DNA of 50,572 nucleotides, taken from positions 1-50,572 of the forward strand of contig JAKOXK010000011.1 of assembly GCA_029781035.1 (NCBI GenBank), written 5' to 3'. Under the pieces are notes generated by a model that was not told the DNA's origin, ran no database searches, and saw only the letters and a list, made by a program, of their open reading frames with translations. Origin of the DNA: Armatimonadota bacterium (GTDB taxonomy: Bacteria > Armatimonadota > Fimbriimonadia > Fimbriimonadales > Fimbriimonadaceae). A program made the position numbers and the translations under genes. Numbering within the stretch: position 1 is the stretch's first letter; each line of letters begins with the position of its first letter. Positions 1-50,572 of this stretch are shown piece by piece.

Positions 1-451
1 GCTTTCGGCCCGAGGTGCCGTCGAAGACCGCGTTAAGGGTCTGGACCTTGGTGCGGACGACTACCTGGCAAAGCCTTTCGAACTCAATGAACTCATCGCC
101 CGAGTCCGTGCTTTGATGCGGCGACGCCCTTCGGACATGAGCTGGCTGAACCTCGGTGACCTGACGCTCGAGCCCGTGACGCGCAAAGTCCGCCGAGGTG
201 ACCGTAGGATTGATCTGACCGCCAGGGAGTTCTCGCTCCTGGAGTACATGCTGAGAAACCGCGGACGAGTCCTGAGTCGGTCACAGATTATGGACGCCGT
301 CTGGGACGATCCATGCGGAGACTCGAACGTTGTGCCCGTCTACATCAACTATCTCAGGTCCAAGATCGAGCGGCCGGGAGTGCCCCGAATGATCCACACT
401 GTCCGTGGTGTCGGATACGTCTTGGAACTTCGGGAAGGTGAGGGCGCGTAG
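1..451 (+). CDS. OmpR/PhoB-family response regulator (5'-truncated by window edge)
   Basis: Only the C-terminal part is present. The open frame runs from base 2 with no start codon, so the gene begins upstream. It encodes the end of a receiver domain, with the conserved [10 protein letters not shown] stretch that carries the switch-region Lys-Pro, and then a linker. A full winged-helix DNA-binding domain follows, with [17 protein letters not shown], the recognition-helix region and the terminal RGVGYVLE signature of the OmpR family. It should be phosphorylated by the histidine kinase gene that follows and overlaps its 3' end, and then bind promoter DNA. The phospho-acceptor Asp lies outside the window. 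The target genes cannot be read from this sequence. The family call is secure; the specific pathway is unknown. Confidence 0.95.
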
Positions 452-1757
452 CCACAGGCGGCGGCTGACTCAGACCGTTTGTCTCGTCTTCGGTGCGATC
501 TTAGCGGCTCTGTTCTTTATCGCTTCAACGTTCTACCGGCAGGAGGAAGCGAGGTCCGCGAACACCGAACTGGACACGGTGTTGCGTGCGATCAGCACCG
601 AGTTGGCTGTCAATCCGAACTTCGACGACCTATGGGAACTGGCGCGGAGCCCTCGGGGGCTCTCCGCGTCGATCTTCCAGCCGAACGGCGACCCGTGGGA
701 CAACTTCGGGTCGCTGACGCTTGAGCCAAAGACCGGTCGCGGCTTGGCGATGATGAACGGGATTCTCGTCCGGTACGCGTCGAACAAGGTCAAAGACCGA
801 TTGGTCGTCGTCGCCGACAACTGGCAAGACGTCGTGGACGGCGATCTACGGCTGAACCTGATGTTGCTGGCGATCTGGTTTCCGTTGACCGCACTTGTCG
901 GCTACATCACATGGGCGACCGTGACGAACACGTTCAAACCCCTCTTGGGGATGGCCAAAGAGGCTGGCGAGCTCTCCCTGAGGGGGCCTGGATCTCGGTT
1001 GGCGGTTCCTGAAGACGCCGAGTTTGGGCCCCTGGCCGTTCAACTCAACGAGTTTCTTGACCGACTTGAGGCCAATGTCCGGCAGCAAGAGCGGTTCGTC
1101 CAAGATGCCGCCCACGAACTACGGACTCCCCTCACGATTCTTCGCGGTCAAGTGGAGACCGCCCTCCTCAGGGAAAGGACACCAGCCGAATACGCCTCCG
1201 TCTTGTCGCTCGTGCTCGACGAGGCCGTTCGAATGTCATCGCTCATCGAGTCGCTCTTGGTCAGTTCAAGGTCAGAGATGACGCCCGCACCGCTGAACCA
1301 ACTGGCTGTCAGTGTGCAAGAGGCCGTTGACAGGTGGAGGCCACGCTATGCTGAACGAGGAGTCCATCTCAAGGCGGAGATTCATCCGGCAAAGGCCACG
1401 ATCTTGTACCAAGAGATGGACAGTATCCTCGACAATCTCTTGGCCAACGCTCTGCGTCACAGTCCTGAAGGCGAGACGTGCCAAGTCCTGCTGGACTCGA
1501 AGGCTGGGCACACCGTGCTCAAGGTCTCCGACCGGGGTACCGGGATTCCTGACGACCTCAAGGAGAAGATCTTCGAGCGGTTCTATCGTACTGACACTTC
1601 CCGGAACCGGGAGTACGGTGGGTTTGGGATCGGCTTAGCCATCTGCCGCAGAATCATTGTGGAGCGAGGGGGCGAGATCCTCGTGGAGGACAATCAGCCG
1701 TCCGGAGCCGTTTTTGTCGTCCGTTGGACGGGGCGGACAAGAAGGCCGGCTAACTGA
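438..1757 (+). CDS. Two-component sensor histidine kinase
   Basis: Inner-membrane sensor kinase partnered with the overlapping upstream response regulator. I chose the GTG at 438 (14 bp overlap), which gives a basic N-terminus just before the first membrane helix. A GTG at 405 in the same frame is the alternative. Residues are numbered from 438. TM1 is about 13-34 and is followed by a short periplasmic sensor region of about 100 residues. TM2 is about 139-161, then a HAMP linker and a HisKA dimerisation domain with the phospho-accepting His at about 226 (AAHELRTP). The HATPase domain has an N box ([15 protein letters not shown]), a G1 box (DRGTGIP), an F box (FERFYRTD) and a G2 box (GGFGIGLAI). 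All the catalytic boxes look intact. The signal sensed is not evident. The gene converges on ruvB and the ends overlap by 8 bp. Confidence 0.93.
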
Positions 1758-2778
1758 AAAGCCCTGGAGAGTCTGACTTTTCCGGTGGCTGGAGTCCCAA
1801 GTGGATCCATGCGGCGTTCGCCACGGAGCGACCCCGGGGCGTTCGCTGGATCAGACCCTGTTGCAGGAGGAAAGGTTCATAGACATCCTCTATCGTCCCC
1901 GGGTCTTCGCCGGTCGCCGCCGCCAGAGTGTCGAGGCCGACTGGCCCACCGCCGAACTTGGTTGCAATGGTGGACAAGATCACACGGTCGATTCGATCTA
2001 GTCCCTTCCCATCGATTTCGAGCGCTGCGAGGGCTTTATCGGCGATTGTCTGACCAATCGTCTCCAGCCCGTCGACTTGAGCGAAGTCCCGGACTCTACG
2101 CAGAAGCCGGTTTGCGATTCTCGGAGTCCCTCGTGAACGCCGGGCGATCTCGCCGGCCCCAGATCGGTCGATGGGAAACCCGAGAATGTCGGCTGACCTG
2201 GTGATGATCTCGAACAAAGCGCGCTCATCGTAGAACGAGAAGTTCAAGACGATGCCAAACCGGTCGCGAAGCGGGCCCGTGAGCAAACCTTGTCGAGTGG
2301 TGGCACCCACGACGGTAAAGGGCGGCACGTCCAGCCTCACGGAGCGTGCTGCAGGTCCCTTTCCAATCATCAGATCCACTTTTCTATCCTCCATCGCCGG
2401 ATAGAGCATCTCCTCGACGGGTCGCGGCAGTCGGTGGATCTCATCAATGAACAGCACTGCACCTTCGTCAAGGTTCGTAAGAATGCCCACGAGATCCCCT
2501 GGTATTTGAAGCGCCGGGCCACTCGTCACGTGGATCGTCGTGGCCATCTCTTGTGCCACGATATGGGCCAAGGTCGTTTTGCCGAGCCCAGGGGGCCCGT
2601 AGAGCAGCAGGTGGTCGAGGGGCTCTTGACGCTGCTTGGCTGCAGCCAGGAAGACTCTCAGGTTGGTGCAGATCGCTTCCTGTCCGATGAATTCGACAAG
2701 TCGCCGCGGCCTGAGCGAAAGATCGTAGACGCGCTCGTCGGCGGCTTGGGTCGGTTCCAGGTCCGGCGTTCTGCTCAT
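1750..2778 (-). CDS. ruvB: Holliday junction branch-migration ATPase RuvB
   Basis: AAA+ motor of the RuvABC resolvasome, which drives branch migration of Holliday junctions during recombinational repair. The 342 residues match the usual family length. Visible motifs are Walker A (GPPGLGKTT), Walker B (LFIDEIHR), the sensor-1 region (GATTRQG), the arginine-finger region (GPLRDRFG) and a C-terminal winged helix (TPRGR). The start codon overlaps the ruvA stop by 4 bp (ATGA), so the pair is translationally coupled. The 3' end overlaps the convergent histidine kinase gene by 8 bp. ruvC is not in this window. Confidence 0.98.
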
Positions 2779-3368
2779 CGCGACAAGCTCCGAAGGGCTG
2801 CTCGCAATTGATCGGCCATCGTCTCTGCCTCCTCGCGGGCACTGGTCGCAGCGGCCTCGGCGTCAGTACGGCGGTAGCCGAGCCCGACCAATGCGTCGAC
2901 CAGTTCGTCACCAGCCACGTCTCGCTGTGGCCCGGCATTCACCGCGGCAAGCTTCCGATCGAGCTCGATCTGCGGAACTTTGTCCTTGAGTTCGACGATG
3001 ATTCGCTCTGCGAGACGGGGCCCGATTCCGGACACCCGGATGAGAGCTTTGACGTCCTGAGTTAGAATCGCGTTCAACGCGCCGACCTCGCCAAGGTCAC
3101 TCAAGACGGACAGGCTCGTCTTGGGACCACACCCTTTGACATCCCGAAGAAGGTCGAACATTCGGCGTTGGTCTGGGTTCGTGAACCCGTACAGAGCCTG
3201 ATCGTCTTCTCGGAACACCTGACGGACGTAGAGATCGGTATGACCGCCCTCGATGAGTTGGAACGCGACCGTCGAGGGAACCTGCAACTCATATCCGACC
3301 CCGTTACACTCCACGACCACAGACGAACCGTGGTTCTCCAAGACTTCGCCGCGGAGACGAGCGATCAT
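2775..3368 (-). CDS. ruvA: Holliday junction DNA-binding protein RuvA
   Basis: Tetrameric protein that clamps the four-way junction and loads RuvB. It has 197 residues, standard for RuvA. The order is an N-terminal OB-fold ([11 protein letters not shown] start, V-x-C-N-G-V-G-Y-E-L), two helix-hairpin-helix motifs ([14 protein letters not shown] and [13 protein letters not shown]) and a C-terminal domain III ([16 protein letters not shown]) that contacts RuvB. It is the first gene of the ruvAB operon. No good Shine-Dalgarno lies at the usual distance. Instead AGGTAACCT sits 7 nt before the ATG (see the site at 3376). Confidence 0.98.
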
Positions 3369-3375
3369 TGAGAAA

Positions 3376-3384
3376 AGGTTACCT
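3376..3384 (-). promoter_or_regulatory. AGGTAACCT motif before ruvA (candidate -10 / operator)
   Basis: On the minus strand AGGTAACCT, palindromic around its centre, ends close to the ruvA ATG. The TAACCT hexamer is separated from the ATG by exactly 7 nt. The same nine bases occur 7 nt before queF and 6 nt before fabD. TAACCT fits a TANNNT -10 box, which would make the mRNA leaderless. Alternatively the AGG is a distant ribosome-binding site, or the palindrome binds a regulator. No convincing -35 was found. Confidence 0.4.
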
Positions 3385-3409
3385 TATGTCTAGGTGAACG
3401 TGGGGTGGT

Positions 3410-5089
3410 TCAGCCACCTTTGGACGAAGGGCCGAGGGGCAGGATCGGGATACCGCTCAAGTCGATGTCCGTCCTGACCACCGAAACGGGCTCCGCGTCG
3501 ATCTTGAACGTGACTCTGACTTCGTACGCCCGGGGCCAGGGCAAACCGATTGAGACGTCTTTAAGCCCCATCACCTCGTACTGCTGGTTTCCTGCGAAGA
3601 ACTTCGTTCCGAGAAGTTGCTCTTTGAACCTCTTCTCGAGTCTCTCGCCAAGATCGGCCTTTACTAGGTCGTCCACTTTCTGAAACTCGCTTCCGTAGGT
3701 TTCCTCACGGCTCGCGTGGGGCATCCTGTCGATCATCGCATAGGCTTCGGGCCGCACGAATCTGTGGTACTCGAAGTCGTTGACCAGGCGATGGAGGATG
3801 AAGGCCCTCAGCGCGACTTCACGCTCCAGAGGATCTGTGCCCTTCTTGCGCGCCAACATATAGACGTTCGCAGCGGGAATGGTCGTGCCCATCGTGTTTC
3901 CAGCGGTGTTCCAGCCAGCATAGGCGAGGATGCGCGAGGATCGACCGTCCGCAGTCAGTGCGTCGTAGACTCTTGGGTCGGCCACCCCGCCCGGCCCGAG
4001 ATTGACGTCCGCCACCGCAACCGGAAATCCTTGGTCGACTTCGCTCTTCATGCTTTGCAGGAAGGCATCCAGTGCGTAGCCGCGAGGATCGGGCGTATTG
4101 ACGTACAGCGAATAATCGAACGTCTCGCCTGGCTTCGCGAAGTCGGCACCCGAGCCCAAGATCTGGTCTTTCAGGCTGTTGTCTACAGTGTCCGACTCGT
4201 AGAACGCGACCTTCTGACGTCCGGCCTGATCGGCATACACGACTCTGATCTTTGGGGTCCAACCGTCACCGTCCAAAAGGGCTCGACTGAGCAAGACGTT
4301 GCCAAGTTGGTCGATCCCTTCAGCGAACAGCACCTTTCTGCCCGTTCCGAGATTGGCCACCATTTGTTTCAACCGCTTCGTCTCCGGCACGTGCGGGCCG
4401 ACGGCAGTGGCGTCGTCTTGACCCAGGACGAAGTAGTCGAAAACCCCCATCTGGGTCATGCGCAGGAGCTCTTCCTGAACGCGGTGGTTCCGATCTCGAA
4501 CGGCGTAGTAGCGGTCGATCTCACCGGCCGGTATTAGCTTCTTCAGGTGGGCCAACGAGGCCTTGGTCGCCGGATCCGGGCTCTCGTGGAACTTCTCGGC
4601 CAGTTCGGCATACCGGGCCATGTCCGCGCGCCACGGCTTGGACTCGTTCGTCGCCGTCGGTGAAAGCCGGGTGATCGTGCTGAATCCATAAACGCGAAGG
4701 CCCGGATGCTCTTTGCGGATCCTCCAAAACTCCCGCAGCCGGTTGATTGCTTGGGCGTACGTACTTCTGTCCGTGCGCGACGCAATGAGCCCGCCGTAAG
4801 CGACCATGTCCGTGTTGACGATCACCGCATCATAGTTCTGGAGGTTCTTCTCAAGCCAATCATTGATTCCTTCGGGACGGCCGGGCTGAAGAAAATGGCC
4901 GAGAAGATCGATCGGAGGCGTGTCTACTTGGACTCCGGCGAGGTCGCCGATCATCTGGGCAAACTGGCCAGTGGCGGGGCGGTCGTCAAGGGGAATAAGG
5001 ACGACTCGGTGAATCGAGCTCCCCGCGAAAGCCATTGAGGCCACACCCGCGACAACGGTGGCGACGAGGAAGCCCCTGAGCCGGCTCAT
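3410..5089 (-). CDS. DUF4127 family protein, exported
   Basis: About 559 residues from the ATG at 5089. I prefer this over the upstream in-frame ATG at 5239 because it is preceded by GGAGG and opens a clean signal peptide (MSRLRGFLVATVVAGVASMAFA). The mature protein begins with VVLIPLDDRPATG. It continues with YDAVIVNTDMVAYGGLIASR and a PSATNESKPWR-like stretch, which I recognise as the DUF4127 family. Members are usually 500-550 residues and of unknown biochemical function. Conserved Asp/His/Asn clusters such as DDRP, NTDM and GQDDA suggest metal or sugar binding, but that is inference. The next gene upstream in the transcription direction is a Gfo/Idh/MocA oxidoreductase 131 bp away, which hints at carbohydrate metabolism. 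Confidence 0.8.
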   Translation of the reverse strand: MSRLRGFLVATVVAGVASMAFAGSSIHRVVLIPLDDRPATGQFAQMIGDLAGVQVDTPPIDLLGHFLQPGRPEGINDWLEKNLQNYDAVIVNTDMVAYGGLIASRTDRSTYAQAINRLREFWRIRKEHPGLRVYGFSTITRLSPTATNESKPWRADMARYAELAEKFHESPDPATKASLAHLKKLIPAGEIDRYYAVRDRNHRVQEELLRMTQMGVFDYFVLGQDDATAVGPHVPETKRLKQMVANLGTGRKVLFAEGIDQLGNVLLSRALLDGDGWTPKIRVVYADQAGRQKVAFYESDTVDNSLKDQILGSGADFAKPGETFDYSLYVNTPDPRGYALDAFLQSMKSEVDQGFPVAVADVNLGPGGVADPRVYDALTADGRSSRILAYAGWNTAGNTMGTTIPAANVYMLARKKGTDPLEREVALRAFILHRLVNDFEYHRFVRPEAYAMIDRMPHASREETYGSEFQKVDDLVKADLGERLEKRFKEQLLGTKFFAGNQQYEVMGLKDVSIGLPWPRAYEVRVTFKIDAEPVSVVRTDIDLSGIPILPLGPSSKGG

Positions 5090-5220
5090 CGGGAGTAGAG
5101 GATACCTCCGGGGATCTGTGCTTTGGGTTATCCGGGCTGAAGTCGAGACAGGCACTGCCGGCCACCCTAAAGCATCGCGAGGGCACCCAAGTCCAATGTG
5201 TTGCCAGTGGCTTTGTGCGC

Positions 5221-6195
5221 TTACTCCAGGCTCACCCACTTCTCGGCCTCCGCGCTCGTGTAGATCGCGTCCATCACGGTGTCGCAGTAGGCTGCTTCCT
5301 GAGCTTTGACCAACTCCGCTGGAGTTCCACCCAGATAGTCCAGGAACGCATTGAATCCAGCAGGGACGGATTCCCCTACATCGGCCTTGGAGAACTCTCC
5401 ATTGGCACCAGCCAACATGAGGTCGCCTCCCAGTGTCGCATAGCCTTTGGTGCCCGTCACGATCATGCGGGTCGGGTCGGCGAGGTCGTCCCAGGAGGCG
5501 GCAAGAGTTCCAATCGCCCCGTCCTTGAATCTGAGGATGGCTTCACCGAGTTCGTCGCAGCCTGGATAGCGCTTGGTACCCATTGCCAACGCACCGGTGA
5601 CAGCAGTCACAGGGCCAAAGATCCAGAGCAGGAGGTCGAGTACGTGGGTGCCAAGGTCGCCAAAGGCGCCGACGCCTGACTGCTTGCGGTCGGCCATCCA
5701 ACGCCAGTCGCTGTCGAACCAGCCTCCGAGTGCTCCGCTGTGGCAGTTGCTGGCCCGGATCCGGGTGATTTGGCCAAAGAAGCCTGCATCCACCTTTTGC
5801 TTGAGCGCACGCACAGTCGCCAGTCCACGGCTGAAATAACCGGTCTGGAAAACGATGCGGTGATCGTCGAGCAACTTCTGGATCTCCCTCGACTGCTTCG
5901 CATTGAAGCCCATCGGTTTCTCGATGTAGACAGGCTTGCCAGCGCCCACTAGCTGTCCCACAATCTCAAGGTGGTGGACAGTCTCACTGCAGACGACGAA
6001 ACCACTGACCTCGGCGTCCCTGGCCATGTCTTGCACTGACCGGACTTGGCCGCCCAGGTTCTCTGCGTTCTTCTTGGCGCGCGCCGCGTCGTGGTCCCAC
6101 ACTCCCGCGCACCCCAGTCCTCGCTTCAGTGCCTCACCCGCAAAGCCCGGCGTGTGGATGTGAGCGGTTCCAATCCAAGCTAGTTTCGTCGCCAT
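5221..6195 (-). CDS. Gfo/Idh/MocA family NAD(P)-dependent oxidoreductase
   Basis: 324 residues from the ATG at 6195. The longer in-frame extension to 6378 lacks family-like sequence and was rejected. The N-terminus KLAWIGTAHIHTPGFAG forms the start of a Rossmann fold, though GxGxxG is modified to GTAHIH. The family signature EKP (YIEKPMGFNAKQ) is present, followed by the C-terminal alpha/beta dimerisation domain with DLGTHVLDLLLWIFG. Such enzymes oxidise or reduce sugars, inositols and related substrates with NAD(P). The substrate cannot be named. It is probably cytoplasmic, as no signal peptide is seen. It lies upstream of the DUF4127 gene on the same strand and may share its transcript. Confidence 0.88.
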   Translation of the reverse strand: MATKLAWIGTAHIHTPGFAGEALKRGLGCAGVWDHDAARAKKNAENLGGQVRSVQDMARDAEVSGFVVCSETVHHLEIVGQLVGAGKPVYIEKPMGFNAKQSREIQKLLDDHRIVFQTGYFSRGLATVRALKQKVDAGFFGQITRIRASNCHSGALGGWFDSDWRWMADRKQSGVGAFGDLGTHVLDLLLWIFGPVTAVTGALAMGTKRYPGCDELGEAILRFKDGAIGTLAASWDDLADPTRMIVTGTKGYATLGGDLMLAGANGEFSKADVGESVPAGFNAFLDYLGGTPAELVKAQEAAYCDTVMDAIYTSAEAEKWVSLE

Positions 6196-6364
6196 ACGCA
6201 GAGTTTGGCTGAAAGCGATCGAGTTTTTGGCTCGAACTCCGGTCATCGGGCGCCGATCTGCAGCTCCCGGGGTGCGCGGCAGGATCCGGTCAGTGCGCCG
6301 ATCCCAGGGTGAGCCCCTAGAGGTGTGACGCCACAAGCTCGGCCAGCTTGTCCGGCCGCGGCTC

Positions 6365-6376
6365 GCGGCTAGCCGC
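6365..6376. other. Perfect 12-bp palindrome downstream of the propeller-protein gene
   Basis: GCGGCTAGCCGC is self-complementary and lies 25 bp beyond the stop codon of the minus-strand gene ending at 6401. It sits in a GC-rich stretch that separates that gene from the oxidoreductase. It could be part of a transcription terminator stem, but there is no T-run on the minus strand, so the role is open. Confidence 0.3.
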
Positions 6377-6400
6377 ACTTCTGTCGCGACCAGAGCCTGG

Positions 6401-8332
6401 TCAGCCGTTCAGTGAGTAGGAGATCTTTGACAGATTCACGGCTCCAACAAAGCTGCCGTATTTCCGACCGTTGTTGCCCAGGGCCGAGATCACGCGGCAC
6501 CCAACTTTGACCGTGTGACTCCCGTCCATGTAGTCGGCCAGTTTCGTGCTCAGGTCAAGGTCGAACTCCTTGACGGTGCCCGATTCCGGTAACGGCTGCG
6601 ACTGGAACAGATCCCATCGCGACTTCTTAGTGTTCCAGATGAAGATCTGCCCTGTGTCCGATCCGATCCCGACTCCTGACATTCTCGCGATGAAGGTCGC
6701 TTCGCTGAACGAGGTGGGCCCGGCCGGCATGGCGAAGGTCAGTTGCGTCAGTTCGGAGTAGTCATCGTTGGTCTGGTGGGCGCTCAACACTTTATAGCCA
6801 GACCCAGTTCCGTTTACAATGTTCGCTAGCGTTCCAGATTTGTGCGTGCCTTGAAGAACGGCGACGGCTGACGGCGCCACGGCAAGTCCGGATCCGATGG
6901 TGATCGCCTTTGAAAGCGATGGAATGCCGCCGACGACGACGGTGATGGTCGAGGGACCCTTCTCGATGTTGCCCGGGACAGTGACCTTCGTGGAAACGAC
7001 CGCGCCACCAGTGGCGACGCCCATCGTGCTGTGGTCATGGGTGCGGCAGTACCTGACGTGGCCAGTCGAATTGTTCTTAATCCGGACGAGAGGGTAGTTC
7101 TCTGCATTGGTCGTGTCGTCGCCGTAAGCGTTGAACTGCGACAATCCGTTGAGCTGCTTGCCGTACAACGTGAAGGTCGAGCCCGGTGCGGCCGTTGCAG
7201 GGGCCGACGTGATCGTTGGCCTCCAAGCGCTGCTCGAAGTGCCAGAAGGCGTGTAGATCTCAACGTCGGCACTGTGGTCGGTGTACATCACCTGGCCCGT
7301 GGGCAGTACTAACATGCATCCCACAAACGAAGGATTGCCCGGTGAATTGGGCGTTGCAGGTTCGGGGATGAACTGCGAACCATCGAACTCATAAAACTGG
7401 ACAGGTGGACTGAACCCTGGACTTGGGGAGACGAGCACATGGCCGTTTGGTAGGAGGCAGGCCGGGCCGTCCTTGATACCGAACGACGTGTCGAACTGGG
7501 GCCCGTCGACCCAAGTCCCCGGATCCGTAGAAACCAGTCCTGGGGTGTAGATCGCGGTGTGGGCTGTGGCTGTTGCTCCCGTAGCGAAGACCTTGCCGTT
7601 GTACATCAGCACCATGGGGCCCATCTCCTCGGAACTCGGATCCTCAAGGGAGAAGGGTGTCGATCCGGCCGAAAACCACCGGTCTTGAATGGGGACGTAC
7701 TTCTCGCAAGCTGGCGCATTGGGGGAGTCGCAGGTCAACACGGTGCCGTCGGGGAGGAGTGTCCAGCCTTCTTCGTCGAAGGCGTCGCCTTTGCCAGCTC
7801 CGGCTAAGGGTGTCCACGTCAGGTTCGACGGGTTGAGGGACGCCATTCTGGTGTCAAACGGGTTGGCCAAGATCAACTGTCCGTTCGGCAATACCACGCA
7901 CTGGGCGTCCCCGATGTTGCCCCAGCCGCTGGGCGCAGCCAGTGTGGTCCATTTGTTGGTAAGCGGGTCGTAAAGGGCACCCCTGTTGGACCAGACGGGT
8001 GTGCCTCCGGAGTTCTCGTATTCGCCTCCCATGACGAACACTTTGCCGTTGCCCAAGACAGCCGATGCGTAATACAGGGGCGAGTACGTGCCGGGGAGGC
8101 TTGCGATCTGCGTCCAGGTTCCGTTGACATAGCTCCCGGTGTTGTCGGGAGTGAGCTTCCACCATTCAGTCGTCTCAGGCTTGTGGACAATGACAGTCCC
8201 GTCGGTCAGGAGAAGAGACAGGCTTGCCCCAGTCACTTTATGGGAGGTCGTCCTTACCCAGGTTCCTGCGAACACAGACGTGCTCACCATCGAAAGAAAG
8301 ACGGCGGCTCCGACCAGACGCATCTTGATCAT
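6401..8332 (-). CDS. Secreted galactose-oxidase-like beta-propeller protein with extra C-terminal beta-sandwich
   Basis: 643 residues with a signal peptide (cleavage near STSVFA-G). Residues of about 25-370 hold Kelch-type propeller blades: repeated LPNGxVLxxxG elements such as GNGKVFVMGG, LPDGTVLTC and LPNGHVLVS. About 375-490 is the all-beta domain typical of the galactose-oxidase-like C-terminus (DUF1929 type), including YPLVRIKNNSTGHVRY and THDHSTMGVATG. The last 150 residues form a separate beta-rich domain I do not recognise. The Tyr-His pair expected before the LPxG blade of true radical-copper oxidases appears replaced by NPSF, so oxidase activity is doubtful. It is probably extracellular and may bind carbohydrate. 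The start could instead be the ATG three codons further in. CAAAAT lies 7 nt before the first ATG. Confidence 0.78.
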   Translation of the reverse strand: MIKMRLVGAAVFLSMVSTSVFAGTWVRTTSHKVTGASLSLLLTDGTVIVHKPETTEWWKLTPDNTGSYVNGTWTQIASLPGTYSPLYYASAVLGNGKVFVMGGEYENSGGTPVWSNRGALYDPLTNKWTTLAAPSGWGNIGDAQCVVLPNGQLILANPFDTRMASLNPSNLTWTPLAGAGKGDAFDEEGWTLLPDGTVLTCDSPNAPACEKYVPIQDRWFSAGSTPFSLEDPSSEEMGPMVLMYNGKVFATGATATAHTAIYTPGLVSTDPGTWVDGPQFDTSFGIKDGPACLLPNGHVLVSPSPGFSPPVQFYEFDGSQFIPEPATPNSPGNPSFVGCMLVLPTGQVMYTDHSADVEIYTPSGTSSSAWRPTITSAPATAAPGSTFTLYGKQLNGLSQFNAYGDDTTNAENYPLVRIKNNSTGHVRYCRTHDHSTMGVATGGAVVSTKVTVPGNIEKGPSTITVVVGGIPSLSKAITIGSGLAVAPSAVAVLQGTHKSGTLANIVNGTGSGYKVLSAHQTNDDYSELTQLTFAMPAGPTSFSEATFIARMSGVGIGSDTGQIFIWNTKKSRWDLFQSQPLPESGTVKEFDLDLSTKLADYMDGSHTVKVGCRVISALGNNGRKYGSFVGAVNLSKISYSLNG

Positions 8333-8495
8333 TCCGTCGATTTTGATTGATGATCATCGTAAGTTTGGTAAGGATTCACTAAGGAGTCTGGTCGGGCACC
8401 ACGCAGTGGCATCGATCTGAAGGCAAGGACTGGATTCACGCGACTGCGGTAGCTGACCGAACCGCGGCCCGTAGGCCTAGTTTCTGGCTCACCGG

Positions 8496-10001
8496 CTACT
8501 CCCCGTGTCCCCGGTATTGCACAGCCTCACTGAGGTGAGTCCTCGTGACGGGCTCGCTCTCGTCCAGATCGGCGATCGTGCGTGAGACCTTGAGCAGGCG
8601 GTCGAAAACGCGGGCTGAGAGGTTGAGACGTGAGGTCACGGTACGCATGAACTCTTGGCATTCAGAGTCCATATGGACGAGGTCTTGAATCTCCTTCGGA
8701 GCCATCTTGGCATTGACCTTAGGCTTGCCGAACCTTGCTGCCTGTCGCTCACGAGCCCGCACCACCCGCGCACGGATCGCATCGGATCCTTCGCCGCTGG
8801 GCCTAGCCGTTAGTTCGTCAGGCTTGAGGCGAGGCACGTTGAGGTGAAGATCGATCCGATCCATGAGGGGGCCGCTGATCCGGCCCGCATAACGGTCGCA
8901 GATGGCGGCGCCGACGCATTTGGCTTCGGGGTAGCCCTTAAAGCCGCATGGACACGGGTTCATCGCCCCCACGAGGATGCACTCCGCCGGAAACTCCATC
9001 GATGCCGAAACCCGGGCCACACTCACGATGCCGTCCTCCAACGGCTGACGAAGCGCTTCCAGCACGCCGCGGTCGAACTCGGGCATCTCGTCCATAAAGA
9101 GCACTCCAAGGTGTCCGAGGCTCACCTCGCCCGGCTTGGGTACCTTGCCACCGCCGACGACCGCCGCATACGACGTCGTGTGGTGAGGCGAGCGGAACGG
9201 CCGCTCCCAGACCAAGCCCTCGCGCCCAGCCTTTTGGCCGCTGGCACTGTAAATCCGGGTGACTTCGATCGCCTCTTCAACGGAGAGGGGAGGCAGGATC
9301 GTGGGTAAGCGTCGAGCGAGCATGGTTTTGCCTGAACCCGGTGGACCTGTCATCAGCACGTTGTGCCCGCCAGCAGCCGCGATCTCGAGGGCGCGGACCG
9401 CGTGTGCCTGGCCCTTCACGTCGGCGAAATCCACTTCGTAGCGAGGAAGGTTGGCGGCTTGGTCACTGTGCTGGAAGGGCGTAAATGCGAGCGAGCCGTT
9501 CAGGAGCTCCACGACTTCGGCGAGCGAGCGCAGACCATAGACCTCGATCCCAGGCGTGACGGCTGCCTCGGCTGCGTTTTCAAGTGGCGTAACGATCCGC
9601 TCGAACCCCTTGGCGTGGGCCATGAGGGCCACGTTAACGGCGCCGTCGACTGGGCGGAGCATTCCATCGAGGCCCAACTCTCCGATGAGGACAGTACCTT
9701 CAAGGGCCGTGAAGGGCAACTGGGAGCCTGCGGCCAAGACTGCCACCGCGATCGCGAGATCGAGCGACGGGCCTTCTTTGCGGACGTCGCCTGGCGCCAG
9801 GTTGACCACAAGGCGTGTGAAGGGGAAGTCGAACCCGCTGTTGACGATGGCGCTCCGGACTCGGTCTTGGCTTTCTTGCACGGCCTTGTCTGGCAGGCCG
9901 ACGATGATGAACAAGGCCTTGCCCCCTTGAAGATCGACTTCGACGACGACGGGGAGGGCGTCAATCCCCGCCAAAGTCGCCGTGTGCGCTTGGGCGATCA
10001 T
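8496..10001 (-). CDS. comM: YifB/ComM family Mg-chelatase-like AAA ATPase
   Basis: 501 residues, standard for the YifB/ComM family. The order is an N-terminal Lon-like S5 fold domain (VDLQGGKALFIIVGLPDKAVQES; NLAPGDVRKEGPSLDLAIA), an AAA+ core with Walker A (GPPGSGKTM) and Walker B (LGVLFMDEMPEF), a CPCG zinc-like motif (AMNPCPCG) and a C-terminal Mg-chelatase domain. In Haemophilus and Vibrio, ComM is a hexameric helicase that promotes branch migration during natural transformation, so a DNA-recombination role is likely here. That function is transferred from the family. A GGAG ribosome-binding site lies just before the ATG. No competence genes are adjacent. Confidence 0.93.
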   Translation of the reverse strand: MIAQAHTATLAGIDALPVVVEVDLQGGKALFIIVGLPDKAVQESQDRVRSAIVNSGFDFPFTRLVVNLAPGDVRKEGPSLDLAIAVAVLAAGSQLPFTALEGTVLIGELGLDGMLRPVDGAVNVALMAHAKGFERIVTPLENAAEAAVTPGIEVYGLRSLAEVVELLNGSLAFTPFQHSDQAANLPRYEVDFADVKGQAHAVRALEIAAAGGHNVLMTGPPGSGKTMLARRLPTILPPLSVEEAIEVTRIYSASGQKAGREGLVWERPFRSPHHTTSYAAVVGGGKVPKPGEVSLGHLGVLFMDEMPEFDRGVLEALRQPLEDGIVSVARVSASMEFPAECILVGAMNPCPCGFKGYPEAKCVGAAICDRYAGRISGPLMDRIDLHLNVPRLKPDELTARPSGEGSDAIRARVVRARERQAARFGKPKVNAKMAPKEIQDLVHMDSECQEFMRTVTSRLNLSARVFDRLLKVSRTIADLDESEPVTRTHLSEAVQYRGHGE

Positions 10002-10026
10002 GCTCCGAAGCGGTCAATGTACCCGT

Positions 10027-10701
10027 TTAAGTCTTCTTCCAAGTCACGTGCAGGCTTGCGACCGCAGCTTCTTCATCACCGGGAACGACCGTATTCAGGA
10101 TTGTGACGTCGAGCGAGTCCACCCAGCCGGTTGTCGTGTCGATAACAATCGTCCCGGTCGCTGTGATCGGCCGCGGATCCTGGCTCTCGTGGAAATCCAC
10201 AAGGATCTTGGCCAAGCCGCCTCCAAGTGAGTCGAGCTTCCACTTCCAGTCAGCAGGTGGCATTCCGTGTTCCGCATCAGCCCCCGTCGAATAAGTCCAA
10301 CTGTCACCCAATTGGATGGCATCGGCCAGGAAGCGAACCTGAAGGGGCCTCTCTTGCCGCCAGTAGAGGGACGGATCATTAGGGTGCGCTTGCTCAGCCA
10401 AGACTTGGTTCAGGGCGGTCCGTTCTTGGGTCATGACAGAGACTTCCTTGGAGCCTTGCTGGTCTAACACCTGGCCGTCGAGAGCGAGCGACAAGAGCCG
10501 GGTCGACACGGTGACCTTCTGCCGGTCGGCCTTCGGTCCCTTGTCCACCAAAAACACGACATCCTCGGTGTAGTTCGTCGTTTCGCTCTCGCTCGGGATC
10601 GTGTAGTCGCGGTGAACTGAATAATGGTGGGAGTCGCCGGGCTCGAGCCGTAGACGAAACTGGACGCTAGGTGTGAGGATCAGGGCAAGGAGGGCCGTCA
10701 T
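10027..10701 (-). CDS. Predicted secreted protein of unknown function
   Basis: 224 residues. The first ~12 residues (MTALLALILTPS) look like a short signal or anchor sequence, and the rest is predicted beta-rich with no cysteine and no motif I recognise. The start codon overlaps the stop of the upstream FtsB-like gene (ATGA), so the two are translationally coupled. A serious alternative is a cytoplasmic protein with a hydrophobic start. The function is unknown; only its pairing with the FtsB-like gene is informative. Confidence 0.65.
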   Translation of the reverse strand: MTALLALILTPSVQFRLRLEPGDSHHYSVHRDYTIPSESETTNYTEDVVFLVDKGPKADRQKVTVSTRLLSLALDGQVLDQQGSKEVSVMTQERTALNQVLAEQAHPNDPSLYWRQERPLQVRFLADAIQLGDSWTYSTGADAEHGMPPADWKWKLDSLGGGLAKILVDFHESQDPRPITATGTIVIDTTTGWVDSLDVTILNTVVPGDEEAAVASLHVTWKKT

Positions 10702-10961
10702 CTGACTTCGTCCGGCGCCGACTCGCCCGGTTTGCGGTAACCGCGTTCACGGGCCAAGCGTTCTCGACCGGCAGGAGTGTCGAGCCTTGCCGCTTCTCGG
10801 ACCAGCGTGTTTCTCTCGGACTCGACTCTGCGCATTTCCTGGTCAGCAGCATGGGCCTGCGCCCTTTGCTCACGCATCTCTTTCCATGGCTTTTGGCTCA
10901 TCCAAGCCCCGGTAACGACCCCGGCCAAGATGACGACGAGACCCCAAACGGCTGCTTTCAT
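10698..10961 (-). CDS. FtsB/DivIC-like small membrane coiled-coil protein
   Basis: 87 residues from the ATG at 10961. A GTG directly before it is possible, but GGAGG is well placed for the ATG. There is a single N-terminal TM helix at about 3-20. A charged coiled coil follows at about 28-60, and then a short tail (TPAGRERLARERGYRKPGE) that resembles the RxxLGxVxPGE region of septum-formation initiators. The topology and size match FtsB/DivIC, which links FtsL and FtsQ in the divisome. Sequence similarity is weak at this length, so the family call is an inference. It overlaps the next gene by 4 bp. TAGACT upstream could be its -10 box. Confidence 0.55.
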   Translation of the reverse strand: MKAAVWGLVVILAGVVTGAWMSQKPWKEMREQRAQAHAADQEMRRVESERNTLVREAARLDTPAGRERLARERGYRKPGESAPDEVR

Positions 10962-10981
10962 CACGCGTCCCTCCGTGGACT

Positions 10982-10995
10982 GTAGACGAGTCTAC
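10982..10995. promoter_or_regulatory. Inverted repeat GTAGAC-GA-GTCTAC in the divergent promoter region
   Basis: Two perfect 6-bp arms with a 2-bp centre lie between the divergent FtsB-like gene (start 10961) and the M3 peptidase gene (start 11054). On the minus strand it covers TAGACT, the best -10 candidate for the FtsB-like gene. A dyad at that position could be an operator. No regulator is identified. Confidence 0.35.
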
Positions 10996-11041
10996 TCGAC
11001 TCAAGGTTTGCCCTACCCGGAACAATCAGGCAGTTGACACC

Positions 11042-11047
11042 CATAAT
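11042..11047 (+). promoter_or_regulatory. Candidate -10 box (CATAAT) 6 nt before the pepF start
   Basis: CATAAT is followed by GAGGTT and the ATG. The distance would place transcription initiation at or next to the start codon. There is no clear -35. GAGG inside the spacer is too close to the ATG to be a good ribosome-binding site. Confidence 0.35.
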
Positions 11048-11053
11048 GAGGTT

Positions 11054-12871
11054 ATGTCTGCACCGACCCTCGACTACAACGCACAAGGAGTGCGTTGGAA
11101 CCTCGACGCCCTCTTCACCGCGATGGACGATCCCAAGATCGCCAAGACGTGGGAGGCAGCGCACGTTCAAGCCGACGCCTTTGTCGCAGAGTACCGCGGA
11201 GCGGTCGAGGGCAGGAAGCTCGACGCTGGTGGATTGGCGCGGGCGCTGAAGAGCTTTGAAGACATGACCAACGAGGCCTCCAAGCCGGTCCTGTACGCGA
11301 ACTTGGTCTTTGCCGCCGACACCAGCAATCCCCAACATGGGGCGTTCCTTCAAGAGCAGTCGGAGAAACTGAGCGAGCTTCGCGTCAAGGTCATGTTCTT
11401 CGAGCTGGAGCTTCAGGGAGCGGAGGACGCCTACATCGAAGGCCTGATGAAGGATCCGGCCTTGGCGAACTACACCCACTTCCTTCAGACGACTCGTTCG
11501 TTCCGGCCGCACAAGCTGACCGAGGCCGAAGAGGTGCTTCTCGAAGAGACATCCAACACAGGCTGTCGCGCCTGGCAGCGTCTCCACGACGAGCTCACAA
11601 GTAACCAGATCTACACCTACCAGGATCCGTATACCGGCGAAAAGTCTGACCTGAGTCAAGAAGAGGTCCTTGACAAGCTGCGTGATGCAGACCGGGCTGT
11701 GCGGCAAGCGTCGGCTGACGCTTTCTCCGCAGGACTTCAAAGCCTGAACCGGACGCTCGTGTTCACGTACAACACACTTCTAGCAGACAAGAGGCTGGAA
11801 GACCGGCTCCGCAAATTCGAGCACCCGGAAAGCTCCCGCCACCTGGCCAACGAGTTGGACAAAGAGACCGTCGATCTCGTAATGAAACTGTGCAAAGAGT
11901 CGAGTCCGACGGTCGAACGCTACTACCACGTGAAGCGCGAGCTGCTTGGGCTCCCGGAACTCACCCACATTGACCGCTACGCGCCCCTGTTCGAAGCGAA
12001 CCAGAAGAAGACCTGGGACGAAGCCAAGGCCATTGTCCGAGACTCGTTCGCCAGCTTCTCACAAGAGATGGCGCAGGCGGCCGAGGAGTTCTTCAACAAT
12101 GGTTGGATCGATGCGGAACCTCGTCAGGGCAAGAGCGGCGGAGCCTTCTGCAGCTACAACACGCCTGACACGCATCCAGTGTTGCTCCTTACCTACTTGG
12201 GCGATTTGAGCGACGTGATGACCCTGGCCCATGAGATGGGTCACGGCGTGCACAGTTTTCTGAGCCGAGGACAGACGCCTTTCAACTATCATGGAACGTT
12301 GCCCTTGGCCGAACTGGCCTCGATCTTTGGCGAAATGGTGACGTTCGAAAGAATTGTTGCAGACGCCGACCTCAAGGACAAGCTCGCGCTGTACGCAGAG
12401 AAGATCGAGGGGATCTTCGCGAGTGTGCACCGTCAAGCGGCCATGTTCCGCTTCGAGCAAAGGTGCCATCAGAAGCGGAGGGCTGAAGGCGAACTTTCCG
12501 CTGAAGAGTTCGGCCAGATCTGGCAAGAGGAGATCCAGTCGATGTTTGGTGACTCGATCCAACTGGGCGATCAGCACAGGCTCTGGTGGTCGTACGTGGG
12601 CCATTTCATCTTTGCCCCGTTTTATGTGTACGCGTATTCGTTCGGCGAGCTTCTGACGCTGTCGATCTACCAGATGTCGAAGAAAGAAGGACCTGGATTT
12701 GCTGACAAGTACACGAGCGTGCTCAAGCTGGGCGGGGCCAAGACGCCACACGAGCTGATGGAGATTCTCGGCGTGGACCTGCGCTCGAAGACGTTTTGGG
12801 AGGGCGGTTTTGCCGCCCTTGAAGAGCTTGTGGCACGGTTTGAGGCCCTTTACGCCGAATATAAGAGCTAG
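11054..12871 (+). CDS. pepF: M3-family oligoendopeptidase (PepF/thimet type)
   Basis: 605-residue zinc metallopeptidase that cleaves short peptides, probably in the cytoplasm (no signal peptide). The catalytic motif HEMGH is at residues 393-397. The conserved GxFxY-like substrate region (SGGAFCSYNT) lies just before it, and a downstream Glu-containing segment (LAELASIFGEMVTFE) supplies the third zinc ligand expected in M3 enzymes. The N-terminal helical domain (about 1-200) is typical of oligoendopeptidase F. The stop codon is followed immediately by the pyruvate kinase ATG, which implies co-transcription and coupling. The large minus-strand frame across this gene is only its shadow. Confidence 0.92.
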   Translation: MSAPTLDYNAQGVRWNLDALFTAMDDPKIAKTWEAAHVQADAFVAEYRGAVEGRKLDAGGLARALKSFEDMTNEASKPVLYANLVFAADTSNPQHGAFLQEQSEKLSELRVKVMFFELELQGAEDAYIEGLMKDPALANYTHFLQTTRSFRPHKLTEAEEVLLEETSNTGCRAWQRLHDELTSNQIYTYQDPYTGEKSDLSQEEVLDKLRDADRAVRQASADAFSAGLQSLNRTLVFTYNTLLADKRLEDRLRKFEHPESSRHLANELDKETVDLVMKLCKESSPTVERYYHVKRELLGLPELTHIDRYAPLFEANQKKTWDEAKAIVRDSFASFSQEMAQAAEEFFNNGWIDAEPRQGKSGGAFCSYNTPDTHPVLLLTYLGDLSDVMTLAHEMGHGVHSFLSRGQTPFNYHGTLPLAELASIFGEMVTFERIVADADLKDKLALYAEKIEGIFASVHRQAAMFRFEQRCHQKRRAEGELSAEEFGQIWQEEIQSMFGDSIQLGDQHRLWWSYVGHFIFAPFYVYAYSFGELLTLSIYQMSKKEGPGFADKYTSVLKLGGAKTPHELMEILGVDLRSKTFWEGGFAALEELVARFEALYAEYKS

Positions 12872-14275
12872 ATGAGGCGTCGGACCAAGATCGTGGCCAC
12901 AATGGGCCCCGCGGTGGCGACCGAGGAGGCGGTGGCCGCGCTCAGGGACGCCGGCATGAACGTGGCTCGGCTCAACTGCAGCCACGGCGACTGGCGGCAG
13001 AAGTGCGACTTTATCAAGTGGATCCGCCAACTGCACGACGGCTATTCGCCGATTGCGATCATGGCGGATCTGCAGGGGCCCAAGTTCCGGATCGCTGACC
13101 TTGCTGGCGGTGTGGTCAACCTTGCGACAGGTTCCGACACCACGATGGGGCACGGGAGCGGTGCTGTCATACCGATGCACGATGACGAGATCTGGGACGC
13201 AATGAGGAAAGGCGACCGGGTTTTGTTCGGCGACGGTGAAGTCGAAGTCAGACTGGGCGACCAGTCTGGAGGCGTCTTCGATGCCAAGGTCGTCACAGGA
13301 GGCAAGGTCAAATCGCGGCAAGGGATCACGTTGATGGGGAGGTCGTTCGACGTCGGGTGTCTCACTGACAAGGATCTTGAGGACCTTGCCCAGGCTGCCA
13401 GTTTTGACGTCGACTACATCGCCCTGAGCTATGTGCGGCGCGGCGAGGACATGCGAAAGCTCCGGGAACGGGTGTCCAAGCTGGATCCCTCGATCAGGCT
13501 GATAGCCAAGATCGAGACGAAAGACGCGCTGCACAATCTGGACGACGTGATTGAGTCCAGCGATGCGGTGATGGTGGCCCGAGGCGACTTGGGGCTTCAG
13601 ATGGATCTCGAAGACGTTCCTCTGGCGCAGAAGAGGATTATCCGCAAAGCGCACTTGGCGGGTAAGCCCGTGATCACTGCGACCCAGATGCTGGAGAGCA
13701 TGGTGGTCAATGGCCGGCCCACAAGGGCAGAGGTCAGCGACGTGGCCAACGCGATCCTCGATGGTACTGACGCCGTGATGCTGAGCGGAGAGACAGCAAA
13801 CGGTGCATACCCCGTTGAGGCGGTTCGAACGATGGCCCGGGTTGCTGAAAAGGCAGAGACTCTCGTGGATCCTCGCGACTACAGCGACGATACCGATGAA
13901 CGTCCGCGAAGAGACGAAACGACGGAAGCGGTGGCATTGGCTGCGGTCACGATCGCCAACGCGCTACGGGTCAAGGCCATCCTCACGATGAGCGAGACGG
14001 GCCACACGCCTCGCATGGTGGCCAAGTACCGCCCGAAAGCGCCGATCTACTGTGCTTCGTGGAACACTCGCACTCAGTCCCTGAACGCTTTGGTATGGGG
14101 TGTCGACTCCATGATGATGCCGCCGACCGACAACACAGATGAGGCTGTCGCCCACCTGATCGAGGTGTTCCGCCAGAGAAAAATGGTCAAACCGGGCGAC
14201 CGCGTTGTCGTCACCGCTGGCATCCCACGCGGCATCCCCGGCAACACGAACATGGTGTTAGTGAAGACGGTGTGA
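12872..14275 (+). CDS. pyk: Pyruvate kinase
   Basis: 467 residues. It transfers phosphate from phosphoenolpyruvate to ADP in the last step of glycolysis, in the cytoplasm. The N-terminus TKIVATMGPAVATEE holds the TK-x-GP motif, followed by LNCSHGD, the catalytic IAKIETKDAL (active-site Lys region), MVARGDLG and ATQMLESM. The C-terminal domain starts with MLSGETANGAYPVEAV and the regulatory domain ends at the last residue. The length is typical, so it is a complete single-copy form without the PEP-utiliser extension some bacteria have. The ATG begins at the base after the pepF stop, so translation is probably coupled. Confidence 0.97.
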   Translation: MRRRTKIVATMGPAVATEEAVAALRDAGMNVARLNCSHGDWRQKCDFIKWIRQLHDGYSPIAIMADLQGPKFRIADLAGGVVNLATGSDTTMGHGSGAVIPMHDDEIWDAMRKGDRVLFGDGEVEVRLGDQSGGVFDAKVVTGGKVKSRQGITLMGRSFDVGCLTDKDLEDLAQAASFDVDYIALSYVRRGEDMRKLRERVSKLDPSIRLIAKIETKDALHNLDDVIESSDAVMVARGDLGLQMDLEDVPLAQKRIIRKAHLAGKPVITATQMLESMVVNGRPTRAEVSDVANAILDGTDAVMLSGETANGAYPVEAVRTMARVAEKAETLVDPRDYSDDTDERPRRDETTEAVALAAVTIANALRVKAILTMSETGHTPRMVAKYRPKAPIYCASWNTRTQSLNALVWGVDSMMMPPTDNTDEAVAHLIEVFRQRKMVKPGDRVVVTAGIPRGIPGNTNMVLVKTV

Positions 14276-14289
14276 CGCCCGACTCGGGC

Positions 14290-14622
14290 TTAGCTGTGCG
14301 TCTCGGCTGTGATCTCACTGCTGATGCCGCCGCGGACGTTGAACTTGCCCGTGACCTTCATCCACCGGGGCTGGCATGCTACGGCGAGTTCGTCGAGAAT
14401 CCTGTTGACGACGGCTTCGAAGTAAATGCCCTCGTTGCGAAAGCCGTAGTAATAGAGCTTGAGGGACTTGAGCTCTAGGCATAGTTGGTCGGGAATGTAC
14501 TCGAGTTCGATCGTGGCGAAGTCGGGCTGGCCTGTCTTTGGGCAAACGCTGGTGAACTCCTGGCACACGTGCAGGATGGTGTAATCCCTGCCCGGCGACG
14601 GGTTCGGGAACGTTTCGATCAT
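14290..14622 (-). CDS. queF: NADPH-dependent 7-cyano-7-deazaguanine reductase QueF (short form)
   Basis: 110 residues from the ATG at 14622. The frame is open further upstream (to 14871) but loses family-like sequence, so I chose this start. QueF reduces preQ0 to preQ1 in queuosine biosynthesis. The family core is clear: ETFPNPSPGRDY, then EFTSVCPKTGQPDF with the thioimide-forming Cys27 and catalytic Asp34, then SLKLYYYGFRNEG and KFNVRGGIS at the C-terminus. The N-terminus is shorter than that of the Bacillus enzyme. A non-ATG start slightly upstream cannot be excluded. It is divergent from fabD. Confidence 0.92.
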   Translation of the reverse strand: MIETFPNPSPGRDYTILHVCQEFTSVCPKTGQPDFATIELEYIPDQLCLELKSLKLYYYGFRNEGIYFEAVVNRILDELAVACQPRWMKVTGKFNVRGGISSEITAETHS

Positions 14623-14629
14623 GCGCGCG

Positions 14630-14638
14630 AGGTTACCT
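14630..14638 (-). promoter_or_regulatory. AGGTAACCT motif before queF
   Basis: Same nine-base palindromic motif as at ruvA and fabD. On the minus strand the TAACCT hexamer is 7 nt before the queF ATG. It is either a -10 box of a leaderless promoter or a regulator site. The AAAGG overlapping it could also be a distant Shine-Dalgarno. Confidence 0.4.
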
Positions 14639-14744
14639 TTGACGCACGCCGCTGGGTTCCGCAGCCCCAGGATGGACGGCCGAGGGATGAAGCGGCTGCG
14701 TTCGAGCTTTCGATGAGAGATCGGGCCGATCCCAAAGGGCCGCC

Positions 14745-14753
14745 AGGTAACCT
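14745..14753 (+). promoter_or_regulatory. AGGTAACCT motif before fabD
   Basis: Plus-strand AGGTAACCT with a 6-nt spacer (CCAGGC) to the fabD ATG. It is the third copy in the window, and the divergent queF gene carries its own copy on the other strand about 115 bp away. Confidence 0.4.
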
Positions 14754-14759
14754 CCAGGC

Positions 14760-15707
14760 ATGATTGCAGTCGTTTTTCCAGGCCAAGGTTCGCAACGACC
14801 AGGGATGGGCCAAGACCTTTATTCCGTTTATCCGATCGCAAAGTCGGTCTTCGCCAAGGTGAGCGAAGCAACCGGACTCGATGTCGCCCGGCTCTGCTTC
14901 GAGAGCGATGAGGAAACGCTTCGGCAGACTGAGAACGCTCAACTCGCCCTCTACACCTGCGGGCTGGCGGCTTGGTTTGCGCTCAGAGAGGGGCTGTCGC
15001 ATGAAGTCAAGCACTTTGCAGGCCACAGTGTGGGCGAGTACGCGGCAGTCGTGGCCGCCGGAGCGCTTGACGTTGGGGCCGGGGCCAAGCTTGTCCGAAG
15101 ACGAGGCGAGATCATGGCTAGAGCGGGCCAAACCCGACCGGGCACGATGGCGGCCATCTTGGGCATGGAGCGGTCCGACCTCGAAGCACTGTGCAAGGCA
15201 GTTTCCGACAAGGGAGTCTGCGTCGTGGCGAACGACAATTGTCCAGGGCAGCTAGTGATCAGCGGAGATCTCGATGCCGTCCAGGCAGCGTGCGCGCTCG
15301 CCCCTGAGCGTGGTGCCAAGAGGGCGCTGCCCTTGAACGTGGCCGGTGCCTTCCACAGTCCGTTGATGGACGATGCTGCCAAGGAACTGGCGGTCGAACT
15401 CCACGCAGCCGGGTTCGGCCAGGCAGCCCAAGCCCATGCGGTGTATGCGAACGTGACGGCTGAAAAGGTCACTCATGCGATCGAGTGGCCCGGACTGCTC
15501 GAACGCCAGTTGAAATGCCCTGTTCAGTGGACGGAGTGCGTCTTGACCATGGTAGGGCATGGGGTCACGACCATGGTGGAGTGTGGTGTCGGAGAGGTCT
15601 TGTGCGGGCTCCTTCGCCGCATCGCCCCCGAAGCGCGGGGACTCAAGGTCGTCGACTGTGCCACTTTGGAACAGGTTCGCCCCGAACTTCAGGCCATCAG
15701 TTCCTAG
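14760..15707 (+). CDS. fabD: Malonyl-CoA:ACP transacylase
   Basis: 315-residue enzyme that loads malonyl groups onto acyl-carrier protein for type II fatty-acid synthesis. It starts FPGQGSQRPGMGQDL. The nucleophile Ser90 is in GHSVGE, and the catalytic His is in the VAGAFHSPLM segment. It ends with the typical VECGVGEVLCGLLRRI. The length is normal for FabD. fabG follows 60 bp downstream, so this looks like a small fab operon; no acpP or fabF is seen downstream because typA faces it. Confidence 0.97.
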   Translation: MIAVVFPGQGSQRPGMGQDLYSVYPIAKSVFAKVSEATGLDVARLCFESDEETLRQTENAQLALYTCGLAAWFALREGLSHEVKHFAGHSVGEYAAVVAAGALDVGAGAKLVRRRGEIMARAGQTRPGTMAAILGMERSDLEALCKAVSDKGVCVVANDNCPGQLVISGDLDAVQAACALAPERGAKRALPLNVAGAFHSPLMDDAAKELAVELHAAGFGQAAQAHAVYANVTAEKVTHAIEWPGLLERQLKCPVQWTECVLTMVGHGVTTMVECGVGEVLCGLLRRIAPEARGLKVVDCATLEQVRPELQAISS

Positions 15708-15767
15708 ACACTCGCTTGGCCCGCGTCCGTTCCTCACGAAGAGGAATAATGCGGGGCGGAGTACAGG

Positions 15768-16510
<743 letters not shown>

Positions 16511-16514
<4 letters not shown>

Positions 16515-18337
16515 ACGTTCGACGTTCGACGTTCGGAAACCTTGCGCTCGCTGTGGTCGAGGATTTTCTTCCGGAACCGCAACATCTTCGGCGTCACTTC
16601 GAGGAGTTCGTCGTCGCGCAACCAAGAGAGCGCTTGCTCCAGCGAAAAGTCACGGTGAGGGTCAAGGACTGTCGTCTGGTCAGAAGTGGCCGAACGCATG
16701 TTCGTGGCTGCCTTTTGAAGAGTGATGTTGACGACCATGTCTTCGTCTCGACTGCATTGGCCGACGATCATGCCGCCGTAGACCTCGGTTCCGACGGGGT
16801 AGAAGAGCGTCCCCCGTTCCTGGATCCCCTCGTAGGCGTACCGCGTCATTTTCCCGGGATCCTTCGCTACGAGGGATCCCAGCGCCCGGCTCTGGACTTC
16901 GCCTCGAAACACCTCATAGCCTTCGAAGATCGAAGCCAAGATGCCGGATCCCCGAGTGAGGGTCAGGTACACAGAGCGGAAGCCAATGAGTCCACGAGTC
17001 GGGATCGACGCGACGACCCGGGTGCGTCCATTGCCGAGCGACTGCATGTCCTCGATCTCAGCCTTGCGCCTGCTGAGTTCCTCCATGACTCCACCCGTCG
17101 AATCGTCGGGAAACTCGCACGTCAGTTGCTCGGTGGGCTCCAGCTTCTTGCCTAGGTCGTTGAGCTTTAGGATGACTTCGGGTCGGGCAATGGCCATTTC
17201 GTAGCCCTCGCGACGCATGGTCTCGATGAGGACGCTGAGCTGCATTTCGCCCCGTGCAGCGACTTTCACGGTCTCAGCGGATGCACCACGATCGATCTTG
17301 AGGCTCACGCTGACCTTCTCTTCCTTCTCGAGCCTCTCCCGGATCTTGTGAATCGTCAGGAACTTCCCTCCGTCTTTGCCAGCCAGGGGCGAGTTGTTGG
17401 CATAGAAGTTCATCGTGAGCGTGCTGGGCTCGACTTCGATCCGAGGCAATGGCTCGATGAACTGTGCGTCACACACCGAATCACCGATCAGAACGTCGTC
17501 TAGTCCCGACAGCATGGCGATCTCGCCAGCCTCGACGCTCTCGGTCTCGACCATCTTGAGGCCCTCGTAGACCCAAAGCTTCGTTACATTGAAGCCCTGC
17601 TGTCCCGATTCGCCGATACAGGCCAACCGATCTCCCACATGGAGCCGCCCTCGAAGCAGCTTTCCGCCAAACATGCGCCCGAGATAGTCGGAATAGTCGA
17701 GGTTGTTGATCTGAAGTCGGATCGGCCCGTCCGGTTGCACGTTCGGAGCGGGTACGTGCTTCAGAATGAATTCAAAAAGCAGACGCATGTCTGTCTCTGA
17801 ACCAGTTGGTTCAGTCCGGGCAAAACCCCCTGACCCGCTCGCAAACAGGTAGGGGAAGAAGAGGTCTTCCTCGCTGCATCCAAGGTCGATGAAAAGGTCG
17901 AGCGTACGGTCGTAGGCTTCGTGTGGTCGAGCACCCTCGCGATCCACTTTATTGATCACGACGATCGGTTTGAGCCCATTGTCGAAGGCTTTCTTCAGCA
18001 CGAAGCGGGTCTGGGGCATCGGCCCTTCGCATGCATCGATGACGAGCAGCACCCCGTCCACCATGCTGAGGACCCTCTCGACTTCGCCACCGAAGTCCGC
18101 ATGCCCCGGGGTGTCCACGATATTGATCTTGGTGCCTTGGAAGCTGCAACTGGCGACCTTGCTGAGGATGGTGATCCCTCTTTCCCGTTCAAGGTCGTTC
18201 GAATCCATGACCCGGTCTCGAACGTGCTCGTTTTCGCGGAACAGGCCTGACTGACGGAACAGGGCATCGACCAGGGTGGTTTTGCCGTGATCAACGTGAG
18301 CAATGATGCCGACGTTTCGGATGAGACCGGCTGACAT
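16511..18337 (-). CDS. typA: Ribosome-associated translational GTPase TypA/BipA
   Basis: 608 residues from the ATG at 18337, the standard length. The 85-residue upstream extension of the frame is Arg-rich and unlike the family. The G1 motif is [10 protein letters not shown], then [22 protein letters not shown] (G3), VINKVDRE (G4), EF-Tu-like domain II, EF-G-like domain V and the BipA-specific C-terminal domain ([18 protein letters not shown]). TypA binds the 70S ribosome and supports growth under stress and cold and large-subunit assembly. It converges on fabG. Confidence 0.96.
16514..16534. repeat. Three tandem GACGTTC heptamers at the fabG/typA stop overlap
   Basis: GACGTTC is repeated three times without interruption, starting at the last base of the fabG stop codon and running into the last codons of typA on the opposite strand. 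It is probably replication slippage that altered the TypA C-terminal tail. No wider function is apparent. Confidence 0.6.
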
Positions 18338-18525
18338 GGGGGACGCCGCATGGTACCTGGCGGACCGTTTTCGGCCTCGGGATTGAGGCACAAGATTGAC
18401 ACGCCGCTTGGACCGGATCTTCAGTGGGCCGTGAGCAGCGCTCCCAATACGCAGGACTCGGACACTTCGGGACCGAGTCCGTTCCCGTCGGTGGCTCCGC
18501 GTGGTGAACTGGGTTTGACTGCGCC

Positions 18526-18531
18526 TATAAT
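18526..18531 (+). promoter_or_regulatory. Consensus -10 box TATAAT, 7 nt before the phyH-type gene
   Basis: A perfect TATAAT is followed by CCCGTCT and the ATG at 18539. The spacing places the transcription start at about the first base of the start codon. No Shine-Dalgarno is visible in the spacer. No good -35 was seen at 16-18 bp. Confidence 0.5.
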
Positions 18532-18538
18532 CCCGTCT

Positions 18539-19471
18539 ATGACGCCGTCGAGGCCACTGTTCTCCACTTGGCCCAATACAGGTCGCCCTCAAGGCTACTT
18601 CTCATCGCCAGTTGGAGTCGAAGCCGGCGATTTCTACCGAGAAAACGGGTACTTGGTTGTTGAGGATGCCATTTCGGAAAGTGAGATCGTCGCGTTGAAG
18701 GCCGAGACGGTCAGGATCTGCCGGGGCGGGTTTGGACAGATCAAGGGAATGGTGGAAAGTTCGCACGAAGAGACCGACGAGGAGGTTATCAGGAAGACGC
18801 TATGCATCCATTTTCCGAACAAGGTCTCGGAACTCATGGCTCTTGAGATGTCTCATCCCAGTCTGGTCAACATATTGCAGACCGTGATCGGCCCGAATGT
18901 CAAGTGCATGCAATCCATGCTGTTCATCAAGTCGGCAGGCAAGCCCGGGCAAGCCTGGCACCAGGATGAAGACTACATCCCTACCCGCGACCGTTCGTTG
19001 ACCGGTTGCTGGCTTGCTATGGATGATGCGACCATCGAGAACGGGTGTTTGTGGGTGATTCCAGGCTCACACAAGCCTGGCGTCCTATGGCCCATGAAGT
19101 TCCACAATGACCGGCGGTTTGACTGCTCTTGGGAAAGTTACGACTACCCGTACACGGACGAGCAAGCCTTGCCGGTCGAAGTGAGGGCGGGAAGTGTCGT
19201 CGTCTTCAACGGCTATCTGCTCCACCGATCGTTGCCGAATACGGCCACCGCTGGTTTTCGACGCGCGCTGGTGACCCACTACATGAGCGCTGAGAGCCTG
19301 CTTCCTTGGCTCTGGCCGGAGAAACCGACAGGCATGGGTCTTCACGACCACAGAGACGTCGTGTTGGTCTGTGGCAAAGATCCCTACGCCTACAAGGGGG
19401 TCACGAACGTGATGACGGCGCACATCCGGCCCGACGGAGAAGGCGGCTGTTACACTGGGGACGACGACTAG
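18539..19471 (+). CDS. Phytanoyl-CoA dioxygenase (PhyH) family protein
   Basis: 310 residues from the ATG at 18539. The frame extends upstream to 18350, but the extension lies over the typA promoter region and is not family-like. It belongs to the Fe(II)/2-oxoglutarate dioxygenases. FYRENGYLVVEDAIS is the typical PhyH opening. HQDEDYIP gives the HxD iron ligands. The distal His and the 2-oxoglutarate-binding Arg are in LLHRSLPNTATAGFRRALVTHY. Members hydroxylate diverse small molecules; the substrate here is unknown. Its stop overlaps the convergent aldolase gene by 4 bp. Confidence 0.88.
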   Translation: MTPSRPLFSTWPNTGRPQGYFSSPVGVEAGDFYRENGYLVVEDAISESEIVALKAETVRICRGGFGQIKGMVESSHEETDEEVIRKTLCIHFPNKVSELMALEMSHPSLVNILQTVIGPNVKCMQSMLFIKSAGKPGQAWHQDEDYIPTRDRSLTGCWLAMDDATIENGCLWVIPGSHKPGVLWPMKFHNDRRFDCSWESYDYPYTDEQALPVEVRAGSVVVFNGYLLHRSLPNTATAGFRRALVTHYMSAESLLPWLWPEKPTGMGLHDHRDVVLVCGKDPYAYKGVTNVMTAHIRPDGEGGCYTGDDD

Positions 19472-20223
19472 GTTCGTCCCTGTTGGAGCCGAAAGAGAAG
19501 CTCCTGCCGATAATGCTCGTCTGGACGCGAGCGAATGCGCTCGACCGTTTCCGCCGTCAGCGGTCGAAGCTTGCCAGTACCGGAGGCGATCACGCGGCAG
19601 GCTTTGTCGTTCATCAGGACGGCGCTTTCGGCTTCTCCTGGCGTCCGTCCGAGTCCGATCACACCGTGGTTCTCCAACCAGACGACCTTGGGCGCTTCTC
19701 CGAATTCAGCCACGAACGCTGAAACCGACTGCCGGACCGCACGAGCCAGGGCAAGTCCCGGATCAACATAAGGCACCCAAGCCGTTGCAGGCCCGCAGCA
19801 CACGACTTCGTCTGGGAAGTACCGAAGGCGACACAGTCCTTCGGCTCCGTCTCGGCAAAGGACTGCCAGGGCGGCGACAGGGTGGACGTGTCCGACGAAC
19901 TCGACGCCAGGAAGGCTCAGCAACCAAGCGTGCATGAAAGCCTCGACGGAAGGACGTCCCCCCTCTTCAAGTCGACTACCCAACAGCACATCCCGAACTT
20001 CTGAATCGGAAAGCTCTTGGTCCAGAGCTTCGAGCAGGATTTCTGCGTCGCAGTAAACAAAGTCCTGGGATTCGATCTCCTGGAGTTGGCAGCCGCTAGC
20101 TTTGACCCAGAAGCCGTTCCCGTCAGAACACGACGTGTTGCCTTCTGCCAAAAGTACGAGATTTCGCGAGGGGTCTCCTAACCTGCGGCTTAGCGAAATC
20201 AGGGCAGTCGGACAGTCAGCCAC
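19468..20223 (-). CDS. Class II aldolase/adducin-family protein
   Basis: 251 residues starting at a GTG. It resembles the zinc-dependent fuculose/ribulose-phosphate aldolase and epimerase fold. LLAEGNTSCSDGNGFWVKASG is the N-terminal substrate loop. GHVHPVA supplies the HxH metal ligands, and WLENHGVIGLG is the conserved second metal/His region. The likely activity is aldol cleavage or epimerisation of a phosphorylated sugar, but the substrate is not identified. It has no operon partner. CAAACT lies 6 nt before the GTG and could be a -10 box of a leaderless message. Confidence 0.85.
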   Translation of the reverse strand: MADCPTALISLSRRLGDPSRNLVLLAEGNTSCSDGNGFWVKASGCQLQEIESQDFVYCDAEILLEALDQELSDSEVRDVLLGSRLEEGGRPSVEAFMHAWLLSLPGVEFVGHVHPVAALAVLCRDGAEGLCRLRYFPDEVVCCGPATAWVPYVDPGLALARAVRQSVSAFVAEFGEAPKVVWLENHGVIGLGRTPGEAESAVLMNDKACRVIASGTGKLRPLTAETVERIRSRPDEHYRQELLFRLQQGRT

Positions 20224-20255
20224 GCCAGCAGTTTGCCACGGCCAAGGATGGATCA

Positions 20256-22286
20256 GTGAGGCATCGGTATATCATGTTGGGGCGAAAGCCGCTTGGAGGT
20301 GTGCCAATTGTGAGGGAGGTGATGCTGGGGATCGTGTTCGGCGTGATAGCCTGTCCTGTCCGTGCACAGACCTATTGGCCCACTTCGCAGCCTCCTGTCG
20401 CCACTTCTTCATCGTTTCCTTCCTGGGCCCGCCAATACGTGGAGAACGCAGTGTCCTCGTGCCCTCTTGACCGGCCGACCACCTACTACTTCAGCCAAGC
20501 GGGAAGCGATACCACGGGTGACGGCACTCAGGGGAATCCCTGGAAGTCGATCGCCAAGGCGAACGAGGTTCTGCAGGGCTCATCGGGTGACCTCCGTCTA
20601 CGGTTCCGTGCGGGCGAGATTTGGCGTGAGCCAGACGGTCTTGTGGTCGACAGGCCTCACGTCACAGTGGATTCCTATTCGGCGTCAGGCGATCCCCTGT
20701 CGGCGAAGAAGCCGCTCTTCTCTCGCTTCGAACCCCCTGTCCCCTCCCATGCTTGGGTGCCGGTTGGGCCGGGCACCTACTCGGTCAGCACGTCCGCCGA
20801 TGTCGCTTGGGTGAAGTATTGGAACGACGACGAGACGGTGTTTCGACGAATGGAGAACCTTGATGACTGTCTGGCGACTGCTGGATCCTGGCACTGGGAG
20901 TCGGGCCAGCTCTATGTCCACAATTTCACCGATCAGGATCTGTCGGCATCAGACCTTCGAATCGAGTACGTCTTGAAGAATCAAGGGACCGGGATTTGGA
21001 TCAAGGACGTTCCCGACGTCCGGATCATGGGCCTTCACGTCGAAGGCTTCGGTGCAGGCACACCGGGTGACGAATCGTACACCGGCTATGCGATCGAAAG
21101 CGATGTCACGGGAAGTGGAAGGACGGTTGTGTCGGAGTGTGACACTTTCTACAGTGGTCGTCACTCGATCACAAAGATCGGTCAAGGCCAGGGCGGCTCA
21201 TTGGTTGTTGTCCGATGTCGCATGGGCTGGCTGGTCAACGACAATATCGACGTCGTCAGCTATACAAGCCTCGGTGGCCAGGAGTTGGTGTCGGCCTACA
21301 ACCAGTTCCTTGGAGCGCAACTGCCCAACACGAACAAGCCGTACCCCTATGCAGGATCCGGCGGGCCGCACTATATGCACACTTCCAACAACGCCCAGTA
21401 CAAGGGCGCATTTAGTCTGTGCCTGGGAAACCGGATTGAGCCCGGGCCTTACATGTGCGGGGCCATTTCAGCCACTGACTGCTCGCCTACCTTTCAGAAC
21501 CTCTCCGACTGTCGGTCTTTCGTCGTGGACGAGTGGGCGCCATCGAGGGCCCCGTCCGCCCTTGATGCGACGAAACCAAGTTCGAACGGAGGGAACGGAC
21601 TGTTGTACTCGGTGCTGGGTTCCCCCGGGGTGGTGTACGTCAACTGCACGGTCGAGCCGACCGTACTTTGGACGAGCTACGTCGGAGACACTTATTGCTG
21701 CAATCAGTCTTCCGGCGTGTGGATCAACTCGAACATCACGTTCGACTTCCGTCCCGTGGACTCGAGCCAGTACCTGCGCCTGCTCACGGTGACGTCCGCC
21801 CAGGCAGACTTCTCCCAGTTCACATCGAGCTTCTACGGTTGCCGCCTGTGGTTCAAAGGTAAAGGGGGAGGCTACATGGGCTTCTCGGGTCAGATGTTGC
21901 ACATCGGCGGAGCGTTCTATGGTTCGATCGGTGCCCGCTGGCTTGGAGAGCTGCGGGGTTGCATTGTCGGTGCGACAGGCGTAGGCTCTGGATTCTTCAG
22001 ACTGGGATGGGGCAATGACGGCACGACTCTGTTCGGCAACTCCTACTTCGGCCTGGATACAGAAGGTGGTGCCTGGGGCTGCGACCTGGACGCGTCACGC
22101 CTTCCTGGAACGACGGCAACAGGGCCGCCGATGGCTTCGTCCGGGCTTGGACTCCCTGGGCCGATCTTGGTCTGGGGTCAGCCTCTCCAGTACGATTGCC
22201 TCGGCCGAATGAGGCAACCTCATCCCACCGTGGGGCCATACGAAGCGGATCTCAAAATGGCCGGTTCGAAGCGGCCCGGGGGATAA
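20256..22286 (+). CDS. Secreted right-handed parallel beta-helix protein
   Basis: Up to 676 residues. A signal peptide (LGIVFGVIACPVRA-Q) lies about 30-45 residues after the first GTG. The true start could be the GTG at 20256, the ATG at 20274, or a codon just before the hydrophobic stretch. The mature N-terminus has the hallmark of surface beta-helix proteins (YYFSQAGSDTTGDGTQGNPW, then SIAKANEV). Many beta-strand turns with NNxxV and stacked short repeats follow. This fold is common in polysaccharide lyases, glycosidases and adhesins. I see no catalytic triad that would fix an activity. It is likely extracellular. Confidence 0.75.
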   Translation: MRHRYIMLGRKPLGGVPIVREVMLGIVFGVIACPVRAQTYWPTSQPPVATSSSFPSWARQYVENAVSSCPLDRPTTYYFSQAGSDTTGDGTQGNPWKSIAKANEVLQGSSGDLRLRFRAGEIWREPDGLVVDRPHVTVDSYSASGDPLSAKKPLFSRFEPPVPSHAWVPVGPGTYSVSTSADVAWVKYWNDDETVFRRMENLDDCLATAGSWHWESGQLYVHNFTDQDLSASDLRIEYVLKNQGTGIWIKDVPDVRIMGLHVEGFGAGTPGDESYTGYAIESDVTGSGRTVVSECDTFYSGRHSITKIGQGQGGSLVVVRCRMGWLVNDNIDVVSYTSLGGQELVSAYNQFLGAQLPNTNKPYPYAGSGGPHYMHTSNNAQYKGAFSLCLGNRIEPGPYMCGAISATDCSPTFQNLSDCRSFVVDEWAPSRAPSALDATKPSSNGGNGLLYSVLGSPGVVYVNCTVEPTVLWTSYVGDTYCCNQSSGVWINSNITFDFRPVDSSQYLRLLTVTSAQADFSQFTSSFYGCRLWFKGKGGGYMGFSGQMLHIGGAFYGSIGARWLGELRGCIVGATGVGSGFFRLGWGNDGTTLFGNSYFGLDTEGGAWGCDLDASRLPGTTATGPPMASSGLGLPGPILVWGQPLQYDCLGRMRQPHPTVGPYEADLKMAGSKRPGG

Positions 22287-22322
22287 GGGGTCAAAAGAGC
22301 CTCAGACGGCCCAACATTGCGC

Positions 22323-22359
22323 TAAACTGGACACAACTTTCAATTGATCCTGAAAGTTG
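22323..22359 (+). promoter_or_regulatory. Candidate mqnE promoter with 9-bp inverted repeat at +1
   Basis: TAAACT (22323-22328) fits a -10 box. A perfect inverted repeat follows: CAACTTTCA (22334-22342), an 8-nt loop, then TGAAAGTTG (22351-22359). The repeat would begin at the transcription start and end just before the AAGG ribosome-binding site and the ATG at 22367. It could be an operator or an RNA stem-loop at the 5' end of the message. Confidence 0.5.
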
Positions 22360-22366
22360 AAGGGCA

Positions 22367-23527
22367 ATGCCGATCGCACACGAACGAGTCGTCCCCGCTG
22401 ACTTGATGGACATATTCCGCAAGGTGGACCATGGTGAGCGGGTCAGCGTCGAGGACGGGGTCAGGCTCTTTCAGCACCCGAACCTGACGGCTGTCGGCTC
22501 GATGGCCAACCTCGTCCGCGAACGAAGGCACGGTGCCCGGACCTACTTCGTGCGCAACCAGCACGTGAACTACACAAACATCTGCAACAAGTTCTGCAAG
22601 TTCTGCAGCTTCTACGCTAAGAAGGGAGGCCCCGATCCGTACGAAATGAGCTTGGACGAGGTACGGCGCCGATTGGAGTGGCACCGTGATTCAGACATCA
22701 CCGAAGTTCACATGGTCGGCGGCATTAATCCGAGGTTGCCCTACCAGTACTATCTCGACCTCGTACGGACGGTCAAGGAGGCCCTACCGGGAGTCCATGT
22801 CAAGGCCTTCACCGCCATCGAGATCGAACAGATCGCCAGCAAAGGCGGAGTGACCCATGAACAAGCGCTCCGTGACCTCATCGAGGCTGGCCTGGACTCT
22901 TTGCCGGGCGGCGGGATCGAGGTCTTGAGCGACCGAGTGCACCGAGAGCTGTTTGGCAGGAAGATGGATGGAGAAGGGTGGAAGTCAGTGGCGCGAGCGG
23001 CCTCCAGACTCGGTCTGACTCAGTATGCGACGATGCTCTATGGCCACATCGAGACCGACTTTGAGCGTGCGGACCACCTCAGGCAGCTTCGCGAACTCCA
23101 AGACGAGACCAAGAACTTCGTATGCTTCACGCCACTCAGCTTCCATCCCGAGGCGACTGAACTGGAGCACGTCAAGCCTCAGACCGGTTACACCGATTTG
23201 AGGAACGTCGCGGTCGCGCGGATCATGCTGGACAACTTCGACCATGTGAAGAGCTTCTGGATCATGAACACGCCAGAAGTGACGCAGGCGGCCTTGTGGT
23301 ACGGTGCCGACGACACGGACGGGCTCGTTCATGAGTACGAGATCACCTATAAGGAGGGTGAGTTCGGCAACAAGAAACAGGCATTGACGTACGACAACAT
23401 GTGCTACATGATCCGGGAGGCAGGGCGCGAGCCCATTGAGCGCGATTCGCTGTACCGTGAGATCGTTCGTGAACACCAGCTGGATCGGCCCGCAAGGACT
23501 CTCACTCCCCTCAGCGTATCCCCGTGA
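22367..23527 (+). CDS. mqnE: Aminofutalosine (aminodeoxyfutalosine) synthase MqnE
   Basis: 386-residue radical SAM enzyme of the futalosine route to menaquinone. It joins 3-(1-carboxyvinyloxy)benzoate to adenosine. The [4Fe-4S] motif CxxxCxxC is at Cys73, Cys77 and Cys80, followed by VHMVGGINP. The segment LPGGGIEVL distinguishes MqnE from the related MqnC, which has a PGAGAE-type motif. YGHIETDFERADHLRQLRELQD and the FTPLSFHPEAT region also fit MqnE. Other mqn genes are not in this window. It ends exactly at the boundary with the convergent GGDEF/HD-GYP gene, with no spacer. Confidence 0.93.
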   Translation: MPIAHERVVPADLMDIFRKVDHGERVSVEDGVRLFQHPNLTAVGSMANLVRERRHGARTYFVRNQHVNYTNICNKFCKFCSFYAKKGGPDPYEMSLDEVRRRLEWHRDSDITEVHMVGGINPRLPYQYYLDLVRTVKEALPGVHVKAFTAIEIEQIASKGGVTHEQALRDLIEAGLDSLPGGGIEVLSDRVHRELFGRKMDGEGWKSVARAASRLGLTQYATMLYGHIETDFERADHLRQLRELQDETKNFVCFTPLSFHPEATELEHVKPQTGYTDLRNVAVARIMLDNFDHVKSFWIMNTPEVTQAALWYGADDTDGLVHEYEITYKEGEFGNKKQALTYDNMCYMIREAGREPIERDSLYREIVREHQLDRPARTLTPLSVSP

Positions 23528-25639
23528 TCAGGCTGCGCGGGACGTCCGCTCGCCCATCATTGCGACAAAGGCTTCGGCCAGATCGGGATCGAACTGGATC
23601 CCAGCCATACGCCTGATCTCTTCCAGGGCCCTCTCAATACCCAGGCCGTTCCGATAGGGCCGGTCGCTGGTCATCGCATCAAACGTGTCGGCGATGGCGA
23701 GGATCCTAGCGATCAACGGGATCGTTTCACCAGCGAGGTTGTCTGGATAGCCGTTACCGTCCCACCGCTCATGATGGAAGCGGATGCCGGGGATCGTCTC
23801 GGCGAGTTGGGGCACTTGGCTGACGATCTTTTCTCCCAGGACGGGATGAGCTTCCATTAGCTTGCGTTCATCTTCCGTCAGTCGGTCAGCCTTCTTCAGC
23901 ACGGCGTCGGGAACTCCGATCTTTCCGACGTCGTGCAGCGTTCCCGTCATCATGACGAGGTCCACGAATTCAGCATCAGTTCCAATCCAGGCTGAAAGAT
24001 CGGATGCGTACTGGGCAACGCGCTGAGAGTGGCCGTTCGTGTACGTGTCCTTGGCGTCCACAGCTTCGGCCAGGGCCCTCATGGTCGCGTAGCTCCCGTT
24101 CAGCACATATTGCTGCAGCAGGGTCGCGCCACCCAGCTCTCCCCGGTTGTTGGCAAACCGGAAGACCCTGTTTCCTCCTTGCTGCTTGGCTTGGGCCACA
24201 CCCAACTCGGAAGCCAGGAGGAGTGTGTTCCCCGACTTCCCGTCCTCGCCCCAGCAGGCCATCCCCGCACTTAGTGTCACGCCGAGCGAACTACTGACCT
24301 CGTCCAGCAGACAGTGACAGGCGGATTCATGCCCTTTGTCGTCGCTCCCCTGCAGGATCAAGGCGAACTCTTCGCCCCCGAACCGGGAGACAAACGACGA
24401 TTCGGGCGCAAGCGACTCCAAGCGCCGAGCGATTTCGCAGAGAATCTTGTCGCCCGCGTCTGCACCTTGAGCTTGATTGAACCGGGCAAACCGGTCGATG
24501 TCGAAGAGACACACGCTGAATCCATCTCCTTCTTGGGCCGCACGAAGTTCCTCGTGGGCCAGCTGGTCTTTGAAAGCGCGGTGATTGGCCAGATTGGTGA
24601 GCGGATCGATGCGGACCATGGCCAGTAGCTTCTCGCGGCTTTGCCTGACCGCTCGGGTCATGTCGTCGAATGCCCGCTCCAAGAGCCCGATCTCGTCGGA
24701 CCGCTGGCTTTCGAACGGAACCGGCCAATCCCCTCGCTGGAGTGTCCGAGCAGCCCGAACCACTCCGGTCAAAGGCCGTGTCACCCCATGACTGACGACA
24801 AGGCTCACGAGGAGCCCAATCAACATGCTGAGAGCCATCGACAGGGCGATCCGGTTCTGCAGCTCTTGGAATGGCGCGACGACGGGCCCATACGGGCGAA
24901 AAGTCACGAATCCGATGGTCGAACCCCCCCCTGATTCCTGAAGCTTGGAGTACAGCCCGATCATGGGCTCTCCACCTTCGTGAAACACCGTCGGCTCTGT
25001 CCAGGTCTGGGGCGACGGGCTCGCAAGGCCCCGCGACGATCCCAAGAGCTGGTGGTCACGGAAGAACGCGACGTCAGAACCGACTGCGTGCGCGATCGAA
25101 CGGGCCAACTCATCGTCTATGGGCGTCTCGAGGGTCAGCGTTGCCTGGACGTAGTCACCCACTTCAATCGGTACAGTGCTCGCGACGACGGGGCTACCAC
25201 CGAGATGGGCAAGCCCTTGGCGGCTCGCTCCCGCCGCGGCTGCGGCAATGAAAGGGTTCCTGCCGAGGTCTTTCCTATGGAGCGACCGATCAGTCGAGCC
25301 GGTCACGATGCCTTGTGAATCGGTCACGACTATGGCTGTCACGCCGAGCTCCTTGTGGTAGAAGTCCACGCGGTCTTGAATCGTCGGCAGGTCGTTTGCC
25401 TGAACGACGGACATCAAGACGGGGATCCGAGACAGGAGTGCGGCCTGTAGCCGAAGTTCGTTGCCTTCTCGTCTCAGAAAGTCTCGCAAGGCGGCGCTGG
25501 TCGAATCGGCATCCTTCTCGACGGCCCTCTTTGCCTGGACGGAGGCCAAGTAAGAGATGGACTGGAGTGCCCCGGCGGTCAGGAGAAAGGACGTGCCGAC
25601 AACGGCAGCGATGATCCTAGACCGAAGGGAGAAGACCAT
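23528..25639 (-). CDS. Membrane sensor with GGDEF and HD-GYP domains (c-di-GMP turnover)
   Basis: 703 residues. TM1 is about 9-30, an extracytoplasmic CACHE-like sensor about 40-255 and TM2 about 265-285. A HAMP domain follows, then GGDEF about 342-495 with an intact GGEEF (421-425), and HD-GYP about 515-695 with HD (569-570) and HHERWDGNGYP (622-632). It could therefore both make and degrade c-di-GMP. The residues five before GGEEF (PESS) are not RxxD, so product inhibition at an I-site is not expected. It is the last gene of an operon after a cupredoxin (gap 3 bp) and a porin-like gene, which suggests that its sensor responds to an envelope condition linked to them. Confidence 0.93.
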   Translation of the reverse strand: MVFSLRSRIIAAVVGTSFLLTAGALQSISYLASVQAKRAVEKDADSTSAALRDFLRREGNELRLQAALLSRIPVLMSVVQANDLPTIQDRVDFYHKELGVTAIVVTDSQGIVTGSTDRSLHRKDLGRNPFIAAAAAGASRQGLAHLGGSPVVASTVPIEVGDYVQATLTLETPIDDELARSIAHAVGSDVAFFRDHQLLGSSRGLASPSPQTWTEPTVFHEGGEPMIGLYSKLQESGGGSTIGFVTFRPYGPVVAPFQELQNRIALSMALSMLIGLLVSLVVSHGVTRPLTGVVRAARTLQRGDWPVPFESQRSDEIGLLERAFDDMTRAVRQSREKLLAMVRIDPLTNLANHRAFKDQLAHEELRAAQEGDGFSVCLFDIDRFARFNQAQGADAGDKILCEIARRLESLAPESSFVSRFGGEEFALILQGSDDKGHESACHCLLDEVSSSLGVTLSAGMACWGEDGKSGNTLLLASELGVAQAKQQGGNRVFRFANNRGELGGATLLQQYVLNGSYATMRALAEAVDAKDTYTNGHSQRVAQYASDLSAWIGTDAEFVDLVMMTGTLHDVGKIGVPDAVLKKADRLTEDERKLMEAHPVLGEKIVSQVPQLAETIPGIRFHHERWDGNGYPDNLAGETIPLIARILAIADTFDAMTSDRPYRNGLGIERALEEIRRMAGIQFDPDLAEAFVAMMGERTSRAA

Positions 25640-25642
25640 GAT

Positions 25643-26197
25643 TCAGCGCCCCAACTTAACTTCGAGTGCCGTGTCCTGACCCAGGTTGACCGATTGTGTG
25701 AACGTCCGACCGCTTTCATGCCAAGCTTTGACGGTGTAGCGTCCGGGCTCCACATTGTCGATCCGGAACCGGCCCTTGGAATCCGAGACTCCAAAGTAAG
25801 GGGTGTCCACGACGTAAATGTAAGCGCTCATTTCGGGATGGACGTTGCAGAGGAGGGCAACGAGACCTGCCTTGGGGAACGCGACACTCTTGGAGGTTCC
25901 GCGCGCATACATGCCGAGGTCAAACCTCTTGGCGTCGTAGTGGGCAAAGATGTTGTGCATCACCGTATCGTCGTTCGGAAACCTCACTGTCGTGCCGACC
26001 GTGACCACTGAGACGTGCGGCACAAACCGCATGTTGGTCTGGTCGACCTTGGCTCCTTGCAGGGGTTTGGACTTCGGGGCTCCTTCAAGGAACAAGACAG
26101 CGTCCCGTGCAGGCTTGCCACCGAGTGTAGCGAGCCCGGTGACAGTCAACTGGCGACTCACCAACAACACAGACACGATCATGGGTCCCAACATCAT
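25643..26197 (-). CDS. Periplasmic cupredoxin-like protein with carboxypeptidase-regulatory-like tail
   Basis: 184 residues with a signal peptide over about the first 15. It resembles proteins often labelled methylamine-utilisation cupredoxins. Type-1 copper ligands are all visible: His81 (VMHN), then Cys117, His120 and Met123 in LLCNVHPEM. After the cupredoxin core, GRFRIDNVEPGRYTVKAWHE looks like a small beta-sandwich regulatory-like domain. It should bind one copper ion in the periplasm and transfer electrons or report redox/copper state. The ATG lies 11 bp after the TGA that closes the porin-like frame and 3 bp before the GGDEF/HD-GYP gene, so it is the middle gene of a tight operon. Confidence 0.85.
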   Translation of the reverse strand: MMLGPMIVSVLLVSRQLTVTGLATLGGKPARDAVLFLEGAPKSKPLQGAKVDQTNMRFVPHVSVVTVGTTVRFPNDDTVMHNIFAHYDAKRFDLGMYARGTSKSVAFPKAGLVALLCNVHPEMSAYIYVVDTPYFGVSDSKGRFRIDNVEPGRYTVKAWHESGRTFTQSVNLGQDTALEVKLGR

Positions 26198-26208
26198 GCG
26201 TTACCTCG

Positions 26209-27180
26209 TCAACATCGGATGCGCCACATCAGCTGGAAGCTCCAGCCCGCCCCTGATTGAAGCGAGTCCATCTGTGGCCCAAAGACGTAGTTCGCGTCCG
26301 CGACAAGTTGCGGACTCAGGGTTTGCCTGACACCCAGGGTGTTGAGCCGGGTCTGGTTTTGCCTGAACGCAACGCCCTGGACTCTGCCAAGAAACGTGGT
26401 CTTCGGCAGGCCGAACGGCTATAAAAGCACATCAGCGTAGTAACCATCCCAGTCGCGGTCGCTCCCCTCGTGCCAGACATACTCCGATCGGACCTGCCAC
26501 TGCGGATGAGTCCATCGCAAGTCGAGCCCCAAGGTCCGTTGTCCGCCTGCCAAGGATCGGGGACCCAACATCGCGCTCGCACCCAGAATCAGCTCACCTA
26601 CCTGAGCCTGTGCCCGACCAATCACTTGATCAGCTCTGTTCGGCGTCAGTTGGTGCTCGCTACTCTCTGAGTCAAACAGCCCAGCCTGCAATTGCAAAGC
26701 ACCCTTGTTGAACCGGACATCTGCACCCGAATCGATCCGGGTGAGGCTGGCTGATCGGTCGACAGGGAGAACCTGGACCAGCGGCAAGTTGATGAAGCCT
26801 ACCAACCACTGCTGATACCAATCGATCAGTCCAAACGCGGGCCGCATTCGGCCGAACCGGAAATCATGGCTGTTGTCTCCGAGCCCGATGTAGAACTCGT
26901 CAAGCTCCTCGGCATGGTATTGGCGGTTGATGAAGACGCCGCCTACGACCCTCATCGCCGGGCTCAGTTGAACGGTCGTCGACAGCCAATAGAACCGCTC
27001 TCGCCCGACCGTCGATTTGTCCTGCCGGTAAACAAGGCCATAGGCCTCGAAGGCCCCGGAAAAGTGCGGATACGAAGTGTCGGAACCGTCCGTTTGCTGG
27101 GGCGCGGTAGACGCCCAGCTGTGCACGCACAACCCGGCCATCACCCCAAGGGCCACTTGGATTCGCCACATTTTCATCAT
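26209..27180 (-). pseudogene. Porin-like outer-membrane beta-barrel protein interrupted by an in-frame TAG
   Basis: A signal peptide (cleaved near SWAS-T) is followed by alternating beta-strand sequence typical of a small outer-membrane barrel, e.g. FSGAFEAYGLVYR and FRFGRMRPAFGLIDWY. The frame stops at a TAG at 26419-26421 after 253 codons. The same frame continues for 69 more codons with barrel-like strands (FLGRVQGVAFRQNQTR, then LVADANYVFGPQM) and ends at a TGA at 26209-26211. That is 11 bp before the cupredoxin ATG, as expected for the native gene end. TAG terminates many other genes here, so read-through is unlikely by default. Either the gene is recently inactivated, a shortened protein is made, or the base is a sequence error. 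Confidence 0.65.
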
Positions 27181-27360
27181 GAATTGTCGGGAGTCGGCTT
27201 GATCACCTTGAGGGAACCATCTTGCTGCCGACTATGGTTCATCTGAGGACCAATGTCAGGACACTGCGAATGACGACCTTTACTGGTGTTATTGCTAAGA
27301 CTGCCTCGGACTGGCGTAGAAAACTCTAGAATGTCGCACTGAGCTACGGCCCGTGCGGCT

Positions 27361-27366
27361 GGAGGT
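27361..27366 (+). promoter_or_regulatory. Strong Shine-Dalgarno GGAGGT setting the GTG start at 27372
   Basis: GGAGGT lies 5 nt before the GTG and fixes the start of the PEP-CTERM gene. TAGAAT at 27327-27332 could be its -10 box, giving a leader of about 35 nt. Confidence 0.6.
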
Positions 27367-27371
27367 CACAA

Positions 27372-28292
27372 GTGACACGACTCACGTTCGTCGTCCTTTT
27401 GGCGACGGCACATTCGATCAGCTTCAGCCAGTCGGCTTACATCGCGAACGTTCCGGACATCGTCCAACCGCCCGCCTTGCCAGCTTGGCTCAACAACCCC
27501 AACAACTGGTGCACACCCACGGCGTCGGCCAACATCTTTGCGTACTGGAACGCGAACGGCTGGGCTGGAATCGCTGGCGGGTTTGCAAACCGCAACCTGG
27601 CGGGAGAACTGGGGTGGTTCATGGACACCAACGACCAGGTCAACGGCAAAGGGGTCGCCCCCGATTTTCACGCCGGAACGTACGACCAAGATCCTCGGGG
27701 CAGTGGTTTTGACGCCCTCAACGGCCTCAAGAACTGGTGTGCTTTCGACGTCAATACAATGACGTTTGGCACGGCCAACGTCCCCTATCCTGGTCCGGCC
27801 CCAGTCAACAAGATTGCCTATCCGTGGCAGGTGAGCGAAGTCATCGCCAATGGCTTCCAGAACGCCAAGACCGAGATCGACTCGTTAAGACCGCTCCTGG
27901 CGTGCTTCCGGCATTGGGACATTTTCAACACCGGTGTCGTCGTTGGAGTCGGTGGCGTCAACATGCCTCTCTACGACTTCAACGAACCGCCCCACAACAT
28001 CGGAGGCTCCACGTCTGAAGGCTCCTGGGAGCAAGACTTCGGCCTAGGACACTGCGTGACAGTGGTGGGCTATGCCCAAAACGTCGTCTACAACGGCCAG
28101 AACGTGAACGTTCTCGCCGTGCACGACACGATCCCTGCTGCCGGTGCCGGGACGACAACCCCGGTTGACCTTGCGATCTTGTTTGACGGACACTGGAAGT
28201 ACAACTTCGACGTCGTGCCGGTTCCTGAGCCATCGATCTTGGTGGCTTTCGGCGCGGCCGGACTCGCTTTTGCTAGACGGCGCCGCATGTAA
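27372..28292 (+). CDS. PEP-CTERM-anchored protein with papain/C39-like fold
   Basis: 306 residues with an N-terminal signal peptide (about 1-20). The C-terminus has VPEPS, a hydrophobic segment and a final RRRR cluster, the PEP-CTERM sorting signal recognised by exosortase. The middle contains NNWCTPTASANIFAYW with Cys47, GLGHCVTVVGY with His227 and AVHDT with Asp252. These match the order Cys-His-Asp of C39/papain-type peptidases. I infer a surface cysteine peptidase or an inactive relative; the motif spacing is consistent but activity is unproven. No exosortase gene is in this window. Confidence 0.75.
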   Translation: MTRLTFVVLLATAHSISFSQSAYIANVPDIVQPPALPAWLNNPNNWCTPTASANIFAYWNANGWAGIAGGFANRNLAGELGWFMDTNDQVNGKGVAPDFHAGTYDQDPRGSGFDALNGLKNWCAFDVNTMTFGTANVPYPGPAPVNKIAYPWQVSEVIANGFQNAKTEIDSLRPLLACFRHWDIFNTGVVVGVGGVNMPLYDFNEPPHNIGGSTSEGSWEQDFGLGHCVTVVGYAQNVVYNGQNVNVLAVHDTIPAAGAGTTTPVDLAILFDGHWKYNFDVVPVPEPSILVAFGAAGLAFARRRRM

Positions 28293-28315
28293 CGCGCGCT
28301 TGGAGAGGTCAAGTC

Positions 28316-28347
28316 GGCCCCAGGGTCTGCCCCCGGGGCCTTCTTGT
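28316..28347 (+). terminator. Rho-independent-like terminator after the PEP-CTERM gene
   Basis: GGCCCC (28316-28321) pairs with GGGGCC (28335-28340). Three further G-C pairs lie inside after one mismatch, and a short TTCTTGT tail follows. The stem is strong and the T-tract weak. Confidence 0.6.
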
Positions 28348-28394
28348 GGGTGGACAACGGAACGCCCGGCCCCTTCGAACCGTCCTATCCAGCG

Positions 28395-29213
28395 ATGGTC
28401 TGTGCCTTGCTCGCCTTGTGTCAGGTTCAAAACAACGTGGATTGGGTGGACACTCTTCGGCATGCGCTTGACAAGGCGGCCAAGCAGGAGCAACTCGTCT
28501 TGGTCGACTGCAGCCCCGCAGGTTCCGAACTTGCAGACCGCGTTCGCACCGCTATCCTGGGTGACGGCGCCTCGACCAAAGCCATGCAGGGGTTTGTCTG
28601 TTTTCGGGCCGACCCCGACCGAGACCGGGCCCTGTTTCTGCGGTACCGGACGCCGTTCCCAGCAGCCTGGCTCTTTGTGGACGGCGACGACCAGCTCTGC
28701 GGCCATTTGGCCGGACCGGTGACGCCTGCCCAGTTCGTGTCTTGGGCCGCCGGAGTCAACGAGGCCTGGAAGCGTTGGGACGCTCTGTTGTTCAAGCTCA
28801 GGTCGCGCCCGTCAGACGCCGAGTCGATCAAGTTGGCGTTCGCCTTTGCAGAACGCCTGCAACCGGACAAGGCGACGGGTTTGGTGAGGTCCCTGTCCAC
28901 GACGTTTCGATCCGCCGAGCGAGAGCGCGCCTGGGCCGCGATCGGACAAGCCTGGTTGGCTCTGGGAGACCTTGGCAAGGCCCAAAGCGCCTTCCAAATG
29001 ATCGAAGGCTCGAGCGACCCATCGATCCGGTCCATAGCGCTTTCTGGACTGGCAGAAACGTTCGCGCAACGGACACCGGAGACAGCAGTCGACAAACTCC
29101 GGCTGATTCTCGCCTCCCCGGACAGCCCGGCTGTGGCCGCCTGGTGGGCTAATAAGCGGATGAAAGAACTAGACAAGGGCGGAGGGCTCGAAAGTTCTGT
29201 GCAATGGCGGTAG
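28395..29213 (+). CDS. Thioredoxin-like / TPR-like protein of unknown function
   Basis: 272 residues from the ATG at 28395. A TTG at 28344 in the same frame lies inside the terminator tail and is less likely. Residues of about 15-120 look like a thioredoxin-fold domain (EQLVLVDCSP, then FPAAWLFVDGDDQLCG), but the CxxC redox motif is absent. Residues of about 130-265 are helical and TPR-like (AERERAWAAIGQAWLALGDLGKAQSAFQMI). This combination resembles scaffold or periplasmic thioredoxin-like proteins, but I cannot assign a function. The start MVCALLALCQ could be a short signal peptide. Its stop codon is part of the tRNA promoter's TAGAAT. Confidence 0.65.
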   Translation: MVCALLALCQVQNNVDWVDTLRHALDKAAKQEQLVLVDCSPAGSELADRVRTAILGDGASTKAMQGFVCFRADPDRDRALFLRYRTPFPAAWLFVDGDDQLCGHLAGPVTPAQFVSWAAGVNEAWKRWDALLFKLRSRPSDAESIKLAFAFAERLQPDKATGLVRSLSTTFRSAERERAWAAIGQAWLALGDLGKAQSAFQMIEGSSDPSIRSIALSGLAETFAQRTPETAVDKLRLILASPDSPAVAAWWANKRMKELDKGGGLESSVQWR

Positions 29214-29216
29214 AAT
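29211..29216 (+). promoter_or_regulatory. Candidate -10 box TAGAAT for tRNA-Leu
   Basis: TAGAAT lies 10 bp before the mature tRNA 5' end and overlaps the stop codon of the preceding gene. No strong -35 is seen. Confidence 0.45.
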
Positions 29217-29226
29217 AGTGGCTCCT

Positions 29227-29312
29227 GCGCGGGTGGTGAAATTGGTAGACACGCTACCTTGAGGTGGTAGTGCCCACAAAGCGTGAAGGTTCGAGTCCTT
29301 TCCCGCGCACCA
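29227..29312 (+). tRNA. tRNA-Leu (anticodon GAG)
   Basis: The acceptor stem GCGCGGG pairs with CCCGCGC, and the CCA end is encoded (29310-29312). The anticodon arm is CTACC-TTGAGGT-GGTAG, so the anticodon is GAG (reads CUC/CUU). A long variable arm follows, as in class II tRNAs, then the T-arm with GGTTCGAGTCC. The cloverleaf is complete at 86 nt. Confidence 0.97.
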
Positions 29313-29431
29313 AAGACCCTCATTTGAGCCTGTAGCTCTCCAGGCGAGTGCCTTTCAATGCCCTTTTGGTTCCGAGGTGTGGTAGCGTCCAGTGTGCCAC
29401 GGGCCAGTGTCTTGTCGGCGCAGTCTCGGAC

Positions 29432-30163
29432 TTAGTGCGAACCATGGACCGGCCGAAAGACCAGCCAAAGTCCAAGGCCGATCAGGAGGCCGTTGACAAC
29501 CCGGAAGAAGGACACCTCGGGCACCCGTTTCAGGAGCTTCATACCGATCATGGTGCCTGCCACGACGCCTGCGCTCATGAGCGCCAGGTAGGGCCACAAA
29601 CCCATGAGCCCTTTCGATTGACCAGCCAGATAAACCGGCATCCTGGCGGCATCGACCGCCAAACCGGTGGCGGTGGCCGTTGCGACGAAGGCATCCCGCG
29701 AGACTCCCAGTCCTGTCATGGCACCTGCCCTCAGCCCGCCTTGATTGCCCACCAGGCCACCGAGGAAACCTGAAGTCCCGCCAGCGATCCAGGCCCAGGC
29801 ACCCTCAAACCTCAGGGTCTTTGTCCAGCCACCCAGTCCGCCGACCCCGACAGCAAGCAGCAAGCCAGCCAGGACCAACTCTAAGGCCCGCGAAGACGCA
29901 ACCGAATTGAGGGCTGCGCCCGCGAGTCCACCCGCGGCGCTCATGACGCCGAACGAACGTAACAAGCGCTTGTCCACGTGTTCCCTGATCAGCCAAAACC
30001 GGTAAGCGGTCGCGATCGCATGTGGCACCGAAACGGCTGCCACTGCCAGCTTCGCAGGCACCGCCACCGCCAAGGTGGGCGTAAGAAGACTCCCGATTCC
30101 GAAGCCCGCGAACGACGCAATGATGCCCGCTAAGAGAGCGACAACGGGGATGAGCACAACCAT
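29432..30163 (-). CDS. TSUP (TauE/SafE) family membrane permease
   Basis: 243 residues from the ATG at 30163, which follows the multicopper oxidase TGA after a single base. The upstream in-frame ATG at 30196 overlaps that gene and is less likely. About eight hydrophobic segments with glycine-rich turns (ASFAGFGIGSLLTP, GGTSGFLGGLVGNQGGLRAGAMTGLGV) are the repeated signature of the TauE/SafE/YfcA family. Members export or import sulfite, sulfonates or organosulfur compounds. The tight coupling to a multicopper oxidase suggests a shared envelope role, but the substrate is not known. Confidence 0.85.
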   Translation of the reverse strand: MVVLIPVVALLAGIIASFAGFGIGSLLTPTLAVAVPAKLAVAAVSVPHAIATAYRFWLIREHVDKRLLRSFGVMSAAGGLAGAALNSVASSRALELVLAGLLLAVGVGGLGGWTKTLRFEGAWAWIAGGTSGFLGGLVGNQGGLRAGAMTGLGVSRDAFVATATATGLAVDAARMPVYLAGQSKGLMGLWPYLALMSAGVVAGTMIGMKLLKRVPEVSFFRVVNGLLIGLGLWLVFRPVHGSH

Positions 30164-30164
30164 G

Positions 30165-31661
30165 TCAATGACAGTCGAACAAAGCCATGAACCCAAAGTC
30201 CATGTGCAGTTGCTGATGGCAATGGAACAGCGTCAAGCCCGGCTGATCAGCGGTGAAGTCCACCTCTACTTCCTGGAACCCGCCCACCATTACGACGTCC
30301 TTGTGGACTCCGGTCATCGGCTTGCCTGCAAACTTCGTCAATTCAAAGACGTGCCGGTGTAGATGCAACGGATGGATGTCGTCGCTCGCGTTCCGCAAAC
30401 GCAAGCGGTAGCGGAGTCCGAGCCGTAGCCGAAGGAGCGGATCTGGATCCATGCTGTTCATGTCGGACATCTGGAACGAACGGCCATTGATCGTCCAGCG
30501 GTTGAACCCATGCTCAGCGGACTGCTGCTTCTCAAACAAGAGGGTGAACGTCTCGTCTGGGGTGTGAGTCGGAGCACGGGAAAGCGCGAACTGGGAGTAA
30601 TCCCAGTGAGAGAGCCCGGGTTTGACCCATCTTGCTTTTCCTTTGTGCCCGGCGTACTCGACGACAATGCCCATTCCCCGGTTCCGGTCATCGTCCATGA
30701 GGTCCCCCATGACCCAAACACCGGGATGGTCCATCTCGACGATCGCCGAAATCCTCTCGGCCGTGCCGAGGTAGAGGACTTCGACGGCCGCTGGCCGAGG
30801 AACCGGGTTCCCGTCCAGAGCTAAGACCTTGAACCGGTGTCCGGGTAGAGCGAGGCTTCGGATCTCTCCAGCGCTTCCATTGAGGATGTGAAACAAGACC
30901 CGCTCTCCGCGCTTCACCTTGATGGGTTCGCCGTGTCCGAGCATTCTGCCGTTGATCGTGAAGACATCGTAGCCAACTTCGAATCCTGGCGGCATGCCCT
31001 TGGCCTTCCGGTCGTTCGCAGTCGCCCTTCGGACGAGTTCCGGAACCTTGGAGGCCGGAGTCAGAAAGTCCATTGCCATGTCTCCGCCACGGGTGAACGA
31101 CGGTGCAAACTCCTTGAGTGTCAGGAAGACCTCGCGGTCGAAGCTGCCAGGCTCGTGCTTTGGCTCAATGTAGACGGTCCCAACCTGTCCGCTGTATTGT
31201 CCTGAGTTGAGGTTGTCTTTGGCGGCGTTGTGCGTGTGATAGAACCGTAGCCCAGACGGCCCCGGGGTCAGCTCGATCCGTCGCATGCCGTGTGCGGGAA
31301 TGTAGGGTGTGCCTTCCTCGGCCGATCCATCTACATCGACTCCGACTCGCTGACCATGCCAGTGCAACTGCTCGGGAGTGTCCGTGTCGTTGAAAACATC
31401 GATCACGACCGGCTGACCCTCTTTTAGGCGAAGCAGGGGACCAGGGAATGAGCCGTTGTAAGTGACTGCGGACAGGATCTTATCTGGCGCAGCCTCAATC
31501 AGGCCCGTACCGATTCGGATCGTGTGGTCCGCAGCCCGACCAGGCACGACGGCTCTTCTCAGCTCGCTTTTCGCTGGGTGCGGTACCACGCCCTTGAGAG
31601 CCACGCCCAGCATCGAACTCGATGAGAGGGCCAGAAACTGCCTCCGATCGATGTCCCTCAT
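30165..31661 (-). CDS. Tat-exported multicopper oxidase (laccase-like)
   Basis: 498 residues from the ATG at 31661, where a twin-arginine signal begins (DRRQFLALSSSSML). The upstream part of the frame to 31751 is unlikely. Copper-binding motifs appear in order: HWHG, YHTHN, HPLHLHRH, and near the C-terminus HCHQQLHMDFGF. Three-domain cupredoxin architecture is expected. At the T1 site the residue ten after the ligand Cys, where CotA has Met, is Phe here. This is a feature of high-redox-potential laccases. It probably oxidises phenols, metals or Cu(I) in the periplasm with reduction of O2. It is co-transcribed with the TSUP permease and exported through the Tat system, whose TatC is encoded at 42893. 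Confidence 0.92.
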   Translation of the reverse strand: MRDIDRRQFLALSSSSMLGVALKGVVPHPAKSELRRAVVPGRAADHTIRIGTGLIEAAPDKILSAVTYNGSFPGPLLRLKEGQPVVIDVFNDTDTPEQLHWHGQRVGVDVDGSAEEGTPYIPAHGMRRIELTPGPSGLRFYHTHNAAKDNLNSGQYSGQVGTVYIEPKHEPGSFDREVFLTLKEFAPSFTRGGDMAMDFLTPASKVPELVRRATANDRKAKGMPPGFEVGYDVFTINGRMLGHGEPIKVKRGERVLFHILNGSAGEIRSLALPGHRFKVLALDGNPVPRPAAVEVLYLGTAERISAIVEMDHPGVWVMGDLMDDDRNRGMGIVVEYAGHKGKARWVKPGLSHWDYSQFALSRAPTHTPDETFTLLFEKQQSAEHGFNRWTINGRSFQMSDMNSMDPDPLLRLRLGLRYRLRLRNASDDIHPLHLHRHVFELTKFAGKPMTGVHKDVVMVGGFQEVEVDFTADQPGLTLFHCHQQLHMDFGFMALFDCH

Positions 31662-32149
31662 TTCGTCCGATTCCTCAAAGCTTCTGCTGCATCTGTGGCG
31701 CAAGGGTCTTGTGAATCGACTCCTGGCCACACCTTGCCAGCTGTCAAGCAAGACTGGAGCTCGCCGTCTTTGATTGGCTCGGCATAATCTTGACGGATAA
31801 TTCCAAGTTTGAGCATGGGCGAGGACACGTTACTCTTCGTCTGGTGTCGATTTCAATTGGCAGAAGAGCCTGTCGCTATGTTCGAATGCGCCGTTCGACG
31901 GCAGACAGCCGCCCTGAGACTGTTGATCTGACATCCGGCCACAGGTGCTGGCGTCTTTACGCGACAATGACGGTTTGAACCCGATCTTGGTGGAGACGGG
32001 CTCGAAGCGCTCGATCGGACTGCCTGCCCCCGCAGGAGTCTTTGCCGACTCCCGGCCACTCAGAACATGCGTCGCCGCACCCTGGTGAAAAGTCCTTCTA
32101 ACAGGAGAATCTTATTGTGAATTCGTATTCTTAGGCTAAACTGACCATC
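31662..32149. other. 488-bp divergent intergenic region
   Basis: It lies between the starts of the multicopper oxidase (minus) and the GH13 gene (plus). I see no supported gene; the short open frames here have no ribosome-binding site or recognisable product. It contains a small CCTGC-CCCC-GCAGG stem-loop at 32023-32036, GAGG about 10 nt before the oxidase ATG, and the GH13 promoter at the right end. Confidence 0.6.
32115..32142 (+). promoter_or_regulatory. Candidate promoter of the GH13 gene (TTGTGA-16-TAAACT)
   Basis: A -35 like TTGTGA at 32115-32120 (4/6 to consensus), a 16-bp spacer and TAAACT at 32137-32142, followed by GACCATC and the ATG. With 7 nt between the -10 and the ATG, the transcript would be leaderless. 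This is the best-formed example of that arrangement in the window. Confidence 0.5.
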
Positions 32150-34300
32150 ATGCGGTGGCGCACGCCATGGTCGACGGTAGTTTTGTTGGCATCCCAATGC
32201 GCACCGGCTCAAGTGAGCATTGGGCCCGGGCTCGGGCTGGGCACACAAGTCCAAGCGGGCCAGTGGATCACGACGTCGGTCAAGCCGGCCGACTGGCAGG
32301 GCAAGCTCAGCGTCACCTTGAGTTCGATCGTCGGCAACGCTGACCTATATGTTCGACGAGGTGCCCCGCCAACGCTCACGTCCTTTGATTTCCGCGTCGT
32401 CGGGAACGACCGTGTCGAACGCTTGATAGTCTCGAACACTTCGAATCCTCCTTTGACCAGCGACACGTGGTACATCGGCGTCACGTCGGCCGCGGGCGCC
32501 CTTTTTCGCGAGAGCCACTCCGTTGGTTCGATCACGGCTCAGTTCCCCGGAAACGGCGCCGTCTGCTGGCCGGCGGGCACGACGTTCCGAACATTCGCTC
32601 CCTTTGCGAGCAAGGTCAACGTCGCTGGACAGTTCAACAACTGGAGTCCTTCGGCAACACAACTCGTCAGCGAGGGCAACGGTTGGTATTCGATCGACTA
32701 CCGTAATGCCCGAAGCGGTCAGCAGTACAAGTTTTACGTCACGAACGGATCCGGGCTATGGAGGAATGATCCTTGGGCCCGCCGGTTGACCAACTCAGCG
32801 GGCAATTCGGTCATTTACGATGAGGGCGCATACAGTTGGCAAAGCAATGGCTTTCAAACTCCGAGTTGGAACAAGGCCGTTGTCTACGAGATGCACGTCG
32901 GTGCGTTCAACCCCCAACAGTCCGGGCATCCGGGCACATTCGCCTCAGCCGCCCTGAAGCTGGACTACCTCAAGGCACTCGGGGTCAACATGATCGAGCT
33001 GATGCCCGTCCAGGAGTTCCCGGGCGACTACTCCTGGGGCTACAACCCGAGCTATCCGTGGTCGGTCGAGTCGGCCTACGGTGGCCCTGATGGACTGAAG
33101 AGCTTCATCGATCAGGCCAATGCGAGGGGCATGGGGATCCTCCTTGACGTCGTCCACAACCATTACGGGCCCAACGACATGGACCTGTGGAGATATGACG
33201 GCTGGTACCAGGGCCAATGGGGAGGCGTCTTCTTCTACAACGATCAGCGGGGGAACACGCCCTGGGGTTGGACACGGCCGGATTACGGCCGTGGCGAAGT
33301 GAGGTCATACATCCGCGACAACATGCTGATGTGGGCGAACGACTACCGCGTGAGTGGTTTTCGCTGGGACTCGACCCTGTACATGAGGATCACGGACTGG
33401 GGTGACAACGCAGACGGGTGGAGCCTGCTCCAGTGGTTGAACGACTCTCTCGACGCTACTCAGCCCTGGAAGATCAATATTGCGGAGGACATGCAGAACA
33501 ACTCCTGGATCACCAAGCCGACCAACGGCGGAGGGGCCGGGTTTGATTCGCAGTGGTCCAACTACGTCCATACAGTCCGAGCTGCATTGACGACGCCAGA
33601 CGATGGCTCGCGAGACATGAACGCCGTCGCCAGTGCGATCAGTGAGCGGTTCAACGGTGACGCCTTCCAGCGCGTCGTTTACACCGAAAACCACGATGAG
33701 GACGCCAATGGGCACCAGCGGCTGCCCAACGAGATCGATGTCAATGATCCAGCCAGCTATTGGGCACAGAAGCGCTCGACCCTGGGCGCAGCGCTCACAC
33801 TGACAGTTCCGGGCATTCCCATGTTGTTTCAAGGCCAGGAGTTTCTCGAAAGCGGTTGGTTCGACGACGACAGACCCCTTGACTGGACAAAGACAGCGAC
33901 GTTCTCAGGGATCCTGCAGATGTACAGGGACTTGATCGCACTGCGAACGAACGCAACCGGGCACTCTGCCGGACTTTGTGGTCAGAACCTAAACTTGTTC
34001 CACGTAGACAACAACGGTAAGGTCATCGCCTTTCACCGATGGGACCAGGGTGGGGGCGGCGATGACGTCCTTTGCGTCTTCAACTTCAAGAACACGACGT
34101 ACACGAACTACCGCATCGGAGTGCCACGAAGCGGCAGTTGGACTGTCGCGTTCAACTCCGACTGGACGGGTTACAGCCCGCTGTTCGGCAACCTCTTTTC
34201 GCCCAACTTTCAGGCGGACGCGCAGAGTTGGGACGGACTGCCCTATAGCGGCCAAGTCAACTTGGCCCCCTATTCCTGTCTCATACTGACCAAAGACTGA
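32150..34300 (+). CDS. Secreted GH13 glycoside hydrolase, branching-enzyme-like, with N-terminal PPC-like domain
   Basis: 716 residues with a signal peptide (about 1-21). About 25-125 resembles a pre-peptidase C-terminal (PPC) beta-sandwich (GKLSVTLSSIVGNADLYVRRG). About 130-235 is a CBM48/E-set domain (TTFRTFAPFASKVNVAGQFNNWS). The GH13 barrel starts at VVYEMHVGAFN. The catalytic residues are nucleophile Asp407 (FRWDS), acid/base Glu446 (IAED) and stabilising Asp516 (ENHDED). The ELMPVQEF and GYNPSYPWSVESAYGG segments are those of 1,4-alpha-glucan branching and related trehalohydrolase-type enzymes. These are usually cytoplasmic, so the signal peptide and PPC-type domain point to extracellular alpha-glucan processing. 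Confidence 0.85.
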   Translation: MRWRTPWSTVVLLASQCAPAQVSIGPGLGLGTQVQAGQWITTSVKPADWQGKLSVTLSSIVGNADLYVRRGAPPTLTSFDFRVVGNDRVERLIVSNTSNPPLTSDTWYIGVTSAAGALFRESHSVGSITAQFPGNGAVCWPAGTTFRTFAPFASKVNVAGQFNNWSPSATQLVSEGNGWYSIDYRNARSGQQYKFYVTNGSGLWRNDPWARRLTNSAGNSVIYDEGAYSWQSNGFQTPSWNKAVVYEMHVGAFNPQQSGHPGTFASAALKLDYLKALGVNMIELMPVQEFPGDYSWGYNPSYPWSVESAYGGPDGLKSFIDQANARGMGILLDVVHNHYGPNDMDLWRYDGWYQGQWGGVFFYNDQRGNTPWGWTRPDYGRGEVRSYIRDNMLMWANDYRVSGFRWDSTLYMRITDWGDNADGWSLLQWLNDSLDATQPWKINIAEDMQNNSWITKPTNGGGAGFDSQWSNYVHTVRAALTTPDDGSRDMNAVASAISERFNGDAFQRVVYTENHDEDANGHQRLPNEIDVNDPASYWAQKRSTLGAALTLTVPGIPMLFQGQEFLESGWFDDDRPLDWTKTATFSGILQMYRDLIALRTNATGHSAGLCGQNLNLFHVDNNGKVIAFHRWDQGGGGDDVLCVFNFKNTTYTNYRIGVPRSGSWTVAFNSDWTGYSPLFGNLFSPNFQADAQSWDGLPYSGQVNLAPYSCLILTKD

Positions 34301-34374
34301 GGCATCAAGGATCGAACCGAAGGGACGGACTTGGCCGTCTCAACTACGGGTTCCTGGATTGAAGGGTGTTCGAT

Positions 34375-35814
34375 ATGAGGGAATTGGGCAAAACGCGGCT
34401 GTTTGTCTTTGTTTCTCTGGCACTAGGACTGTGTCTCGGCGGCGTCGGGCAGGACTCCGAGCAAGACCGAGCTCAGTTCCTAGCGTCAGTGGTGACGACG
34501 AGCAAAGACGCCTTCTTCATGGCCCCATCGCGGCTGATCCTCGATGGAGGCGTGAAAGGGATTCTGGCGCTCATTAGCGACCGCTATGCGATCATTGGTG
34601 GAGAGACTCCTCCGAAGGAGACTGGGATCGCCACGATCGAGCAGTTCATCAAGCCCGCTACCCGGTCCGAGAAGAACGTGTGGGTCAAGTCATGGGACAT
34701 GCAGACCGATGCAGTACGAGACGTGCCTCTGGCTCTAATGCAACGACTTGCAGGGGCCGGGGAATCCGGCATGGTCAAGACGAGCCAACCTGGGGTCATT
34801 CTCATGACCGATGATCAAGGGGGCCTAGCGACAGCCGCTGCCGAAGGCAAGGCTACGACGCGGCAAATAACGACCAACGTCTATAAGATGAACCTGACTG
34901 ACAACAGCGTCCGAAAGGTCGTGACGATCAATTCCGCTCACCCAGGTTACATCGAGGCTTCTCCATTGAAGCCGTTCTTCGTGTGGATCGAGTGGTCGGG
35001 AAACAACCCCATCGATGCCCAAGACCTAAAGACGACGATCGCCATGAGCATCTTTGACCTCGACGGGAAGGAACTCCGGCATGGTCAAAGTAGGGTCCAC
35101 GGTTCCGTGTACTTCCGTGATTGGACTCAGGACGGAGTCAACATGATAGGACATGTCGTTCGCCGAGGCGCCCCCGGAACGCCGGCGAAAGGCAAAACCG
35201 TCGTCTTGAACACCCAGACCTGCCAGATATCAGAAACGGAAGAGGAGTTCGCAGGCTATTCGGGAGAACAGCCCACACCGGCTCTTGAACTGGATGAGGT
35301 GCCCACTCTGGTCAAGCTCGACAAGACTTCCCGCATGGTGCGGACCCTGTGGCTCACAAGCACGGAGCCCTCCGAAAGCCCTCGGTGCCTGGTCTGTGGC
35401 GACGTCTCCAGCTCGCACTGGATAAGTTCCAAACTCGACAAGCTCGCCTACGTTGCGGACGGGCGTCTGTTCGCTCGCGATCTCGTCCGCATGGATCTGG
35501 CCGCTTTTGAGAAGGCCAAAGCGGCGGCGGAAAGGGAGATGGCCATGTCGAAGTGCAAGCAGGTCGCTCTGGGAATGCTGATGTACTCGGCCGACAGTGA
35601 CGACTTCATGCCACTCAGCAGCAACTGGCAGGAGGGGGTCGGGCCTTACATCAGGAACGACTCGATCCTTGACGGGTTCGTCTACACCTACCAAGGAGGA
35701 GCCTTGACCGGACTCCAAGATCCGGCTGGCACGGAGATCGGGTACATCCCGATATCTGGCGGGCGGTGCGTCGCCTATGCCGATGGCCACGTTGTGTTCC
35801 GTCCCGGGCCATAG
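34375..35814 (+). CDS. Exported protein with C-terminal prepilin-like DGH domain
   Basis: 479 residues. The ATG at 34375 has GAAGGG 8 nt upstream and opens a signal sequence (GKTRLFVFVSLALGLCLGG). The GTG at 34366 is less likely. The first ~370 residues have no motif I recognise. The last ~95 residues (from EREMAMSKCKQVALGMLMYSAD to the end) form a compact domain with SxxCKxxALGxxMYxxDxDDFxP and a final YADGHVVFRPGP. This matches the C-terminal part of prepilin-like H-X9-DG/DUF1559-type proteins and the four-gene array at 38326-40658. The role is unknown; it is probably anchored to or exported across the inner membrane. Confidence 0.7.
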   Translation: MRELGKTRLFVFVSLALGLCLGGVGQDSEQDRAQFLASVVTTSKDAFFMAPSRLILDGGVKGILALISDRYAIIGGETPPKETGIATIEQFIKPATRSEKNVWVKSWDMQTDAVRDVPLALMQRLAGAGESGMVKTSQPGVILMTDDQGGLATAAAEGKATTRQITTNVYKMNLTDNSVRKVVTINSAHPGYIEASPLKPFFVWIEWSGNNPIDAQDLKTTIAMSIFDLDGKELRHGQSRVHGSVYFRDWTQDGVNMIGHVVRRGAPGTPAKGKTVVLNTQTCQISETEEEFAGYSGEQPTPALELDEVPTLVKLDKTSRMVRTLWLTSTEPSESPRCLVCGDVSSSHWISSKLDKLAYVADGRLFARDLVRMDLAAFEKAKAAAEREMAMSKCKQVALGMLMYSADSDDFMPLSSNWQEGVGPYIRNDSILDGFVYTYQGGALTGLQDPAGTEIGYIPISGGRCVAYADGHVVFRPGP

Positions 35815-35820
35815 CCCGGG
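35803..35820. terminator. GC-rich hairpin spanning the stop codon at 35812-35814
   Basis: CCCGGGC (35803-35809), loop CATA, GCCCGGG (35814-35820). The arms are perfect and the TAG stop is in the loop and second arm. No T-tract follows, so it may be a bidirectional attenuator between the convergent genes rather than a classical terminator. Confidence 0.45.
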
Positions 35821-35858
35821 CCCTTCGTCAGTTCAAGAACCAGAACTTCAAGCTTCGG

Positions 35859-37133
35859 CTACGGGCGGGACTCTACGGGCTCCAAGTACCGTCGGTCGAG
35901 AGCGACAGATTTTCGTTTGTCGCCGAACCACTCAAGCTCGCCGAAGTGGCTTCCGCCTGTAAGCGGAAGCCGCATGCGCCTCACGACGGAGTTCTCGACA
36001 CAGATCACTTTTCCGTGCCGCTTGACATCGATCTGACCTTGACGAACGGTGACCTCATCGTCGCAGATCCAGAGGCGAATGACGCTCAGCCCCGCGAAGT
36101 AGGCCAGCAGGAGAGAGCACACCAGGGCCGTCAAGCCCATCAAAGTCATGAACCCAAACGTGGCGGCATTGGCCCGGATATTGGTGCCGAAGGGTCCCCA
36201 TGGGTTGAAGACCACGCAGGCTCCCCAGAAGAGGAACACGGCGACGACGGTGCCGCCGACAACGAGGAACCGATAGACTGGTTTTCCCTGGTCTAGTGCC
36301 ATATACCGATACCGGACTCCCTCTGCGAGGTCGACCACGGGCGGACGACCCTTGTTGACCAGACGTCGGACTTCCGCAGCAGACACCTGATGTTGCGTCC
36401 GGTTTGGGTCGAGGAGGTCTGGGCGTCGATGGAGGAGTACCCAGAAGGCCGCGCGTAGAGTCGAGACCGAAGCTAAAGCACAAACCAGAATCCACTGGAG
36501 CGGAAACACCCAGCCAGCCCGATAGCTCGAGGGGTCACGCTCTATGGCCGCGAGCCAATCGGCTTGCGCGACCGAGTAGGCGACCGCGGAGCCCAAAGCG
36601 ACAACTCCTGAAATCGTCAGGATCCAGATGGTTCTTGACCATGACGGCGGAGGAGACGGGGGCTTCAGCCTGAGGGAACGCGGGTCGGCTCGCTCAAGCA
36701 GGAGGACTCTCAGAAGCTGAACCGCCGTGGACATGCCTCCCGGGGTCGCGAACTCGAGCCTTTCTCCAGTTTTCGAGACCACGGTCACTCGCGGAGGCCG
36801 AAGACCCGTGCTCCGTTCGATTCCGTAGAAGTTGGCCCAGGGAAGGGACCAGACTTCCTCGCCGTGTTTGGTGAAAGTCAAAGTCTTGTCATCAAAGCTC
36901 ACGGCACGCCCGATGAGACTTGAGCGATCCAAACTGCCGATCCACACGGGGAGAGCGGGCATTGGGGCCAAGATGGACAACCAATATTCGCCTCGGCAGA
37001 TCCCGAAAACTTCGAGCGTCACGAAGTTGCCGACAAAGAAGAGGACGCAGATCCAGTGTGCCACTTCTGTCGGCCGAGTCCAGCAGGATACGGTCACCCT
37101 TTCCAGGACTCGTTCTTGCGAGCCCGTGATCAT
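35859..37133 (-). CDS. Multi-pass membrane protein of unknown function
   Basis: 424 residues. Hydrophobic segments occur near 27-47, 50-66, 168-188, 210-235, 278-300 and 320-345. Between the first pair and the third segment lies a small soluble beta-rich stretch (about 75-150) with VSFDDKTLTFTKHGEEVWSLPW, and a similar one closes the protein (VTVRQGQIDVKRHGKVICVENS). The two resemble duplicated PH-like (bacterial PH) modules, but this is weak. No catalytic motif is visible. It follows the DAHP synthase gene on the same strand after 81 bp and may be the last gene of that transcript. Confidence 0.7.
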   Translation of the reverse strand: MITGSQERVLERVTVSCWTRPTEVAHWICVLFFVGNFVTLEVFGICRGEYWLSILAPMPALPVWIGSLDRSSLIGRAVSFDDKTLTFTKHGEEVWSLPWANFYGIERSTGLRPPRVTVVSKTGERLEFATPGGMSTAVQLLRVLLLERADPRSLRLKPPSPPPSWSRTIWILTISGVVALGSAVAYSVAQADWLAAIERDPSSYRAGWVFPLQWILVCALASVSTLRAAFWVLLHRRPDLLDPNRTQHQVSAAEVRRLVNKGRPPVVDLAEGVRYRYMALDQGKPVYRFLVVGGTVVAVFLFWGACVVFNPWGPFGTNIRANAATFGFMTLMGLTALVCSLLLAYFAGLSVIRLWICDDEVTVRQGQIDVKRHGKVICVENSVVRRMRLPLTGGSHFGELEWFGDKRKSVALDRRYLEPVESRP

Positions 37134-37214
37134 CGTCTCACACCTGATGTGACGGTTTCTAGACAGGCGACGTTTCGGCGGCCCCTCACGAGTCGCATCG
37201 CCCGCGTACGCCGA

Positions 37215-38243
37215 CTACATTCGGACGCCAGTCGCCGTTGCCAGGGCCTTGAGCTCTTTCATGAGCGAGTTGAAATGAGCAGGATCAAGGGCCTGAGAGC
37301 CGTCACTGAGCGCCTTCTTGGGATCTGGGTGCATCTCGACCATGACACCGTCTGCGCCGACGACCATGGCTCCTTTGGCCATCGGGGCTACGTACCGGGC
37401 AACTCCCGTGCCGTGGGATGGATCGACGATGACGGGCAAGTGGGTGTGCTCTTTCAGGACGGGCACAGCAGCCAGATCAAGCGTGTTGCGCGTATAGGTT
37501 CGATCCAGGGGCATGATGCCGCGCTCACAGAGGATGACGTTTGGGTTGCCCTGGTTGAGAACGTACTCGGCGGCGAGCAGGAACTCGTCGATCGTCGCAC
37601 TCGGGCCACGCTTGAGAAAGACAGGATGGGCACTCTTGCCTGCCTCGATCAGCAGGGGGAAGTTCTGCATCGAACGGGCTCCGATCTGCAGGATGTCCAC
37701 ATGGTCCGCCACGACCTCGACCATGTCCGCGCTCATGACCTCACTGATGGTGACTAGTCCTGTTTCATCACCGACCTGCTTGATGATCTGAAGTCCCTCT
37801 TCCTGCAGACCTTGGAACGAGTAGGGAGACGTCCGCGGCTTGAAGGCACCTCCCCGGAGAACGCTAGCCCCCGACGCCTTGACCATGTCGGCGGAAGCTC
37901 GGTACTGATCGTACGACTCGACGGAACAGGGGCCGGCCATGACCGTAAACCTGCCGTCACCGATAACGACCCCCTTGACCGCAACACTCGAACGCGTCCG
38001 GTGGAACTCAATTGAGGCGAGTGTGTAGGGGCTCGAAGTCTGTGTGACCTTGCTGACTCCGTCGAGCGACCCGATCGCAGACTCAAGAAAGATCCGATCA
38101 TCGGGTGAAAGCGCAGCGTGAATGCCAATGGCAAGGCGGTCTTCGCCCGGCATCACCAGGGGCTCGAATCCGCGCTCTTTGATCACAGAGCAGACGGCGT
38201 CAATCTCGGCCTGGGAAGCACCGAACTGCATGGTGATGATCAT
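37215..38243 (-). CDS. aroF: 3-deoxy-7-phosphoheptulonate (DAHP) synthase, type I-beta
   Basis: 342 residues. It condenses phosphoenolpyruvate and erythrose 4-phosphate in the first step of the shikimate pathway. Residues of about 1-70 form an N-terminal ferredoxin-like (ACT-like) regulatory domain, as in Thermotoga and Bacillus enzymes, and suggest feedback control. The barrel has VMAGPCSVES, LRGGAFKPRTSPYSFQG, the metal Cys/His/Glu/Asp set (PCS, DPSHGTG) and ILCERGI. The length fits the I-beta subclass. It lies 82 bp after the last of four DGH-domain genes on the same strand. Confidence 0.95.
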   Translation of the reverse strand: MIITMQFGASQAEIDAVCSVIKERGFEPLVMPGEDRLAIGIHAALSPDDRIFLESAIGSLDGVSKVTQTSSPYTLASIEFHRTRSSVAVKGVVIGDGRFTVMAGPCSVESYDQYRASADMVKASGASVLRGGAFKPRTSPYSFQGLQEEGLQIIKQVGDETGLVTISEVMSADMVEVVADHVDILQIGARSMQNFPLLIEAGKSAHPVFLKRGPSATIDEFLLAAEYVLNQGNPNVILCERGIMPLDRTYTRNTLDLAAVPVLKEHTHLPVIVDPSHGTGVARYVAPMAKGAMVVGADGVMVEMHPDPKKALSDGSQALDPAHFNSLMKELKALATATGVRM

Positions 38244-38325
38244 GGAAGGACGTAGGATACCTACGTGGACTCGTCAGTTCGGGCAGACCGGCACTCCGCG
38301 AGATTGCTGGAAGCGTCGGTGGCCG

Positions 38326-39018
38326 CTATTGTTCGCCCTTGTCCAGGAATCCATTGGCCCGGGCATCGGCGAACCGTTTCCCAGGCACACGAGCTGCGTG
38401 GCCGTCGACAAACAACGTGTACCGGACACCATCTTTCCAAGGAACCGAGTCGAAGAACTCGTACGTTTGCCTGGGAATCGCGACCGAACTGACGGGCAGT
38501 CCCGCGAGTTTGACGTTGCCGCACAACGTAGCTCCGGCCGGGTTGCTTGAGTGCTTTGGCTCGGATCCGCCGTAACGCCTCAGTTCGGGCCAGACGGAAT
38601 CGACGTCGGCCATGCCTGGCGGAAAAGTGTCGTCGTAGTCGGACGTGTAGCTCATCATGGCCACGCCGACATCCCGGAGCGCACTCAGGGTCTCGTTTTG
38701 TCGATTGGTGGTGTCGAATCTGGCAAGGGTCTGGACAATCACGGCCACGACACCAGTGACCACAACCAGACCCAGCAAGCAGATTCCGATGACGAGCGCC
38801 GTGACCGGCGGCGGTCCTTTGGCTGCTTGTGCCTCGGGTTCCGGCTGACTCTGTGATTGCCCCAGTGACTCGGCCTTGACCTGGCCTCCGGTCTCGGAGT
38901 CTTCGATAGTGTCCTCAAATCGAAGGGCACCTGAGGCTAGTCGAGCCCTGATCTCCTCAACGGTGAAGGGCCCTTCTTTGGTCCCGTCAGGCAAGGGCAC
39001 GTAATACTGCGGGCTCAT
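38326..39018 (-). CDS. Membrane protein with N-terminal GYF_2-like and C-terminal DGH domain (array copy A)
   Basis: 230 residues. An N-terminal domain (YYVPLPDGTKEGPFTVEEI, then RARLASGALRFEDT) is a GYF_2/DUF4339-type module known for protein interactions. A Gln/Pro-rich linker follows, then one TM helix (about 73-95). The extracytoplasmic domain has MMSYTSDYDDTFPPGM, an FFDSVPWKDGVR stretch and LFVDGH. It is the last of four paralogues transcribed in the order D, C, B, A, 16 bp after copy B. The domain resembles the C-terminal region of H-X9-DG prepilin-like proteins, but no prepilin cleavage motif is seen at the N-terminus. The function is unknown. Confidence 0.75.
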   Translation of the reverse strand: MSPQYYVPLPDGTKEGPFTVEEIRARLASGALRFEDTIEDSETGGQVKAESLGQSQSQPEPEAQAAKGPPPVTALVIGICLLGLVVVTGVVAVIVQTLARFDTTNRQNETLSALRDVGVAMMSYTSDYDDTFPPGMADVDSVWPELRRYGGSEPKHSSNPAGATLCGNVKLAGLPVSSVAIPRQTYEFFDSVPWKDGVRYTLFVDGHAARVPGKRFADARANGFLDKGEQ

Positions 39019-39034
39019 CTGATCTTGATTATGG

Positions 39035-39532
39035 TCATTTTGATCCCGATCTCGGAGTGATCCAGTCAGTCGTCAGCGTCTTCTGAAAGAGGCCTTCTGA
39101 GATACGCACGGTCCGGCCTTCGGCATAGCTCACCGTGCGCTTGCCGTCTTTCCAGGGCGCGGAGTCGTAGAAGAAGACCGTGTGCTCAGGGTCGACGAGG
39201 GTCGCTTCAGGCCGTGCCGCCAGGCTGCCGTTTCCCAGGAACTCGGGACAGCCGGGATTCAGCGACAACGCCTCGTCGACAGAGCGCTTCTCTGGGGCAA
39301 GGCTCATGAGGGCACCCTTCAGACTCGACGTGTCGGGCGGATAGACGTGGTCGTTGTCCACCATATAGACGACAAGGTCGAGCGTGCACTGCCTGAGTCG
39401 TTCGAGGGTCTCGTGCTGCAGAGCCGACTCGCTCCCCTCGGGCCCGGGGGCAATGACCCGGTTGAGCCACGCCGAAACGACGGCGATTGCAGTCAGTGCC
39501 ACGATCGCGGCCACCGTCAACCTGTCTTTCAT
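39035..39532 (-). CDS. Membrane-anchored DGH-domain paralogue (array copy B)
   Basis: 165 residues with one N-terminal TM helix (about 6-25). The external domain has YMVDNDHVYPPDTSS, LNPGCPEFLGNGSLA, FYDSAPWKDGKR and a final AEGR where its relatives have DGH. The substitution of the most conserved Asp-Gly-His is the oddest point. It is otherwise closest to copy C in the NPGCPxFLGxG block. It starts 53 bp after copy C and ends 16 bp before copy A. The function is unknown. Confidence 0.7.
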   Translation of the reverse strand: MKDRLTVAAIVALTAIAVVSAWLNRVIAPGPEGSESALQHETLERLRQCTLDLVVYMVDNDHVYPPDTSSLKGALMSLAPEKRSVDEALSLNPGCPEFLGNGSLAARPEATLVDPEHTVFFYDSAPWKDGKRTVSYAEGRTVRISEGLFQKTLTTDWITPRSGSK

Positions 39533-39585
39533 CCGAGTCTCGTGAGTCTAGCGGGTTTCAGGCCGTCATACATGGGCGGAAGGGT

Positions 39586-40110
39586 TCATGGACCAGATCG
39601 TTCCGCCAACCGGAGTTGGTTGACGACCGCCGTCTGAAACTGAGTCTCGTTGAGCCTGAGGGCATGTCCATCAGCGACTGCCGCAATGCGGAAACGACCT
39701 GGCCAAGGTGCCGAGTCGAAGAACTCCAGGGTAAGTGACGGATTGGAAACTTCGGATAGCTGTTTGGTTGCCAGTCCGCCGTGTCCGAGGAACCCCGGGC
39801 ATCCCGGATTCATCGATCGTCCAACCTGACTGCTGCGACACTGCTCTCCCAGATAGGGGATGGCGGCGAAACTCGACGACATGTCGGGTGGACACCGGCC
39901 GTCGAAGTCAGTGGCGTATATCATGACTGTGGTCGCCAGTTGGTGAGCGTTGGATTCCGTCAACACGACCTTGGCGGACCTTCCGCCCGTCGGAATTGCC
40001 GGAACCAGTAGTACAGCCAAGGCCGCGACGGCAAGGAGGACCACAGGAATCCACCAGTGGCCCCGTTGGCCCGGCCTCCATTCACCGCGTGGCCACCTAG
40101 AGACGATCAC
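39586..40110 (-). CDS. Membrane-anchored DGH-domain paralogue (array copy C)
   Basis: 174 residues. A basic Trp-rich N-terminus is followed by a TM helix (about 20-38) and an external domain with YATDFDGRCPPDMSS, MNPGCPGFLGHGGLA, EFFDSAPWPGRFR and VADGHALR. The ATG overlaps the stop of copy D (ATGA), which implies coupled translation. It shares the block order MYxxDxD - PPDMSS - NPGCPxFLGxG - FFDSAPW - DGH with its neighbours, so these genes arose by tandem duplication and diverged strongly. Confidence 0.7.
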   Translation of the reverse strand: MIVSRWPRGEWRPGQRGHWWIPVVLLAVAALAVLLVPAIPTGGRSAKVVLTESNAHQLATTVMIYATDFDGRCPPDMSSSFAAIPYLGEQCRSSQVGRSMNPGCPGFLGHGGLATKQLSEVSNPSLTLEFFDSAPWPGRFRIAAVADGHALRLNETQFQTAVVNQLRLAERSGP

Positions 40111-40658
40111 GGGTTCGCTCCAGGAAAAAGCTTCCAGCCGGTGGCGATTGACTGCTGGAAAGTCGGTTCATGGACGGCGTGGATGTGGCCGTCCATGAAC
40201 GAGACGAGCCTGTGGCCGGAACTTGAGTCCGTGCGGTTCCTAGGAGCCGAGCTGAAGTAGACGATTGTAACTGCAGCCGTTTCAGCGAACTCCGCTTCGC
40301 GGTGACCAGCAATACTGCCGTTGCCAAGCCAGTTCGGACTGGCCGGGTCGCCGGTGTCGAGTATTCGTGGGCTTTTTGCGTAGGGCGCGACAGCGGGGTA
40401 GACCGCGGGCCCGCTGGACATGTCCTGCGGCAGACAACCCTCAGAGTCCTCGGTGTACAGGAGCGTCGCCAAGGCGAGGCGTTTCAGGTTGGAGATACCA
40501 GGAGTTGGGCCACTGTGTCGGGATTCAAGGAACAGGGGCGACAAAAGAACCGCGATGAGCACTACGACAGCGCCAGCGACCAACGCCGTTAGCCACTTGG
40601 GCGAACCTCTTCTGATCCATCTCGCTGAAGACGACGCGCTCCAGTCCTTGATCGTCAC
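40107..40658 (-). CDS. Membrane-anchored DGH-domain paralogue (array copy D)
   Basis: 183 residues starting at a GTG with AAGG 9 nt before it. It has a basic N-terminus, a TM helix (about 22-43) and an external domain: LYTEDSEGCLPQDMSS, SPNWLGNGSIAG, VYFSSAPRNRTD and FMDGH. It is the first of the array, only 11 bp after the helicase gene. The NPGCP block of copies B and C is degenerate here (ASPNWL). The function is unknown. Confidence 0.7.
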   Translation of the reverse strand: MTIKDWSASSSARWIRRGSPKWLTALVAGAVVVLIAVLLSPLFLESRHSGPTPGISNLKRLALATLLYTEDSEGCLPQDMSSGPAVYPAVAPYAKSPRILDTGDPASPNWLGNGSIAGHREAEFAETAAVTIVYFSSAPRNRTDSSSGHRLVSFMDGHIHAVHEPTFQQSIATGWKLFPGANP

Positions 40659-40669
40659 ACTGTGTTACC

Positions 40670-42889
40670 TTAGGTCGAAGTCGCTCGTTGTTCAGGTTGA
40701 CCGTGACCCGACAACCATGTTACAGCGCCTTTCTTGTCGAGAGGTTCGTTTCCGCTTTCGCAGCGTGGGCTCAGTAGGCATGCCGGGCACCCATCGTTAC
40801 ACGGGCATGATTCCAAAAGGGCCAAAGCGTGCCGAAACCAGTTGCGTCTTTCCTCAAACAGCTTCTCGGCCAGCCCAATGCCACCTGGGGTGCCGTCGAA
40901 CACGTACACCGCTGGCAACATGGTCTCTGGGCACATGACGTACCAGCAACTGCCGAGGTCGTCGCGGTCGCATCCAGCGATCATAGGGGCAACTGCCGAC
41001 AAGGCGTGCTCCAAGGCGTGTACCGTACCGACATGGTCGAAGCTCAATCCAGACAAGTCCAGTCGAAGGCCGACTGTGTCGAATGACTTGACGGGTAGAT
41101 CTAGACTGTCCTGTCCCAAGATGCCATCGCCATCCAAACGCCGTTTGACATAGCCAGGGATGGACGTGGTGACCTTGACGCCTGTGAGTAGCAGGCCATC
41201 GGCCCTTTCGACTTCGACAGTGGATTCGACAACGGATTGGACAATCGCTTGGGTGAAGTAGTTCGGTTTGTCCTGGACGAGGAGGGCAAGCTTTCGCTCG
41301 AGATCGAGCTCCTGTACGACGTAGGTGACGCCACGGTGCAAGTAGACCGCTCCTTGGTGTGCTTGGCGGTAGGCGCGCCACTCCTCCATTTCGCCGAGGG
41401 CGGCGCCTTCGACAAGAAGAAGAATGGTCGTGCCCTCGATACCACGAATGTTGATTGATGCGGCGGGGTTTTCATGAGACGGATAGAACAAGCGTCCGGC
41501 GCTCCATACCGCATCGCCGCTGGCCACCATGTCGTCGGCGACGTCCCGGGCTCTATCGCCGAAACGGGGCAGCTCGTCTTCGCCGACGGGACGTTCGTAG
41601 GCAGCGCACCGGAGCTGCGCCTCAAGGACATGGGGATTGTCTGGATTCAATGTCGCGCTCTCAACGGGTTTATCGAGGAGTAGCTCCGGCGACCGCACAA
41701 GAAACCGTTCGAGAGGATCATCGTGGGCCAACATCACCGCGAGCCCATCGCGTGTTCCTCTCCCAGCTCGGCCGACCTGTTGCCAGAAGCTACTGACGCT
41801 TCCGGGGTAACCATTGAGGAGTACAGCGTCCAGTCCGCCAACGTCTACACCGAGTTCCATCGCGTTCGTCGTGGCTAGGCCCCTCAGACCGCCCTGGAAC
41901 AGCGCTTTCTCGATCGCTCGGCGTTCTTTGGGTGTGTAGCCGCCCCGGTACGAATCGACGAAAGTCGAGTCTTGGCCAGCCTTCTCCAGCGCTCGCTTGG
42001 CCTGCATGACGACTAATTCGGTGGTGACCCTCGCTCGACAGAAGGCCAGCGTCTTGACGTGGTTTGTCACAAACTCAGCCAATAGTTCCGCAATGTCCCT
42101 GTTGGGGCTGTAGTCGTCTACCCCTTCGGGAGGCTCGACCAGAATGACCGTTCGATGCCCACGAGGTGCCGTATCGTTGTCGACGACAGTCGCCATTCGG
42201 CCGGTCAGTTTTTCGAATAGCTCCGCTGGGTTGGCGATTGTCGCACTGCAGGCGATGACCTGGGGGCGATTGTTGTGCCATTCGCACAGTCGCATCAAGC
42301 GACGTATAACGCCGCCGACATGGGAGCCAAAGACTCCCCGGTACACGTGGGCTTCATCGAGGACGACGAACCGCAAAGTCTTGAAGAACCGGTGCCAGTT
42401 CTCCTGGTTCGGCAGAATGCCGACGTGGAGCATGTCGGGATTCGTCAGGACGATGTGGGCCGACCTGCGGATCGAAGCCCGGGCCGAGTGGGGAGTGTCA
42501 CCGTCATAGTTGCCGCACATCAGGCCTGTGGGCAGCAACGATTCGAGCTTGCCCGCTTGGTCTTGAGCGAGAGCTTTGGTCGGAAAGAGATAGAGCGCTC
42601 TTGCTGCCGGCTCGCGAAGGCACGTATCGACGACGGGCAGGTTGTAGCACAGCGATTTTCCGCTGCTCGTGCCGGTCACGACCATGACGTCATGCCCTGT
42701 GGAAGCCAAGTCGAAAGATTCGGCTTGGTGGCAATAGAGCCCGTCGACCCCCACGCGCGCCAAGGCCGCTTTCAGTTGGTCGTGGGGGATCCTCGTTGGA
42801 TCTTTGAAAGAGGGGTCTCGCGGTTCCAAGACGGCGGTCTCGAGAGGTCTCGAGCCGAGGATCCGTGAGACGGTTTGGACCGCTCGCAT
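40670..42889 (-). CDS. DEAD/DEAH helicase with C-terminal DUF1998 (MrfA/YprA type)
   Basis: 739 residues. The superfamily 2 helicase core has Walker A GTSSGKSLCYN, the DEAH box in VLDEAHVYRG, SATIAN (motif III) and QQVGRAGRG (motif VI). The C-terminus carries DUF1998 with a four-cysteine cluster (CPCNDGCPAC). This is the arrangement of Bacillus MrfA and yeast Hrq1, 3'-5' helicases for repair of mitomycin-type damage. It starts 3 bp after the tatC stop and is followed 11 bp later by the DGH array, so one operon is likely although the functions are unrelated on their face. Confidence 0.92.
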   Translation of the reverse strand: MRAVQTVSRILGSRPLETAVLEPRDPSFKDPTRIPHDQLKAALARVGVDGLYCHQAESFDLASTGHDVMVVTGTSSGKSLCYNLPVVDTCLREPAARALYLFPTKALAQDQAGKLESLLPTGLMCGNYDGDTPHSARASIRRSAHIVLTNPDMLHVGILPNQENWHRFFKTLRFVVLDEAHVYRGVFGSHVGGVIRRLMRLCEWHNNRPQVIACSATIANPAELFEKLTGRMATVVDNDTAPRGHRTVILVEPPEGVDDYSPNRDIAELLAEFVTNHVKTLAFCRARVTTELVVMQAKRALEKAGQDSTFVDSYRGGYTPKERRAIEKALFQGGLRGLATTNAMELGVDVGGLDAVLLNGYPGSVSSFWQQVGRAGRGTRDGLAVMLAHDDPLERFLVRSPELLLDKPVESATLNPDNPHVLEAQLRCAAYERPVGEDELPRFGDRARDVADDMVASGDAVWSAGRLFYPSHENPAASINIRGIEGTTILLLVEGAALGEMEEWRAYRQAHQGAVYLHRGVTYVVQELDLERKLALLVQDKPNYFTQAIVQSVVESTVEVERADGLLLTGVKVTTSIPGYVKRRLDGDGILGQDSLDLPVKSFDTVGLRLDLSGLSFDHVGTVHALEHALSAVAPMIAGCDRDDLGSCWYVMCPETMLPAVYVFDGTPGGIGLAEKLFEERRNWFRHALALLESCPCNDGCPACLLSPRCESGNEPLDKKGAVTWLSGHGQPEQRATST

Positions 42890-42892
42890 GGC

Positions 42893-43711
42893 TTAGTCCA
42901 AGTTGTTCAGTTCGTGTTCGGGGTGGTCCCTGGTGTTGTCCTTCTTTGTCGTCAGTTTGACGGCGAGGATGGAACCGAAGAAGAGGATCGTCAACGGGAC
43001 GGCCATGGCGAGCATGGTGAACGGGTCGCCCGACGGCGTCAGGATCATGGCCAGGATGAAGATCGCCACCGTGGCATGGCGCCAACTCCGCATGAGAGTC
43101 GCGTTCTCTATGATTCCGACTTTGGTCAGGAAGAATGTCACGACCGGCAACTGGAACCCGACGCCGAACGCGAAGACGAGCTTGACGAGGAGGAAGACCA
43201 TTGTCCCCTGTTCCTGGTAGAGGACGGATCCCCGGAAATCCTTGAAGAACGAACAGAACCAGACGACGGTCGGATGCAGCATCAGCCAGCCAACGCTACA
43301 GCCCATGAGGAACAGGGTTCCACTGACAGGGAAGAGGATCCTGATAGGGCGCCTTTCATTCGGTCGAAGGCCGGGCTTGATGAAAAGCCAGAGTTGGGCG
43401 ATCGCATAGGGAAGTGCGCCCATCAGGCCGATGACGAAGGCCATCCGGAGCTGAAGCATGAAGGGGCCGGTGAACGAGTGGAAGACCTCTCGATACTCGA
43501 GCCACTTCGGGATGGACTGGAAAACCGTTTGTTGGAGTTTGTCGTACAGCGGAAGGGCGATGAACCAGCCAGCAACGCCGAAGACGAGCAGTGCGGTCAC
43601 GACCCGAAGGATGCGGCTCCTGAGTTCGTCGATATGCTCCCCTAACGTAGCACGGAACTCCTCCGGATCGTCGGAGGAGTTCCATCTCTTTCGCTTCACA
43701 GGCAGGGCCAT
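42893..43711 (-). CDS. tatC: Twin-arginine translocase subunit TatC
   Basis: 272 residues with six hydrophobic helices. The N-terminal EHIDELRSRI is the TatC signature that recognises RR signal peptides. The conserved FxxxFG-like stretch (FLLVKLVFAFGVGFQLPVV) and PxGDP (TPSGDPFTMLAM) are present. It forms the receptor of the Tat pathway, which would export the RR-signal multicopper oxidase at 30165. No tatA/B gene is next to it. An AGGGGG site precedes the ATG. Confidence 0.96.
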   Translation of the reverse strand: MALPVKRKRWNSSDDPEEFRATLGEHIDELRSRILRVVTALLVFGVAGWFIALPLYDKLQQTVFQSIPKWLEYREVFHSFTGPFMLQLRMAFVIGLMGALPYAIAQLWLFIKPGLRPNERRPIRILFPVSGTLFLMGCSVGWLMLHPTVVWFCSFFKDFRGSVLYQEQGTMVFLLVKLVFAFGVGFQLPVVTFFLTKVGIIENATLMRSWRHATVAIFILAMILTPSGDPFTMLAMAVPLTILFFGSILAVKLTTKKDNTRDHPEHELNNLD

Positions 43712-43724
43712 TCGCCCCCTGGGA

Positions 43725-45281
43725 TCACCGTTCCAACTCGGCTACGTAGGACATTCGGAACCGGAGGACCATTTTGCGGTTGCCCGTCGGACCCGATTCG
43801 CCTCGTCCCGTTCCAAACCGACCACCGGGCTGAGCCCCAGTGGTGCCGCCACCGGGCTGGGCACCGCCGCCCAACTGGGCGCCGCCACCGGGCATGGCTC
43901 CACCCCGGCCACCGCGTTGACCGCGGGCCTGGAAGAAGGTGAGGTTGCCATCGCTGTCAAGGCCTGGCTGGAAATCGTACTGACCGATTCCCGGTATGAA
44001 CAGCTTGCCTGATGCCGCAGAACCGCCGCCACCGAGCGATGTTCCAGCCCGGCTTGGCCCGCCTGTAGGCCCGGCCGACGGACCGCCCGTAGAACCACCC
44101 GACGCGCCACCACCCTGGTTGGTCGGGCCCGTGTCCACGAGCGACTCTTGGGTGAGGTCGACTTCCATGCGCGCCACAACGCCACGGTCGAGCGCAAAGT
44201 AGATAGTGCCCTCAAGCTTGACGTTGGAGGCATCTCCCTTGACCTGGTTCAAGTCCTTCGCGTTCTTCAAAAGGTCCGGGCCAACGGCGACCACCGTCTT
44301 GATGATCGCACAGGGCATATCCCTGTACCAAGTGACCCCTTGGAACTCGCCGCGAGCTGGCGTCGCAAACATGAACTTGTCTTTTTCCGCGGCGGTCGTG
44401 GCATCTACGTTCGTGAACAGGAAGGAAGACTGCCAAGGGTCTCCACCGGGCTTCACGAGTTTGGTAGGAAGCACAGGCAACGGAAGCGTCGGCCAGTATC
44501 GAACGGCAGGCGCGGCGCCGGTTTGCCCCTCGATCCCAAAGTAGACGGGGAGGGAACTAAAGACCTCACGCCCGACGTCGGTGACCCGCATGAAGAACGG
44601 GACAAAATCGTCGTCGGTGAGCTTACGAGGCTCGTCTTCGCCGGGCACAAGCGCCATGGCGTAGTCCTTGCCTTTGTCAGGCAGGATTTGAATACGCAGG
44701 AGGCCGTCCGTGCCATCGCCAGTCTTGTAGGCGTTGTCGGTGGCATACAAGATGCGGAGCTTCATCTCGTTCGAACTGACCGTCGGGGCGCGGCCCCCGA
44801 TCGCAGCCTGGGCTTGGCTGATCATGCCTACGTCTTCATTGAAGCTGAAGTCGTAGACGTGCTCTGTACCGGGACTCCACTTGTAGCGAAGCTTGAAGCC
44901 GTCCTCCGGCACCTTGATCGACGTGTGGTTGTCGACCGTTACGTTGACGGAGGACCGATTGACGACTTGAGCTTTGCCGTTGACGTCGGCGAACAGGACA
45001 CACTCGATTTTCGTCGGGCCGTCGTCCAGCTTCCGGGCTTGCGTGTCCAAGTTGTAGACGTAATCGTCTCCCTCGATCTCTGGAAGTGTCGCTTCCAGGA
45101 ACTTTCCGTTCACGTAGATCCCGATGTAGCCCCCGTCAGGGATGCTGTTCTTCGGGATCCGGACCTTGACAGTCTCGCGAACGGTCGAGCCATCGACCGG
45201 CCGGCGGATAGTGAACGTGCCTTGAGCCCAGGAACAGGCCGTCACCATTGCCGCGAGTGCTAGTACGAGAATCCGTTTCAT
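43725..45281 (-). CDS. Predicted secreted protein with Gly-rich C-terminal region
   Basis: 518 residues with a signal peptide (MKRILVLALAAMVTACSWAQ). The internal Cys is not followed by a clear lipobox, so lipidation is unlikely. About 22-120 resembles an Ig-like fold (RRPVDGSTVRETVKVRI). About 130-380 is beta-rich, with no known motif. A Gly/Pro/Ser segment (about 395-425) and a second Gly-rich run with GGGAQxGGG repeats (about 462-500) flank a short block. The Gly-rich runs are low-complexity and may be linkers or surface adhesion. It lies 13 bp before tatC and starts the predicted operon. Confidence 0.7.
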   Translation of the reverse strand: MKRILVLALAAMVTACSWAQGTFTIRRPVDGSTVRETVKVRIPKNSIPDGGYIGIYVNGKFLEATLPEIEGDDYVYNLDTQARKLDDGPTKIECVLFADVNGKAQVVNRSSVNVTVDNHTSIKVPEDGFKLRYKWSPGTEHVYDFSFNEDVGMISQAQAAIGGRAPTVSSNEMKLRILYATDNAYKTGDGTDGLLRIQILPDKGKDYAMALVPGEDEPRKLTDDDFVPFFMRVTDVGREVFSSLPVYFGIEGQTGAAPAVRYWPTLPLPVLPTKLVKPGGDPWQSSFLFTNVDATTAAEKDKFMFATPARGEFQGVTWYRDMPCAIIKTVVAVGPDLLKNAKDLNQVKGDASNVKLEGTIYFALDRGVVARMEVDLTQESLVDTGPTNQGGGASGGSTGGPSAGPTGGPSRAGTSLGGGGSAASGKLFIPGIGQYDFQPGLDSDGNLTFFQARGQRGGRGGAMPGGGAQLGGGAQPGGGTTGAQPGGRFGTGRGESGPTGNRKMVLRFRMSYVAELER

Positions 45282-45425
45282 GCTTTGCTCCGACCAGAGG
45301 GCGTGACCCCATGGCCCGTCACTTTGTATTTTCGTACGGATGGACGCTCCGTGTAGGCTCGATGTTACACTTTCTAGGACCTGTTTTGCAAAGGAGAAAC
45401 GGTGACGGTGAATCGCTTCTTGGCT

Positions 45426-46124
45426 TCAAAGGCTCGCTGCTAGGCGTCCGTCACTGATGGTGACGACACGGTCCGCCTTCTCCAGCATCGTCGGATCGTG
45501 CGTGACCATGACGAGGCTTCCGGATCCTCGGTTGGCGACCAGGGTCTCGACAACGGCGACTCCGTTGACGTGATCCAGATTCGCCGTGGGCTCATCCGCG
45601 AAGACGACCTCTCTGCCCCCTAGAAGCGCGCGTGCGATGCACACTCGCTGTTTTTCGCCCCCACTGAGTTCAAAGGGCATACGGTGGAGCTTGTCTCCCA
45701 GTCCTAGTCCCGTGAGGAGTTCGCGTGCGGCTGGTTCGGTGGCCCAGCCGTTTGTCCAGGGGCTGCTTATCCCGGACTTCTTAGCCTCGCCGTTCGTTGG
45801 AGTGCCCACCAAGACGTTCTCCAGGGCCGACAGATACCCGAGTAGGTAGGGGTATTGGAACACGAAGCCAAACTGCCGCAGCCTGAGTTCAGCGCGCTCA
45901 TCTTCAGACATCGATGACAAGGTGCGACCGCGATAGGCGACCTCGCCCGAGGTCGGAGTCTTCAGCCCGCACATGAGATAGAGGAGCGAGGACTTGCCCG
46001 ATCCACTTGGGCCAAGGATCCCAAGGAACTCACCGTCCTTGAGTTCCAACGTGAGATCGTGGCACGCAAAGACCTGCCGACCGTGATCGTCGTAGACCAA
46101 CGAGGCATTACGGACTTCGATCAA
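45426..46124 (-). CDS. ABC transporter ATPase (LolD/MacB type)
   Basis: 232 residues. The nucleotide-binding domain has Walker A GPSGSGKSS, Q-loop QYPYLLGYLSALENVL, signature LSGGEKQR, Walker B VVFADEPTANLD and the switch His in VTHDP. It resembles the LolD/MacB/FtsE group that works with FtsX-like permeases. Its ATG overlaps the permease gene by 4 bp. It energises a type VII mechanotransmission-type exporter; the substrate (lipoprotein, peptide or drug) is not evident. Confidence 0.92.
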   Translation of the reverse strand: MIEVRNASLVYDDHGRQVFACHDLTLELKDGEFLGILGPSGSGKSSLLYLMCGLKTPTSGEVAYRGRTLSSMSEDERAELRLRQFGFVFQYPYLLGYLSALENVLVGTPTNGEAKKSGISSPWTNGWATEPAARELLTGLGLGDKLHRMPFELSGGEKQRVCIARALLGGREVVFADEPTANLDHVNGVAVVETLVANRGSGSLVMVTHDPTMLEKADRVVTISDGRLAASL

Positions 46125-47263
46125 ACGAGCCTCCGCTCCACGACGCCGACGGGGTCGAACCGGCGGAACCTGAGTGCGATTGTCCAGGTTGCCGCGAGGA
46201 AGATGGCGATCGGGACAGGAACGCTGTAGAGGTACGCCTGACGGTCGAAAGGATCGAGCATAAAGGCCCTAGGATCCATCAGCAGTACCTTGACGACCGT
46301 CATCAGCAGGAACGCTGAGACGACGCCCAAGATCCAGCCGCCAGCAACGACCAGGGCCGTCTCCGAGAGGACGCGCCGCATCAGCCTTTTCCTTGCATAT
46401 CCCAAGGCTTGGAGAAGGCCAAACTCCTGAAGACGCTGAGACTGATAGATGTTCATCAGCATCGCCATCATCAGCGTGATCACGACGACAAGGAGGGCGA
46501 TCACGACATTCAGGATCGTGTACAGGATCTTGAACATGTCTGCGGTCTCGATTTCAAGCCTGAAATACGTGTAGGTACGGGCCATTTCCCCCCCGAGACG
46601 CTCGTATGCCCAGTGATCGAGCTTGTCTTGTTGGCGGATGTCCTTGGCGGTCACGATCAACAAGTCGATGGGAGGGAAGTGATACTTCTCCAGGTATTCG
46701 ATGGGTGCAAGGGCCACCCAGGGCTTCATGTGGGCGATTCCGACCACCCTGACCTCGTTGGGCGAGTAGTTGTTGGAGTCGGTCGGGCCCAGGAAGACGT
46801 CTCCCAGCTTCTTGCCCAGGTTGCGTGCCACGGGCTCGCTAAGCAGGGCCTCAGCTTTGCCAGGAAGCGGCAGACGCCCCGTGATCGTGCACCCTCCTAA
46901 GCGGTCTAGGTAGTAACTCATGTCGTCCTGGCTAAGCCCAATGACAGCGAACCGCCACGGGCCGACGATGCTCTTGACCTCGCAGTCGCTCACTCGGCAG
47001 GTCATGACCCTCCCCAAGGGCACGGGGCTTTCCGTTTTGACGATGTGCCTGAGGATGGGAGTCATGGCCATGTTGCCGCGTGGCGAGACGCCCAAATAAG
47101 CTTTGCTGTATCCGTAGGTGGTCCGTATGCTGAGTGGGATCGAGTCCATGATCGCGACGATCCCACCAATGAGCATGACTGCCAAGACGATGACCCCGAT
47201 GAGGGGCAAGGTCTTGCTGGTGTTGCGCAGGAGGAACACCGTGGGGGCCAGCGGGTTGCGCAC
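46121..47263 (-). CDS. ABC transporter permease (FtsX/MacB-like)
   Basis: 380 residues starting at GTG. One N-terminal TM helix (about 18-40) is followed by a large periplasmic domain (about 45-260). Three TM helices follow: about 265-290 (ILNVVIALLVVVITLMMAM), 315-340 and 350-370. This 1+3 topology and the LLQALGYARKRLMRRVL coupling region are typical of FtsX/MacB permeases. It pairs with the ATPase gene downstream, which it overlaps by 4 bp. There is no MacA-like adaptor nearby. Confidence 0.88.
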   Translation of the reverse strand: MRNPLAPTVFLLRNTSKTLPLIGVIVLAVMLIGGIVAIMDSIPLSIRTTYGYSKAYLGVSPRGNMAMTPILRHIVKTESPVPLGRVMTCRVSDCEVKSIVGPWRFAVIGLSQDDMSYYLDRLGGCTITGRLPLPGKAEALLSEPVARNLGKKLGDVFLGPTDSNNYSPNEVRVVGIAHMKPWVALAPIEYLEKYHFPPIDLLIVTAKDIRQQDKLDHWAYERLGGEMARTYTYFRLEIETADMFKILYTILNVVIALLVVVITLMMAMLMNIYQSQRLQEFGLLQALGYARKRLMRRVLSETALVVAGGWILGVVSAFLLMTVVKVLLMDPRAFMLDPFDRQAYLYSVPVPIAIFLAATWTIALRFRRFDPVGVVERRLV

Positions 47264-47302
47264 GAACCCCTATTTTCTCCTTTGGACCGCCCCCCAGCGT
47301 GA

Positions 47303-47977
47303 CTATCGGCTTCGCCTGTACCTAAGGAAGACCTCGTCGCCAACGGTCGTCACGCTCAGAAGAGCAAAACTCCGGAGTTCAGAACGATCGAGGGGGTCGC
47401 CGCCAGCAATGGTCGGCACGTCTCGTCCAAGTTTGATCTTGGGAGCGACCGTCAGGAAAATCTCGTCTATCAGATCGAGGGCGAAGAGCCCCGCGTTGAG
47501 CTCGCTGCCGCCTTCGACGAGTAGGTGCCGCACAAGGTGCTCCGCTCTCATCGTCGCTAGAACCGCGCCTAGGTCGATGGGTGGACCCGTGACGATACGG
47601 AGGACACTGGAGGGAGTTCTTTCAGCGCCCGATGGTTCGGTGACGAGATAAGCCCGCTCCGGGGCGTCGGTGAAGAACCTCGAACCTGTGTCCACATTTC
47701 CACTGGCACTCACGACGTAGCGCCCCAAACGTTGGGGGTACCAGAGACCGGCAGTGGCTCTCAGCGACCCGGCACCGATCATGACGGCATCTTGGGCCGA
47801 CTCGATTGCCCGCATGGTCGCATGGTCAGTCGCAGAGCCCAAGTCCATGACGGTCTCAGTGCGCTCGCCTGAGAGGATCTTGCCGTCCAGGGTTGCTACC
47901 ATGTTCAGCGACACCCAAGGACGGTCGCCCCAGGCGTCGGGAAACGTAAGATCCGAGTAGACGGGTGTCGGGCTCAT
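47303..47977 (-). CDS. RibD C-terminal-domain (dihydrofolate-reductase-like) reductase
   Basis: 224 residues. The family shows VSLNMVATLDGKI, DAVMIGAGSLRAT and LLVEGGSELNAGLF (pyrimidine-binding glycine-rich loop). Such enzymes reduce the ribosylamino-pyrimidine intermediate of riboflavin synthesis with NADPH, but stand-alone versions often have other substrates. No deaminase domain is attached, so it is not a full RibD. It overlaps the upstream DsbA-like gene by 4 bp, so the two are coupled. Confidence 0.85.
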   Translation of the reverse strand: MSPTPVYSDLTFPDAWGDRPWVSLNMVATLDGKILSGERTETVMDLGSATDHATMRAIESAQDAVMIGAGSLRATAGLWYPQRLGRYVVSASGNVDTGSRFFTDAPERAYLVTEPSGAERTPSSVLRIVTGPPIDLGAVLATMRAEHLVRHLLVEGGSELNAGLFALDLIDEIFLTVAPKIKLGRDVPTIAGGDPLDRSELRSFALLSVTTVGDEVFLRYRRSR

Positions 47978-48564
47978 CGAAGTGCGACCTTGATCGCCCT
48001 CTCGAGGACGGCATACGGCTGCTCTGCGTACCTTCGGCCACCGATGAAGAACGTCGGCACGTTGTATACGCCCAAGGCGTAGGCCGGCTCATCAAAAGGC
48101 ACAATCTTGTCTGCGTACCGTCGGGCCAAGATGTCGTCCACCATCGCTCCGGGGTCGGGAACGATGCCGGTAGCCAGGTTCTTGAGGACTCCGACGTCGT
48201 TGACAAGCAGTCCCTCGGTCCAGACCGCACTGTAGATCCTTGCGACCAGCTCTTCCCCGACGCCATGGGCTTTGGCGTGTTCGCTGGCTTGCAGGGCATT
48301 GTGGATCAGTCTGTCCTGGGCGTAGTGTCTTGGCTTCGAGACGCTCGACGCATAGTAAGCGAGTTCGAGTCGACTTGGGACAACGGGACGGTCTGGATTC
48401 GGGGGATCTGCAGGCTTTGAGGCGGGCCGAGGCAGGTCTTCGGGCCAGAGTTCGTAAGACAGCCACTCGATTCCGATGCCGAGATCCTGTTTCAGGCGTT
48501 GCGACTGGTGCCAGGCTATCCAGCACCAGGGACAGGTGAAATCGTGGGCGATGGCGACGACCAT
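47974..48564 (-). CDS. DsbA/FrnE-family thiol oxidoreductase
   Basis: 196 residues from the ATG at 48564. The upstream in-frame part runs into the sigma-factor gene and is rejected. It has a thioredoxin fold with helical insertion. The active site CPWC is Cys11-Cys14 (HDFTCPWCWIAW), and the cis-Pro region is VYNVPTFFIGG. This is the FrnE/2-hydroxychromene-isomerase-like branch, which is usually cytoplasmic, in agreement with the missing signal peptide. It is the first gene of a pair overlapping the RibD_C reductase. Confidence 0.88.
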   Translation of the reverse strand: MVVAIAHDFTCPWCWIAWHQSQRLKQDLGIGIEWLSYELWPEDLPRPASKPADPPNPDRPVVPSRLELAYYASSVSKPRHYAQDRLIHNALQASEHAKAHGVGEELVARIYSAVWTEGLLVNDVGVLKNLATGIVPDPGAMVDDILARRYADKIVPFDEPAYALGVYNVPTFFIGGRRYAEQPYAVLERAIKVALR

Positions 48565-48598
48565 TGCCCACGATTCTGACGCTGCAGCGACGAGGCCA

Positions 48599-49864
48599 CT
48601 AAGCCGCTTGACGGCAGTCACTGACGCTTTGGTCAGCCGCCTCGAGAAGTGACTTGGCAGACCGGCCGTCATCGGGTGACGAGGCATGCCCTAGCTTCAC
48701 CTGCAAAGATCCTGCCGCGGTTGCCCGTCCGACCAGCCATTGTTCAAACCGGCGCTCGAGCCTATGCCGGACAAGGATGGCGTTCGCCGTCGTTTCGGGA
48801 AGGATGATGCCGAAGCCGGTTTTTCCGATGCGGCAAACCACGTCGAGCGTCCGGACAGACGACCGGAGAAACTCAGCTGCATCGGCCAAGAAGTCGGTGA
48901 CGCTGGAATCTCCGTAGAACCGCTGCATAGCCTCAAGGCCGGTGAACTCGACCGTTACGATGGCCACTCCCGAGCCCGAACCCGTGCTCCTGTGGATCTC
49001 CTCGGTCAGCCTGCCCGAGAAGTATCCCTCAGTGTAGGCGCGGGTCATCAGATCGATCACTTGACCGGTCTCGGGGTAGTCCTTCCGGAGGGAGCGGTCC
49101 GCTTCCTCTTCAGAATTCAGAATTCGTCGGAGCTTGTTGAGACTCTGCCTCAGAATGTGGGAGACGTAGTTACAGGAGATGTCCAGTTTTGACGCGATCT
49201 CCGTCTGATTGAGCGACTCAAAGTGGAACAGGATAAGCACTTCTCGCTCAAGGTCACGGAGCTGCCTCATCGCGTCTTCAAGTACGACCCTGTCTTCGAC
49301 GCTCACTTGCCCTGAGGACGACTCTGCCGACTCCAGTTTGTCGATGTCCGTGTCGCTCTCGTCATCCTCTTGGATCGGCGCGTCCAAGGACGTGACCCGA
49401 AGCAGCTCTTGCGTGGCCATGACTTCGCGGACGGCCTGTTCGCTGACCTTGCACGCGTCGGCGATCTCCCGTTCAGTCGGCGTTCGACCCAAGTCGGCTT
49501 GAAGCGTGATCGTCGCTCTGTTGAGCCGTTGCCGCAACTCTTGGACCCATGCCGGGTGGCGAATGATCTGGGCCCGGTCACGAAGGTAATGTTTGATCTC
49601 TCCTGCCACAAGGTGGGTGGCATATGTGTTGAACCGGACTCCAGCTTCCGGGTCGAACTTGCTCAAGGCGTTGAGGAGCCCAATGTAGCCGACCTGTACG
49701 AGGTCGTCCAATGGCTCCACCCCGCTGAAACGGCGCGCTATCCGTTCCACCATGTTCGAGTACTGGAGGATGATCACGTCCTTCAAGTCGGGACGCGGGT
49801 CGTTCAAGTACTCGAGCACGAGGTGCTCGGGATCGTGCATCGAACCAGCAACAGCTTCTGACAT
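48599..49864 (-). CDS. Sigma-70 family factor fused to a degenerate GGDEF domain
   Basis: 421 residues. The ATG at 49864 has GGAG 6 nt upstream; a GTG at 49885 is the alternative. Region 2 is about 25-98 (LVQVGYIGLLNALSKFDP), region 3 about 99-165, and region 4 about 195-250 (LNQTEIASKLDIS, then VSHILRQSLNKLRR). This is the architecture of the SigF/SigB/SigG branch. From about 265 to the end lies a full GGDEF-fold domain (YFSGRLTEEI, FYGDSSVTDFLADAAEFL). The signature is GKTGF (347-351) instead of GGDEF, and the metal-ligand Asp positions are Glu306 and Thr308. RTLD (338-341) sits exactly five residues before it, matching the I-site RxxD. I infer loss of cyclase activity and possible c-di-GMP binding. 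Confidence 0.88.
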   Translation of the reverse strand: MSEAVAGSMHDPEHLVLEYLNDPRPDLKDVIILQYSNMVERIARRFSGVEPLDDLVQVGYIGLLNALSKFDPEAGVRFNTYATHLVAGEIKHYLRDRAQIIRHPAWVQELRQRLNRATITLQADLGRTPTEREIADACKVSEQAVREVMATQELLRVTSLDAPIQEDDESDTDIDKLESAESSSGQVSVEDRVVLEDAMRQLRDLEREVLILFHFESLNQTEIASKLDISCNYVSHILRQSLNKLRRILNSEEEADRSLRKDYPETGQVIDLMTRAYTEGYFSGRLTEEIHRSTGSGSGVAIVTVEFTGLEAMQRFYGDSSVTDFLADAAEFLRSSVRTLDVVCRIGKTGFGIILPETTANAILVRHRLERRFEQWLVGRATAAGSLQVKLGHASSPDDGRSAKSLLEAADQSVSDCRQAA

Positions 49865-49994
49865 TTTCACTCCGTTGATCGTCACCAGACATCCTGCCTG
49901 GTGTCCGCGCTCAACCCTTCAGGGGTTTCCCGCGGCCTGCTTGCTGCTCCCCCCGCCTCCTGCGGGGTTCGCGAAAGAACCTATTTTGGTCGGG

Positions 49995-50016
49995 GAACGG
50001 GCGACCTTGCCCGTTC
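49995..50016. terminator. Perfect 8-bp stem-loop after the pilC gene
   Basis: GAACGGGC (49995-50002), loop GACCTT, GCCCGTTC (50009-50016). It lies 6 bp beyond the pilC stop on the minus strand and 110 bp or more upstream of the sigma-factor start. There is no T-run, so it may be a Rho-dependent or stabilising structure. Confidence 0.45.
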
Positions 50017-50022
50017 AGTCGT

Positions 50023-50572
50023 CTACGATTTGCCCACGCTGTTCACGATCGTGAAGATCGGGGTCATGACCGAGATGGCGATGAACCCTACGACGCCACC
50101 GAGGAAGATGATCAGCATGGGCTCGATCATCGACGTCAAGCCCTTGACGGTCGCTTCGACCTCGCTGTCGTAGAAGTCGCCGACTTTGACGAGCATCTCG
50201 CTCAGTCGGCCAGACTCCTCACCCACGTCGATCATGTGCGTGACCATGCTAGGGAACAGCCCGGATTGGGCGAGCGGTGAGCTGAGCTTCTGCCCCTCTC
50301 TAATGCTGACCCGCGTCTTCTCGATCGCCTCCGACAAGACCGCGTTTCCGAGGGTCTCGCCAACGATCTCGAGGCTACGAATCATCGGAACACCGCTGTT
50401 GATCAAGGTGCCGAACGTTCGGCAGAACCGTGCCACGCTCATCTTGAGCGAGAGTTCACCGACAATGGGAACCTTGAGCTTGAAGAAATCGAGTTTGTAA
50501 CGGCCTTTGGGGGTCTTGCCGTAGATCTTGAGCCCAATGATCGTCGCACCGATCATGAGCAGGATCGTCCAC
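50023..50572 (-). CDS. Type IV pilus / type II secretion inner-membrane protein PilC/GspF (5' part outside window)
   Basis: The frame runs off the right edge of the window, so the N-terminal part is missing. The visible 180 or so residues match the second T2SSF domain: a hydrophobic segment at the start (LLMIGATIIGLKIYG), FCRTFGTLINSGVPMIRSLEIV, VTHMIDVGEESGRLSEMLVKV, and the closing TM pair (PMLIIFLGGVVGFIAISVMTPIF). This platform protein assembles pseudopilin fibres together with the PilB/GspE ATPase. It belongs to a pil/gsp cluster that continues beyond the window. Confidence 0.94.
   Translation of the reverse strand, partial: WTILLMIGATIIGLKIYGKTPKGRYKLDFFKLKVPIVGELSLKMSVARFCRTFGTLINSGVPMIRSLEIVGETLGNAVLSEAIEKTRVSIREGQKLSSPLAQSGLFPSMVTHMIDVGEESGRLSEMLVKVGDFYDSEVEATVKGLTSMIEPMLIIFLGGVVGFIAISVMTPIFTIVNSVGKS

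Follow-up and report, generated by a model that had tools for sequence, protein, structure and literature searches.

The closest described parallel to the protein analyzed here is the RsiG-(c-di-GMP)-WhiG system of Actinobacteria, described as the sole sigma/anti-sigma complex known to be a target of c-di-GMP. There an anti-sigma factor distinct from WhiG, the coiled-coil protein RsiG with a motif of its own, binds the second messenger, and in Rubrobacter the switch is tied to promoters of type IV pili that have GCCGATAA as their -10 element (PMC8325347). The sigma-GGDEF fusion protein discussed below resembles this system in being an alternative sigma factor under (here putative) c-di-GMP control and in its link to pili, but its putative receptor is a GGDEF fold within the sigma chain itself, and both its phylum and its sigma subgroup (SigBFG) are different. 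GGDEF domains that serve as c-di-GMP receptors through their I-site, as is putatively the case in the fusion, are exemplified by the SgmT histidine kinase of Myxococcus (PMC3509222), but the output of SgmT-type receptors is a histidine kinase or another effector, whereas here the output is the RNA polymerase sigma subunit. Diguanylate cyclases of the PleD type, which undergo product inhibition at the I-site (PDB 1w25, 2v0n, 2wb4), carry the same four I-site residues, and among solved structures PleD has the closest fold, and one of the closest sequences, to the GGDEF domain of the fusion; unlike PleD, the fusion has no catalytic site, and it has a sigma factor where PleD has receiver domains. 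Finally, CorE of Myxococcus (copper; PMC3107203) and the ECF56 protein SigG1 (SnoaL_2; PMC7730460) are one-protein sigma factors with their own regulatory extensions, but both belong to the ECF sigma factors, their extensions are of other kinds, and neither has a second-messenger receptor domain. Both halves of the fusion are of known kinds, and what appears to be new is their joining into one conserved regulator. The first-pass annotation of this DNA knew of no described case, and our search of the full-text open-access literature likewise found no description of such a sigma-GGDEF protein (absence there is not proof).

Gene, domains and distribution of the fusion

The window (the whole stretch of DNA that was analyzed, 50,572 nucleotides) carries the fusion gene on its minus strand, with the ATG at 49864, the last codon at 48602 and the stop at 48599-48601, and a GGAG Shine-Dalgarno sequence lies just 5' of the ATG. 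The first-pass annotation had the limits of the gene right but gave no strand. The gene and its domains are as follows:

48599..49864, minus strand: sigma-GGDEF fusion gene, 421 codons plus stop (P0001); open reading frame, Pfam, orthologues
49571..49771, minus strand: sigma-70 region 2, residues 32-98; Pfam PF04542, 1.2e-15
49346..49540, minus strand: sigma-70 region 3, residues 109-173; Pfam PF04539, 2e-11
49127..49273, minus strand: sigma-70 region 4, residues 198-246; Pfam PF04545, 1.1e-10
49082..49174, minus strand: continuous helix leading from region 4 in the direction of the GGDEF domain, residues 231-261; AlphaFold2 model
48611..49057, minus strand: catalytically degenerate GGDEF domain, residues 270-418; Pfam PF00990, 1.6e-17, and fold match to PleD

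All four Pfam domains exceed their curated cut-offs, and these matches, together with the AlphaFold2 model and its fold match to PleD, bear out the earlier description of sigma regions 2-4 followed without a break by a complete GGDEF fold. The model, built from an alignment, has a mean pLDDT of 86, with blocks across residues 270-410 mostly above 90 and a well-formed GGDEF fold, whose best structural match is c-di-GMP-bound PleD (Z 20.1, rmsd 2.5, 152 residues). The pTM is only 0.49, so the model gives no confident arrangement of the domains and does not predict how they are placed. The best other homologue in the source genome matches the sigma region only, with 33% identity, so this genome has a single copy of the fusion.

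Sigma regions 2, 3 and 4 are present in the order of the SigB/SigF/SigG architecture, and the nearest NCBIfam model is that of the SigB/SigF/SigG group, TIGR02980 (187.5 bits, 2.8e-55); this score is below the curated cut-off of 234.35 bits, so the sigma part is a relative of that group and not a curated TIGR02980 member. Against the FliA/WhiG model TIGR02479 it scores about 128-130 bits, below the cut-off of 189.6, and so is not a member there. A separate FliA/WhiG sigma factor is encoded on contig C6 of the source genome (232 bits against the same cut-off), and region 2.4 of the fusion (GEIKHYLRDRAQIIRHPAW) is unlike region 2.4 of this WhiG-type protein. The fusion and a WhiG-type sigma factor are both present in nearly all genomes checked, and in one locus (L239; G013:C1:1046000-1065500) their genes lie about 9 kb apart.

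The full-length fusion is found in 97 of the 113 genomes of the source's order, one copy in each, and also in many other families of Armatimonadota; all 40 loci examined from outside the order carry it. The genome search was centred on Armatimonadota, and one further contig scan matched close relatives only. Other genomes encode sigma factors of this group that have no GGDEF domain. A maximum-likelihood tree built from the sigma region places all fused proteins on one side of a single branch (support 98/92, 98% of bootstrap trees); because the sigma parts thus form one clade the fusion has a single origin, and the tree fits one fusion event with mainly vertical descent afterwards. Since the fusion and its RxxD motif (below) are conserved through the phylum, the observation is far beyond chance. 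The module is dispensable, because in one genus eight genomes that are close to complete have no fusion, and five of these retain GGDEF proteins. In one single-contig genome (G094) the orthologue L099 (C1:2834296-2835300) has a frame that is broken in the GGDEF domain, with a stop after about residue 335 and the remainder of the domain in another frame, which is either a real loss or a sequencing error.

Loss of the active site and retention of the I-site

Conservation was counted in an alignment of 106 non-redundant fusion orthologues, with identities down to about 35%, and the residues of the C-terminal domain were compared with those of PleD. In PleD, R313, R359, D362 and R390 are the c-di-GMP-binding residues of the I-site. 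The features that correspond to the I-site and to the signature motif are:

48989..48991, minus strand: R292, equivalent to PleD R313 of the secondary I-site, R in 105/106; PleD and orthologue alignments
48842..48853, minus strand: RTLD, the primary I-site, with R338 and D341 equivalent to PleD R359 and D362, both invariant (106/106); alignments
48812..48826, minus strand: GKTGF, residues 347-351, at the place of GG(D/E)EF; translation and orthologue alignment
48761..48763, minus strand: R368, equivalent to PleD R390 of the secondary I-site, R in 102/106; PleD and orthologue alignments

RTLD occupies residues 338-341, five residues ahead of GKTGF as had been noted at first reading, so that the fusion has the I-site receptor motif, an RxxD at this distance from the GGDEF position, together with its accessory arginines. 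R338 and D341 are the sole invariant columns of the C-terminal domain. The signature of an active diguanylate cyclase is replaced by GKTGF, and the positions that align with PleD D327, K332, N335, D344, G369 and E370 (E306, E311, Q314, T323, K348 and T349, respectively) are all variable among the orthologues, with entropies of about 3 bits or more. The first-pass annotation was therefore right about the loss of the active site, and right to place one metal ligand at E306, but its second ligand, T308, must be replaced by T349, since it is E306 and T349 that align with PleD D327 and E370. It had also named two findings that would count against its reading, an RxxD that varies among orthologues and a GG(D/E)EF recovered in close relatives, the latter as the mark of a simply decayed copy; in the alignment RxxD is kept in 106/106 orthologues and GG(D/E)EF occurs in 0/106, so the fusion is not one decayed copy. 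Even in the distant members L138, L139 and L140, in which part of the substrate-binding stretch is gone, RxxD is retained. As read from these alignments, the diguanylate cyclase site of the fusion is lost and its I-site is strictly retained.

These observations also dispose of the idea that the fusion is a gene-prediction or assembly artefact, or that its C-terminal domain is decayed and non-functional. The broken frame in G094 would be in keeping with it, but the frame is uninterrupted in the listed orthologues apart from that copy and a few that are cut by contig ends, the sigma parts form one clade, and R338 and D341 are invariant; we give the idea practically no credence and have rejected it.

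Among 37 control domains, GGDEF domains of these genomes with an intact signature, 25 have RxxD and 12 lack it, a rough baseline in that the controls come mostly from best-scoring matches, and four of the seven intact GGDEF domains of the source genome have neither the R nor the D. The motif is therefore dispensable for the GGDEF fold. This bears on the suggestion that the domain works without a ligand, as a module for dimerisation or for docking a partner, with its conserved Arg and Asp residues forming salt bridges inside the fusion or to a partner such as PilC. R285, E288 and E289 of the first GGDEF helix, which are not canonical I-site residues, are almost as conserved as the I-site among the 106 orthologues, and with R292 they form a nearly invariant set on one helix; degenerate GGDEF/EAL proteins do also serve as interaction modules (PMC5635695). 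However, RxxD is no requirement of the fold, since 12 of the 37 intact domains lack it, and another GGDEF protein is always present in carriers of the fusion within the order. The invariance moreover hits exactly the positions that correspond to the c-di-GMP-binding residues of PleD, the distant R368 included, and we regard a docking module as improbable.

We think it less probable still, and assign it only a slim chance, that what the domain senses is not c-di-GMP but a different nucleotide, be it GTP, ppGpp or some other cyclic dinucleotide. PleD has been crystallised with c-di-GMP and ppGpp or pppGpp (entries 9g85 and 9g86), which lends the idea some plausibility, but the positions of the PleD substrate site (D327, K332, N335, D344 and E370) are lost in the fusion and variable, whereas the product-binding I-site is retained.

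Linkage to pilC and the promoter upstream

The gene directly upstream of the fusion encodes a pilus protein:

50023..50571, minus strand: pilC (T2SSF), cut by the contig end; Pfam PF00482, 3.4e-31, and synteny

In 55 of 88 fusion neighbourhoods the gene that precedes the fusion on its strand is pilC, and in several families the gene order is secretin, pilB, pilT, pilC, fusion; in close relatives pilC is probably the first gene of an operon with the fusion. The gap between the two genes in the window (49866-50023) contains an inverted repeat, GAACGGGCAAGGTCGCCCGTTC on the minus strand, with no T run.

A k-mer search directly upstream of the fusion gene was dominated by the coding 3' end of pilC, and the search was moved upstream of pilC. 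There an unbiased motif search found TgCCGA(C/T)AAT(C/T) in nearly all of 28 non-redundant Fimbriimonadaceae loci, mostly 50-75 bases 5' of the start codon (score 106, versus 26-37 on shuffled sequence); since the source stretch ends within pilC, this box is seen in relatives only. It matches the FliA/WhiG -10 element, GCCGATAA (PMC8325347), and judged by its sequence the box ahead of the pilC operon is a -10 of this type; SigB and sigma-70 consensus promoters show no enrichment upstream of pilC. Among loci without pilC the box occurs within 200 bases upstream of the fusion gene in 8 of 27, where 0.5 would be expected, and L115 and L116 have it there as a complete TAAA-N15-GCCGATAA. Five loci from families without pilC (L105-L108 and L111) have a GGCAATAAT(T/C) box in place of GCCGATAAT, 100-200 bases upstream of the fusion gene, which perhaps reflects a shifted promoter specificity.

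A search of the regions upstream of pilC and of the fusion gene did not find the fusion sigma's own target promoter, and we consider a cascade from a WhiG-type sigma factor to the fusion at least as likely as autoregulation. It is possible, if on balance doubtful, that the fusion is controlled mainly at the level of its expression, with the separate WhiG-type sigma factor driving the pilC operon and the GGDEF domain providing only fine-tuning. Such control would agree with the presence of that factor in the source genome, with the FliA/WhiG -10 of the operon promoter in relatives, and with a fusion region 2.4 that is unlike the WhiG type; however, it leaves the strictly conserved I-site unexplained, and it is compatible with, and does not exclude, c-di-GMP sensing by the fusion.

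c-di-GMP supply and a possible mechanism

The source genome encodes one EAL domain, one PilZ domain and nine GGDEF domains, seven of which have an intact signature, and on this gene content it should make c-di-GMP. At least one other GGDEF domain is present in all 97 fusion genomes of the order, and the fusion is absent from all six genomes of the order that have no GGDEF domain. Three of the six are 98-99% complete, and because the six represent two lineages only, this co-absence is support and not a strong statistic. In one genus of the source's family, three genomes that are close to complete (G047, G048 and G055) have neither a GGDEF domain nor the fusion, which suggests that c-di-GMP signalling has been lost there.

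We consider it likely that the fusion is an alternative sigma factor with a putative c-di-GMP receptor domain in cis, which gates pilus-linked transcription; the evidence thus supports the proposal made at first reading, a sigma factor of one protein gated directly by c-di-GMP (or another nucleotide). What is established for the fusion, and underlies this reading, is its architecture, single origin, spread, site loss and retention, pilus linkage and -10 box, together with the presence of cyclases. The dead GGDEF domain would bind c-di-GMP at its I-site, probably as an intercalated dimer that bridges two domains as in PleD; binding would change dimerisation, or the position of region 4 by way of the continuous 231-261 helix, and the change would block or permit holoenzyme formation or promoter binding. 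The output would be transcription connected with type IV pili and life on surfaces. We lean slightly towards c-di-GMP inhibiting the fusion sigma rather than activating it, on the model of WhiG and of PleD, which is inhibited by its product.

With somewhat less assurance, though still on the favourable side, we propose that this is a phylum-wide, one-protein, c-di-GMP-gated sigma factor that evolved independently of RsiG-WhiG and couples pilus-linked transcription directly to c-di-GMP, and that in genome-reduced members one cyclase and the fusion may be most of a minimal circuit. If so, it would be the shortest known route from c-di-GMP to RNA polymerase, across a little-studied phylum, and the one-protein counterpart of a switch for which actinobacteria have provided the sole known example, made of two proteins. 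The fusion offers a testable case of convergence, in which c-di-GMP, a sigma factor and type IV pili would have come together twice, and for organisms with no described c-di-GMP output it supplies a candidate effector.

Two reduced genomes of 1.5 Mb (G081 and G082) encode exactly two GGDEF proteins each, the fusion (L095 and L096) and one intact cyclase (L191 in G081, L194 in G082), which has GGEEF and a receiver/PAS-like N-terminal part; the pair is possibly a minimal c-di-GMP circuit. The source genome itself has a second degenerate GGDEF protein (L152; G000:C18:17891-18310), with a PAS-like N-terminal part, in which SLFEF replaces GG(D/E)EF and the I-site motif, RQHD, is intact, and this protein is another candidate c-di-GMP receptor.
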